Origin: Desulfobacteraceae bacterium
Lineage (GTDB): Bacteria > Desulfobacterota > Desulfobacteria > Desulfobacterales > JAABRJ01
DNA length: 48,573 bases
Reading direction: 5' to 3'
Assembly: GCA_022340425.1 (NCBI GenBank)
Contig: JAJDNY010000105.1
Span: forward strand, 1 to 48,573
Position 1 is the first letter of the stretch; the number at the start of each line of letters is the position of its first letter. Below the pieces are notes generated by a model, which saw only the letters and a list, made by a program, of their open reading frames with translations, was not told the origin of the DNA and did no database searches. The position numbers were made by a program, and so were the translations under genes. Positions 1 to 48,573 of this stretch are shown one piece after another.

Positions 1-54
1 GCCGCCGCGGCAGCCGCGCCGCTCAAGCCGCTTGCCCCCGGCGGCGATGTTTGA
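1..54 (+). CDS. Possible C-terminal tail of an upstream gene (partial)
   Basis: The first 18 codons in frame 1 read an Ala/Pro-rich tail ending in Gly-Gly-Asp-Val and a TGA at 52-54. A perfect hairpin with a T-run follows 24 bases later, as expected at the end of a plus-strand gene. The piece is too short to identify. Another frame stays open longer, so this is only a plausible reading. Confidence 0.3.
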   Translation, partial: AAAAAAPLKPLAPGGDV

Positions 55-78
55 TACCATAGCGCGGCATTCGGCAGC

Positions 79-122
79 GGAGCGGAAGCGGGGGATCCCC
101 CGCTTCCGCTCCCAGGGTTTTT
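79..122 (+). terminator. Rho-independent terminator upstream of the PBP1A gene
   Basis: Bases 79-112 form a perfect 34-base palindrome centred on GATC (arms rich in GGAGCGGAAGCGGGG), followed by CAGGGTTTTTC with five T at 118-122. It sits between the possible upstream gene end at 54 and the PBP1A start at 141, so it should end transcription of the upstream gene. Because the PBP1A ribosome binding site starts three bases later, the hairpin could also insulate that gene. Confidence 0.75.
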
Positions 123-140
123 CAGGGAGGCCCCCTTTCC

Positions 141-2546
141 ATGGTCACACGCAAAAGCAGCGCCGAGATCACCCGCAGACGGGGCAAAAAAGCCGCAGGC
201 GGCGCTTTCAGCAAACTGTTGCGCGGGTTTTTCTGGACGGCCCTGGTGATCCTGATCCTGGGGGCGGCCGCCGCCGCCGGCCTGTATGCCTATTTTTCCA
301 AGGATCTGCCCCAAATCACCTCCCTCAAAGATTACCGGCCCCCCATCATCACCACCGTCTTCTCCGACGACAACCGTAAAATCGGTGAGTTTTTCAAGGA
401 GCGCCGCAAGGTGCTGCCCCTCCAGGAGATGCCCGAGATGCTGCTGCACGCGTTCGTGGCGGCCGAGGACAGCCGCTTTTACAAGCACCGGGGCATCGAC
501 CTGATCGGCATCCTGCGGGCCTTTTTCAAAAATCTGGAGGCCGGCGCCATCGTCCAGGGCGGCAGCACCATCACCCAGCAGGTCACCAAATCCTTTTTTC
601 TGAGCCCCGAGCGAAGCTATCAGCGCAAGGTCAAGGAGGCGATCCTGGCCTATCGGATCGACAGCTCCTTCACCAAGGATGAGGTCCTCTACCTCTACCT
701 CAACCAGATTTACCTGGGGCACGGGGCCTACGGGGTCGAGGCGGCCGCCGAGAATTATTTTGGCAAGCCCGCACGGGAGTTGAATCTGGCCGAATGCGCC
801 ATTTTGGCGGGTCTGCCCCAGGCGCCGAGCCGCTATTCGCCGTTTCGCAACCGGGAAAAGGCCAAGGAGCGCCAGATCTACGTTCTCAACCGCATGGTGG
901 CCGAGGGCTATATCACCGAGCTTCAGGCCAGTGAGGCCATCAACTTCCCGCTTGACGTCAAGCCGCGGCGCAACTGGTACATCGAGAAGGTGCCGGTTTA
1001 TACCGAACACGTCCGCCGCTACGTGGAGAAAAAATATGGCGAAGAGGCCCTGCTCACCGGCGGCCTGAAAATATTCACGGCGGTCAATATCGGTATGCAG
1101 AAAATCGCCCAGGCCGAAATCACCCGGGGGCTTTCGGAGCTGGACAAGCGCCAGGGCTACCGGGGTCCCATCGTGCACCTGGCACCCGAGGCGATGGCGG
1201 CATTTGGCGCCGGACTCCGCGACGAGCAGGCCGAGGCGCCCCTGGAAGAGGGCCAAACCGTCCGGGGGGTGGTGATCGACGTGGATGACCCCGGCAAGCG
1301 GGTCACGGTGCGCATGGGCGACGAGAAAGGCGTGATCCCCCTGGAAAATATGGCCTGGGCGCGCAAGCCCAACCCTGACGTGCCCTGGTATGCCGGCCGG
1401 ATCAAGCGGCCGGGGCAGGCCCTGGCGGTGGGGGACGTCATCTGGGTCACGCTGCGGGCTCCCCGGGGCCGGGACGGCGTCTGGCCGCTTTCCCTGGAGC
1501 AGACCCCCGAGGCTCAGGCGGCGCTGTTGTGCATCGAGGCCGAGACCGGCCATGTCAAAGCCATGGTCGGCGGCCGGGATTTTGCCGAAAGCCAGTTCAA
1601 CCGGGCGATTCAATCGCGCCGGCAACCCGGTTCGGCCTTCAAGCCGGTTATCTACGCCGCGGCCCTGGACAAGGGTTACACCCCGGCGACGGTGCTGATC
1701 GATTCCCCCATCGTTTACCAGGACGCCCAGCGGGATTTCACCTGGAAACCCAAAAATTACGGCGAAAAATTCCACGGCCCGACCCTGCTGCGGGAGGCCC
1801 TGGCCAAATCCCGCAACGTTGTGACCATCAAGATTCTCCAGGACATCGGGATCGACTACGCGATTGCCTACGCCCGCAAGCTGGGAATCCAATCGCCGCT
1901 CAGCCGGGATCTGTCGCTGGCTCTCGGCTCCTCGGGTGTGTCGCTGCTGGAGATCGTCAACGCCTACTCGGTTTTCGCCAATCTGGGCTATCTGCTGGAG
2001 CCGATCTTCATCACCAAAATCGTCGATCGTGACGGCAACGTCCTCGAAGAAAACCGGCCGCTGAAGGCCAAGGTCATCGATCAGGACACCGCATACATCA
2101 TGACCAGCCTCCTGGAGAGCGTGGTCAAAGGCGGCACCGGTAAGCGGGTTGCGGCCCTGGGGCGGCCCGTGGCGGGCAAAACCGGCACCACCAACAACCT
2201 TTACGACGCCTGGTTCGTGGGCTACACCCCGCGCTACATCACCGGCACTTGGGTGGGCTTCGACCAGGGCGGCTCGCTGGGCAAACTGGAGACCGGCGCG
2301 CGCGCGGCCAGCCCCATCTGGCTGGGTTTCATGCAAAAAATACTGGCCGACAAACCGGTGCGCGTTTTTCCGGTGCCAGACGGGGTCGTGTTTGCCAAGA
2401 TCGACGCCCAAACCGGGCTGCTGCCGATCGCGGAATCCGCCAGCACCCTTTTCGAGTGCTTCAAGGAGGGAACCGCGCCCACCGCCTATACCAAGCGCCC
2501 CGGCGAGGTGACCGAGCCTGAGGAGTTCTACAAGTCCGGTATGTAG
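141..2546 (+). CDS. mrcA: Penicillin-binding protein 1A (bifunctional transglycosylase/transpeptidase)
   Basis: This 801-residue class A penicillin-binding protein polymerises and cross-links peptidoglycan at the outer face of the inner membrane. A single membrane anchor lies at residues 31-51. The GT51 glycosyltransferase domain shows the catalytic Glu in AAEDSRFYKHRG (E109) and the GGSTITQQVTK motif (140-150). An OB-like insert spans about 330-460. The transpeptidase domain carries SAFK (Ser498), SRN and KTGTT (Lys680). Length is normal for the family. The ATG at 141 follows GGGAGG by ten bases. It is monocistronic: an upstream hairpin terminator and a 225-base gap downstream isolate it. 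The symbol mrcA is by family; ponA would be equivalent. Confidence 0.95.
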   Translation: MVTRKSSAEITRRRGKKAAGGAFSKLLRGFFWTALVILILGAAAAAGLYAYFSKDLPQITSLKDYRPPIITTVFSDDNRKIGEFFKERRKVLPLQEMPEMLLHAFVAAEDSRFYKHRGIDLIGILRAFFKNLEAGAIVQGGSTITQQVTKSFFLSPERSYQRKVKEAILAYRIDSSFTKDEVLYLYLNQIYLGHGAYGVEAAAENYFGKPARELNLAECAILAGLPQAPSRYSPFRNREKAKERQIYVLNRMVAEGYITELQASEAINFPLDVKPRRNWYIEKVPVYTEHVRRYVEKKYGEEALLTGGLKIFTAVNIGMQKIAQAEITRGLSELDKRQGYRGPIVHLAPEAMAAFGAGLRDEQAEAPLEEGQTVRGVVIDVDDPGKRVTVRMGDEKGVIPLENMAWARKPNPDVPWYAGRIKRPGQALAVGDVIWVTLRAPRGRDGVWPLSLEQTPEAQAALLCIEAETGHVKAMVGGRDFAESQFNRAIQSRRQPGSAFKPVIYAAALDKGYTPATVLIDSPIVYQDAQRDFTWKPKNYGEKFHGPTLLREALAKSRNVVTIKILQDIGIDYAIAYARKLGIQSPLSRDLSLALGSSGVSLLEIVNAYSVFANLGYLLEPIFITKIVDRDGNVLEENRPLKAKVIDQDTAYIMTSLLESVVKGGTGKRVAALGRPVAGKTGTTNNLYDAWFVGYTPRYITGTWVGFDQGGSLGKLETGARAASPIWLGFMQKILADKPVRVFPVPDGVVFAKIDAQTGLLPIAESASTLFECFKEGTAPTAYTKRPGEVTEPEEFYKSGM

Positions 2547-2771
2547 CTCTCGGCCGTCTTCGGCCGTTGGCCCACCGGCACCCCCGCCGCCGCGCCAGAC
2601 GCCGCGGCCTACCCATTGTAAAAACCCGCGTGCCGATGGCGATCGGCACCCGATACCTGCGCTTACGCCCTGGCCGTCGTTTGGGTCAGGGACCTTGCCG
2701 GGCGCGGCGCAACAACCGCCACGCCGACTGAAGGCCAGCAGCGTGATCCTGCAACCGGAGAGAGGTGCGAA

Positions 2772-3296
2772 ATGGAACTGCCCAAAGTCGAGGTTAAAAA
2801 AATTCTCTACGCCACGGATCTTTCCGAAAGCGCCCGCCGCGCTTTTGCCTATGCCGTGAGCCTGGCCAACCTTTACAAGGCCAAGATCACCTTCCTGCAC
2901 GTGATGAGCGAAGACCCCGGAATGGATTCCAAGCTGGCCGGCTACATCGATGCCGAGAAGTGGGAGGAAATCAAGCGCCGAAATGAAGAGGATGCGCGCA
3001 GCATCCTGATCGGCAAGCAGCGTAACAGCGGGCGCAGCGCCATCGGTGAGGCCTTGGGGCAGTTTGCCGAAGCGGCCCGGGCCGAACAGGACTTCGGGAT
3101 GGACGAGATCATGGTCAAGCGCGGAAACCCGGTGGATGTCATCCTGGCCCAGGCCGAGGAAAGCAACTGCGACCTGATCGTCATGGGCACCCACGGCCAC
3201 GGCCTGATTGCCGACGCCGTGATGGGCAGCACCGCCCGGCGCGTGCTGCGAAAATCCAGAAAGCCCGTACTGGTGGTGCGTCTGACGGAGGAGTGA
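2772..3296 (+). CDS. Universal stress protein, UspA family
   Basis: This 174-residue cytoplasmic protein is a single Usp domain (Rossmann-like alpha/beta fold). The N-terminus KKILYATDLSESA is the typical first strand and nucleotide loop. The C-terminal GTHGHGLIADAVMGST fits the ATP-binding pattern G-x2-G-x9-G-S/T, so this is probably an ATP-binding Usp. The ending KPVLVVRL is the usual last strand. ATG at 2772 follows a GGAGAGAGGT ribosome binding site. The partner or stress signal cannot be inferred; the gene stands alone between PBP1A and a convergent radical SAM gene. The 225 bases before it hold two short hairpins but no gene. Confidence 0.92.
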   Translation: MELPKVEVKKILYATDLSESARRAFAYAVSLANLYKAKITFLHVMSEDPGMDSKLAGYIDAEKWEEIKRRNEEDARSILIGKQRNSGRSAIGEALGQFAEAARAEQDFGMDEIMVKRGNPVDVILAQAEESNCDLIVMGTHGHGLIADAVMGSTARRVLRKSRKPVLVVRLTEE

Positions 3297-3410
3297 ACCC
3301 GCCGGCCGGCCTCCCGGAACGATCTGGCCCGGGTGCATGGAACCCCTGTAAGTGTAAGTGTCCAGTGCCGCGGCCGGCGCCCAGGTGCAAGGCCGCCAGA
3401 GGGCCGCTGT

Positions 3411-4499
3411 CTATCCGGAGGGTGCCTCCAGCCGCTCTGCGGTCACCGCACTCAGCCCCAGCCGGTCGTCGGGTAGCACCTGAATGCCGTCCAGGTCGAA
3501 ACGGCGCCGCAGGATTTCCAGGTTGCGGTTTTTGTGGCCCCGTAGGCGCGCGGCCGACCGCGGGTGAACCCGCAGGCAGACCGTCCCGCCGGCTGCAGAG
3601 GCCCGGGAAAGGCAGGCGCTGGCGCGGTCCAGAAAAACCTCCGACAAAACCAGGTGGCCGAAGGCCGGGTGGTACGGTCCGGCCAGGACGGACCGGCCGT
3701 CCTGCAGATCCGCAGCGTCCTGAAGCCCCATGCGGATGATGGGGATGCCGCGCGCCTGGAAGAGACAATAGAGGTCTTTGACGGTCGCGACACAGCGCGT
3801 AAGGGACCACGGCGCGTAGCGCCCACGCCGGTAGGCGAGCGCCAGCCGGCTGCCGCGGAGCACCAGTGTCGGGTAGATGCGTACGAAATCCGGCCCCAGC
3901 CGGGCGGTTGCCTCGCCCGAAGCCAGGCTGCGGGCGTGGCTGTCGCCGGGCAGCCCCACCATCAGCTGGGCCCCGATCCGATACCCCGCCGCTTTCAGGC
4001 GAACCATGGCCGCGGCGGTGTCGGCGGCGCTGTGGCCGCGGTGGGCCAGGGTCAGCACCCGGTCGTTCATGGACTGCACCCCGAGTTCGATGGTGGCGAC
4101 CGTGAAGGGGGCGATCCATTTCAGCCGGCGGGCGTCAACGCTGTCGGGGCGGGTTGAAAATCGGATGCCGGCCGCCTGGCCGGCGGCGACGTAGCCCTGG
4201 GCAAGGGTCAGCAGTTCTTCCACCAACGCCTGTTCAAGTCCCAGGAAATTACCGCCGTAGAAGGCGATCTGGGTTTCTCCGCGGCGCGCGTCGCGGTAGC
4301 CCAAAAACCGCTCGATCTGCCGTCGAAGGGCTGCGGACTCCGGGACGCCTCGGGGCTTGCCGCTGATGTGGCGCTGGTTGCAGAAGGCGCATTGGAAAGG
4401 GCAGCCGGCCTGGGGCAGAAACAGCGGGACGATAAACGGCCGTGGTGGGCCTTCGGCCATCCCCCCCGCGGTGGGCCGGGGGCTCTCAGGTCTGTTCAC
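3411..4499 (-). CDS. Radical SAM protein, Elp3/YhcC-like
   Basis: The 362-residue protein carries the [4Fe-4S] cysteine motif CPFQCAFCNQ (CX3CX2C) near residue 33, followed by the FYGGNFLG strand and ELGVQSMND, as in the Elp3/YhcC-like branch of radical SAM enzymes. The acetyltransferase half of true Elp3 is absent, so the substrate is unknown; a tRNA or RNA modification role is only a guess. It is the last gene of the dksA-PHP-rnc operon. The GTG start at 4499 overlaps the rnc stop by 14 bases; an ATG at 4460 is an alternative that would shorten it by 13 residues. Confidence 0.85.
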   Translation of the reverse strand: MNRPESPRPTAGGMAEGPPRPFIVPLFLPQAGCPFQCAFCNQRHISGKPRGVPESAALRRQIERFLGYRDARRGETQIAFYGGNFLGLEQALVEELLTLAQGYVAAGQAAGIRFSTRPDSVDARRLKWIAPFTVATIELGVQSMNDRVLTLAHRGHSAADTAAAMVRLKAAGYRIGAQLMVGLPGDSHARSLASGEATARLGPDFVRIYPTLVLRGSRLALAYRRGRYAPWSLTRCVATVKDLYCLFQARGIPIIRMGLQDAADLQDGRSVLAGPYHPAFGHLVLSEVFLDRASACLSRASAAGGTVCLRVHPRSAARLRGHKNRNLEILRRRFDLDGIQVLPDDRLGLSAVTAERLEAPSG

Positions 4500-5190
4500 C
4501 GAGCTTTTCCAGTGCGCTGCGGGCGGTGGCCTGTTCGGCCGATTTTTTGCTTTTCCCGCTTCCGGTGGCCTGGAAGGTGCCGATGGTCACCCGCGCGATA
4601 AAGGTTTTGTCGTGATCCGGGCCCGTTTCTGCAATCACCTCGTAGACCGGTGTGAGCTTGTGATGGTGCTGGGCCATTTCCTGCAGCTGACTTTTATAGT
4701 CCCGGCTCAGGCGGGCCTCCGCGGGCGATTGCAGCAGGCCTGAAAAAAACCCGCGGACCAGCGTGCTGGCGGGCGTAAAGCCACCGTCCAGGTAAACGGC
4801 CGCGATGACGGCCTCCAGTGCGTCGGCCAGGATCGAGCTTTTTTCGCGGCCGTTGTTTTGCAGCTCGCCTTTGCCCAGTTGGAGATGCGGGCCGATCGCC
4901 AGCTGCCGGGCAATCGCGGCGAGCTGGGTCTCGTTGACCAGCTGGGCGCGCTTGCGCGAAAGTTCACCCTCCCGCCAGGCTGGAAAACGCGCCATCAGCA
5001 GGTCGCTCACCACGAGATTCAAAACGGCGTCACCCAGAAATTCCAAGCGCTGGTTGTCTTTCAGGGCCGGGCCGGCTTCGGGCTGCTCGTTGACCAGCGA
5101 GCTGTGGCGCAGGGCTTCCGCCAAAAGTGCCGGCTGGCGAAAGCGGTAGGCCAGTCTATTCTCCAATAACGACAGCGGCTCCGGGTTCAT
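4486..5190 (-). CDS. rnc: Ribonuclease III
   Basis: This 234-residue endonuclease cleaves double-stranded RNA, including rRNA precursors. The nuclease domain has the signature NQRLEFLGDAVL (about 50-61) and the second acidic metal-binding cluster ADALEAVIAAVYLDGG. A double-stranded RNA-binding domain starts near DYKSQLQEMAQ and ends with the typical KKSAEQATARSALEKL helix. The chosen ATG at 5190 matches the normal family start; a longer reading would run antisense-like into the preceding PHP gene and adds 51 unlikely residues. The gene begins 16 bases after the PHP gene and overlaps the radical SAM gene, so all are probably co-transcribed. Confidence 0.95.
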   Translation of the reverse strand: MNPEPLSLLENRLAYRFRQPALLAEALRHSSLVNEQPEAGPALKDNQRLEFLGDAVLNLVVSDLLMARFPAWREGELSRKRAQLVNETQLAAIARQLAIGPHLQLGKGELQNNGREKSSILADALEAVIAAVYLDGGFTPASTLVRGFFSGLLQSPAEARLSRDYKSQLQEMAQHHHKLTPVYEVIAETGPDHDKTFIARVTIGTFQATGSGKSKKSAEQATARSALEKLGEQT

Positions 5191-5206
5191 GGGCGGGAAA
5201 ACGGGG

Positions 5207-6085
5207 TCATCGCGCAGATCGGCGGGCGGCGGGTTGCAGACGTCGGACCAGGGCTTCGTAGAGGGCAAACGGGACGTTGAGATCGCCCCGGCCGATGCCA
5301 AGCGCGATCTCCGGGTTGAGGTCGCCGTGAAAGTCGCTTCCACCGGTCATCAGCAGATCGTGCCGGCGGGCTATCCGCCGGCAGGCTTCGGTGAATGCCG
5401 GACTGTGTTCCGGGTAGAATACCTCAAGGCCCATCAGGCCCATCTCCATCAGCCCGATCACGGCATCCGCCAGCCCGCAGCGGGTTTCAAAGCTCAGCAG
5501 TCCGGGGTGGGCCAGCACCGGCACCCCTCCAGCGTCGCGAATGGATTGCAGCGCCTCGCGGCAGCTGATCCGGTGTTTGTCCACGTATGCAGGTTTGCCG
5601 GCTCCAAGCAAGCGTTTGAAGGCCTCGTCGATGGAGGCTGCCACCCCCTTTTGGACCAGCACGCGGGCGATGTGCGGGCGCCCCAGCTGGCATTCCCCCG
5701 CCGCCGTGCTGACCTCGGCCAGGGTGATGTCGATTCCCAGCCGATTGAGCTTGGCGATGATCGCCGGGTTGCGGTTTTCCCGGGATGTGCGCAGGACTTG
5801 CAGGGAATCGTTCAGGGTCGGGTCCTGAGGGTCGATGCCGTAGCCCAGGATGTGAAAGCTGCCGGCGAGGCGGATGAACGGCGGCGTTGCGGCGCTGATC
5901 TCCACCCCGGTGAGAAACTTCAGGGCCGGCGGGATCGGCTGCCGCAGCGCGCTTTTGACCCCCTCGAGGCTGTCGTGATCGGTGATGGCGATGGCCTGGA
6001 GTCCCAGAGCGGCGGCCCGGGCGATGATCTCATGGGGCTGAAGGGTTCCGTCGGATGCGGTGGAGTGAATATGAAGATCGATCAT
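5207..6085 (-). CDS. PHP-domain phosphoesterase (RNase AM / YciV-like)
   Basis: The 292-residue protein begins [15 protein letters not shown], the first metal-binding motif of PHP phosphoesterases, then [10 protein letters not shown] (second motif), VLAHPGL and GGSDFHGD near the C-terminus, giving the full metal site. Family members hydrolyse 3',5'-nucleoside bisphosphates or trim the 5' ends of rRNA precursors. Its place between a dksA-like gene (10 bases upstream) and rnc (16 bases downstream) suits an RNA-processing role, which is inference. Length is normal for the family. Confidence 0.88.
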
Positions 6086-6095
6086 CTGGCCGGCA

Positions 6096-6458
6096 TCATA
6101 AGCCCAGAGATTTCTCCAGCGCCTCTTCCTTGGTTTTGCATTCGATGCACTGGGTGGTCACGGGCCGTGCCTTCAGGCGTTCGATGGAGATCTCCTCGCC
6201 GCAGGTTTCGCAGATCCCGAAGCTGCCGTTTTCGATCCGTTCGAGGGCCTTTTTGATCTTTTTGATCAATTTGGCCTCGCGGTCGCGGATCCGCAGCATG
6301 AAATTGCGGTCGGACTCGAGGGAGGCGCGGTCGGTGGGATCCGGAAAGTTCTCTTTCTGGGCCGTCATGCCGGTGACCGTTTCATCTGCCTGGGACAAGA
6401 GCTCTTCCAGTCGCTGGGTCAGCTGCGCCTTAAAGACGTCCATCTCTTCTTTTTTCAT
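6096..6458 (-). CDS. dksA: DksA/TraR-family zinc-finger transcription regulator
   Basis: The 120-residue protein has an N-terminal coiled-coil, the DPTDRA tip motif (DxxDxA) at the coiled-coil turn that reaches into the RNA polymerase secondary channel, and a C4 zinc finger CETCGEE...CIEC near the C-terminus. These are the hallmarks of DksA-type proteins that act with ppGpp at promoters. It is shorter than E. coli DksA (151 residues), as in many Deltaproteobacteria. GAGGT precedes the ATG at 6458. It heads the operon that continues with the PHP gene and rnc. Paralogues are common in this phylum, so the exact orthologue is uncertain. Confidence 0.85.
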
Positions 6459-6490
6459 GGTCAGACCTCAAAGAGCGGTTATCCAAATTT

Positions 6491-6615
6491 GACGGTTCCG
6501 CAAAAAGTCCAATCTCTGCGTTGCGCCGCATCTCGATGTCGCTGCGGCTTACATGAGTGCGCCTCACGCCGCTGAGATTTGCGCGCCTTGAGCTTGAGCT
6601 TTTTTCGAAACCGTC
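6491..6615. repeat. MITE-like inverted-repeat element (125 bp)
   Basis: The segment is bounded by 17-base terminal inverted repeats GACGGTTCCGCAAAAAG (6491-6507) and CTTTTTTCGAAACCGTC (6599-6615), which match at 15 of 17 positions when one is reverse complemented. An inner inverted repeat surrounds CTGCGGCTTACATGAGTGCGCC. It lies in the non-coding gap between the dksA-like gene and the fabD terminator and has no ORF of its own. I see no second copy in this window. It resembles a small non-autonomous element or a REP-type structure. Confidence 0.6.
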
Positions 6616-6683
6616 TGGTTTTCGACTATCTACCGCATAATCAAATTTAAAATTCGTTTTTATAAGCCCCTTTGGGAGTTTTG

Positions 6684-6743
6684 TAAAGAATAAAACCGCC
6701 GGCCGGTGCGGCCCCGTTTCCTGCGGGAATCGCACCGGCCGGC
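6684..6743 (-). terminator. Terminator after fabD
   Basis: Perfect 13-base arms GCCGGCCGGTGCG (6698-6710) and CGCACCGGCCGGC (6731-6743) flank a 20-base loop. On the minus strand the stem is followed by GGTTTTATTCTTT. It lies 38 bases beyond the fabD stop and should end the minus-strand run that starts at 10342. Confidence 0.8.
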
Positions 6744-6780
6744 TTTCCGCAACCCGCGGGGCGCTTGCCAAAAGGCGTCC

Positions 6781-7719
6781 TCAGATGACGGCGCTCAGAA
6801 AGTCATCCAGGGCTTTCAGGGAGTTCACGTTGAAGAATCGCTGGGGGTAGTCCGCCGGCAGGATTTTCTTCAACAGCCCGGTGAGAACTTTTCCCGGTCC
6901 GACCTCCACGAAGGTCGTCACCTCAACTGCCATCAGCCGGCGGACGATATCGAACCATTTCACCGGGCTGCACAGCTGGCGCGCCATGATCTGGCGGATG
7001 CTTTGGGGCGCCTGGGCCGGGGCCGCGGTGACGTTGAAGAGTACCTCCGCCCGGGGCGGCTGGAAGGCGATGGTTTCCAGAAAGTCGGCGAAATCCTTTT
7101 CGGCCCCGCGGATCAGTTCGCTGTGCCAGGCCCCGCTGACTTTCAGGGCGACAGCCTTGGCGCCTCTGGCGGCGGCCAGCGCGGAAACCTTTTGAACCGC
7201 CTGGGGGGCGCCGGTGATGACGATCTGGCTTTCGGTGTTGTGATTGGCCACCGACACGGGACCGGCGGCAGCGCCCTGGGCAACCAGTTCCTGGACTTCG
7301 GCGATGGTCAGGCCGATGACGGCGTGCATCGCCCCCTGGTGGCGGGTGGCCTCGCGGTGCATCAGCTCGCCGCGCCGCTGCACCAGCTGCAGGGCGTCCC
7401 GGGGGGAGACAACCCCGGCGGCGCACAGCGCGCTGTACTCCCCGAGGCTGTGGCCGGCCACGATCTCCGCGGAAATACCGGCCTCCTCGATGGCGGCCAG
7501 AAAGGCGAGGTTGACGGCCGTCACCGCGGGCTGAAGGTTCACCGTCTGGGTGAGATCGGCCATGGGGCCTTCGAAACACAATCGGGCGATGTCTGTTGCG
7601 GCGATCTCGTTGGCCATGGCGAAAATATCGCGGGCAAACCCATGGGCGTGGTATATGTCCCGGCCCATGCCCACGGCCTGGGAGCCCTGGCCGGGAAAAA
7701 GAAAGGCGGTTTTGCTCAT
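6781..7719 (-). CDS. fabD: Malonyl-CoA:ACP transacylase
   Basis: This 312-residue cytoplasmic enzyme moves malonyl groups from CoA to acyl carrier protein for fatty acid synthesis. It shows FPGQGSQ at the N-terminus, the nucleophile elbow GHSLGEYSAL (Ser91), and the catalytic His in SGAWHSEL. The ATG at 7719 is chosen because GGAGGT sits just upstream; an in-frame GTG at 7731 would include that ribosome binding site. Other fab genes are not in the window. It is the last gene before a strong terminator. Confidence 0.95.
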   Translation of the reverse strand: MSKTAFLFPGQGSQAVGMGRDIYHAHGFARDIFAMANEIAATDIARLCFEGPMADLTQTVNLQPAVTAVNLAFLAAIEEAGISAEIVAGHSLGEYSALCAAGVVSPRDALQLVQRRGELMHREATRHQGAMHAVIGLTIAEVQELVAQGAAAGPVSVANHNTESQIVITGAPQAVQKVSALAAARGAKAVALKVSGAWHSELIRGAEKDFADFLETIAFQPPRAEVLFNVTAAPAQAPQSIRQIMARQLCSPVKWFDIVRRLMAVEVTTFVEVGPGKVLTGLLKKILPADYPQRFFNVNSLKALDDFLSAVI

Positions 7720-7847
7720 GCTGACCTCCACGGGTAATAAGTCTCCGCGCTGCCGTCCCGGGCCACAGGGCCGCCGGTCCCGCAGCCGGGAGGGGCTTTG
7801 TCAGGTGAAAGCGGCCATTTGGCCGGGGGCCTTTTGAGCCGCGAGGA

Positions 7848-8531
7848 CTACGGCTGGCGGTCGCTCTCGGGGGAAAACCGGATCAGGCTGCGGGCGCTGA
7901 AGCCTTCCCCCAGCACGTCTTTCAGCAGGGCGTCGATTGCGGCAAAATCGCGCCTGCGGACAAGATCCAGCAGGTCGGCTTCGATCAGTTTTTCAAAAAG
8001 GGGTTTGTGGGCCTCGGGGGCATGCGTCTCGGCCAGCAGTTTGGCGCGGATGGCCCCCATCAGGTCCAGGAACTCGGCATACGGCTGGCCGAAGGCCGTT
8101 TCGAGGTCTCGACGCAATTTTTTGGCGAAGGCCGGACTGCGGCCCGAGGTCGAGACCGTGATGGTCAGGTCGCCGCGGGCGATCACCGCCGGCAGGATGA
8201 AATTGCATACCGCCGGTCGGTCCGCGATGTTGCAGAGAATCCCGCGTTCGGCCGCATCCCGGCTGATTTGTTGGTTTAGCGCCTCGTCGTCCGTGGCGCC
8301 GATGACCAGCAGCTTGCCGTCCAGATCGGTGGGGTGGTAAGGCCGCCGGTGCCATGCGATGACGCCGCGGCCGGCCATTTCAGACAGCGCCGGCAACGCC
8401 TCCGGGCTGACCAGCGTCACCCGTGCGCCGCATTTCAGCAAGCCGTTGATCTTGCGGTGGCCCACCGCACCGCCGCCCACCACCAGGCAGGGGCGGTTTT
8501 GAATGTCCAGGTTGATCGGGTAGTAGCGCAT
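7848..8531 (-). CDS. Precorrin-2 dehydrogenase / sirohydrochlorin ferrochelatase-like protein (Met8/CysG N-domain type)
   Basis: The 227-residue protein begins with the start of an NAD-binding fold, VVGGGAVGHRKI, followed by ADRPAVCNF and TVSTSGRSPAFAKKLR, all typical of the siroheme synthase N-terminal family. It oxidises precorrin-2 to sirohydrochlorin and in some members also inserts iron. The methyltransferase domain of full CysG is absent. Siroheme is the cofactor of dissimilatory sulfite reductase and a precursor in the alternative haem route, which fits the proposed sulfate reducer. It sits between the MBL and fabD genes on the same strand. Confidence 0.9.
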   Translation of the reverse strand: MRYYPINLDIQNRPCLVVGGGAVGHRKINGLLKCGARVTLVSPEALPALSEMAGRGVIAWHRRPYHPTDLDGKLLVIGATDDEALNQQISRDAAERGILCNIADRPAVCNFILPAVIARGDLTITVSTSGRSPAFAKKLRRDLETAFGQPYAEFLDLMGAIRAKLLAETHAPEAHKPLFEKLIEADLLDLVRRRDFAAIDALLKDVLGEGFSARSLIRFSPESDRQP

Positions 8532-8557
8532 GGAGGTTCACCATCCGGGGTGCGCGT

Positions 8558-9355
8558 TCAGGGCCGCGCGCCGACGACGACGGTCAGCAGGTCGTGGGCC
8601 AGGATCAGCGGTCCGGAGTAGGTCCGACGACACTCGGCGGCCATGTCGGCCCGCTCGCATTCGGGGTAGAAGTGGGTCAGCATCAGGCGCCGGACCCCCG
8701 ACCGGGCGGCTATCCGGCCGGCCTCGGAGGGGGTCAGATGACCGGGAACCTTGTGGGCATCGGGAAGGGCCGCCTCGCAGACCAGCAGGTCCGCATCGCG
8801 GGCGAGGGTCACCAGGGCGTCATTCAGGTCGGTGTCCCCGGAATAGACCACCGAGCCGCCCCCTGGACCGGTGACCCGGTAGGCGAGACTTTCCGGGTTG
8901 TGGGCCATGGGGGCGGTGGACAGGCCCACCGGACCGAACTGGCAGGCATCCCCCGCGGGGCTGTCCCATTCCATCAGGGGCCGCATGGCGCTGCCCAGGT
9001 CGATCCAGCTGCCGTAAGCGCTCTGCAGCGCGCTGAAAAACCGCCGCAACCCCTTGCCCCCGCCCAGCGTCAGGGGGGTTTGGCGCAGGCTGCTGTCAGG
9101 GTATTTGTTGGCAAACAGAAACGGCACCAGCTCTCCGCTGTGGTCGGGATGAAAGTGGCTGAGCAGCAGGTGGGTCACCTCATGGATCCGGGTCCCGTTT
9201 TCCAACAGCCTGCGCATGGTGCCCGGCCCCGCATCCAGCAGCAGGCGCAAGCCCCCGGTTGTCAGCAGCAAAGCGCACGCGCTGCGCTCCAGCGATGGAA
9301 CACAGGTCCCGGAACCCAGGACGGTCACGGTTATGTCCGGTGTTGCGTCCGTCAT
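8558..9355 (-). CDS. MBL-fold metallohydrolase, RNase Z-like
   Basis: The 265-residue protein has the metallo-beta-lactamase metal motif SHFHPDHSGE (HxHxDH), an N-terminal VLGSGTCVPS loop, YSGDTDLND (the metal-bridging Asp) and LTHFYPE near the end. The overall pattern resembles the RNase Z/ElaC branch but without a clear exosite arm, so tRNA 3' processing is not certain. It starts 3 bases after the DHH gene stop and is 26 bases before the precorrin-2 dehydrogenase gene, so the three are probably co-transcribed. Confidence 0.85.
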   Translation of the reverse strand: MTDATPDITVTVLGSGTCVPSLERSACALLLTTGGLRLLLDAGPGTMRRLLENGTRIHEVTHLLLSHFHPDHSGELVPFLFANKYPDSSLRQTPLTLGGGKGLRRFFSALQSAYGSWIDLGSAMRPLMEWDSPAGDACQFGPVGLSTAPMAHNPESLAYRVTGPGGGSVVYSGDTDLNDALVTLARDADLLVCEAALPDAHKVPGHLTPSEAGRIAARSGVRRLMLTHFYPECERADMAAECRRTYSGPLILAHDLLTVVVGARP

Positions 9356-9358
9356 CCT

Positions 9359-10342
9359 TCAAGCGGCCCGTTTCTCGATTTTTTTGATGATCCACAGGAA
9401 CAGCTTGCGCTCGTCGTGGCGGTTGACCTCCCCTTGCAGGGCGTCCAGGGCCAGTTCGGCGCGCGCCATGTTCTTGTGCCCGCCGGCGGAGCCGAGGGCG
9501 CCAAAGCTCTTCTTGGCGACTTTGCCGGCGTTTTTGCGGATGCCGTCGTTTCGGAATACGATGATCAGCTTTTTGTCGCAGGTTCCCGAGACGATGCTCC
9601 AGCCGACCGAGGCCACGCGCATGAAAAAATCGGCCACCAGCACGCAGACGTCGGGGTTGCTGACCGCCCCGAGGTGAACGAAAACACGGCCCTTGCGGAT
9701 GCGCATCTGATTGAAAGCGCGCTTGAAATACTTGAGGAACTCCAGTTTCAGATCGCTCTGCTCGATCTTGCGGGCCATGTGGATATTGGCGTGGCGAAAC
9801 AGATACTGGAAGGCACGAACGTCCTCAATGACAGCCTGCCGCCTGAAATCATCGGTGTCGGTCTTGATGGCGTAGTAAAGAGCGGTCGCCAGCTTGGCGG
9901 ACGGCTTGATCTTGGCGGCTTTCAGGTATTCGGTCATCATCGTGGCGGTGGCCCCGTAGCGCGGCCGAATGTCCACAAAAGGGGCCTTGATGCCCGTGTC
10001 GGGGTGGTGGTCGATGATCACCTGGAAGTTCAACTCGGCAAAGGCCGGGTGGTGGTTGGGCTGGGAGTCCACCAGGGCCAAACGGGTGAAGCGGGTGAAG
10101 TCGATTTCCCCGATAAACACCAACGAAACCCCCAGCAGGCGGATCATGTTCAAGTTGTCCGGCCGGGTGATGACGTTGGTGTGCGCAATGGTCACCCCGG
10201 CAACCTTGCGCCACAGCAGGCGCTTTAGAGCAATGGCGCTCGCAATCGCATCGGGGTCGGCATTGATCAGGATCAGGACCTGGTCCTCACCGGCGAATTG
10301 ACTTTGCAAGCGGCGCAGTTTTTCGGATGCGGAGATGGGCAT
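9359..10342 (-). CDS. DHH-family phosphoesterase
   Basis: This 327-residue protein shows DHH motifs NADPDAIAS, ALVDSQP and IIDHHPD, then a C-terminal DHHA1-like GSAGGHKNMARAE. The family degrades short oligonucleotides, pAp or cyclic dinucleotides. It is distinct from the nrnA gene at 30245, so the window encodes two DHH phosphoesterases. It lacks CBS or GGDEF additions. The ATG at 10342 is preferred over an in-frame TTG at 10363; neither has a good ribosome binding site, so the start is uncertain. It heads the minus-strand run towards fabD and diverges from the ATP synthase operon. Confidence 0.85.
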   Translation of the reverse strand: MPISASEKLRRLQSQFAGEDQVLILINADPDAIASAIALKRLLWRKVAGVTIAHTNVITRPDNLNMIRLLGVSLVFIGEIDFTRFTRLALVDSQPNHHPAFAELNFQVIIDHHPDTGIKAPFVDIRPRYGATATMMTEYLKAAKIKPSAKLATALYYAIKTDTDDFRRQAVIEDVRAFQYLFRHANIHMARKIEQSDLKLEFLKYFKRAFNQMRIRKGRVFVHLGAVSNPDVCVLVADFFMRVASVGWSIVSGTCDKKLIIVFRNDGIRKNAGKVAKKSFGALGSAGGHKNMARAELALDALQGEVNRHDERKLFLWIIKKIEKRAA

Positions 10343-10722
10343 GGGGGATTTCGCTGTTCGCAATCTTTATCAGAGTATTACCATTTGATTCTTTTTTTTC
10401 AATTTATTTTTGAGGACTTTCTGCCTTTTGCCCGGTGACCGCGGCGGCAGCCTGCCGCAAGTGAAAATAAAACGAGCGGGGTGCTTGACAGGGGCCGATG
10501 CGATTTGCTAAAGGCACTCTGCACAGCGCATTCAGTTTTCAACCGCAAGATCATTCCAGGCCCCCTGCTGCGCGAAGGAGACCCGATCCTACGGTTCCAG
10601 GAAGCTCCAGCCGAACACGCGTTCTTCATTTCATCAAGGCGTCAACGGTTGTTTTCAGCGATTGAAACTGTCGCCGGGAAACCAACGCCCCCTTAGGTGA
10701 ACAGGATGCCGGAATCCACAGC
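10343..10722. other. Divergent intergenic region before the ATP synthase F0 operon
   Basis: This 380-base gap separates the divergent DHH gene and the first F0 gene. It holds an AT-rich stretch at 10376-10410, a GCGGCAG/TGCCGC hairpin near 10443-10459 and a candidate plus-strand promoter. Short reading frames inside it lack ribosome binding sites or recognisable protein, so I see no gene. Confidence 0.6.
10485..10512 (+). promoter_or_regulatory. Candidate sigma-70 promoter of the F0 operon
   Basis: A perfect TTGACA at 10485-10490 is followed at 16 bases by GCTAAA (10507-10512), a weak -10 box with 3 of 6 matches. It would give a leader of about 200 bases before the first F0 gene. Confidence 0.4.
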
Positions 10723-10989
10723 ATGGGTTTCAACTACAAGAAAAACCAACCCTGGGTCGAAAACCTCACCATTGTATTGCAGCTCGGTCTTACCATGGCC
10801 GGCTGCATTTTTTTTTGTTTCTTCATCGGAAAAGCCCTTGATGCCTGGTTCGGCACCAAAGGGGTGTTCATCACCATCTTTACCCTGCTGGGGATTGCCG
10901 GCGGCGCCAACGTGGTTTACCGCCAGATCCTGGAAGTGACCAAACCCAAAGACGAGCCCGGCGATGAAGATCGAAACGACCGAAATTAG
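10723..10989 (+). CDS. atpZ: AtpZ/AtpI-type small ATP synthase accessory protein
   Basis: The 88-residue protein has two membrane segments (about 15-37 and 47-66) and the pattern GKALDAWFGTKG, as in AtpZ-like putative F0F1 assembly factors that precede atpI and atpB in many operons. Such proteins are thought to help c-ring assembly or cation supply. It starts with ATG at 10723 and overlaps the next gene by 26 bases, which implies coupled translation. Naming rests on context and the two-helix pattern. Confidence 0.75.
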   Translation: MGFNYKKNQPWVENLTIVLQLGLTMAGCIFFCFFIGKALDAWFGTKGVFITIFTLLGIAGGANVVYRQILEVTKPKDEPGDEDRNDRN

Positions 10990-11362
10990 GGAGCTGCAAA
11001 AGAGGGTGGGGACCCGCGCCATGACCGTCGCCCTGGTGGCGGCCGGCATCTGCATCGTCGCCGGTGCGCGCCCCATCGGCAAAGGGCTGCTGCTGGGGAC
11101 CCTTTTCAGCATCCTCAATTTCGTTCTCATGGGCGCCACGCTGCACCTGCGGCTGCAGCCCACCCGGCGGCGGGCTTTCTGGGGGGCTCTCGGCGGCATT
11201 GTGCCGCGCTACCTGCTGCTGGCGGTGCCGGTCATTTTGGCCCTCAAGCTGGAGCAGTTGAACCTCTGGGCCACGGTGGGCGGGATCTTCATGGTGCAGG
11301 CGGTCATTCTACTGGAACCTCTCTGGCGTTCGCTGCGCGCAGCGCGGCACTCTCGGGCATAG
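10964..11362 (+). CDS. atpI: ATP synthase subunit I
   Basis: The 132-residue protein has a short charged N-terminus and four predicted membrane helices, matching AtpI, the chaperone-like factor that promotes c-ring assembly in some F-ATPases, notably Na+ types. GKGLLLGTLFSILNF is typical of the second helix. It overlaps the preceding small gene by 26 bases and ends 10 bases before atpB. Its presence beside an unusual c-ring gene set suggests a role in assembling that ring, which is inference. Confidence 0.8.
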   Translation: MKIETTEIRELQKRVGTRAMTVALVAAGICIVAGARPIGKGLLLGTLFSILNFVLMGATLHLRLQPTRRRAFWGALGGIVPRYLLLAVPVILALKLEQLNLWATVGGIFMVQAVILLEPLWRSLRAARHSRA

Positions 11363-11372
11363 GAAACGTACT

Positions 11373-12047
11373 ATGGGGGACTTGGGAAGAATAAATCAGC
11401 TGATCGTTACCATCGGCGGTCAAAACCTGACCTTCAATCTGCAAGTCATCCTGATGACCTGGATCGTCATCGGCGTGCTGCTCTTCTTCGGGGTCATGAT
11501 GACCCGGCGCAGGGGAATGCTGCCGCATTCCATGCAGGTCCTGGGAGAGCTCTTCGTCGGGCAGTTCTACCAGCTCACCGAGGATGCCCTGGGCAAGGAG
11601 TACGTCGAGAAATACGCGCCCCTGATCTGCTCGGTGTTCATGTTCGTCGTTTTTTCCAACTGGCTGGGGGTCTTCCCGCACCTGGAAGAGCCCACCAAGG
11701 ATCTCAACACCCCCCTCAGCTTGGGCATCATGGGGTTTTTCATCGCCCACTATGCCGGCATCCGCTCCAAAGGATTCAAGGCATACGCCAAGGAATATTT
11801 CCAGCCCGTCTTTTTCATGATGCCGCTTAATGTGATCGGCGAACTGGCCAAGATCATCTCCATTTCCTTCCGCCTTTTCGGCAACATCATGGGGGGCTCG
11901 ATCATCATCCTGGTGGTGTCCTACCTGTGCTACAGTCTTGTGTTGCCGCCGTTTCTGATAGCCTTTTTCGGGATTTTCGTGGGTACGGTGCAGGCCTTCG
12001 TTTTTACAATGCTAACACTTGTTTACATTTCCATCCAGGTGAAATAG
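11373..12047 (+). CDS. atpB: ATP synthase F0 subunit a
   Basis: This 224-residue integral membrane stator subunit forms the two ion half-channels against the c-ring. The essential arginine is in SISFRLFGNIMGG (Arg167), with ELAKI just before it and a hydrophobic C-terminal helix pair after it. Length is usual for deltaproteobacterial a subunits. The stop TAG at 12045 abuts the ATG of the fused c gene with no gap, so the two are translationally linked. Confidence 0.95.
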   Translation: MGDLGRINQLIVTIGGQNLTFNLQVILMTWIVIGVLLFFGVMMTRRRGMLPHSMQVLGELFVGQFYQLTEDALGKEYVEKYAPLICSVFMFVVFSNWLGVFPHLEEPTKDLNTPLSLGIMGFFIAHYAGIRSKGFKAYAKEYFQPVFFMMPLNVIGELAKIISISFRLFGNIMGGSIIILVVSYLCYSLVLPPFLIAFFGIFVGTVQAFVFTMLTLVYISIQVK

Positions 12048-13025
12048 ATGATGGAATTCGATGCGCAGGCGTGGGTTAAGGTCGCCGCATTCATCGGCGG
12101 GGGAATGGCCATTGGCTTCGGCGCCATCGGGGCGGCCATCGGCGAAGGCTATACCGCCTCCCTGGCCAATCTGGCCGTGTCCAGAAACCCCAAGATCTCC
12201 GGCGATATCTTCAAAACGATGCTGGTGGGCCAGGCCGTGGCCGAGTCCGCCTCCATTTTCGCCCTGGTGGTGGCCATTCTGCTGCTCTTCATGAACCCGA
12301 GCAATGCCAGTATGATTCAGGCCGCGGCGTTTTTGGGGGCCGGTCTCAGCATGGGCTTCGGGGCCATCGGTTCGGGGATCGGGTCCGGATTCCCCGGCGG
12401 GCAGGCGTGCTTCGGGCTTTCGCGCCAGCCGGCGGTCGCCAGCCGGCTGACCACCAACATGCTGATCGGCTCCGCCGTCTGTCAGACCCCGGCGATCTTC
12501 TCGCTGGTGGTGGCCTTTATTTTGCTCTTCATGAACTTTTCCGCGGCGCCCCTGAATCCCAACTGGGCAGCGCTGGTGGGTGCGGGGCTCAGCACCGGAC
12601 TGGCCGCCATCGGCTCGGGCTACGGCGGCGGCATGGCCGCCGGTGCCAGTTGCGAGGGCGTCGCCCGTCAGCCGGAGGCGGTCGGCAACCTCACCACGAT
12701 CATGCTGGTGGGCCAGGCGGTGGCCCAAACCCCCGCCATTTTCGGCCTTCTGGTAAGTTTTATTCTGATCTTCAAGGTGTGGCCCGAGACCGCTCAGATC
12801 CAAACGGCCATGGCGCTCCTGAGCGCCGGCCTGTGTGCTGGCTTCGGCGGCATCGGGCCGGGATTGGGCAACGGGATGGCCGCGGAAGGCGCGGTGCGCT
12901 GGGTGGCCCGCAACCTGTCCAGTGCCGCGGACCTGATGCGAATCATGCTGGTGGGCCAGGCCGTTTCGCAGTCCACTGCGATTTATGCCCTGGTGGTCAG
13001 CCTGGTGCTGATCTTTGTGGTTTAG
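12048..13025 (+). CDS. Four-hairpin fused ATP synthase c subunit
   Basis: This 325-residue chain is four c-subunit hairpins in tandem: residues 1-84, 85-166, 167-247 and 248-325, eight membrane helices in all. Each has the glycine-rich first helix and the MLVGQAVxES-like second helix. The ion-site carboxylate is Glu66 in hairpin 1, but the same position is Gln146, Gln227 and Gln308 in hairpins 2-4 (codons CAG, CAA, CAG). The residue matching Gln32 of Na+ c-rings is Glu33, Ser113, Gly194 and Asn275. The hairpins differ clearly from each other, so this is an old duplication and not an assembly artefact. Its ribosome binding site (AGGTG before ATGATG) is weak. Normal bacterial c subunits have one hairpin of about 80 residues. 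Confidence 0.93.
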   Translation: MMEFDAQAWVKVAAFIGGGMAIGFGAIGAAIGEGYTASLANLAVSRNPKISGDIFKTMLVGQAVAESASIFALVVAILLLFMNPSNASMIQAAAFLGAGLSMGFGAIGSGIGSGFPGGQACFGLSRQPAVASRLTTNMLIGSAVCQTPAIFSLVVAFILLFMNFSAAPLNPNWAALVGAGLSTGLAAIGSGYGGGMAAGASCEGVARQPEAVGNLTTIMLVGQAVAQTPAIFGLLVSFILIFKVWPETAQIQTAMALLSAGLCAGFGGIGPGLGNGMAAEGAVRWVARNLSSAADLMRIMLVGQAVSQSTAIYALVVSLVLIFVV

Positions 13026-13125
13026 TGGTCCTGTGTACGCCGGCCGTTTTGTGCTCGCGTACTTGGGAACAGTTGCAGTCGCATTCAAAATCGTCGTGAC
13101 CGACGGATAAACGAGGAGGAAGACC

Positions 13126-13374
13126 ATGGCAATTGAAGGTGCGGACCTTGTCAAAGCAGCGGCTTTTTTGGGAGCGGGGATTGCAATGGGGCTGGGCGCC
13201 ATCGGCCCCGGTGTCGGCGAGGGGATGACGGCGGCCAAAGCGTGCGAGGCCATCGGCCAAAACCCCCGGGAAGCGGGCCTGCTGACCCGAACCATGCTGG
13301 TGGGCCAGGCCGTGGCCGAATCCACCGGTATCTACTCTCTGGTGATCGCCCTGCTGCTGCTCTTTGTGGTCTGA
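13126..13374 (+). CDS. atpE: ATP synthase F0 subunit c, single hairpin
   Basis: The 82-residue proteolipid forms the rotor ring. Two helices are joined by the polar loop GQNP, where most c subunits have RQP. Aligned without gaps to the Na+ c subunit of Ilyobacter tartaricus, it keeps Glu65, Ser66 and Tyr70 (AESTGIYS) and has Glu32 where that protein has Gln32, the two-carboxylate pattern known from Fusobacterium nucleatum. A strong ribosome binding site, GAGGAGGAAGACC, precedes the ATG. It follows the four-hairpin gene after 100 bases and shares long DNA identity with hairpin 1 around the ion site. Confidence 0.95.
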   Translation: MAIEGADLVKAAAFLGAGIAMGLGAIGPGVGEGMTAAKACEAIGQNPREAGLLTRTMLVGQAVAESTGIYSLVIALLLLFVV

Positions 13375-13484
13375 TGATCGCTCCCGCCAATGGCAGAAAG
13401 CCCGTCAGTCTCAGCGGCGGGCTGCCGGCGGCGGACGCCGCTTTTATCCAATAACGGGTTTTTCCTACACCGGGTGGATGGGAT

Positions 13485-13946
13485 ATGGATTTCCAGATTG
13501 TCAGCAACATCGCCCTTATCAGCATCAACGCAACGCTGGTGGTGCAGCTGATCTCCTTCCTGATTTTCCTTTTTCTGATCAACGGGATCCTGATTCAGCC
13601 CCTGCGCCGGACCATGGCCGAGCGCGCCGGCTATCTCGACCAGATGAAGCTGGATATCGTGGAGGCGGAAAAGGAAATGAACCGCCTGCTGAAGGAACTG
13701 GCCGCGCGTGAAAAAATGGTGCGCAACGAGGCCCTGATGGCCACCAAAGAGATGGAAAACGAGGGGCTGCGCCGGGCTTCGGAAATCATCAAGGACGTCC
13801 GCAAAGAAATGGAAAGCCTCAGGAGCAAGACCCAACAGGCGGTGATCGACCAGTTGGCGGCGGCCCGCGAGAAACTTGAACGGGAATCCGAGAGCCTTGC
13901 GCTGAGCATCATGGAAAAACTGCTGGACCGGAGGTTAACCCGATGA
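13485..13946 (+). CDS. atpF: ATP synthase F0 subunit b' (first b-type subunit)
   Basis: The 153-residue protein has one N-terminal membrane helix (about 18-36) and then a long charged coiled-coil rich in Glu, Lys and Arg, the stator stalk that holds F1 against rotation. ILIQPLRRTMAER is the usual hinge after the helix. It overlaps the following b gene by 4 bases (ATGA), so the two are translated together and probably form a b/b' heterodimer. It lies 110 bases after the single c gene. Confidence 0.9.
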   Translation: MDFQIVSNIALISINATLVVQLISFLIFLFLINGILIQPLRRTMAERAGYLDQMKLDIVEAEKEMNRLLKELAAREKMVRNEALMATKEMENEGLRRASEIIKDVRKEMESLRSKTQQAVIDQLAAAREKLERESESLALSIMEKLLDRRLTR

Positions 13947-14530
13947 AGCGCCGCGATAGACGCTATGGATGGGCCCGGATCGCGGCCTTGGCCTGCCTCT
14001 TTGTGCTGCTGGCGGCGGGGGCCGCACTGGCGGCCGAGGGCAGCGGGGGCTGGCGGCCGACCTATGATCTGGTGATGCGCTGGGTCAACTTTGCTCTGCT
14101 GGCCTTTGTCATCGTCAAATTTTCCCGCGAACCCCTCATGGACTTCCTGCAAGGCCGCAAACAGGCGCTTTCCATCGAAATCCAGCAGCTGGAAGCCCAG
14201 CATCAGGAAGCCGCGGAGCAGGCCAAGCAGGCCACCCGGCAACTGGAGGAAGGCGGCGCCCAACTGGCCGAACTGAAGGAGCGCATCATCAACCTGGGGG
14301 TCAACAGCAAGGAGCGCATCATCGAGGACGCCCGTCAGCAGGGGCGTAACATGCTGCTGGAATCCCAGCGCCGGGTGGAAGGCCAGATCCTCAGGGCGCG
14401 GCAGAAATTCCGCAACGAACTGGTGGATGCCGCGATCGACCGGGTGCTGGAAAAATTGCCGCAGACCATCAGCGATGACGATCGCGAGCGGATGGTCAAA
14501 AACTTCATGGCCAGCCTGGCGGTGAAATAA
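13943..14530 (+). CDS. atpF: ATP synthase F0 subunit b (second b-type subunit)
   Basis: The 195-residue protein has an N-terminal hydrophobic stretch ending ALAAEG that looks like a signal peptide (about 10-32), a membrane helix near 47-62 (WVNFALLAFVIVKF) and a long coiled-coil stator stalk. The extra N-terminal segment is usual for deltaproteobacterial b subunits. It is the last gene of the F0 operon. The F1 genes (delta, alpha, gamma, beta, epsilon), which often follow b, are absent here: a 335-base gap and an opposite-strand gene come next. Confidence 0.9.
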   Translation: MKRRDRRYGWARIAALACLFVLLAAGAALAAEGSGGWRPTYDLVMRWVNFALLAFVIVKFSREPLMDFLQGRKQALSIEIQQLEAQHQEAAEQAKQATRQLEEGGAQLAELKERIINLGVNSKERIIEDARQQGRNMLLESQRRVEGQILRARQKFRNELVDAAIDRVLEKLPQTISDDDRERMVKNFMASLAVK

Positions 14531-14865
14531 ACGCGTCTGCCAGCCGCCGTTTTCCACGACCCAAGCCCATTGCCGGTGCCCCCCAACCGCTTGCAAGGGC
14601 GCCGGCGCTTGCCGCTGATTCTGCTGCGGGTCGGCCGATTAGCCGGCGGCCGCCTGCAAAGTGTCGGTGTCTGCAGCCCCTGACGTTTTGCCTGTGGCCC
14701 GCTGCGCGCCTGCTCTTCCTTCAACCGCCCGCCACCGCGGATTGCCCCGCAAGCAACACCCAGAATCGGCGCACCTCGCCCCGCTGCACCCCCACCCACG
14801 ACCGGATCTCGCCCCGGGGATTTCGCTGGGGCCGTCAGCCGGTCTTGCCCCGGGCAACCCCCCCG
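14531..14865. other. GC-rich gap after the F0 operon with no recognised feature
   Basis: These 335 bases lie between the convergent F0 operon and trmL. Reading frames here have no ribosome binding site or family resemblance, and I find no clear hairpin with a T-run, tRNA or repeat. Composition is very C-rich on the plus strand in the second half. Confidence 0.5.
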
Positions 14866-15369
14866 TCAGCCCTTTGCCCCGACAGCGGCCGAGGGCCATT
14901 CATGCGCGATGCCGCTCGCCCGCAGGCTTTCGTACAAGACGATGCCGACGGCCGTGGACAGGTTCAGGCAGCGGATCTGGCGCGAGATGGGGATATGGTA
15001 GGTGCGGTGAGGGTAGCGGCTGCGAATGAAAGCCGGCAGGCCGCCGGTTTCCGAGCCGAAAATCAGGAACTGGCGGTTGGCCGGGGTGATCTCCCAGAAG
15101 GGCTGGGACCCGTTTTTACTCAGCAGGGCCATCTCCTCAGGCAGTGGTTGTTGGCTGGCGCTGAAGGCCTCCCAGTTCTCCCAGACCTTGAGGTCCACCC
15201 GCTGCCAGTAATCCAGCCCGGCCCGTTTGAGCGCCTTGCTGCTCAGGGAAAAGCCCAGGGGTTTGATCAGGTGCAGCCTGGCGCCGACCCCGAGGCAGGT
15301 GCGCCCGATGTTGCCGGTGTTCCAATGGACCTCGGGGGTGATGAGCACAACATGGCGTTCGCATTTCAT
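14866..15369 (-). CDS. trmL: tRNA (cytidine/uridine-34 2'-O)-methyltransferase, SPOUT family
   Basis: This 167-residue enzyme 2'-O-methylates the wobble base of certain leucine tRNAs. It shows the three SPOUT knot motifs: NTGNIGRTC (17-25), FGSETGGLP (104-112) and IPI...RCLNLSTAV (127-141). Length is normal for TrmL. The ATG at 15369 is chosen because homology begins there; a 39-residue basic N-terminal extension in the same frame lacks family features. It is transcribed away from the CorC-like gene and converges on the F0 operon. Confidence 0.9.
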   Translation of the reverse strand: MKCERHVVLITPEVHWNTGNIGRTCLGVGARLHLIKPLGFSLSSKALKRAGLDYWQRVDLKVWENWEAFSASQQPLPEEMALLSKNGSQPFWEITPANRQFLIFGSETGGLPAFIRSRYPHRTYHIPISRQIRCLNLSTAVGIVLYESLRASGIAHEWPSAAVGAKG

Positions 15370-15479
15370 CTGACCGCGCTCTCTTGTGGGCAGCTTGGCG
15401 CCAACCGGCGCCTGCCCCGGCGGGAAGCGGGCGTGATCCCCCCTTTTCCGCCGCCGCCCGCCGGCGGTGCGTTTCTTGT

Positions 15480-15508
15480 TTGACACAGGCGCATGATTTC
15501 TCTATATT
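15480..15508 (+). promoter_or_regulatory. Sigma-70 promoter of the CorC-like gene
   Basis: TTGACA at 15480-15485, a 17-base spacer and TATATT at 15503-15508 form a near-consensus promoter. The start of transcription should fall near 15515, about 50 bases before the CorC-like ATG at 15565. Confidence 0.7.
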
Positions 15509-15564
15509 TTCGGGTAAATTGAGACCCGGTTGGCGGGATCGCCAAGGCAGGAAAAACAACAAAC

Positions 15565-16782
15565 ATGCTCGATCAGATCCTCATTCTGGTTGTGTTGCTC
15601 TTTTTTTCCGGTTTTTTTTCATCCGCCGAAACCGCCCTTTTTTCCATCAGCCGGGTCAAAGCCCGGCACCTGGGTAAAATGGCGGGCAAAACCAACCTCT
15701 TGATCATGCGGATGAAGGAGGACCCCCACCGGCTGCTGGCCACGATCCTGATCGGCAACAATATGGTCAATATCGGCGCCTCATCCCTGGCCACGGCGCT
15801 CGCCCTGGACTATTTCCAGGACCAGGCGGTGGGGATCGCCACCGGCGGCATGACGTTTCTCATCCTGGTCTTCGGCGAAATATTCCCCAAATCCATTGCC
15901 ACCCGCAACAACATCCTGATTTCCAAAATCGTCATCCTGCCCATTTTCTGGCTGTCGATCCTCTTTTTTCCCCTGATCAAGTTCCTCGATTTCATACCGA
16001 AACTGACCGGCAAAATCAAAAGGACTCCCACCGTCACCGAAGAGGAGCTGATGACCTTCGTGGAAGTGGTCGAGGAGGAGGGCGAGATCAAGGAGGAGGA
16101 AAAAGAACTGATTCACAACATTTTCGAGTTTGACGACACCAATGCCTATGAAATCATGACCCCGCGGGCGGACATGTACGTCATCGACGCCGACGATGAG
16201 CTGCGCGTGGATGAGATCGTCAAATCGGGCTTTTCCCGGATTCCCGTCATCCGCGGGGACATCGACCACGTGGTGGGGATCCTGAACATCAAGGACCTCT
16301 TCATGCGGCATCTCACCGCCAGCGCGCCCCTGGATGTCCGGGAACTGATGCAGCCGCCCTACTTCGTGCCGGAAAACAAAAAACTGGATTCCCTCCTGCG
16401 CCAATTCAAACGCCGCAAAAGCCATCTGGCGATTGTCGTCGATGAGCACGGGGGGGTGGCCGGCCTGATCACCCTGGAAGACGTGCTGGAGGAGATCGTC
16501 GGGGAGATCAGCGACGAAACCGACAAGGTGGAGGCCCGCATTGTCCGGTTGAAAAACAAGGAATGGATCGTTCTGGGCAAGACCGACGTCGAGGAGGTCA
16601 ATGAAAAGATTCCCATGGAGATCCCGGAGTCCAAGGAGTATGACACCTTCTCGGGCTTCGTGCTCAACCAGATCGGCAAGATCCCCCAGGAAAAGGAGGA
16701 GATTCCCATCGGGTCCTTCATCGTGACGGTTCAGAAAAAGGACGGCAACCGGATCAGCGAGTACCACGTGCGCCAGGTCTGA
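15565..16782 (+). CDS. CNNM/CorC (HlyC)-family transporter-like protein
   Basis: The 405-residue protein has an N-terminal DUF21 (CNNM) membrane domain with about four helices (1-180, starting FSGFFSSAETALFS), a CBS pair at about 200-320 (MTPRADMYVID; DEHGGVAGLITLEDVLEEIVGEI) and a C-terminal CorC_HlyC domain (335-405, ending GSFIVTVQKKDGNRI). Family members take part in Mg2+/Co2+ efflux or Mg2+ homeostasis; the older name hemolysin is misleading. A near-consensus promoter lies 57 bases upstream and AGGAAAA precedes the ATG. Confidence 0.9.
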   Translation: MLDQILILVVLLFFSGFFSSAETALFSISRVKARHLGKMAGKTNLLIMRMKEDPHRLLATILIGNNMVNIGASSLATALALDYFQDQAVGIATGGMTFLILVFGEIFPKSIATRNNILISKIVILPIFWLSILFFPLIKFLDFIPKLTGKIKRTPTVTEEELMTFVEVVEEEGEIKEEEKELIHNIFEFDDTNAYEIMTPRADMYVIDADDELRVDEIVKSGFSRIPVIRGDIDHVVGILNIKDLFMRHLTASAPLDVRELMQPPYFVPENKKLDSLLRQFKRRKSHLAIVVDEHGGVAGLITLEDVLEEIVGEISDETDKVEARIVRLKNKEWIVLGKTDVEEVNEKIPMEIPESKEYDTFSGFVLNQIGKIPQEKEEIPIGSFIVTVQKKDGNRISEYHVRQV

Positions 16783-16785
16783 TCC

Positions 16786-17100
16786 TCAGCGCCGCTGGCC
16801 GCAGTGTGGGCAGTAACGGAAGTCGGCTGCCAGCGCCCGCCCGCAGCGGCTGCACGTTTCGCCCGGGGGGGCCGCGACGGCGGCTTCGGACGCGGCCTCG
16901 GGGTCCGAGAGGGTCCCGCAGCGGCTGCAAACCAGCAGCGGCGCCCCTTTTTTTACCCGCCACAGCGGGATGAAGAACAGGTTGAGGTAGTGGTCCACCC
17001 GCTGCAAGCGGGCCTGAAAAAGACCGCAGGCCGGACAGCGGCGGGCTGCCGGGTCCAAAACGACGGTTTTAGGTGAAATTCCGCCCACCAGAAAAAACAC
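16786..17100 (-). CDS. Small zinc-ribbon protein of unknown function
   Basis: The 104-residue protein holds two or three CxxC pairs: CPACG near residue 23, CSRCG at about 59, and a C-terminal CSRCG...CPHCG ribbon at about 83-101. A hydrophobic stretch YLNLFFIPLW between the first two may touch the membrane. The GTG start at 17100 follows GAGGTGAGCG. It converges on the CorC-like gene with only 3 bases between stops. I do not recognise a function; zinc binding is inferred from the cysteine pairs. Confidence 0.75.
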   Translation of the reverse strand: MFFLVGGISPKTVVLDPAARRCPACGLFQARLQRVDHYLNLFFIPLWRVKKGAPLLVCSRCGTLSDPEAASEAAVAAPPGETCSRCGRALAADFRYCPHCGQRR

Positions 17101-17185
17101 CGCTCACCTCTGATCTCGACGCCGCCCGGCAGCTGCTCGGCCAGCGCGTTGGATTTTACTTATGCCTGTCAAGGAGGCAACCACG

Positions 17186-18025
17186 ATGATCATCGATTGC
17201 CACACCCACATCTTCCCGGCGGCGGTGCGCCAGAACCGGGAAAAATATTTCCGGGGGGAGCCGGCCTTCGAATTGCTCTACGCCTCTCCCAAAGCCAGAC
17301 TGGTGGGGGCCGGGGAGCTGGTCGCCGCAATGGATGCCCAGGGGGTCGACCGGTCGGTGGTTTTCGGTTTCCCCTGGCGTGATGCCCGGATCGCGCGTTT
17401 GAACAACGACTATGTGATGGAGGCCGTGGGGCGCTACCCCGGGCGGCTGGTGGGGCTCTGCTGTCTGGATCCCTTCAGCCCCCAGGCCGAAGCCGAAACC
17501 CGGCGCTGCCTGGAAGGCGGGCTGGCAGGCATCGGAGAGCTGGCCTTCTATCAGTCCGGCATCGACGCCGCCGCCCTGGACAAACTGGCGCCCCTGATGG
17601 CGCTGTGTCTGACCAACGGGTTGGTGGCCATGATCCATACCAACGAGCCGGTGGGTCATCTCTATCCCGGCAAGACCCCCAACACCCTGCGGCAGATCTA
17701 CGATTTGGTCAGGCGCTTCCCCGAAAACAAGATCGTGCTGGCCCACTGGGGGGGCGGGCTCTTTTTCTATCAGCTGCTCAAACGGGAGGTCAAGGCCGCG
17801 CTGCAAAACGTCTACTTCGACACCGCCGCTTCGCCGTATCTCTACGACCCGGATGTGTATCGGGTGGCCTGTGAACTTGTCGGCAGCGAAAAAATTCTCT
17901 TCGGCAGCGACTACCCGCTCCTCGGCCCCGCCCGATATTTCGCGGAAATGGCGGCCGCCAGGATCTCCGACGACGACCGCGAGCGGATCTGCGGCGGGAA
18001 CGCCGCCCGTCTGCTGAACCTCTGA
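17186..18025 (+). CDS. Amidohydrolase-family protein (TIM-barrel metal-dependent hydrolase)
   Basis: The 279-residue protein begins MIIDCHTHIFP, the HxH metal motif of the amidohydrolase 2 family. IVLAHWGGG supplies the next His and FGSDYPLLGP the terminal Asp of the metal site. Family members hydrolyse or decarboxylate small ring substrates; the substrate here is unknown. The ATG at 17186 is chosen because AAGGAGG lies nine bases before it; an in-frame ATG at 17162 would place that site inside the coding region. Confidence 0.87.
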   Translation: MIIDCHTHIFPAAVRQNREKYFRGEPAFELLYASPKARLVGAGELVAAMDAQGVDRSVVFGFPWRDARIARLNNDYVMEAVGRYPGRLVGLCCLDPFSPQAEAETRRCLEGGLAGIGELAFYQSGIDAAALDKLAPLMALCLTNGLVAMIHTNEPVGHLYPGKTPNTLRQIYDLVRRFPENKIVLAHWGGGLFFYQLLKREVKAALQNVYFDTAASPYLYDPDVYRVACELVGSEKILFGSDYPLLGPARYFAEMAAARISDDDRERICGGNAARLLNL

Positions 18026-18121
18026 AAGTCAGGCCCAAAATGGCCGCCGGAGGCTCGGCTCAGGCCCCAAGCCGCCGGTTAAAATGCCCCCGGGAGGCGG
18101 CGGTGGGGATTGCCGGGGATC

Positions 18122-18847
18122 TCACAGGCGCCATTTGATGACCTGCCGTTCAAAGTCGATGCTGTAGTCCACGTTGCGCAGGAAATTCATTCCCAGCAGC
18201 CCCTTGAATCGCGTGGCCCCGCTGTGGCGGATGATCCCCGCGCGCAGGTTCTTGACGCGCACCGGGCCCACCTGCACATAGCTCAGGGTGGCCAGTTTGA
18301 AGGGGATGTTTTTGCCGCCCACCACCTGCGCCGTCGCCTGCTGGGTGCTGCGTATTTTCAAGCCCTGGGCGACCTCCTCGTGCAGTGCGATCAGTGATGC
18401 ACCGGTGTCCAGGAGCAGCAGCGTTTCCACCTGATTGCCCTCGTAGTCCAGGGTGACCGGCACCAGTACCTGGTTGCCCCGGATGATCACCTTGGTTTCG
18501 TAAATTTCGCCGTCCTGCCTGCCGCCGGTGAAGTGCTCCGGGCGGTTGGCGGCCGCTTCGGCGGGGGTGCCGACGGCCCTTGGCGCCGCCCCGGCGGGGG
18601 CCTTTTGCAGGCGCTCGCGGTGTTTCAGGGCCGCCCGCTCCTCCGGTGCAAGGTCGTCATAGCGCTCCTTGTAGGTGGTCAGGTTTTCACGGTATTGCGG
18701 CGGGATTTTGGCCGCGTCGTCCACATAGCGGGTTTGGCCGTTCTCATCGACGTACTTGTAAAACGCCGGCTGCGAAAGGTTCGGCCAAAACCCCAGACCC
18801 GCCAGGATGACGCAGAGAACCAGGGGCTTTCGCAAGATCGGGTTCAT
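18122..18847 (-). CDS. DUF4124 plus retropepsin-like aspartic protease
   Basis: The 241-residue protein has a signal-peptide-like N-terminus (residues 1-28), a DUF4124 segment YKYVDENGQTRYVDD (30-44), a charged linker, and a retropepsin-like domain with LLLLDTGAS (Asp147-Thr-Gly) and LLGMNFLRN near the end. Such single-domain clan AA proteases act as dimers and here would be periplasmic or envelope bound. The target is unknown. ATG at 18847 is chosen because it opens the signal peptide. It lies 98 bases downstream of a YkgJ-type gene on the same strand. Confidence 0.85.
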   Translation of the reverse strand: MNPILRKPLVLCVILAGLGFWPNLSQPAFYKYVDENGQTRYVDDAAKIPPQYRENLTTYKERYDDLAPEERAALKHRERLQKAPAGAAPRAVGTPAEAAANRPEHFTGGRQDGEIYETKVIIRGNQVLVPVTLDYEGNQVETLLLLDTGASLIALHEEVAQGLKIRSTQQATAQVVGGKNIPFKLATLSYVQVGPVRVKNLRAGIIRHSGATRFKGLLGMNFLRNVDYSIDFERQVIKWRL

Positions 18848-18945
18848 TCGGCAACTCCGTTTGCCCGCAAAAAAGGTGACTTTTCCCTTTATCGGCCCCT
18901 GTCCCCGAAAGGTTTGCCTGAAAAAGCCGGCGGCCGGCGGGGGTC

Positions 18946-19653
18946 TCACGTCGGGCCGGGACGTTCAGCCGCGTGCAGCAGGCGCTGGAGTCGCGCCACC
19001 CAGGGGCGCAGCGGGTCCTGGTGCTCGGGGGGGACCATCAGGATTCTGACGGGGCGGTTTCGGATCAGGCCGTTTGACCCGCAGCCCAGGGCGCCCTGGC
19101 GGTAGGCCCGGCGAGCGTCAGCGGGGGCCAAAACCCGGAGCAGATCTGAAAAGTTGCCGCTGCAGCCCGTCTGGTCGAGGTGTTCGATGACCTGCAGGAA
19201 AACCGTGTTGACGGTCACCATCAGCGGGGTCTGCTCGGCGCAGCCGATTTGAGCGCAGCCGCGAAGGGAGGCGAAACTGCGGCAGCCGAACGGGCGCAGT
19301 GGATAGACCGGGCAGACGGCGTCGGTCAGCAACGGGCAGGGACCCCAGGCGGGGTCGGCGTCTTCCGCCGGGGGGTCTTCGCCCGCGAGACAGAGCTCCG
19401 CCAGCTGGTTGGTGGTGACCGTCGGGCGGAAGCGGTTTCTGCCGGCCTGGGCTGCTGCACGCGCCAGGAGGGGGCCGCGCACTTCCAGGGAAAGCCCCTC
19501 CAGCAGCCGGTAAGCCTCCAGAGTGGTCAGGGTCACGTTACGGGTGCAGCAGCTGTGGCAGCCCTTCCGGCAGGCCAGCGCCAGGGTGCCCGCATAGGCA
19601 TCGTAGAGGGCCTCGATCCGGTTTAGCAGGGCGAGTTTTTGCTGGAGTTCCAT
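18946..19653 (-). CDS. YkgJ-family cysteine-cluster protein
   Basis: This 235-residue protein has the N-terminal cluster CRKGCHSCC (Cys28, 32, 35, 36) and the central CPLLTDAVCPVYPLRPFGCRSF, the layout of YkgJ-type proteins, which are thought to bind zinc or an iron-sulfur cluster. No enzymatic role is established for the family. It differs from the three other members near 45-48 kb. It begins 26 bases after the rhomboid gene stop on the same strand. Confidence 0.82.
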   Translation of the reverse strand: MELQQKLALLNRIEALYDAYAGTLALACRKGCHSCCTRNVTLTTLEAYRLLEGLSLEVRGPLLARAAAQAGRNRFRPTVTTNQLAELCLAGEDPPAEDADPAWGPCPLLTDAVCPVYPLRPFGCRSFASLRGCAQIGCAEQTPLMVTVNTVFLQVIEHLDQTGCSGNFSDLLRVLAPADARRAYRQGALGCGSNGLIRNRPVRILMVPPEHQDPLRPWVARLQRLLHAAERPGPT

Positions 19654-19679
19654 GAGGCTGGGGGGCTCCCGGGTCGGTT

Positions 19680-20525
19680 TCAGGCCGCAAACCGCAGGAC
19701 AAGGGCGCTCAGGGCGGCCCAGCCAAGGGTCAGGACGGTCAGGGCGGCACAGATGCCCGCCAGGGATTTATGCCAGAGGGTCTCCGGTCGGCGTTCGCGG
19801 TAGCCCAGCAGGTAGGCCAGCAGGGCACCGCTCACCAGACCGCCGCCATGCCCCCAGTTGTTGATTCCGGGCACCAGCAGCCCGAAGACGAACAGCCCCA
19901 AAACCCAGCCGCTGACCTGTTTGTAAACCGCCTGACCGTAAGTGCCGCCGCGGTTTTTGCCGTAGAAAAGGGCCGCACCGATCAGGCCGCAGACCGCCGC
20001 CGAGGCGCCGATGGTCAGCGCCACCCCCGCCAGGTAGGACACCAGGAAGCCGCCCACGCCGCTCAGGGTGTAGAGGCTGATCATGCGATAGGGGCCGTAC
20101 TCGCGGATGACAAAGGGCGCCAGCTGCCGGAAGGCCATCATGTTGAAGACGATGTGGAGAATGCCGCCGTGGAGGTAATTTGCCGTCAGCAGGGACCACC
20201 AGCGGTGTAGGCGGTCGATGGGAATGGTCCCGGTGGCCCCCAGATGCAGGAGGCTGAGATCCGATGGGGCCAAAGCGGTCAGGGGGTTCAGCGACACCCG
20301 GGTGTCGCCCGGGTTGAGCAGCAAGGCGAGGATGAACATGCCGGCGTTGAGAAAAACCACCCAGTTGACCAGCGTCTCCTCGCGCCCGAGCCCGCGGGTC
20401 CAGGGGTTGTTGCGCCACAGGGCGGCGGGCCGGGAGGTGCCGCAGTGCGGGCAGCGGGGCTCGTCGGCACTGATCAGCTTGCGGCAGTTGGGGCAGAGCA
20501 GTGAAGAGCGCTTCGGTTCTGGCAT
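19680..20525 (-). CDS. Zinc-ribbon rhomboid-family intramembrane serine protease
   Basis: The 281-residue protein starts with a zinc ribbon CPNC...CPHCG (residues 11-28), followed by a rhomboid membrane domain of about six helices. The catalytic serine is in GASAAVCGL (Ser175) and the histidine in NNWGHGGG (His226); HIVFNM supplies the conserved His/Asn of helix 2. It should cut membrane-embedded substrates. The ATG at 20525 is chosen because the zinc ribbon follows directly; the upstream 80 in-frame residues overlap the divergent pgm promoter region. Confidence 0.9.
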   Translation of the reverse strand: MPEPKRSSLLCPNCRKLISADEPRCPHCGTSRPAALWRNNPWTRGLGREETLVNWVVFLNAGMFILALLLNPGDTRVSLNPLTALAPSDLSLLHLGATGTIPIDRLHRWWSLLTANYLHGGILHIVFNMMAFRQLAPFVIREYGPYRMISLYTLSGVGGFLVSYLAGVALTIGASAAVCGLIGAALFYGKNRGGTYGQAVYKQVSGWVLGLFVFGLLVPGINNWGHGGGLVSGALLAYLLGYRERRPETLWHKSLAGICAALTVLTLGWAALSALVLRFAA

Positions 20526-20637
20526 CGCGGGACCTGTTTGATGGCTACTTAAAGCTTGACGGGCGGCGGTCTTTGATTCTATTTTGAAATCCAAGGAGTT
20601 TGCCGATCGCCCCGGATCATTTCCTGAAAATGGCATA

Positions 20638-20666
20638 CGTATAGACAAGATATAGTGTAACCGCAA
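20638..20666 (-). promoter_or_regulatory. Candidate promoter of the rhomboid operon
   Basis: On the minus strand TTGCGG (20661-20666), a 17-base spacer and TATACG (20638-20643) resemble a sigma-70 promoter. The AT-rich gap 20526-20712 lies between divergent genes and probably holds the pgm promoter too, which I cannot place firmly. Confidence 0.35.
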
Positions 20667-20712
20667 CCCGACGAAGTCAAATTTTTGCGACGGTTCAGAA
20701 AGGTGGTTATGC

Positions 20713-22365
20713 ATGGCGCTGCATCCCCGGGCCGGAAGGCCCGCCCCGGCATCCATCCGGGCCAATATTCCCCAGCTGGTCAGCGCGTACTACACCCGCC
20801 ACCCGGACCCCGCGGACCCCGCCCAGCGGGTGAGCTTCGGCACCTCGGGTCACCGCGGCTCGGCCCTTAAAAACAGCCTCAACGAGGACCATATCCTGGC
20901 CACCAGCCAGGCAATTTGCGACTATCGGCGGGCCAACAACATCAGCGGCCCCCTTTTTTTGGGGATGGACACCCACGCCCTGTCGCAGCCCTGCTTCATC
21001 ACCGCCCTGGAGGTGCTGAGCGCCAATGAGGTGACGGTCATGATCGACCATCAGGGCGGCTTTACCCCCACCCCGGTGGTCTCCCACGCCATTCTGGCCT
21101 TCAACCGGAGGCAAGCGGCGCCGCGTGCCGACGGCATCGTGATCACCCCCTCGCACAACCCCCCCGAAGACGGGGGCTTCAAGTACAACCCTCCCCACGG
21201 CGGGCCGGCGGACACCGAGGTCACCCGCTGGGTGGAGAAACGCGCCAACCAACTGCTGGCGGAAAACAACCGGGGGGTTAGACGGCTGCGCTATGAGGCG
21301 GCGCTCAAGGCCCCCGGGGTCCGGCCCCATGATTTTTTCACCCCGTACATCCAGGACTTGGAGCAGATCATCGATGTCGCGGCGATCCGCTCGGCCGGAA
21401 TCCGGATGGGGGTCGACCCCATGGGCGGGGCCACCGTCGGTCTCTGGGAGCCCCTGGCCGCGGCCCTGAACCTGCAGATCACGGTGGTCAACCCCGAAAT
21501 CGATCCGACCTTCGGCTTCATGACCCTCGACAAGGACGGCAAGATCCGCATGGACTGCTCCTCGCCGTATGCCATGGCGGGCCTGATCGGGCTCAAGGCC
21601 GATTTTGAGATTGCCTTCGGCAACGACCCGGACGGCGACCGGCACGGCATCGTGACCCCTGACGGGGGGTTGATGAACCCCAACCATTACCTCTCAGTGG
21701 CGGTCTGGTACCTCTTCCAGAACCGCCCCCGTTGGCGGCCGCAGGCCCGGGTCGGCAAAACCCTGGTGAGCAGCAGCATGATCGACCGGGTGGCCGCCCA
21801 TCTGGGCAAAACCCTGTGGGAGGTGCCGGTGGGCTTCAAGTGGTTTGTCCCCGGTCTGATTGACGGCAGCTGCGCCTTTGGCGGCGAGGAAAGCGCCGGG
21901 GCGAGCTTTCTGCGGCATGATGGCAGCGTCTGGACCACCGACAAGGACGGCATCGCCATGGATCTTCTGGCCGCCGAGATCACCGCCATCACCGGGCGGA
22001 GCCCGGCGGCGCTCTACCGGCGACTGGCGGCTGAATTCGGCGACCCGCTCTATGAGCGCCTGGATGCGCCGGCCACGGCGGCCCAAAAAGCGGTCCTGAG
22101 CACTCTCGCGCCCGAGGACGTCCAGGCCGCGGAGCTCGCCGGTGAGCCGATTTGCGCCAAACTGACCCGCGCCCCTGGAAACGATGCCCCCATTGGCGGC
22201 CTCAAGGTGGTCACCGCCAACGGCTGGTTTGCCGCCCGCCCCTCGGGCACCGAGGATGTCTACAAAATCTACGCGGAGAGCTTCAACGGCCGCTCGCACC
22301 TCCAGAGAATTCAAACCGAGGCCCGGGAGATCGTCCAGCGGGCGTTTTCGGCCGCCGGGGCCTGA
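20713..22365 (+). CDS. pgm: Phosphoglucomutase (alpha-D-glucose phosphate specific)
   Basis: The 550-residue enzyme interconverts glucose 1-phosphate and glucose 6-phosphate. FGTSGHRGS opens domain 1; the phosphoserine loop is [11 protein letters not shown] (Ser147); the metal loop is DPDGDRHG (from Asp305); [11 protein letters not shown] is the sugar-binding loop; and [16 protein letters not shown] is the phosphate-binding loop of domain 4. Length matches the E. coli Pgm type. AAAGGTGG precedes the ATG. The parA gene follows after 25 bases and may be co-transcribed. Confidence 0.95.
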
Positions 22366-22390
22366 GCGCCGCAGCAAGGGGGAGTCCAGC

Positions 22391-23155
22391 ATGAAGCGAT
22401 GGGTGGTTTTCAACCAGAAGGGCGGGGTGGGCAAATCCACCATCGCCTGCAACCTGGCCGCGGTCAGTGCCGCCCGCGGGCGGCGCACCCTGGTGGTGGA
22501 CCTGGATCCCCAGGGCAATTCGACCCAGTACCTGCTGGGAACCGGGGCGAGCCACCTGGAGACGACCCTGGCCACCTACTTCGAGGAGACCCTCTACGCC
22601 TTTTTCAAGACCCAGCGCCCCGAAAGCTGCGTCCACCCGACGCCCTTTGTCGGTCTGGACGTCATGCCGGCGCACCCCGCGATGGCGGAGCTGGAGGGCA
22701 AGCTGGAATCGCGCTACAAGATGTTCAAGCTCAAGGAGGCCCTGGACAGTCTGGTGGATTACGCCGCTGTCTTCATCGATACCCCGCCGGCGCTCAATTT
22801 CTTCACCCGCTCGGCGCTGATCGCCGCCGACGCCTGCCTGATTCCCTTCGACTGCGACCACTTCTCCCGCCAGGCGCTCTACGCGCTGCTGGAGAACGTC
22901 CGGGAAATCCGGGCCGACCACAACCCCCGCCTGGAGGTGGCCGGGATCGTGGTCAACCAGTTCCAGGCACGCGCCCGCCAACCCCGGGAAATCGTGGCGG
23001 CGCTGCGGCAGGAGGGCCTGCCGGTCCTGGATCCCTACATTTCCGCCTCCGTCCGGATCCGCGAGTCCCACACGGCGGCCCAGCCGATGATTTTCTTTGA
23101 CCCGCGCCACAAGCTGAGCGCCGAATTTCAGGCCCTCCAGGAGCGGCTGGGCTGA
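22391..23155 (+). CDS. ParA-family ATPase (lone)
   Basis: This 254-residue protein has a deviant Walker A motif NQKGGVGKST (residues 8-17), DLDPQGNST (Walker A' region) and FIDTPPALN (Walker B). These are features of ParA/Soj/MinD-type ATPases that position DNA or protein cargo. No ParB, centromere-like repeat or replication gene is nearby, so a plasmid partition role is unlikely and the cargo is unknown. The ATG at 22391 follows GGGGGAG; longer in-frame starts lie inside pgm. Confidence 0.88.
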   Translation: MKRWVVFNQKGGVGKSTIACNLAAVSAARGRRTLVVDLDPQGNSTQYLLGTGASHLETTLATYFEETLYAFFKTQRPESCVHPTPFVGLDVMPAHPAMAELEGKLESRYKMFKLKEALDSLVDYAAVFIDTPPALNFFTRSALIAADACLIPFDCDHFSRQALYALLENVREIRADHNPRLEVAGIVVNQFQARARQPREIVAALRQEGLPVLDPYISASVRIRESHTAAQPMIFFDPRHKLSAEFQALQERLG

Positions 23156-23389
23156 GGATCGGGCGGTCTGCGCCCTGAAGCCCGCGCCGTTGGCACCCCC
23201 CAAGACCGTTTGCCGTCCGCCACCGCCCGCTGCCCGCAAGCCCCCGGAGATTAAAGGATATCCCCCCGAAAACCGATCTGTACAGGGTATCTGCCCCGGG
23301 AGGCGGCCGGACAGAAGCGGCGCCGGCGCCCGGAACGCCCATGGGGGCGCGGCATCGACAACATCGAAAATCTAGCGGCGGAAAGCATC

Positions 23390-23665
23390 ATGTCAAAATT
23401 GACGATTGCGGGGCTTTTGACGACCCTCAGCGGGTTGGTCATATTGGGGTTTCAGTCGATTTCCTCCCTGATGGGAACCGAGGAGGTCTGGAAAAGCCTC
23501 AGCCTGCGGGATGTCCTGGACGGCGGTCAGCTGGGCTGGATCGACCAGGTGGCGCTCTTGGGGGTCGACCGCGGGCTGGATTACCTGGTGAGCATGCCGC
23601 TGTTCGCCCTGCTGGTGGCCAGCGGGGCCATCCTCCTGGTGGTCAGCGGGTTCGTCTCCAAGTGA
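23390..23665 (+). CDS. Small two-helix membrane protein, unknown function
   Basis: The 91-residue protein has a hydrophobic helix at about 4-22 and another at about 68-88 (LFALLVASGAILLVVSGF), separated by a polar loop with acidic and tryptophan residues. GGAAAG precedes the ATG. It follows parA after 234 bases that hold no recognised feature. I do not recognise a family; the clear helices and ribosome binding site support a real gene. Confidence 0.65.
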   Translation: MSKLTIAGLLTTLSGLVILGFQSISSLMGTEEVWKSLSLRDVLDGGQLGWIDQVALLGVDRGLDYLVSMPLFALLVASGAILLVVSGFVSK

Positions 23666-23720
23666 GGGCGGGCGGCCGTTTTCAGGCCGGCTGTGGCATC
23701 GAAGCGGGGGGCTGAAGGGC

Positions 23721-24548
23721 TCAGGCGAGGGTCACAAGGCGGCCGGCGGTTTCCTGGCAGGCCACTGTCAGGTCGATCCCGGGCGCCGCTTGAAGCGCCA
23801 GTCCGACTTCGGCGAGGGCTTTCTCGGGGGAGTTGTTCTTCTCGCTGAGGTGCGCCAGGATCACGTGCTGCAGACCGGCGTGGCGCACGGCGCTGAGCAG
23901 CTGGCGGGAATCGCGGTTGGCCAGATGTCCGCAGCGGCTTTTGATGCGCTGTTTGAGGGGCCACGGGTAGGGGCCGTTTTCCAGCATCAGCGGATCGTGG
24001 TTGGCCTCGAGGACCAGGGCGTTGCAGTCTTTCAGGTTTTCCTGAACCAGGGCGGTGGCGATCCCCAGGTCGGTGGCGATGCCCAGTTTGCCGCCGTTTG
24101 CGCTGACGGTGAAGCCCGCCGGGTCTTCGGCGTCATGGCAGAGGGCAAAGGGGCGAAAGTTAAGGGCCGCGATTTGAAAGCCGTGGCCGCAGCGGAAGGC
24201 GCGGACCTCATGCAGGCTGCCCAGCTGGGGGCCGGCGGCTTTCAAGGTGGGCGCCGTGATGTAGACTGGCAGGTGGTAGCGGCGTGACAGCACACCGACG
24301 CCCCGGATGTGGTCGTCGTGCTCGTGGGTGACCAGGACCGCCGTCAGCCTCTCGGGGCAAAGCCCCCGCGAGTGCAGGCGGCGTTCGATTTCAACCCCGG
24401 AAAGACCGGCATCGATCAGGACGGCGGTGGTGGCATCGGCCACGTAGATGGCGTTGCCCCGGCTGCCGCTGGCCAGAACGCAGACCGTCAGCGCTGCGGG
24501 CGCGGTCTGGGGTTCGGGGGCGGCTGGGGGAATCGCGGCAGGCGCCAT
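23721..24548 (-). CDS. MBL-fold hydrolase, YycJ/WalJ-like
   Basis: The 275-residue protein shows VLASGSRGNAIYV, the start of YycJ-type hydrolases, the metal motif THEHDDHIRG, HDAEDPAGF and LAHLSEKNN (later His). Family members are single-strand DNA or RNA 5' exonuclease-like hydrolases tied to cell-wall or repair processes; the substrate here is not shown. It starts 4 bases after the dut stop on the same strand, so it is probably the last gene of the pnp-peptidase-dut run. Confidence 0.85.
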   Translation of the reverse strand: MAPAAIPPAAPEPQTAPAALTVCVLASGSRGNAIYVADATTAVLIDAGLSGVEIERRLHSRGLCPERLTAVLVTHEHDDHIRGVGVLSRRYHLPVYITAPTLKAAGPQLGSLHEVRAFRCGHGFQIAALNFRPFALCHDAEDPAGFTVSANGGKLGIATDLGIATALVQENLKDCNALVLEANHDPLMLENGPYPWPLKQRIKSRCGHLANRDSRQLLSAVRHAGLQHVILAHLSEKNNSPEKALAEVGLALQAAPGIDLTVACQETAGRLVTLA

Positions 24549-24552
24549 GCCC

Positions 24553-25011
24553 TCAGGCCCCCGTGTGGCCGAAACCGCCGGCGCTGCGGGCGGTGTCCTC
24601 CAAGCGGGTCGTCAGCTGCACCCGCACCTGGCAGATCCGGTTGATCACCATCTGGGCGATGCGGTCGCCGCGGTGGACCGTAAAAGGAGTTTTGCCCAGG
24701 TTGATCAGCGGGATTTGCACCTCACCGCGGTAATCGGCATCGATGGTTCCGGGCGAATTGATCAGCCCGATGCCGTGATGCGCGGCCAGCCCGCTGCGCG
24801 GCCGGATCTGAGCCTCGTAGCCCGGCGGCAGGGCCATGGCGAAGCCCGTCGGGATCAGCAGAATCGCCCCCGGTGCAAGGGTCAGCGGCTGAGACACGGC
24901 CGCACAGAGGTCCATCCCCGCGGCCAGGGGGGTCATGTAGCGCGGCAGGGGGAGATCGGCGTCCTCTTCCGGCCGCAGCCGGCAGAACCTGACGGTGGGG
25001 GCGGATTCCAT
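24553..25011 (-). CDS. dut: dUTP diphosphatase
   Basis: This 152-residue trimeric enzyme splits dUTP to dUMP and keeps uracil out of DNA. Motifs: AGMDLCAA (1), PRSGLA (2), [16 protein letters not shown] (3), RIAQMV (4) and the C-terminal [11 protein letters not shown] (5), all in order. The ATG at 25011 is preceded by AGGA; a longer GTG start at 25065 would overlap the peptidase gene. It lies 38 bases after the M16 peptidase gene. Confidence 0.95.
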
Positions 25012-25049
25012 GGGCAAGATCCTGTTCTCTCCCCCAGCCGGGGGGAACG

Positions 25050-26324
25050 TCAGAGTGCGAGGCACTCCCTGAAGGCCTCCGGGGCGGCGTCCAGGGGCGG
25101 GCCGAGGATTGTCAGGGCGGTCTGGTCGGCCTGAAAAAGCGTGTTGGCGAGCGCCAGGAGATCTTCGGCAGTCACGGCCTGCAGCCGCTCGAGAATCGTT
25201 TCCAGGGGGATGCAGCGCCCAAAGAGGAGCTCGCTCTGGGCGATGCGGGCCATCTGATTGTCGGTGCTTTCAGCGGCCAGGAGAAGGCAGCCCTTGGTGT
25301 AGTCCTTGGCGTCCTGGAGCTCGGCTGCGCTGACCGGGGCGTCCTTCAGCGCCCGCAGGTTGCGGGCGATCAGCCGGGTGGTTTCCAGCGCCTTGTCGGG
25401 CTCCACCGCCGCATACACCCCGAACATGCCCGTGTCCTCGTATGAGGCCGTATGGGTGTAGACCGAGTAGGCCAGTCCCCTGCGCTCGCGGATTTCCTGA
25501 AAGAGCCGCGAGCTCATATTGCCGCCCAGCAGCGAATTGAGCAGCGACAGGGCAAAGCGCTGCGCGGCCCTGAGGGACACCCCCCGGGTACTGAGGCACA
25601 GGTGGACCTGCTCGAGGGCTTTGGCGTGCACCGACAGCGCCGCGCGTCCCGCGGTGGGGTGGCGCGGCGGCAGGGCGGCCGGCGGCGGCTGGATGGCCGC
25701 AAACGGCGCACCCAGCAGGTCGGTCAAGCGGTCGTGGTCGATGTTGCCGGCCGCCGCCACCACGATCTGACCGGGGTGGTAGAAGCGGCGGAAAAAGGCC
25801 CTGAGGGCCTCGGCGCCGAACGCCCCAACCCCTTCGCGGGTTCCCAAAATCGAGCGTCCCAGCGGGTTGTCGCCCCAGAAGTCGCTGCCGGCCAGGACGT
25901 GCACGTACTCCTCGGGGCTGTCCTCGACCATCCCGATTTCCTGGCAGATCACCGGGCGCTCGCGCTCGATTTCCAACGGGTCGAAGGTGGAGTTCAGGAA
26001 GATATCGGAGAGAATCTCGACCATCGTCTCCAGATGGGTATCCACCACCCGCGCGTGGTAGCAGGTGGCCTCCATGCTGGTGAAGGCGTTCGTCTGGCCG
26101 CCGATGGCATCGAACTCCTTGGCGATCTGAAATGCCGAGCGCTTTTCGGTGCCCTTGAAAATCATGTGCTCGATAAAATGCGAGAGCCCGTTTTCAGCCG
26201 GGGATTCGTCACGGGCGCCCACGTTCACCCAAACCCCCATGGAGACCGAGCGCACGTGGGGCATCTTCAGGCTCAAGAGGCGGACGCCGTTGGGCAGGGT
26301 GGTCTTTCTAAGCGCCGCTTTCAT
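25050..26324 (-). CDS. M16-family zinc peptidase (processing peptidase-like)
   Basis: The 424-residue protein has the inverted zinc motif HFIEH (His49, Glu52, His53) in [15 protein letters not shown], with the downstream zinc-ligand Glu expected in the [13 protein letters not shown] helix. The C-terminal half has [23 protein letters not shown], the non-catalytic partner domain, here given only in part as its key [10 protein letters not shown]. It resembles PqqL/YmxG-type peptidases that commonly follow pnp. The ATG at 26324 overlaps the pnp stop region by 17 bases; a TTG at 26336 is less likely. Confidence 0.9.
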
Positions 26325-28407
26325 GCTGCCCTTCAAGCACGGCCTTGTGGCTCAGGCGGATTTTGCCGTCCCGACCGACCTCCAGGACTTTCACCCTGAG
26401 GGTGTCGCCCTCCTTGACGATATCGCTCACCTTCTTCACCCGATGGGTGGCCAGCTGCGAGATGTGGCACAACCCGTCGGTTCCCGGCATGATCTGCACG
26501 AAGGCGCCGAAATCGGTGATTTTGACCACGGTGCCATCGTAGATGGCGCCCACCTCGGGGTCCATGACGATGTCGTTGACCATTTTCAGGGCGGCGTCGC
26601 CATCTTTCTGGGAGGTGGCCGCGATCTTGACGGTCCCCGAATCGTCCACCTCCAGGCGGGTGTTGGTTTCGCTCTGGATCCCGCGGATCACCTTGCCGCC
26701 CGGTCCGATCAACTCGCGGATCTTGTCGGGGTGGATCTTGACGATATAGACCTTGGGGGCGAAGCTGGAGATCTCCTGGCGCGGCTTGCCCAGCGCGGCC
26801 AGCATTTTGTCCAGAATGAAGAGCCGGCCAACGCGCGCCTGCTCCAGAGCCTGGGTCAGAATGTCGCGCGAGAGCTCGAGGATCTTGATGTCCATCTGCA
26901 GGGCCGTGATCCCCTCGCGGCTGCCGGTGACCTTGAAGTCCATATCCCCGGTGTGGTCCTCGTCGCCGAGGATGTCCGACAGGACGGCCACCTGGTCGCC
27001 CTCTTTGACCAGCCCCATGGCGATGCCCGATACCGGCGCCTTGATGGGCACGCCCCCGTCCATCAGGGCCAGGGTGCCGGCACAGACCGTTCCCATGGAG
27101 GAGGACCCGTTGGATTCCAGGACCTCGGAAACCAGGCGGATGGTATAGTCGAAATCCTCCTTGGCCGGGATGACCCGCTCCAGCGCGCGGGTGGAAAGCC
27201 CGCCGTGGCCGATGTCGCGCCGGCTGGGGCCGCCGATGCGCTTGACCTCCCCCACCGAGAAGGGCGGGAAGTTGTAGTGCAGCATGAAGGGACGGAACTC
27301 CTCGCCGCTCAGGGTTTCCACGCGCTGCTCGTCGGGGCCGGATCCCAGCGTCAGGACCCCCAGTACCTGGGTTTCGCCGCGGGTGAAGAGGGCGCTGCCG
27401 TGAGGCCGCGGCAGGATCCCGACCTCACAGCTGATCGGCCGGATTTCATCGAACCTGCGGCCGTCAATGCGGCGGCCCTCCTTCAGAATCATCTCCCGGC
27501 TGACCCGCTTCTTGAGATCGCTGAAAATTTCGGCGACCACCTTCCTGCGGTCGGCGTAGGCCTCCCCCAGGCGCGTGATCAGGTCGGCTTTCAGCGCCCG
27601 TAAACGGTCCTGGCGCTCCAGCTTGGCGGGAATGCGGAGCCCGGCCTTCAAGTCGTCCAGAATTTCGGCTTCGATTCTGGCGGCCAACTCCTCGTCGCGC
27701 TCGGCTTCGGGGATGACCCGTTTGGGCTTGGCGATCTTTTCCCGCAGTTCCTCCTGCAGCGCGATCAGGGGCTGCATTTCCTTGTGGCCGAAGAAGATGG
27801 CTTCCAGCACATCGGCTTCGCTGACCATCTTGCTGCCACCTTCGACCATCACGACTCCGGTTTTGGAGCCGGCAACAATGATGTTGATATCCGAGGTCTC
27901 CCATTCCGCGATGGTCGGGTTGACCTTGAACCGGCCGTCGATGCGGCCCACCCGGACGGAGGCGATCGGTCCGGCGAAGGGGATGTCGGAGATGTGCAGC
28001 GCCGCCGAGGCGCCCACCATCGCCAGGACGTCGGGGTCGTTTTCCTGGTCCATGGACAGCACGGTGGCGATCACCTGGGTTTCGAAGCGGTAATTCTTGG
28101 GGAAAAGGGGCCGGATGGGCCGGTCGATCAAGCGCGCCGTCAAGGTTTCCTTTTCGCTGGGGCGCCCGATTTCACGCCGGAAATAATTCCCCGGAATGCG
28201 GCCCGCGGCGTAGATCTTTTCCTGGTATTCCACCGACAGGGGCAGAAAATCGACTTCCGCCCGTTCCTCGTTGGCGGCGACGACGGTGACCAGCACGATG
28301 GTATCGCCGTACTGCACCACCACCGAGCCGGAGGCCTGTTTGGCCACCTTGCCGGCCTGGATGCTGAAGGGCTTGCCGCCGATCTCTGTTTTCAGTAAAA
28401 CGGTCAT
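26308..28407 (-). CDS. pnp: Polyribonucleotide nucleotidyltransferase (PNPase)
   Basis: The 699-residue 3'-5' phosphorolytic exoribonuclease has two RNase PH domains (about 10-140 and 310-480; signatures [13 protein letters not shown] and [14 protein letters not shown]), a KH domain ([15 protein letters not shown]) and a C-terminal S1 domain ([13 protein letters not shown]). Length is typical. The ATG at 28407 follows TAGGAGAG; a 32-residue extension in frame is not family-like. It lies 508 bases downstream of rpsO, an unusually long gap for the rpsO-pnp pair. Confidence 0.95.
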
Positions 28408-28915
28408 GTCTTTCTCTCCTAAAAAAAGCGTTGTCCAGCCTGCTGCTCTGAAACGTTTCAAATACCGCAGATTGGTTGGGTTTGGATCTTGGGGAAAATG
28501 CACGGCGCCCCGGGGGCATCCGCCCGGTTGCAGCCCGGGCGGAAAAAAACAGTTCCTTTTGCTCCGGGCGGTTGGGACGCTGGATTCGTGGGGTTGCAGA
28601 GGCCGCGCATCCGACGGGCGCGGTAAAGAAACGTTTCGCGGCTATCCGCACGCCAAGGCCGCTGCCCCAACGGCAGCGGGCACCGGGCGGCCGGACCACC
28701 GCTTGCCGGCCCCGCTGACCTCCGCCGGCCTCCTGCAGTCCGGGGATGATGTCTGTCGCGGACCAGCGCCCGATTAACCACGGGCCGCGCGCCGCGGCCT
28801 GCAAAAGCGGCGGGCCTTGTGCCACCATCGGTTGCCGTGACAGGAGGGTTCCGCTGGGGTGGGGTGGCGAGCGCGCCGACACGGCGCCGGTGCGACGGCA
28901 GGGGCAAGGGGTAGG
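28408..28915. other. Long rpsO-pnp intergenic region with two GAAACGTTTC palindromes
   Basis: This 508-base gap holds no convincing gene. TGAAACGTTTCA occurs at 28449-28460 and GAAACGTTTC again at 28628-28637, 179 bases apart. The half-site spacing with a central CG resembles operators of LacI-type regulators, but no such regulator is in the window. A pnp promoter and leader presumably lie here; I cannot place them. Confidence 0.45.
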
Positions 28916-29185
28916 TTATCGCCGCAACCCTAAAGTGTCGATGATGGCACGGTAGCGCTTGACATCCTTGTTCTTGACGTAGTTGAGCAGCCGGCGGCGC
29001 TGGCCGACGAGCATCAGCAGCCCCCTGCGGGAGTGGTGATCCTTCTTGTGCACCTTGAGATGCTCGGTGAGATAGGAAATGCGATGGGTCAAGAGCCCTA
29101 TCTGAACTTCCGGGGAACCGGTATCGCTTTCGTGCAGTTTGAATTGATCGATAAGCCCCTTTTTGTCGATTGAAGTCAGTACCAC
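28916..29185 (-). CDS. rpsO: 30S ribosomal protein S15
   Basis: The 89-residue ribosomal protein binds 16S rRNA in the platform. The sequence [13 protein letters not shown], followed by [12 protein letters not shown] and the basic C-terminal helix, is diagnostic. The start is a GTG at 29185, nine bases after AGGAGG, giving the normal length of 89 residues; the open frame upstream adds ten residues with no family match. S15 often represses its own mRNA; a stem-loop lies in the leader. Confidence 0.95.
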
Positions 29186-29216
29186 TTTCTTTTGGCCTCC
29201 TCTGGTTGAAAGCAAC

Positions 29217-29244
29217 GGTCGATGCCGAATGAATCGGATCGACC
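29217..29244 (-). promoter_or_regulatory. Stem-loop in the rpsO leader
   Basis: GGTCGAT at 29217-29223 pairs with ATCGACC at 29238-29244 and CCGA with TCGG inside, leaving one bulged base and a five-base loop. On the rpsO (minus) strand it lies about 30 bases before the GTG start, a place where S15 autoregulatory structures occur. Read on the plus strand it is followed by six T, but there is no plus-strand gene upstream to terminate. Confidence 0.4.
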
Positions 29245-29303
29245 CGGTTTTTTCACATGGCTCCTCTTTATCCTATAATCCGGCACCTGTCCATAGCTAA
29301 ACC

Positions 29304-30236
29304 TCAACAAACACCCGCGGCGCAGGCCTCCGCCGGCATCACGCATAGATAGGCCCAGCTGCGTGGCGGCTCGCGCCACTGCACCACCGCCAGCAGGCGG
29401 CCGGCGGGGGTCAGCAATTTCAAGCGGCCGCCGGTCGAAGCCTGCTCCGGCGGGAGGTCGCCAGCCCCCAGCGGGCGTCCGCAGCGGATTTTTTCCACCT
29501 GGGCGTCGCTGACCGTATGCTCCGGCATTCCGCGCAGGGCGGGGGCCATTGGGATGATCCGGCCGGCGGCCGCGCCGGCCGCGGCCAGCGCCCGGAAAGC
29601 CGTCAGGCTGACGGCCTCGTCGATGGTGAAACCGCTGCTGCGCAGGCGCCGCAAGTCGCTGAGATGGCCGCCGCAGCCCAGCGCCTGGCCCATATCGGCG
29701 CACAGGGTGCGGATGTAGGTGCCGGCACTGCATTCCACTTCAAACCGCACCCGCGGGCCGTCGACGCCCGTCAGCACGATGGAAAAGATCGTTACCGGGC
29801 GCGGCGGCTTTTGAACCGGCTGGCCTTTGCGGGCCAGTCGGTACAACGGGCTGCCCGCGTGTTTGAGGGCCGAGTAGACCGGCGGCTGCTGGTTCAGCTG
29901 TCCGGTGAAGCGTTCAAAGACGGCACAGATCGCCTCCCGGGTGACGGCGCCGGCATCGGCCCGCGCGACCACCGCCCCCGTCCGGTCCTGGGTGTCGGTG
30001 GCGACCCCCAAAGTAAGGGTGGCGTCGTAAGTTTTACGTCCGCTCAGGAGAAACCGGGCCAGGCGGGTAGCGCTGTTCAGGCAGCAGACCAGCACGCCGG
30101 TGGCCATGGGGTCCAGGGTGCCGGCATGGCCCACCTTGCGCGCGCCGCTCGCCTTTTTGATCTCTGCCACCACTTGCGCGGAGCTCATCCCCGCGGGTTT
30201 GTCGATGACCAGAATGCCGCTTTTTTCCAGGCCCAT
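29304..30236 (-). CDS. truB: tRNA pseudouridine-55 synthase
   Basis: The 310-residue enzyme makes pseudouridine 55 in the T-loop of tRNAs. VIDKPAGMSSAQ opens the fold, KVGHAGTLDPMATG carries the catalytic aspartate, RKTYDA and SAGTYIRTL are the next motifs, and a PUA-like C-terminal domain follows. Length is normal. It starts 8 bases after nrnA and precedes rpsO, the usual order. Confidence 0.95.
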   Translation of the reverse strand: MGLEKSGILVIDKPAGMSSAQVVAEIKKASGARKVGHAGTLDPMATGVLVCCLNSATRLARFLLSGRKTYDATLTLGVATDTQDRTGAVVARADAGAVTREAICAVFERFTGQLNQQPPVYSALKHAGSPLYRLARKGQPVQKPPRPVTIFSIVLTGVDGPRVRFEVECSAGTYIRTLCADMGQALGCGGHLSDLRRLRSSGFTIDEAVSLTAFRALAAAGAAAGRIIPMAPALRGMPEHTVSDAQVEKIRCGRPLGAGDLPPEQASTGGRLKLLTPAGRLLAVVQWREPPRSWAYLCVMPAEACAAGVC

Positions 30237-30244
30237 ACGGCACG

Positions 30245-31216
30245 CTAGATGTTCTGGGCCAAGTCGAAAATCTTGGATTTCAACTCCGCCATGTCGGCCG
30301 TGATGTTGAAGCCTGCGGCATTGGCGTGTCCGCCGCCGCCGAAGGCGGCCGCAATCGCCGCCACGTCCACCGTGCCGTCGGAGCGCAGGCTGACGTGAAA
30401 GTGGCCCTGCCCGCCGGGTGAAGACTCCCCGTTGCCGTTTTCCTGGATCAAAACCGCCACCCGCACATCCTGAATCCGTTTGGCATAGTTGATGATCCCG
30501 TCGGCGTCCTCGGGCAGGGTGTTAGTTTCGCGCAGCATTTGACGGGTCAGGGTCATCAGGGAGAGCTTGCCGTTGGGCGAAATTTCGATGGAATCCAGCG
30601 CCAGGTTCAACAGCTTGATGCGCCCCATGGAGTAGGTGCCGTAAACGTGCTGGGCCACCTTGGAGGGTGTGACCCCCCGGCGCACCATTTCGTCACAGAT
30701 GGAAAAGGCGGCGCTGTTGGTGTTGGCAAACCGGAACGAGCCGGTATCGGTCAGGATGCCGGTGTAGATGGCCGTCGCCACGGCCTTGTCGATGGGCGTG
30801 GCCAGCTGCTTGATCAGGCGGTAGACGATCTCCGCGGTGGAGCAGGCGCCGGTGTCGATGAGCTGCAAATGGCCAAAGCCGGTGTTGGTCACGTGATGGT
30901 CGACGTTGATGATGGTTGGAATTCGGCTCACCGCCGGGGCCGCGGCCCCGATGCGCTCCAGGCTGCCGCAGTCCAGTATGACCGCGGTGTCGAAGCGGGT
31001 CTGGTTGTCGAAGCGGCGGCTTATGGCCGCCACCCCGGGCAGGAAGCGGTAGACCGCCGGAATGTGGCTTTCGTTGAAAAGCGCGGTCTGGACTTCCAGG
31101 TGGGCCAGCGACAGCCCCAGGGCCAGCAGGGAACCGATGGCGTCGCCATCCGGCTGGATGTGGGAGGCCAAAAACACCCGGCGACTACTCTTCAGATGGC
31201 GAACGATCTGGTTCAT
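30245..31216 (-). CDS. nrnA: Bifunctional oligoribonuclease / pAp phosphatase
   Basis: The 323-residue DHH/DHHA1 phosphoesterase degrades very short RNAs and pAp. It shows ASHIQPDGDAIGS (motif 1), DCGSLERIG (2), NVDHHVTN (DHH, 3), TDTGSFRFANT (4) and the C-terminal GGGGHANAAGF. Such genes commonly sit between rbfA and truB. Its ATG at 31216 lies inside the end of rbfA, an overlap of 32 bases, so translation may be coupled. Confidence 0.93.
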   Translation of the reverse strand: MNQIVRHLKSSRRVFLASHIQPDGDAIGSLLALGLSLAHLEVQTALFNESHIPAVYRFLPGVAAISRRFDNQTRFDTAVILDCGSLERIGAAAPAVSRIPTIINVDHHVTNTGFGHLQLIDTGACSTAEIVYRLIKQLATPIDKAVATAIYTGILTDTGSFRFANTNSAAFSICDEMVRRGVTPSKVAQHVYGTYSMGRIKLLNLALDSIEISPNGKLSLMTLTRQMLRETNTLPEDADGIINYAKRIQDVRVAVLIQENGNGESSPGGQGHFHVSLRSDGTVDVAAIAAAFGGGGHANAAGFNITADMAELKSKIFDLAQNI

Positions 31217-31568
31217 GATCCGATTTGAGCGATTCGAGCAGTTGTTCGATGCGCGCGCCGTAATCCAGGGAGTCGTCGTGAAAAAACTGAAGCTCCGGCA
31301 TGTAGCGCAGGCCCAGTTCGGCGGCCAGAGACCGTTTCAGGTAGCCTTTGGCGCTTTCCAAGCCCGCGGCGGCCGCCTCGCGCCCGGCGGCGGTCATGGC
31401 GCTTTGCACCGTGTAATAGATCCTGGCGATCCGCAGGTCGCGGGTCATTTTTATCCCGGTGATGATCACCGCCGCCAGCCGGGGATCCTTGACCTCCTTG
31501 TGGATGAATTCGGACAGAAGGCGCTGGATCTGCCCACCCACCCGCTGGGCGCGGGAAAACGGCTTCAT
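31185..31568 (-). CDS. rbfA: Ribosome-binding factor A
   Basis: The 127-residue KH-fold protein helps the last steps of 16S rRNA 5'-end maturation in the 30S subunit. RAQRVGGQIQRLLSEFIHKEVKDP is the usual N-terminus, given by its key QRVGGQIQRLLSE, and LRYMPELQFFHDDSLDYG is the family C-terminal signature. It overlaps DUF503 by 4 bases (ATGA) and nrnA by 32 bases. Confidence 0.94.
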   Translation of the reverse strand: MKPFSRAQRVGGQIQRLLSEFIHKEVKDPRLAAVIITGIKMTRDLRIARIYYTVQSAMTAAGREAAAAGLESAKGYLKRSLAAELGLRYMPELQFFHDDSLDYGARIEQLLESLKSDHEPDRSPSEE

Positions 31569-31852
31569 ATGCTGATGAGCTCCATTTCGGTATCGATGAC
31601 TTCGGCCAGCCCCAGGTCTTCGGCCAGGTTGAATATCTTATCGACCTTGGAGTTGATCAGCTGGCGGTCGTTGCCGGTCAAAGAGAATCCGATCTCGGCC
31701 CGCTGGTGAATGTCGTTGGCGCCGACCTCCGCCACCGAGGCGTTGAAGTTGTTGCGGATCTGGGAAATGATCATTTTGACGATCCTGCGCTTGCCCTTCA
31801 GGCTATGGCAGTCGTGCAGCCTGAAGGTGATGATGCCGATTCCGACCACCAT
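31565..31852 (-). CDS. DUF503 protein (YlxP-like)
   Basis: The 95-residue protein begins MVVGIGIITFRLHDCHSLKG, contains KRRIVKMIISQIRNNFN and AEIGFSLTGNDR, the standard DUF503/YlxP pattern. Family members sit between infB and rbfA and may act in ribosome maturation. The ATG at 31852 follows GAGGA by ten bases. A longer frame reaching 32002 runs through the inverted-repeat element at 31877 and is not coding. Confidence 0.88.
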   Translation of the reverse strand: MVVGIGIITFRLHDCHSLKGKRRIVKMIISQIRNNFNASVAEVGANDIHQRAEIGFSLTGNDRQLINSKVDKIFNLAEDLGLAEVIDTEMELISI

Positions 31853-31876
31853 AGGGGTGTTTCCTCGCCGGGTTTC

Positions 31877-32036
31877 AGGGTCGCGGGAAAAAATAATTTC
31901 ACAAAATTGCGCCGGATTTTGGTTTCTCAGCAAGACCCATTCGTCGACGCATATCGAGATACGTGTCGGCGGATGTAACGCCGGTGACGGGCCAAAAGAC
32001 AAGCAAGGTTACGGAATTATTTTTTTCCGGGGCCCT
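31877..32036. repeat. Inverted-repeat element, copy 1 (infB 3' end)
   Basis: About 160 bases bounded by imperfect terminal inverted repeats AGGGTCGCGGGAAAAAATAA (from 31877) and TTATTTTTTTCCGGGGCCCT (to 32036). It shares long exact blocks with 37625-37781, for example TGTAACGCCGGTGACGGGCC, GCGCCGGATTTTGGTT and AAGACAAGCAAG. A central hairpin (CGTCGACGCATAT region) is kept between copies despite base changes. The right end touches the first base of the infB stop codon. There is no ORF with coding features. It looks like a small non-autonomous mobile element or a REP-type mRNA 3' structure. Confidence 0.8.
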
Positions 32037-34777
32037 CAGGCCAGCGCCGGTTTGATTTCCTCCAGGAAGAAGCACTGGATTTCGTCCGCGACCTTGATAT
32101 CGTTGTAGTTCTCGATCCCGATGCCGCACTCGTAGCCGCGCTGGACCTCCTTGACATCGTCTTTGAAGCGCCGCAGGGAGGCGATCTTGCCCTCGAACTG
32201 GATGATGCCGTCGCGCAGCAGCCGCACCCGCTGTCCGCGCTCGATTTTGCCCTCGGTCACGTAGGCGCCGGCGATGGTGCCGACCTTGGGTACGTGAAAG
32301 ACCTCCCGGACCTCCGCCAGCCCCAGAATCCGCTCCTCGTAGGTGGACTCCATCAGGCCGACGATGGCGTCCTTGACCTCCTTGATCACATTGTAGATGA
32401 TGTTGTGGTAGCGGATGTCGACATGCTCCTCCTGGGCCATGTCGGCCACCTTGGTGTTGGGCCGGACGTTGAAGCCGATGATGATCGCGTCGGAAACGGC
32501 GGCCAGGGAAACATCGGATTCCGTGATGGTGCCGGTGGCGGCATGGATCACGTTGATTTTGACCTCCTCGTTGGAGAGCTTGACCAAGGAATCCCGCAGG
32601 GCCTCGATGGAGCCGTCCACGTCGGCCTTGATGATCAGGTTGAGGTCCTTGACCTCGCCCTCCTTCATCCTCTCGAAGAGGCTTTCCAGGCTGACCCGGC
32701 TGGTTTTGGCCAGCTCTTTGGCCCGCTGCTTCTGGGCCCGATGCTGGCTGACCTGGCGGGCGTTCTTCTCATCGGCAAGGGCCACGAATTCGTCGCCGGC
32801 GCCCGGGACGCCCGTGAGGCCCAGAATTTCCACCGGAATCGAGGGGCCGGCCTCATCCACTTGCAGGCCGCGGTCGTTTAACATCGCCCGGACCTTGCCC
32901 GAGTAGATGCCGCAGACGATGGGGTCCCCGGTCCGCAGGGTGCCGTCCTGGATCAGAATCGTGGCCACCGGTCCGCGGCCTGAATCCAGCTTGGACTCCA
33001 CCACGTGCCCACTGGCCAGCTTGTTGGGGTTGGCCTTGAATTCCAGAACCTCGGATTGGAGCAGGATCATTTCCAGCAGGTCGTCAATTCCCTGGTTCTG
33101 TTTGGCGGAGACCTTGACAAAAATGGTGTCGCCGCCCCACTCCTCGGGCATCAGGCCGACTTCGGCCAGCTGCCGCTGAACACGGTCGGGGTCGGCGTTG
33201 GCCTTGTCCATCTTGTTGACCGCGACGATGATCGGCACCTCGGAGGCCTTGGCGTGGTTGATGGCCTCGATGGTTTGGGGCATGACACCGTCGTCGGCGG
33301 CCACCACCAGGATGACGATGTCGGTCACCTGCGCCCCGCGGGCGCGCATCGCGGTGAAGGCCTCGTGGCCGGGGGTGTCCAGAAATACGATCTGGCCCCT
33401 GGGGGTCGAGACGTTGTAGGCGCCGATATGCTGGGTGATCCCGCCGGCTTCGCCCTCGGTCACGCGCGTTTTGCGGATGACGTCCAGGAGCGAGGTCTTG
33501 CCGTGGTCGACGTGGCCCATGATGGTGACCACAGGCGGGCGCGGCAGCAGCTGATCCGGTTCATCCGTGGCGACTTTCAGGATAGCCTCCTCTTCGAATG
33601 CGGCCTTTTCGACCTCGAAATTGAACTCCGAGGCCACCAGCACGGCGGTCTCGTAATCGATGGTTTGATTGACGGTCACCATCACCCCCAAACCCATGAG
33701 CTTGCCGATGATCTCGTTTGCCTTGATCCCCATGCGCTTGGCCAGTTCGGAAAGCACGATGGCGTCGTCGACCTTGATTCGCCGCTTGATGGCCTTGGGT
33801 GTGGTGATTTGCGTTTTCTGGCCCTTGGCGACCTTGAGCTTGCCGCCTTTGCGGCCCTTGCGGCCGCGGCCGCCGCTGGCGTAAAGATCGGCGCCTTCGA
33901 CGACCTCCTTGCGGCGGAAGGCATCCTTTTTGCGGGCCAACTTCTTCTCGGCGGCCGGCTCTTCCTCGCGTTTTTTACCCTTTTTCTTACGGCCCTCGCG
34001 GGCCGCCGTTTCCTCGGGGCTGACGGTGGCCGGGGTCTCAATCCGGCGTTCGACCTTGGCCGTGGGGGCTTCGGCCTCCTTGCGCTCTTCCTTTTCGGCC
34101 TGGAGGGCCCGCACCACCTCGCGGGTCGGCAGGCTGATAATCTTGGCAACGGCGTCGCCCTTCTTGCGCTTCACCTTGACCGGTTTTTCGGCCCTGGCCG
34201 GGGCGGGTTTTTCGGCCGCGGCCTGGTCTTCGGCTTCAGCGCTCCGGGGCGCCTCGGCCGTGGTTTCGACATGTGGGGCTTCGTCGCCGACGGCCGGTGG
34301 CGCCGGGGTTTCCTCGGCGGCGGGCTGGGCGGGGACTTCTTCGGGCTGCGCTTCCGCGGCGGGGGCCTCCTCAGCCGGGGTCTCAGCGGGCTGGGTGGGG
34401 GGCGCGGGGGAAACCGGGGGCGGTTCGACGGCTTCAATTTCCTCGGCTGCCGGTTGAGCGCTCGCTGCTTCCAGCGCCGGGGCCTCGGCTTCGGCGGCAG
34501 TCTCCTCCGGGGGGGCTTCGGTCGCGGCCGCGGCCTCTTCCGGTGGTTTGGCAACGTCCCGTTTGCGGCGGCGGATGACGGTCGGCCGAACCCGGGTCAC
34601 CTCGACGGCGGCGGCTTTCTTGCCGAAGAGTGCTCGCTTGATTTGGGCCACGGTCTCGTCCTCCAGAGAACTCATGTGACTGCGCACGGAGATGTTCAAT
34701 TCCGCTAACTTGTCCAGCAGCGCTTTGTTTTTCATGTTGAGTTCTCTGGCAAGCTCATAGATCCTGATCTTTGCCAT
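32036..34777 (-). CDS. infB: Translation initiation factor IF-2
   Basis: The 913-residue GTPase places initiator tRNA on the ribosome. An N-terminal helix-rich domain ([14 protein letters not shown]) is followed by a long Ala/Pro/Glu-rich linker (about 75-235) and a basic stretch, then the G domain with GHVDHGKTS (from about residue 421), DTPGHEAF and NKMDKA, and beta-barrel and C-terminal domains. The ATG at 34777 follows GAGGGGGG. It lies 128 bases after nusA. The inverted-repeat element touches its stop codon. Confidence 0.96.
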
Positions 34778-34905
34778 CCATCCCCCCTCATCTTTTGATG
34801 TAAGGCCCCGCGGCGCCGCGATGCGCAACCGGCGTCGGTTTGCCCGGCCCGTCTTATCCGCCCTGGTGGCGCTTCAGGCCTCGGCCTGAAGGTCAGAGCG
34901 GCGGA

Positions 34906-36345
34906 TTAGTCTTTCGTTTTTTCGGCCTCCTCGGCCGTTGCCGCGTCGTCTTCGGCCGAGGCCGTCGCGGGTTCCGGCTGGGGTGATGCCGCGGGCGCCG
35001 CGGGCGCCGCGTCCGCCGATTCCGGGTCGGCCGCGACCTCCGCTTGCCCGGCATCTTCCAGAGCCGCCGCGGTTGCCTGGGCTTCGGCCGCCGCCGCCTC
35101 CTCGGCCGCGCGCTTGACGGCATCGCGGGCGGCGTCGATCAGCCGGGCAGCCTCCTCCTCGGACATGCCCCGCACCGCCAGGAGGTCGTCCACGACGGCG
35201 CGGCTGATTTCTTCGGCGGAATAAAACCCCTTCTCCACCAGCGCGTCCGCCAGGCTGTTGCTGACATCCGGCATCGACAGCAGCGATTCGTATCCGGCCT
35301 GCATATCCTGATTGTAGCGTTCCTCGCTTCGGACATCCAAGTGCCAGCCGGTCAGCTTGGAAGCCAGGCGCACATTCTGGCCGCGCTTGCCGATGGCCAC
35401 GGACAGAAACTCGTCGGGGACGATCACCTCCATCGACCGGTTCTCCTCATCGATGATCACCCGTGAAATCTCCGCCGGGGCTAGGGCATTGCAGACAAAT
35501 TTGGCCGCGTCGATATGCCAGGGAATGATGTCGATTTTTTCCCCGCGCAGTTCCTGCACGACGCTCTGCACCCGGCTGCCCTTCATGCCCACGCAGGCCC
35601 CGACCGGGTCGATGTCGGAGTCGTGGGAGGCCACGGCGATTTTGGAGCGGCTTCCCGGCTCACGCGCCGCCGCCTTGATTTCTACGATCCCCTCGCTGAT
35701 TTCGGGGACCTCGGTGCGAAAGAGGTTGTTCAGGAAGTTGGCGTGGGTCCGGGACAGGATCACCTGGGGGCCGCGGGTGTCCTGGAGGACATCCAGGATG
35801 TAGGCCCGCACGCGATCGCCCCGCCGGTAGGACTCCCGGGGCACCTGCTCGCGGTGGGGCAGCACCGCCTCGGTCTGGCCCAGGTTGACGATGATGTCGC
35901 CGCGGTCCATGCGCTGGACGATGCCGTTGATGATTTCACCCTTGCGATCGATATAGCTGGCGTAAACGGCGTCGCGTTCGGCGTCTTTCATCTTCTGGAT
36001 AATGACCTGCTTCGCAGACTGGGCCGCGATCCGACCGAAGGTGGAGGTGTCCATTTTGATGCCCAGGCTGTCGCCCACCTCGCAGTCCGGGTCCAGTGTC
36101 TGGCCTTCCTCCATGCTGATCTGAAGGTCCGGATCGGTAACCTCCTCGACGACTTCCAGGAACTTGAAAACCTCCACTTCGCCGGTTTCATCGCTGTAGT
36201 GAACTTCGATGTCGATTTTGCTGCCGAATTTTTTTCTGGCGGCCGACCGAAGCGCCTCCTCAACGGCCTTGACGAGAACCTCGCGTTCGATTCCCTTGTC
36301 ACGGCTGACCTGCTCGATGACTCGTTTTATGTCTGCGATAAACAT
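34906..36345 (-). CDS. nusA: Transcription termination/antitermination factor NusA
   Basis: The 479-residue protein binds RNA polymerase. The N-terminal domain starts [18 protein letters not shown]; the S1 domain covers about 135-200; two KH domains follow ([31 protein letters not shown]). A C-terminal helix-hairpin-helix-like segment ([14 protein letters not shown]) precedes an Ala/Glu-rich low-complexity tail from about 415, longer than usual. It overlaps rimP by one base (TGATG), giving coupled translation. Confidence 0.95.
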
Positions 36346-36893
36346 CAGCTCTCCCCGCTGCTTTCCACAAGTCGGGCCCTGGTGATCAGCTCAAACGGGA
36401 TTTCAACGGTCTTTTCCCCGGCCACCAGCCGCACCGCATCCCCCGTCGTGCCTTCCAAGACCCCGGTGAAGTTTTTTTGCCCTTCGATCGGCCTTGCGAC
36501 CCTCACTTTGGCCCACTGTCCAACGAACCGGTCAAAATCCCCTTTCTCCCCCAGCGGTCTGTTGGGCCCCGGGGAGGTCACCTCCAGGCTGTAGGGCTCC
36601 GCGACCTCCAGGGCCACGTCCAGCAGGTCGCTGACCTGGCGGCTGACATGGGAGCAGTCGCCCAGGGTGATCCCGCCGGGCTTGTCCAGATACACCCGCA
36701 GCACCCTGCCGGCAGGTTCCCGCTGGAATTCCACATGGATCACCTCGAGGCCCTCGGCGTCGCATGCGGGTCGCACCAGTTCCTTGACCCGCCGGGCGAT
36801 TTCCTTCTCCCTGCGATGCGAAAGACGCCCTGGGGGCGCTTCAGCAGGGGGCTTTTTGGCGCTATCCTTGGTCTTTTTGGCGCGGGCGGTCAC
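36345..36893 (-). CDS. rimP: Ribosome maturation factor RimP
   Basis: The 182-residue protein supports 30S subunit assembly. VIHVEFQREPAGRVLRVYLD and SLEVTSPGPNRPL are the family signatures, and a C-terminal SH3-like barrel (FTGVLEGTTGDAVRL) follows. The GTG at 36893 is chosen because the only longer start is a TTG inside the upstream terminator hairpin region; GGGAG lies 13 bases before the GTG, so the start is only fairly sure. It is first in the rimP-nusA-infB operon. Confidence 0.9.
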   Translation of the reverse strand: MTARAKKTKDSAKKPPAEAPPGRLSHRREKEIARRVKELVRPACDAEGLEVIHVEFQREPAGRVLRVYLDKPGGITLGDCSHVSRQVSDLLDVALEVAEPYSLEVTSPGPNRPLGEKGDFDRFVGQWAKVRVARPIEGQKNFTGVLEGTTGDAVRLVAGEKTVEIPFELITRARLVESSGES

Positions 36894-36913
36894 GTTGCGG
36901 TGATGGCTCCCTT

Positions 36914-36944
36914 TAAAAAACAAAAAACGGGCTTTAGCCCGTTT
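36914..36944 (-). terminator. Terminator between tRNA-Gly and rimP
   Basis: AAACGGGC (36925-36932) and GCCCGTTT (36937-36944) form a perfect stem with a four-base loop; on the minus strand it is followed by TTTTTTGTTTTTT. It should end the merR/tRNA-Gly transcript. It lies only 21 bases before the rimP GTG, so rimP must be read through it or from a promoter in 36946-37075. Confidence 0.85.
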
Positions 36945-37075
36945 CCCTTGGTGGCAAGTAAACTTTATCTAGTGGATCGAGAAAGTTAGGAATTCATGCA
37001 ACAACCATTCAGTGCATTACGCCACACAAAAGTTTCACCCGAAATCACGAAATTCCGGAAACGGCAATCGGGGGT

Positions 37076-37151
37076 TGGAGCGGGCAACGAGATTCGAACT
37101 CGCGACACCAAGCTTGGGAAGCTTGTACTCTACCAACTGAGCTATGCCCGC
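37076..37151 (-). tRNA. tRNA-Gly (anticodon CCC)
   Basis: On the minus strand the 76 bases fold as a full cloverleaf: acceptor GCGGGCA/TGCCCGC, D arm GCTC AGTTGGTA GAGT, anticodon arm CAAGC TTCCCAA GCTTG (anticodon CCC), T arm GCGAG TTCGAAT CTCGT, discriminator T and encoded CCA. CCC reads GGG glycine codons, common in a GC-rich genome. A rho-independent terminator lies about 130 bases downstream. Confidence 0.93.
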
Positions 37152-37245
37152 TTTCCAAGGATGGCAAGATAGGGCAAAAAAAAAAACTTGTCAACAGAAT
37201 TTTCGGCGACCCCGCCACGGCCGTCTTTTCCCGCCGGGGCAGGCG

Positions 37246-37587
37246 CTAGCGGGGGGTGTCCAGAAGGTCGCGAATGGCCTTCAGCTCCTCGCGGATTTCG
37301 GCCAGGGTGGGCGGCGCTGGCGGGGCCGGCCGGCCGCCCAGGGTTTGCTTGGCACCCTGGATCGTGAATTTTCGCTCGTAGAGGAGGTGCTTGATCTCCA
37401 GGATCAGCGCCACGTCCTTTTTGCGGTAGAGGCGCTGGCCGGAGGAGGCCCTTTTGGGCCGGATCTGTTTGAACTCGGTTTCCCAGAAACGCAGCACATA
37501 GGTCGGCAGGCCGGTGATGGCGCCCACCTCACCGATTTTGAAGTAGAACTTATCCGGTATCTCGGGCGGAAGTCGGGGTGTCGCCAT
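37246..37587 (-). CDS. MerR-family transcription regulator
   Basis: The 113-residue protein is a single winged-helix MerR domain: FKIGEVGAITGLPTYVLRFWE and SSGQRLYRKKDVALIL are the helix-turn-helix and wing, given here by key parts IGEVGAITGL and RLYRKKDVALI. It lacks an effector or metal-binding C-terminus and ends in a short coiled-coil. A short MerR of this kind often follows pheT. It is separated from pheT by the inverted-repeat element copy 2. Confidence 0.9.
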   Translation of the reverse strand: MATPRLPPEIPDKFYFKIGEVGAITGLPTYVLRFWETEFKQIRPKRASSGQRLYRKKDVALILEIKHLLYERKFTIQGAKQTLGGRPAPPAPPTLAEIREELKAIRDLLDTPR

Positions 37588-37624
37588 GCCGGGTCGCCCC
37601 TGTGGCTTTTACGGGTTGTCGTTC

Positions 37625-37781
37625 AGGGTCGCGGTAAACAATAATTCCACAGTATGGCGCCGGATTTTGGTTGGTCACCAAGGCACATCCGTCGGCGCAT
37701 GAGGATATGCGCCGGCGGGTGTAACGCCGGTGACGGGCCACAAGACAAGCAAGATGTGGAATTATTTTTTTCCGGGGCCCT
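37625..37781. repeat. Inverted-repeat element, copy 2 (pheT 3' end)
   Basis: About 157 bases, homologous to 31877-32036. Terminal inverted repeats are AGGGTCGCGGTAAACAATAA (from 37625) and TTATTTTTTTCCGGGGCCCT (to 37781). Its central hairpin CCGTCGGCGCAT/ATGCGCCGGCGG is nearly perfect. Its right end touches the first base of the pheT stop codon, just as copy 1 touches the infB stop, and both lie in the same orientation relative to the gene. Confidence 0.8.
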
Positions 37782-40201
37782 TAGGCCGGCAGCGTGGCGC
37801 CGAAACGTGCCACGACCCCGTCGGAGAGCTGCCGGTGGACGCGGCTGACCACCGCGTCCTCGAGCGTGCCGGTGTCGGACCGGTAGGTGATGCGAACCGA
37901 GACGCTTTTTTTGTCCTGCGGGATCGGCGGGCCCGTGTAAACGTCAAGCAGACGCAGGCTTTCCACCAGTTTTTGGCCGCTTTCGGCAAGCGCTTCGAGG
38001 ATCTCGCCGGCTTCGATGGCGGTGTCGAGGATCACCGTGAGATCGCGCTCCACAAATGGGAACTTGGGCGGCGCCGAGGCCCGTCGCACCTCGGGAACCA
38101 GTGGGAACAGGCGGTCGATGTCGATTTCGAAAAAAAACGCGGGTTGCTTCAGATCGTAGTTCAGCAGCACCCGGGGATGGACCTCCCCGATGGTGCCGAT
38201 CGCCTGGGGTCCCGCAAAAATTTGCGCCGCTGCGCCGGGCCTGACGTAGCGGCAGTCCTCGGGGGCCAGCCGCGAAAACCTCACCGGCGCAACCCGCAGC
38301 GCCTGCAAGAGCCGCTCGGCGACCCCTTTGATGTCGTAAAAATCACACCCCTCCGGTTTGGCGAACCAGCCCTCCTCGCTGCGCAGCCCGCTCCACAGGG
38401 CGGCCAGCATTTCCGTTTCCACCGGCAATTCGGCGCCGGCCGTCTCCTTGATGAAGATTTTGCCGACCTCGAAGAACCGCAGGGTTTTGACCTGCTGGGC
38501 GGTGTTGCGCTGCAAGGCCTCCAGCAGCCCGGGCAGCAGCAAGGAACGCATGGTGGTCTGGTCTTCGGTGATCGGGTTCAGAATCTGGACCTGGCAGCGG
38601 CGGGGATCATCGGCCGCCAGGTTCAGCCGGTCGCAGGAAGCCGCGTGGATAAAAGTGTAGCTGATGGCTTCGCAGAACCCGGCCCCCACCAGGTTGTCGC
38701 GCACGCGCTCACGGGTCTCGATGTAGCGCGAAACCGTGCGGCCCTTGGCCGGAATCAGCGGAAATGTCGTGGGGATCTGGTTGTAGCCGGACAGGCGGGC
38801 CACCTCCTCCATCAAATCCTCCGGTCGGGAGACATCCACCCGAAAAGAGGGCGGCGTGACCTCCAGCCGGTCGGCGTCCCCGGGGTTGACCGTAAAGGCG
38901 ATGGCGGTCAGAAAGGCCGTAATATGCTCGGCTTTCAGTTCCAGGCCCAGCAGGCGGTTGGTGGCCGCGACGCTCAGGGCGATCCGGGGGGCGGTGATTC
39001 GTCGCGGGTGAACGTCGATCAGGCCGCTCACCGCCGCCCCGCCGGTGAGCTGCTGCATCAGATCGGCTGCGCGGTTCAGGGCGATCAGGGTGCCCTCCGG
39101 GTCCACCCCTCTTTCAAAACGATGGGCCGCATCGGTGTTGAGCCCCAGGGCTTTGGCGGTTTTGCGGATGCTGATCGGGTCGAAATGGGCGCTTTCGATC
39201 AGCACCGAACGGGAATCGGCGGAGATCTCGGAGTTCAGCCCGCCCATCACCCCGGCGATGGCCACCGGTTTTTGGCCGTCGCAGATCAGCAGCATCTCGG
39301 GGGTCAACTCGCGCGTCTTGCCGTCCAGGGTGGTGAAGCGCTCGCCCGCGGCGGCGGTCCGGACGACGATGCGGTGTTCGGCCAGACGGTCGAAATCGAA
39401 GGCGTGCAGCGGCTGACCGGTTTCCATCATCACGAAATTGGTGATGTCGACCACGTTGTTGATGGGTTTCAGCCCGACGGAGAGCAGGCGGTCCTGCAGC
39501 CAGTAGGGTGAGGGGCCGACGCTGACCCCTTGCAACAGGCGGGCGGCATAGCGCGAACAGTGCTCGGGCGCCTGGATGGCGACCGCGGCCTGCTGGCTGA
39601 TGGCGCTGCCCGGCGACGGCGCGGAGGGCTCCGGCAGGCGCAGGGGAGTTTTCTGGATGGCCGCGACTTCGCGCGCCACCCCGATGATGCTCAGACAGTC
39701 CGGCCGGTTGGGCGTGAGACCGATTTCCAGCACGGGGTCGCAGAGGTTGAGCGCCCGGTTCAAGGGCGTGCCCGGTTGGGCCGTGCCAGGCGGCAGAACC
39801 ATGATGCCGCCGGCCTCGTCTCCCAGCCCCAGCTCGGCCTGGCTGCAGAGCATGCCCTCGGAGACCTCCCCGCGGATGATCCCTTTCTGGAGCCGCACCC
39901 CGCCTGGCAGTTCGGTCCCCGGCAGGGCCAGCGGCGCCAGCTGGTCGGGCGCCACGTTGGGGGCGCCGCAAACCACGGCAACGTTGCGGCCGCCGATCTC
40001 CACCCGGCAGCACTGGAGGTGGTCCGCGCGCGGGTGCGGCGCCACGGCGAGCACCCGCCCCACCAGGACGGTTTCCAGTCGGCTGTAGCGATCGCTGACC
40101 GCCTCGACTTCGAGACCGGCCATGGTGAGCGCTTCGGCCAGGGCGTCAACCGCCATTTCGACGGCGACATAGGCTTTGAGCCAGCTTAAACTAACCTTCA
40201 T
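37781..40201 (-). CDS. pheT: Phenylalanyl-tRNA synthetase beta subunit
   Basis: The 806-residue subunit forms the alpha2-beta2 enzyme that charges tRNA-Phe. An EMAP-like tRNA-binding domain covers about 40-150, then B3/B4 editing, B5 and catalytic-like domains follow, with a C-terminal FDX-ACB anticodon-binding domain (FPFVERDLTVILD; VSVRITYRSDTGTL). Length is normal. It begins 36 bases after pheS. An inverted-repeat element begins at its stop codon. Confidence 0.96.
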   Translation of the reverse strand: MKVSLSWLKAYVAVEMAVDALAEALTMAGLEVEAVSDRYSRLETVLVGRVLAVAPHPRADHLQCCRVEIGGRNVAVVCGAPNVAPDQLAPLALPGTELPGGVRLQKGIIRGEVSEGMLCSQAELGLGDEAGGIMVLPPGTAQPGTPLNRALNLCDPVLEIGLTPNRPDCLSIIGVAREVAAIQKTPLRLPEPSAPSPGSAISQQAAVAIQAPEHCSRYAARLLQGVSVGPSPYWLQDRLLSVGLKPINNVVDITNFVMMETGQPLHAFDFDRLAEHRIVVRTAAAGERFTTLDGKTRELTPEMLLICDGQKPVAIAGVMGGLNSEISADSRSVLIESAHFDPISIRKTAKALGLNTDAAHRFERGVDPEGTLIALNRAADLMQQLTGGAAVSGLIDVHPRRITAPRIALSVAATNRLLGLELKAEHITAFLTAIAFTVNPGDADRLEVTPPSFRVDVSRPEDLMEEVARLSGYNQIPTTFPLIPAKGRTVSRYIETRERVRDNLVGAGFCEAISYTFIHAASCDRLNLAADDPRRCQVQILNPITEDQTTMRSLLLPGLLEALQRNTAQQVKTLRFFEVGKIFIKETAGAELPVETEMLAALWSGLRSEEGWFAKPEGCDFYDIKGVAERLLQALRVAPVRFSRLAPEDCRYVRPGAAAQIFAGPQAIGTIGEVHPRVLLNYDLKQPAFFFEIDIDRLFPLVPEVRRASAPPKFPFVERDLTVILDTAIEAGEILEALAESGQKLVESLRLLDVYTGPPIPQDKKSVSVRITYRSDTGTLEDAVVSRVHRQLSDGVVARFGATLPA

Positions 40202-40237
40202 CGCATCTATCCCGTTGGCATCCCGGTGCCGGGGCGA

Positions 40238-41245
40238 TCAGAATTGCCGCAGAAACCGCGCGTCGTTCTCGAAAAAACGGCGGATGTCGTCGATCTGGTA
40301 CTTCAGCATCGCAATCCGCTCGATTCCCATCCCGAAGGCGAAGCCGGTCACGGCGCCGGTGTCGTAGCCCACATTTTCAAACACCGCCGGGTGCACCATC
40401 CCCGATCCCAGCACTTCCAGCCAGCCCGTTTGGGAACAGACGCGGCAGCCGCTGCCCCGGCAGATCACGCAGCGAATATCGACTTCGGCACTCGGCTCGG
40501 TGAAGGGAAAGAAGCTGGGCCGGAACCGCAGGCTGGTATCCGGGTCGAAGATCTGCTGGACGAAAGTGGTCAGGATTCCCTTGAGGTCGCCAAAGGAGAC
40601 GTTGCGGTCGACCATCAGCCCTTCCACCTGGTGAAACATCGGCGTGTGGGTCAGGTCGGAGTCGCAGCGGTAGACCTTGCCCGGGGCGATGATCCGCACC
40701 GGCGGCGGCTGCTGTGCCATGATCCGCACCTGGATGGGGGAGGTGTGGGTGCGCAGGACGACGTTCTCGGAGACGTAGAAGGTGTCCTGCATCTCCCGGG
40801 CGGGGTGGTTTTTGGGGATGTTGAGCGCTTCGAAATTGTAATAGTCCGTTTCGACCTGGGGCCCTTCGACGGTTTCAAAGCCCAGGCGGTTGAAAATCGC
40901 ACAGATTTCGCGGGTGGTCTGGGTGATTGGATGCAGCGCACCGCTGAAGGATGGGCGTCCGGGAAGCGAGACGTCGATTTCCGTCAGCCGCTCCAAGGCC
41001 TCGGCCTGAAGCCTGCGGGTGGCGGCGTCGATCTCGGCCGCCAGAAAATTTTTGACCTCGTTGGCGGTTTTGCCCGCAAGCGGGCGCTCCTCCACAGGCA
41101 GCTGCGAAATATGGCGCAGGTACTGGGTGACCCGGCCCTTGCGGCCGAGATAGCGCACCGCAATCTCGCCCACCGCATCCAGGTCGCTCGCCGCCCCCAG
41201 CTCGCGCAGGGCTTCCGATTTGATCTGATCGATTGTCGCGTTCAC
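40238..41245 (-). CDS. pheS: Phenylalanyl-tRNA synthetase alpha subunit
   Basis: The 335-residue catalytic subunit has the class II core: [31 protein letters not shown] (motif 2 and substrate region) and [14 protein letters not shown] (motif 3). An N-terminal coiled-coil arm precedes it. The GTG start at 41245 follows an AAGG site. It lies 110 bases after rplT; upstream pheST leaders sometimes carry attenuators, but I see no clear leader peptide in this short gap. Confidence 0.95.
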
Positions 41246-41355
41246 GCTTCAGGCCTTGGTGTGCGCTGCAAGCGGGCGTCAGAGGGCCTCCGCCCGGCCG
41301 CTGGGCTGCGGCTGGGATCCTGGAGCAGCGTTGCCGCACCCCCCGCCGCGCGCGT

Positions 41356-41706
41356 TTAAATTTTTTGGGCGGCCACTTGCGCCAGCCGGGCGAAGCCGGC
41401 GGGGTCCGAAATCGCCAGCTCGGCCAGCACCTTGCGGTCCAGGTCGATTTCGGCAAGTTGCAGACCGTGCATGAACTTGCTGTAGGACAGGTCGTTGATG
41501 CGGGCGGCGGCGTTGATCCGCGCGATCCAAAGCTGGCGGAACTCGCGCTTGCGGACCCGGCGGTCCCGGTAGGCGTTCATCAGGGCCCGGTCCACCGTAT
41601 CGGCCGCCGTGCGGAACAGTTTGCTGTGGCCGCCGCGAAACCCCTTGGCCAGCTTCAAGACCTTTTTGCGGCGATGGTTTGCCTTGAATCCTCTTTTTAC
41701 TCGCAT
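41356..41706 (-). CDS. rplT: 50S ribosomal protein L20
   Basis: The 116-residue protein is rich in Lys and Arg; [20 protein letters not shown] and [21 protein letters not shown] are the diagnostic segments, given by key parts [13 protein letters not shown] and [15 protein letters not shown]. It is essential for early 50S assembly and in many bacteria represses the infC-rpmI-rplT operon. It lies 143 bases after rpmI. Confidence 0.96.
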
Positions 41707-41849
41707 GTCATTCTCCTGAAACCCATCCGGAATATCACCTGCCGGGCGCTTGTCGCCGCCGGCGGGGAGTTTGCTGATGATCGGCGTTCGCGCCGGGACG
41801 CCTGCGGCCCGCAGCGGACCGCTTCAATGTCATGCTGCCGGGTGCGGCC

Positions 41850-42047
41850 TCAGCCGTTTGGCATCAGCAGCCGGAGCTCCCTGTGGTTGGTTTTGTCCAC
41901 AATTTGAATCTTGCGCAAGCCGCGTTTGCGCTTGGTGGTCTTTTTAGTCAGAATGTGGTTGGCATGGGACTTTGAATAGGTGAATTTTCCGGTCCCGGTT
42001 TTCTTGAACCGTTTGGCAGCGGCCCGATTTGTCTTGATCTTTGGCAT
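41850..42047 (-). CDS. rpmI: 50S ribosomal protein L35
   Basis: The 65-residue basic protein begins [20 protein letters not shown] and has [16 protein letters not shown], the usual L35 pattern. The ATG at 42047 is the normal family start; a 25-residue extension in frame is not part of it. It lies between infC and rplT. The 225-base gap from infC is long for this operon and may carry a regulatory structure, though I cannot define one. Confidence 0.95.
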
Positions 42048-42272
42048 CTTAGACTCCTGGCGGTTTGTTCTGTGTCTCAAACATAGGTGGCGCGGGCGAT
42101 AGGACCTCATCGCCCGCGCCACCTGCGGTAAGAACCTGGCGACTGTATTCTTGTAAAAAAACCAAGGCCTGGAAGGCGGCTCTCAGGACGGCTGCCGGTT
42201 AAAACGACGTTACGCGCCACGGCTTATCGTCGACACGCCATCTTATCTGACTCCGGAACGCGGCCGCAGCGC

Positions 42273-42809
42273 CTATTTGGGGGAGAGCACCATGATCATG
42301 GTGCGCCCTTCAAACTTCGGGAGTTGTTCGACAGTGGCGATCTCGCTGGTTTCATCGGCGATCAGCTGCAGCAGCTCACGGCCGCGCTGGGAGAGCGTGA
42401 TCTCGCGCCCCCGAAACATGACGGTCACCTTGACCTTGTCCTTTTTGCCCAGAAACTTCCGGATATGGCCCAGTTTGACCTGCAAATCGTGCTCGCCGGT
42501 TTTGGGCCGCACCTTGATCTCTTTTACCTGGAAGGTGCTCTGCTTTTTTTTGGCCTCCTGCAGTTTTTTGGTCAGCTCGTACTTGTAACGGCCGTAATCC
42601 ATTATCTTGCAGACGGGCGGGACGGCATTGGGCGAGATCTCCACCAGGTCGAGGCCAAAGCTCACGGCCGTCTCCAGGGCTCTCGCGGTCGGAACGACGC
42701 CAATCTGGTTGCCGTCGGGGTCGATCAGGCGAACCTCCCGGGCTCTGATGTTGCGATTGACGTTGGTTTTGGCTTTGCTGGGTCCGCTTGTTTGTCGTGA
42801 TACAGCTAT
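42273..42809 (-). CDS. infC: Translation initiation factor IF-3, apparent AUA start
   Basis: The 178-residue factor controls start codon choice and ribosome recycling. NRNIRAREVRLIDPDGNQIG and MDYGRYKYE mark the N-domain; the C-domain has EIKVRPKTGEHDLQVKL, given by KVRPKTGEHD. No ATG, GTG or TTG fits the known N-terminus. The strong ribosome binding site AGGAGGT lies seven bases before ATA at 42809, in frame, so AUA is the likely start. Non-standard starts in infC (AUU in E. coli, AUC in Myxococcus) allow IF3 to repress itself. A TTG at 42932 would overlap the promoter. Confidence 0.9.
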   Translation of the reverse strand: MAVSRQTSGPSKAKTNVNRNIRAREVRLIDPDGNQIGVVPTARALETAVSFGLDLVEISPNAVPPVCKIMDYGRYKYELTKKLQEAKKKQSTFQVKEIKVRPKTGEHDLQVKLGHIRKFLGKKDKVKVTVMFRGREITLSQRGRELLQLIADETSEIATVEQLPKFEGRTMIMVLSPK

Positions 42810-42902
42810 GCTTCCACCTCCTGAGTTTGAAAGTCGGCACCAACACCCGCATTTTGAATCCCTCTTTGGCGGTGTAAAAAGGAATCCAAAAGATAATGGG
42901 CA

Positions 42903-42932
42903 GTTATCAGAACTTGAACTAAGGCAAGTCAA
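42903..42932 (-). promoter_or_regulatory. Candidate infC promoter
   Basis: On the minus strand TTGACT (42927-42932), an 18-base spacer and GATAAC (42903-42908) form a fair sigma-70 promoter. Transcription would start near 42896 and give a leader of about 85 bases before the AUA start of infC. Confidence 0.5.
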
Positions 42933-43007
42933 GAGTCAAATATAAAACAACCTGGACAAATGCAAGGAAAAAATTCGGAAACCCGCATTTTCTGTCTTGG
43001 GGGCGGC

Positions 43008-43514
43008 TTAGGGCTGTCTCAGGGTGTAGTCGGCAAGTAGGCTGTTATGCCAGTAGCGGTTGGCCGGCGCCGCAAAAAAAGACCTGAAAAGCTCAAGGCT
43101 TTCCTGGCGCAGAACCCCGGGGACGATTAACGCCGCGCTATGTCGGTAAAGCGGCGGAAGCGACCGTAGATCGCATCTGGTGCCGCCCCCCATGGCATCT
43201 TCATAGGCGTAGACGATGCGCCCCACCCCGTTTAAGAGCAGCGCGGCGTAGCACATCAGGCACGGCTCCATGGTGCAGTAGGCGGTCAGGGGTGGTCGGT
43301 CGCGGTCCGCGGCGGTCTCCACCAGCCGGCGAAGCGCCACCATTTCGGCATGGTCCAGCTCGTTGGGGGTCGGCTGGGCGGTCCCCCGGCGGCGGCCGTC
43401 GGCCAGGACCGCACCGCCGCCGACCAGCACGCAGCCCACGGGAAACTCTTCGGCCGCCAGGGCCTCGCGGGCCAGCTCAAGGGCTTTTTGCATGAAAAAG
43501 CGGTCGTCCCTCAC
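43008..43514 (-). CDS. Nucleoside/cytidine deaminase-family protein (TadA-like)
   Basis: The 168-residue protein has the zinc deaminase motif HAEMVAL (His55, Glu57) and PCLMCYAAL (Cys85, Cys88). It is shaped like TadA/guanine deaminase-type enzymes, but the C-terminal half after DAMGGGTRC differs from tRNA adenosine deaminases, so the substrate is unclear. The GTG at 43514 follows AAGGAG by nine bases; a longer frame to 43649 crosses the gap from the next gene. Confidence 0.83.
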   Translation of the reverse strand: MRDDRFFMQKALELAREALAAEEFPVGCVLVGGGAVLADGRRRGTAQPTPNELDHAEMVALRRLVETAADRDRPPLTAYCTMEPCLMCYAALLLNGVGRIVYAYEDAMGGGTRCDLRSLPPLYRHSAALIVPGVLRQESLELFRSFFAAPANRYWHNSLLADYTLRQP

Positions 43515-43593
43515 GGTTTCGCACTCCTTGCCCGCCAAGCGGGTCCATAAAGGGGTGGCATCGGGGGCGGGGGCGCCGCCCCGGCGCCGGCCG

Positions 43594-44145
43594 TTAAAGG
43601 CGGCAAACGGTATCGTCGCACGGGCAGCTGTCGTCGATCTCGTAGGCATAGAGCACCCGGGACTCCAGGGCGGCGCGCTGGGGCGAGACGGGAGGCGCCG
43701 GCCGGGTGGCCATTCGCGCCGCCAGCGCCGCCCTGGTGGGAATTTGCGCCAGCCCGCTGCCGATCCGCCTGCCGCTCGCGCCGTCGAGAATATCGGCGTC
43801 CTGCCCGTTGGTCACCACGGCCACCGCGATCTGATAGGGGGCCAGCAGGCGGGCGGCGGCCAAGGCCGGCCGGTGGCGGGTGATCAGGGAGCCGGGCCCG
43901 AATCTGACGATCATGGCGATCCTATCTTCAAGCTGCACTGCCAGATCGATGCGCAGCTGGGCGGATTTCGCGCCGGCCCTGACCCGCAGCGGGACCCGGG
44001 GGGTGATGTCGCTTTTTAGAAACCCCTTGCTTTCCACCAGCAGGCGCGCCAGCTGCTGCCGGTAGCGTTCATCGAGGGTGTCCGGCAGAGTTTCCCCGGT
44101 CAGATAATCCTTGAGTTCTCCCAGAATCAGGTGGTGACCGCTCAT
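43594..44145 (-). CDS. HsdR N-terminal-domain-like protein, unknown function
   Basis: The 183-residue protein resembles the restriction-type HsdR_N domain family seen as stand-alone proteins in Desulfobacterota: ERYRQQLARLLVESKGF, VPLRVRAGAKSAQLRIDLAV and VVTNGQDADILDG are its main segments. The D-ExK nuclease motif expected after RIDLAV is not evident (MIVRFGPGSL), so nuclease activity is doubtful. The C-terminus has CPCDDTVC. No hsdM, hsdS or helicase part is nearby. ATG at 44145 is chosen over a TTG further up. Confidence 0.7.
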   Translation of the reverse strand: MSGHHLILGELKDYLTGETLPDTLDERYRQQLARLLVESKGFLKSDITPRVPLRVRAGAKSAQLRIDLAVQLEDRIAMIVRFGPGSLITRHRPALAAARLLAPYQIAVAVVTNGQDADILDGASGRRIGSGLAQIPTRAALAARMATRPAPPVSPQRAALESRVLYAYEIDDSCPCDDTVCRL

Positions 44146-44332
44146 GGGGGGGGATCCGTAAGGCGACGCAGCGCTCTTGGCATGCCGGTCTGGCAAGCGG
44201 CGGCAGGCCCCGCCGGCTTCAAAATAGCTCTTTACAATTGGCGGTTGCTTTGGAAAAATAAAAACGTTTTGCCTTAATTAAAACACGTTCGGGCTGCCGC
44301 AGCATTTGGAGCGGCGGTCGGGTGCGGGGGTG

Positions 44333-45403
44333 ATGAGCGAGCCCGATTTGAGCATACGCGAAAATTTCGAAAAGCGCGAAATAAATTTCATGTCGCCCCA
44401 CGGCTGCCTCAGTGCGGCCTCCAAAGGGCGTCGCCGGCCGGAGGCGCCCTGTCCGATCCGAACGGTCTTTCAGGTGGATCGCGACCGGATCCTGTATTCC
44501 AATTCTTTCCGGCGCCTGAAGCACAAAACCCAGGTCTTCCTCGCGCCCCTGGGGGACCAGTACCGGACCCGTCTGACCCACACCCTGGAGGTCGCCCAGA
44601 TTGCCAGGACCATCGCGCGGGCCATGTTTCTCAATGAAGATCTGGCCGAGGCCATCGCCCTGGGCCATGACCTGGGCCATACCCCGTTCGGACACAGCGG
44701 CGAAACTGCCCTGCGGGAAATTTTTCAGGGGCGCTTCCTTCACTACGAACAGAGTCTGCGGGTGGTGGATGTCCTCGAAAACAGCGGCCGGGGGCTCAAC
44801 CTCACCTACGAGGTCCGGGACGGCATTCTCAAACACTCCAAAGGCTACGGGCGGGTGATCCCCGAGGATCCCGGCGAACTGGCCGCCACCATCGAGGGGC
44901 GGATCGTCCGCATTGCCGATATCATCGCCTATCTCAACCATGACCTGGACGATGCCATCCGCAGCGGGGTGATTGTCGCGGCGCAGGTGCCGGAGATCTG
45001 CACCCGGACCCTGGGCGCCTCCCACAGCCAGCGGGCCGCCACCATGATCCGGGATTTGGTTTTCGCCAGCACCGTCAGCGACGACCCCCGGGCCTTGCGC
45101 ATGAGCGATCCCGTGCATGAGGCGATGATGATCCTGCGCCAGTTTTTGTTTGAAAACGTCTACCGCGCGCCCCTGGTCCACAACGAATTTGTGAAGGCCA
45201 AGAAAATCTTAACGGAGCTCTTCACCTATTTCCTGGATCACCCCGACATGCTGCAAAAACAGTTGAAGGATATGGAAATGCTCGGCTGCAACCACCAGGA
45301 GCAGTCCCGCGAGCGGATCGTCTGCGATTTGATCGCCACCATGACCGACCGCAATGCCCTCGAGCTCTATGAGCGGATCTTTTTCCCGTCGCGCCTGGTC
45401 TGA
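44333..45403 (+). CDS. dgt: Deoxyguanosinetriphosphate triphosphohydrolase-like HD protein
   Basis: The 356-residue protein is an HD-domain dNTPase. RILYSNSFRRLKHKTQVF, THTLEV (His83), GHDLGHTPFGHSGE (His112-Asp113) and IADIIAYLNHDLDDA give the metal site and family pattern; these are cited by key parts. Such enzymes split dNTPs to nucleoside and triphosphate and can limit phage DNA. It is of the shorter dGTPase-like type. The ATG at 44333 follows GGGGGTG. A YkgJ-type gene follows after 18 bases. Confidence 0.92.
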   Translation: MSEPDLSIRENFEKREINFMSPHGCLSAASKGRRRPEAPCPIRTVFQVDRDRILYSNSFRRLKHKTQVFLAPLGDQYRTRLTHTLEVAQIARTIARAMFLNEDLAEAIALGHDLGHTPFGHSGETALREIFQGRFLHYEQSLRVVDVLENSGRGLNLTYEVRDGILKHSKGYGRVIPEDPGELAATIEGRIVRIADIIAYLNHDLDDAIRSGVIVAAQVPEICTRTLGASHSQRAATMIRDLVFASTVSDDPRALRMSDPVHEAMMILRQFLFENVYRAPLVHNEFVKAKKILTELFTYFLDHPDMLQKQLKDMEMLGCNHQEQSRERIVCDLIATMTDRNALELYERIFFPSRLV

Positions 45404-45421
45404 GCGGCGCCGGAGGCCGCA

Positions 45422-46069
45422 ATGGCTGTCTGTCATGAGTTGAGCCGCTTGCCCCAAGGGGCCCTGGCGCCCTTCAGGGAGCGCCTGCAGGTGCTCTATG
45501 CGCAGATGGACCGTGCCTACCACGCCGCCGCCCGGTGCTACGGGTTCGACTGCCAGGGCTGTGCCGAGAGCTGCTGCCGAACCCGTTTCGATCATCATAC
45601 CCTGCTGGAGTATCTCTATCTGCGCGAGGGGCTGGCCGAACTCGCGCCCGGGGCCCGGGCGGCGGTTTTGCGGCGGGCGGCCGAGGTCCGACGCGAGAGC
45701 GCGGCGCTTGAAGAACGCGGCCTGCTGGTCCGCCTGATGTGCCCCCTCAACCAGGACGGCCGCTGCCGGCTTTACGCCTTTCGGCCCATGATCTGCCGGC
45801 TGCACGGCATTCCGCATGAACTCAGGCTTCCCGGGCGCCCGGTCTCTTACGGGTCCGGATGCCACCTGTTTTCCGAACGCCACGCCCGCCAGCCCTACGT
45901 TCCCTTTGACCGCAGCCCTCTTTATGCCCGAATGGCGGGCCTGGAACAGGAGATCCGGCGGGCGCTGAGCTTCGGTGCGCGCCTGAAACTGACCATCGCC
46001 GAGATGCTGGCCGATGAAACCGAAACCGCCGGCGATGCCCCCAGGAGCCTGGCCGATGCGCTACGTTGA
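45422..46069 (+). CDS. YkgJ-family cysteine-cluster protein
   Basis: The 215-residue protein has the N-terminal cluster CQGCAESCC and the central MCPLNQDGRCRLYAFRPMICRLHG, given here by its Cys spacing CPLNQDGRC and RPMICRLHG, with another Cys in GSGCHLF. These should bind a metal or iron-sulfur cluster. It follows the dGTPase-like gene and overlaps the next YkgJ-type gene by 14 bases, so the three are probably co-transcribed. Confidence 0.82.
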   Translation: MAVCHELSRLPQGALAPFRERLQVLYAQMDRAYHAAARCYGFDCQGCAESCCRTRFDHHTLLEYLYLREGLAELAPGARAAVLRRAAEVRRESAALEERGLLVRLMCPLNQDGRCRLYAFRPMICRLHGIPHELRLPGRPVSYGSGCHLFSERHARQPYVPFDRSPLYARMAGLEQEIRRALSFGARLKLTIAEMLADETETAGDAPRSLADALR

Positions 46070-46838
46070 CCCCCAAACCCTCGAACGGCTGCCCGGCACC
46101 CGGCTGGAGGAAAACGACACCTTCCAGTTTCGCTGCCACCCCGGCGTGGCCTGCTTCAATCGCTGCTGCCGCAACCTGAACCTCTTTCTCTACCCTTACG
46201 ACGTCCTGCGCCTCAAAAAGCGGCTGGGAATCTCCTCCGACCAGTTCCTGGAGCGGCATGTGGACGTGGTCCTGCGGGACGGCAGCCACTTCCCGGAAGT
46301 TTTGCTGCGCATGTCCGCCGACGCCGAGAAGACCTGCCCCTTCCTGACCCCTGAGGGCTGCGCGGTCTACCCCGACCGCCCGGATGCCTGCCGGACCTTT
46401 CCCCTGGAGCAGGGGGTGCTTTTCGATGCGGCCCGAAACGAATCGCAGGTGGTGACCTTTTTCCGGCCGCCGGACTTCTGCCTGGGGCAGCATGAAAAGA
46501 AATCCTGGACGCCGAAAACCTGGGAGCTGGACCAGGAGGCGGTGGTCTATCACCGTATGACCGCCCGCTGGGCCAAGCTCAAGGGGCTCTTTCAGCAAGA
46601 CCCGTGGGGTGCGGAAGGCCCCGCCGGGCCGCGCGCCAAAATGGCGTTTATGGCGCTCTACAACCTGGACCGCTTCCGCGAGTTCGTCTTCGGCAGCAGC
46701 TTTCTCAAGCGCTATGCCGTCAAACCGTCCCTTCAGAAAAAAATCAGAAAAGACGACGCCGAACTCTTGAAATTCAGCCTGGCCTGGGTCGGTTTTTTCA
46801 TCTGGGGCATTCCCACTGGTTTGCTGCGCCCACGCTAA
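46056..46838 (+). CDS. YkgJ-family cysteine-cluster protein
   Basis: The 260-residue protein has HPGVACFNRCCRNLN near the N-terminus and CPFLTPEGCAVYPDRPDACRTFP centrally, given here by CPFLTPEGC and RPDACRTFP. It is a clear paralogue of the 47747 protein, sharing GVACFN.CCR.LN and PYDVLRL. The ATG at 46056 follows AGGAG and overlaps the preceding gene. A C-terminal hydrophobic stretch WVGFFIWGIPTGLL may attach to the membrane. It converges on the SDR gene with a 4-base overlap. Confidence 0.82.
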   Translation: MRYVDPQTLERLPGTRLEENDTFQFRCHPGVACFNRCCRNLNLFLYPYDVLRLKKRLGISSDQFLERHVDVVLRDGSHFPEVLLRMSADAEKTCPFLTPEGCAVYPDRPDACRTFPLEQGVLFDAARNESQVVTFFRPPDFCLGQHEKKSWTPKTWELDQEAVVYHRMTARWAKLKGLFQQDPWGAEGPAGPRAKMAFMALYNLDRFREFVFGSSFLKRYAVKPSLQKKIRKDDAELLKFSLAWVGFFIWGIPTGLLRPR

Positions 46839-47686
46839 GCAGCCTTCGGCGGCTCGCCGGGGGATTCCGGCCCCAGCACCCCCTTGGGCATCGCGGCCAC
46901 CGCTTCCCCGCCCAGCACATACCCGCCGTCCAACCGCAGGACGGCGCCGGTCATGAAGGGGGCGTCTTCGATTATAAAGCGAACCGCCTTGAGCACGTCG
47001 CTGATGGCCCCCGTCCGGCCGAGCAGGGTGTGATCCCGCACGGCCTGTTGCTCCTCGGCCGTCAGCAGGCCCCAGCCGCGGGTGTGCTCGGCGTGGCGGG
47101 TTTCGAAGATGCCCAGCATGATCTCGTTGACCCGCACCGCCGGCGCGGCCGCGCGGGCCCAGGTCTCAGTCAGGAGCGAAACCCCGCGGTTGGCGGCGGC
47201 ATAGCCGTCGTTGAAGATCAGGCTGGCCGGCCCCGAGCGGCCCACCACGCCGGCGATGGAGGAGAAATTGATCACCGCCCCGTCGCCGGAGGCCTTCAGA
47301 TGGGGCAGGGCGGCGTTGAAAACCCACCATTTGGCCCTCAGGGTGGTGGCCATTTCCAGGTCCCACTGCTCGGGGACATAGGCGCCGTGGACCACCGGCC
47401 AGCCGCCGCGTTCGATATTGTTGACCAGAATGTCCAGCCGGCCGAAACGGGCGACGGCCTCGGCCACCAGGGCTTCGATCTGGTCGGCTTCCAGCAGGTT
47501 GGTGCGCCGAATCAGCTGCCGTTCCCCGAATGGGGCGAACGCCGCCTGCATCTCCGGCAGGCTCTCCTGCCAGTCCCAGTAGGTCGTCACGACCCTGGCG
47601 CCGGCCTCGGCCAAGGCCAGCGCAACGGCCCGGCCGATGCCCTTGATGCCGCCCAGCACCAGGGCGACCTTGTCGACGATGGCCAT
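46835..47686 (-). CDS. SDR-family oxidoreductase-like protein lacking catalytic lysine
   Basis: The 283-residue protein has the Rossmann motif GGIKGIGRA, NNIERGG where most SDRs have NNAG, the serine in NFSSIAG and the tyrosine in GYAAANRG. The catalytic YxxxK is YAAAN, so lysine is replaced by asparagine (codon AAC), and normal reductase chemistry may be lost. A C-terminal FMTGAVLRLDGGYVLGG is standard. AAAGGAGGG precedes the ATG at 47686. It is convergent with the preceding YkgJ-type gene (stop codons TAA and TAG overlap). Confidence 0.85.
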   Translation of the reverse strand: MAIVDKVALVLGGIKGIGRAVALALAEAGARVVTTYWDWQESLPEMQAAFAPFGERQLIRRTNLLEADQIEALVAEAVARFGRLDILVNNIERGGWPVVHGAYVPEQWDLEMATTLRAKWWVFNAALPHLKASGDGAVINFSSIAGVVGRSGPASLIFNDGYAAANRGVSLLTETWARAAAPAVRVNEIMLGIFETRHAEHTRGWGLLTAEEQQAVRDHTLLGRTGAISDVLKAVRFIIEDAPFMTGAVLRLDGGYVLGGEAVAAMPKGVLGPESPGEPPKAA

Positions 47687-47746
47687 GGCGGCCCTCCTTT
47701 CATTTCATTGCGCGTGATACATCCGCCGCCCCGGTCGGCGATGGGG

Positions 47747-48481
47747 TTACAATCGACAGGCCCCGGGGCCGGCCAGCGCCTTTTGCCAGTAGTCCAGGGC
47801 GTAGGTCAGAAGCGCGCTGTCTTCGCCCTCCAGGCTTTCCCAAGCCTCCGCGTCCGCGGCCGGGCCCGGTTCCGTTTTGCGGAGCTGGGCGCGGAAGGCG
47901 TCCAGATCGTAGCATTGGTAAAAAAGGTGCTGCAGGGGGACCGGCAGGGGGCCGGGTGCCAGTCGGTTTTTGAGGCTGATAAGCGCCATCAGCAGGTCGT
48001 TCATCCGGTTGTATTGACTCAAATCCTGGTCTTCCAGCCATTCCCGCACGGTTTGGCGGCCCTCTTGGCGGTGGCCCTGGCAGTGGGACTCCTTCAGCAG
48101 GAAGAAGCGCTCGGTGTTCGGGCCGCCCTCCCTGGGGCGTGCGACCATCCGCACCAGCGGGTAGGTCCGGCAGGCCGCCGGACGGTCAGGGTAGACGCTG
48201 CAGCCCTGGGGGGTGACAAACGGGCATCTCAGCTGGGACCCGCCGGTGGGCTTGAGGGTCACCACCGGCAACCCCGACTCCGGCCCGGTGTGCCGGGAGG
48301 TGAAGCTTCGCAGAAATTCGCCGGAGCTCAGGCCCAGGCGGCGCCTGAGGCGCAGCACGTCGTAGGGCGTCAGGAAGTGGTTGAGATCCCGGCAGCACTG
48401 GTTGAAGCACGCCACTCCGGGGTTGCAGGCAAAGGAGAAAGGGTCTTCCAGGGAAAGCGGGATCATGTCGGAGGGGGTCAT
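47747..48481 (-). CDS. YkgJ-family cysteine-cluster protein
   Basis: The 244-residue protein has NPGVACFNQCCRDLN (about 20-34) and CPFVTPQGCSVYPDRPAACRTYP centrally, given by CPFVTPQGC and RPAACRTYP, and a CQGH later. It is a paralogue of the 46056 protein. GAGG lies 11 bases before the ATG at 48481. It precedes the SDR gene on the same strand with a 60-base gap. No function is established for the family. Confidence 0.82.
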   Translation of the reverse strand: MTPSDMIPLSLEDPFSFACNPGVACFNQCCRDLNHFLTPYDVLRLRRRLGLSSGEFLRSFTSRHTGPESGLPVVTLKPTGGSQLRCPFVTPQGCSVYPDRPAACRTYPLVRMVARPREGGPNTERFFLLKESHCQGHRQEGRQTVREWLEDQDLSQYNRMNDLLMALISLKNRLAPGPLPVPLQHLFYQCYDLDAFRAQLRKTEPGPAADAEAWESLEGEDSALLTYALDYWQKALAGPGACRL

Positions 48482-48523
48482 TGCCGTCGTGCCTCGGAAT
48501 TTTTTGGGGGGGTGAACGGACGC

Positions 48524-48573
48524 TCAGGGTGTCATCACGTTGGGGATGGTGGTAGCATGTTCGGGTCGCTTGG
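48524..48573 (-). CDS. Possible 3' end of a gene running off the window
   Basis: On the minus strand one frame enters from the edge and reads KRPEHATTIPNVMTP before TGA at 48524-48526, 42 bases before the YkgJ-type start. The tail looks protein-like but is too short to name. Confidence 0.3.
   Translation of the reverse strand, partial: KRPEHATTIPNVMTP

What the first reader, a model, noticed from the sequence alone, without database searches (positions are those of the whole stretch)
12048..13025. ATP synthase c subunit with four fused hairpins in one chain
The sequence shows four tandem c-type hairpins (eight helices, repeat about 81 residues) in a single 325-residue ORF between atpB and a normal c gene. 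Established knowledge: bacterial F-type c subunits have one hairpin; Acetobacterium woodii has a two-hairpin c1, and longer fusions are known from archaeal A/V-type ATPases. A four-hairpin F-type c in a Desulfobacterota-like operon is unusual. The hairpins have diverged, so this is a settled gene and not a recent tandem error.
Basis: partly seen in the sequence, partly recalled or inferred. Interest (0 to 1): 0.85.

Follow-up and report, generated by a model that had tools for sequence, protein, structure and literature searches.

The report
Four-hairpin rotor subunit, mostly blank
Many relatives of this sulfate-reducer-like bacterium build part of the spinning ring of an ATP-making machine from one long protein that joins two to six ring units and has lost most of their ion-binding sites; they carry this second ring kit next to an ordinary one, with only one motor head for both, which suggests that the cell can change the gear or the fuel ion of the machine.

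Summary
ORF 12048-13025 (325 aa) is four fused F-type c hairpins between atpB and a normal c gene. It is not an oddity of one assembly: homologues with 2, 3, 4, 5 or 6 hairpins occur in 166 of 389 genomes of the class and in other families of the phylum, under strong purifying selection (omega about 0.06). A strict rule holds in 112 chains. The first hairpin keeps the glutamate half of the ion site but loses the Tyr/Thr half; middle hairpins lose both (Q-T-P-F/L); the last keeps the Ser-Thr-Tyr half. Complete sites therefore survive mainly where the chain meets its neighbours. Acetobacterium woodii c1 (PDB 4bem_J) has the same layout with one blank interface; here there are up to five. The companion c carries the two-carboxylate Na+ motif and has a far stronger ribosome-binding site, so a hybrid ring with the long chain as minor part is the best reading. 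Genomes with this gene almost always hold one more Fo a subunit than F1 gamma: one F1, two Fo kits. The window's kit (atpZ, I, B, long c, c, b', b) has no F1. New variant of the known F/V-hybrid rotor; ring make-up and F1 sharing are inferred.

The parts
10723..10989 (+). atpZ-like (PF09527 ATPase_gene1)
   Evidence: E 9.7e-15
10964..11362 (+). atpI (PF03899)
   Evidence: E 7e-11
11373..12047 (+). atpB, Fo subunit a (PF00119), with the SFRLFGN motif that carries the stator Arg
12048..13025 (+). multi-hairpin c subunit, four fused hairpins, 325 aa
12048..12293 (+). hairpin 1: keeps E33 and E66 (positions 32/65 of I. tartaricus numbering), has A68 and F71 in place of T67/Y70
12294..12536 (+). 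hairpin 2, blank: S113, Q146, T147, P148, F151
12537..12779 (+). hairpin 3, blank: G194, Q227, T228, P229, F232
12780..13022 (+). hairpin 4: N275 and Q308 (no carboxylate) but intact S309-T310-Y313 half-site
13113..13119 (+). strong Shine-Dalgarno (GAGGAGG) of the companion c; the long chain has only a weak one
13126..13374 (+). companion single-hairpin c, 82 aa, full two-carboxylate motif (E32 V63 E65 S66 T67 Y70)
13485..13946 (+). b' subunit (PF00430)
13943..14530 (+). b subunit (PF00430); last gene of the cluster, no F1 genes follow

Best explanation
The gene makes a minor rotor subunit of a hybrid c ring. One long chain of four hairpins takes the place of four single c subunits, next to several copies of the 82-aa c. 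In a c ring each ion site is shared by two neighbours: one side gives the carboxylates (32/65), the other Val63, Ser66, Thr67 and Tyr70. In this chain the three internal interfaces are dead and only the outer faces are kept, so complete sites form only where the chain meets its neighbours. A ring with one such chain loses three ion sites; relatives with 2-6 hairpins lose one to five, so hairpin number sets the ion-to-ATP ratio. By motif the ring is Na+-coupled. The Fo kit has no F1 of its own and most likely docks on the housekeeping F1 in place of the ordinary, H+-like Fo (a plus single-hairpin c). Shown: the sequence rule, the companion c, the operon, the gene counts. Inferred: ring composition, one long chain per ring, Na+ coupling, sharing of F1.
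For: Half-site rule in 112 chains: first hairpin E65 112/112 and F70 111/112; last hairpin S66 111/112, T67 111/112, Y70 111/112; middle hairpins Q65 223/230, P67 191/230. Internal junctions (264, in 86 chains): glutamate half and Tyr/Thr half both kept 25, both lost 230, Tyr/Thr half alone 0. A. woodii c1, a solved hybrid-ring subunit (1 chain with 9 single c chains in 4bem), has E65 in hairpin 1 and Q65 with Y70 in hairpin 2, the same register, and is the best PDB match by sequence and by Foldseek. PMC7911925 describes the same loss in A. woodii and Clostridium aceticum c1. AF2 model pLDDT 95.7, pTM 0.91. Companion c present in nearly all complete loci, with a stronger SD than the long chain in 100/102 (p 2.5e-18). 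Companion motif E32/V63/E65/S66/T67/Y70 equals the Fusobacterium nucleatum Na+ site (PMC3692424). Cytoplasmic loop R-(Q/N)-P kept in middle hairpins (R 165/178, P 178/178). In other families the long c lies in complete operons with delta, alpha, gamma and beta (L148, L160, L164). One more Fo a than F1 gamma, or more, in 44 of 49 genomes with the gene, 3 of 51 without. Omega 0.064.
Against: No protein, stoichiometry or activity data. A rotor with three to five consecutive site-free interfaces has, to my knowledge, no measured precedent, and how it passes the stator Arg is unclear. The covariation of half-sites rests on few independent events (2-4 pairs, none opposed, sign test not significant). 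The window's genome is a draft of 209 contigs at 97.7% completeness, so its own F1 count could be short by one; the single-contig genomes answer this only for relatives. A strong SD for c is usual in atp operons and does not prove a 1:n ratio.
Confidence: 0.72

Rival explanations
1. The ring is made of the long chain alone, for example three four-hairpin chains = 12 hairpins with three ion sites (about one ion per ATP), a pump for steep gradients; the single c belongs elsewhere.
For: First and last hairpins of one chain could complete each other's site.
Against: A companion c with a complete site and a strong SD accompanies the long c in nearly all complete loci; hairpin numbers run 2-6 including 5, which does not fit a fixed ring size; one ion per ATP could not drive synthesis at ordinary gradients (established thermodynamics), yet the long c also sits in complete F1Fo operons.
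Confidence: 0.08
2. The Fo kit works without F1, or with another partner, for example as a Na+ leak or regulated channel.
For: No F1 genes in the cluster; one more a than gamma in most carriers.
Against: b and b' are kept and their usual role is to hold F1; F1-facing loops are kept even in blank hairpins; in families f92, f103 and f115 the same Fo lies in one operon with the genome's F1.
Confidence: 0.1
3. The long chain is an assembly scaffold or nucleus for the c ring and is not kept in the mature rotor.
For: Weak SD, hence probably low amounts; atpZ and atpI, linked to assembly, are in the cluster.
Against: A. woodii c1, its nearest solved relative, is in the mature ring (4bem); the half-site rule makes sense only for interfaces inside a ring.
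Confidence: 0.08
4. Assembly artefact or recent tandem duplication without function.
For: None found.
Against: Intact homologues in many independent genomes, some single-contig; omega 0.06; hairpins differ by position in a conserved way.
Confidence: 0.01

Closest known systems
[quoted passage not shown]
   Same: More than one hairpin in one chain; carboxylate kept in hairpin 1, Gln in the last; sits with a normal Na+-type c; anaerobic host; best sequence and fold match.
   Different: c1 has two hairpins and one blank interface; here four (2-6 in relatives) and up to five blanks, with a Q-T-P-F/L signature and E32 instead of Q32; the A. woodii and C. aceticum c genes are in a full F1Fo operon, the window's cluster is Fo only and the genome holds a second Fo.
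Two-carboxylate Na+ c ring of Fusobacterium nucleatum (PDB 3zk1, PMC3692424)
   Same: Companion c and hairpin 1 carry E32 plus E65; the companion also V63, S66, T67, Y70.
   Different: Homomeric ring of 11 single hairpins, no fused chain.
V/A-type c (K) subunits (for example E. hirae 2bl2)
   Same: Fused hairpins with fewer sites than hairpins; similar fold of two hairpins.
   Different: V-type K models of NCBIfam stay below their cut-offs; the gene sits with F-type a, b', b. From memory, the site of E. hirae K lies between the two hairpins of one chain, whereas here the sites lie at the chain's ends.

Membership tests
F-type ATP synthase c subunit | PF00137 hairpin(s) next to F-type a and b genes | tested here: met
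   Four PF00137 stretches; PF00119 upstream, two PF00430 downstream
F-type ATP synthase c subunit | Carboxylate in helix 2 of every hairpin | tested here: not met
   E66 in hairpin 1 only; Q146, Q227, Q308 in the others
F/V-hybrid rotor (A. woodii c1 type) | Fused c with at least one carboxylate-free hairpin, encoded beside a single-hairpin c | tested here: met
F/V-hybrid rotor (A. woodii c1 type) | Carboxylate in the first hairpin, Gln with intact S/T-T-Y half in the last | tested here: met
F/V-hybrid rotor (A. woodii c1 type) | Two hairpins in the fused chain | tested here: not met
   Four in the window, 2-6 in relatives
F/V-hybrid rotor (A. woodii c1 type) | Both c genes in a complete F1Fo operon | tested here: not met
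   Window cluster ends after b; complete operons only in relatives L148, L160, L164
F/V-hybrid rotor (A. woodii c1 type) | Both c types present in one ring | not testable with these tools
   needs purified ring
Na+-coupled c ring | Na+ ligand set (Q/E32, V63, E65, S66, T67, Y70) | tested here: met
   Companion c has E,V,E,S,T,Y
Na+-coupled c ring | Na+-stimulated activity or Na+ transport | not testable with these tools
   needs membranes
V/A-type K subunit | Scores above V-type K model cut-offs | tested here: not met
   PRK06271 133.7 against 211, PRK14893 80.9 against 188, others lower
N-ATPase Fo | Companion c above TIGR03322 cut-off and N-ATPase gene set | tested here: not met
   67.3 against 130.85 bits; the N-type set of this genome is on contig C22. 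The long chain passes 130.85 (159.4) only as the sum of four stretches

The most novel reading that the evidence does not exclude
One F1 motor served by two exchangeable Fo rotors, an H+-type ring of single c subunits and a Na+-type hybrid ring in which three to five neighbouring interfaces carry no ion site, so that the cell switches ion and gear by changing Fo, with hairpin number in the long chain as an evolved gear setting.
Probability: 0.4. Interest if true: 0.9.

Novelty: new variant of a known kind. Interest (0 to 1): 0.72.

Why it matters
The number of ion sites per ring sets how much ion gradient an ATP costs. Nature is thought to tune it by changing ring size; here a lineage of sediment anaerobes seems to tune it by fusing and blanking hairpins, from one to five blanks. 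The long blank stretch (about 120-130 degrees in an 11-12 ring, if one chain sits in such a ring) is a sharp test for models of how the stator drives the rotor. One F1 with two Fo kits would make the choice of coupling ion directly testable in organisms that live near the energy limit.

Tried and rejected
Assembly error or recent tandem duplication: rejected by homologues, omega and position-wise grouping. V-type K or N-ATPase membership: rejected. A conserved RNA structure between long c and c as stoichiometry control: folding no better than shuffles (z 0.44). Phylogeny-aware test of half-site covariation: right direction, none opposed, but too few independent pairs. Naming organisms: the genome-contig scan gave three loci, titled Desulfobacteraceae, Deltaproteobacteria and Desulfosarcina. 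Literature: no description of c chains with more than two hairpins in Desulfobacterota, or of one F1 with two Fo, was found in the held library. Brandt and Mueller 2015, a review of the distribution of hybrid rotors, is not held; from memory it lists about a dozen anaerobes with one F- and one V-type c in one operon, so some members may have been counted there. AF2 coordinates are not readable in the Python box, so interface distances were not measured.

Full report
Observation. The ORF 12048-13025 (+) is real and codes for 325 aa. Pfam finds four ATP-synt_C stretches, and the DNA repeats at 240-243 nt steps. The cluster is atpZ-atpI-atpB-long c-c-b'-b. No F1 gene follows; the next gene is a SpoU-family methylase on the other strand.

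How common. Among 58 relatives, one or few per family, more than half carry a homologue at 53-90% identity. In the class 166 of 389 genomes match at E 1e-30 or better, in 92 of 148 genera. In a draw over the phylum 43 of 395 match, including families outside the order. Hairpin numbers differ: among 112 distinct chains (identical proteins counted once; the five two-hairpin rows include one cut by a contig end) 73 have four, 16 five, 12 three, 6 six and 5 two. Close pairs give a median omega of 0.064, with 0.06-0.09 for each hairpin. In a tree with the ion-site columns masked, first hairpins, middle hairpins and single c each form one side of a branch, and last hairpins fall next to the single c. 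The long chain is therefore old and each hairpin has its own identity. The tree has few columns and low resolution.

The half-site rule. In Na+ c rings the site is built by two neighbours: Glu/Gln32 and Glu65 on one side, Val63, Ser66, Thr67 and Tyr70 on the other (PMC3692424). In the window's chain, hairpin 1 has E,V,E,S,A,F at positions 32, 63, 65, 66, 67, 70; hairpin 2 S,V,Q,T,P,F; hairpin 3 G,V,Q,T,P,F; hairpin 4 N,V,Q,S,T,Y; the companion c E,V,E,S,T,Y. Across 112 chains the first hairpin keeps E65 in all and has F70 in 111; the last keeps S66, T67 and Y70 in 111. One exception is cut by a contig end (L156); L155 has two fully intact hairpins. Where an internal hairpin regains E65, the hairpin before it usually regains Thr/Tyr: of 264 internal junctions in 86 chains 25 have both halves, 230 neither, 9 the Glu half alone and none the Thr/Tyr half alone. 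Counted on a tree the direction is the same, never opposed, but the independent pairs are too few for significance. Complete sites are thus kept at the chain's outer faces and internal ones are blank.

Closest known. A. woodii c1 has E65 in hairpin 1 and Q65 with Y70 in hairpin 2 (alignments; text in PMC7911925). It is the best PDB match by sequence and by Foldseek; hairpins 3-4 of the AF2 model fit it at 1.8 A over 158 residues. In 4bem one c1 chain is listed with nine c2 chains, and the A. woodii ring has 10 Na+ sites (PMC7793690). If the window's ring has 11 hairpins and one long chain, it would have 8 sites, about 2.7 ions per ATP; relatives would range from 10 to 6. Ring size and copy number are assumptions.

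Dosage. The companion c has a much stronger Shine-Dalgarno than the long chain in 100 of 102 loci (median duplex energy -10.7 against -4.1 kcal/mol). This fits a minor long chain and a major single c. No RNA structure between them stands out.

One F1, two Fo. In the window's genome the F1 genes are on C51 (b', b, delta, alpha, gamma, beta) and on C22 (N-ATPase); C187 is V/A-type. Fo a genes are three: C44 with an ordinary c, C22 (N-type) and the window. Twelve genomes of the order, most of them single-contig and the window's own included, all show one more a than gamma (two incomplete or frameshifted genomes left aside). In 15 genomes outside the order the same is seen; G611 is unclear because its second gamma match is partial. 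In the class, among the first 100 complete genomes in the listing, a exceeds gamma in 44 of 49 with the gene and 3 of 51 without (counts transcribed by hand, related genomes not corrected for). G050 has the cluster with only a single c. The second Fo has an ordinary c, mostly with Q32, E65, S66, L67, Y70; Leu at 67 is called typical of H+ enzymes in PMC4046663. In families f92, f103 and f115 the F1 is in one operon with the long-c Fo and the ordinary a and c are apart. The a subunits of long-c Fo form one group with 99/99 support, far from the ordinary ones.

Mechanism. Most likely a hybrid, Na+-coupled ring with the long chain as a minor part and fewer ions per ATP, docked on the shared F1. 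Supported by sequence: the site rule, loops facing F1, stator Arg motif in a, companion motif. Inferred: composition, ion, sharing. Not understood: how a rotor passes three to five blank interfaces.

Novelty. Two-hairpin hybrid rotors are known. Chains of three to six hairpins with a fixed half-site layout, lineage-wide, and the one-F1/two-Fo gene set are not described in the held literature. The kind is known; this is a new variant.

Noticed in passing
L051 (G050:C1:2554000-2570000): The same Fo cluster (atpZ, I, a, c, b', b) with only the single c and no long chain, in a genome that still has one more a than gamma: a natural control.
   Followed up: partly
L155 around 6162-6644: Two-hairpin c in which both hairpins keep the full site, and the single c lies before it: perhaps an early or reverted state of the fusion.
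   Followed up: no
L132 8607-9572 and L043 3131-4099: Gene order differs: in L132 the long c precedes atpB; in L043 the long c is about 1.1 kb away from the single c.
   Followed up: no
L023 1495-3113: Two single c genes follow the long c, as in A. woodii (c2, c3).
   Followed up: no
L048 7018-13830 (G000:C22) and L049 (G000:C187): The same genome also holds an N-ATPase operon and a V/A-type ATPase, so four rotary ATPase rotor sets in one cell.
   Followed up: partly
L145, L146, L163: Six-hairpin c next to b', b and delta in family f103; L146 also shows the start of alpha.
   Followed up: partly
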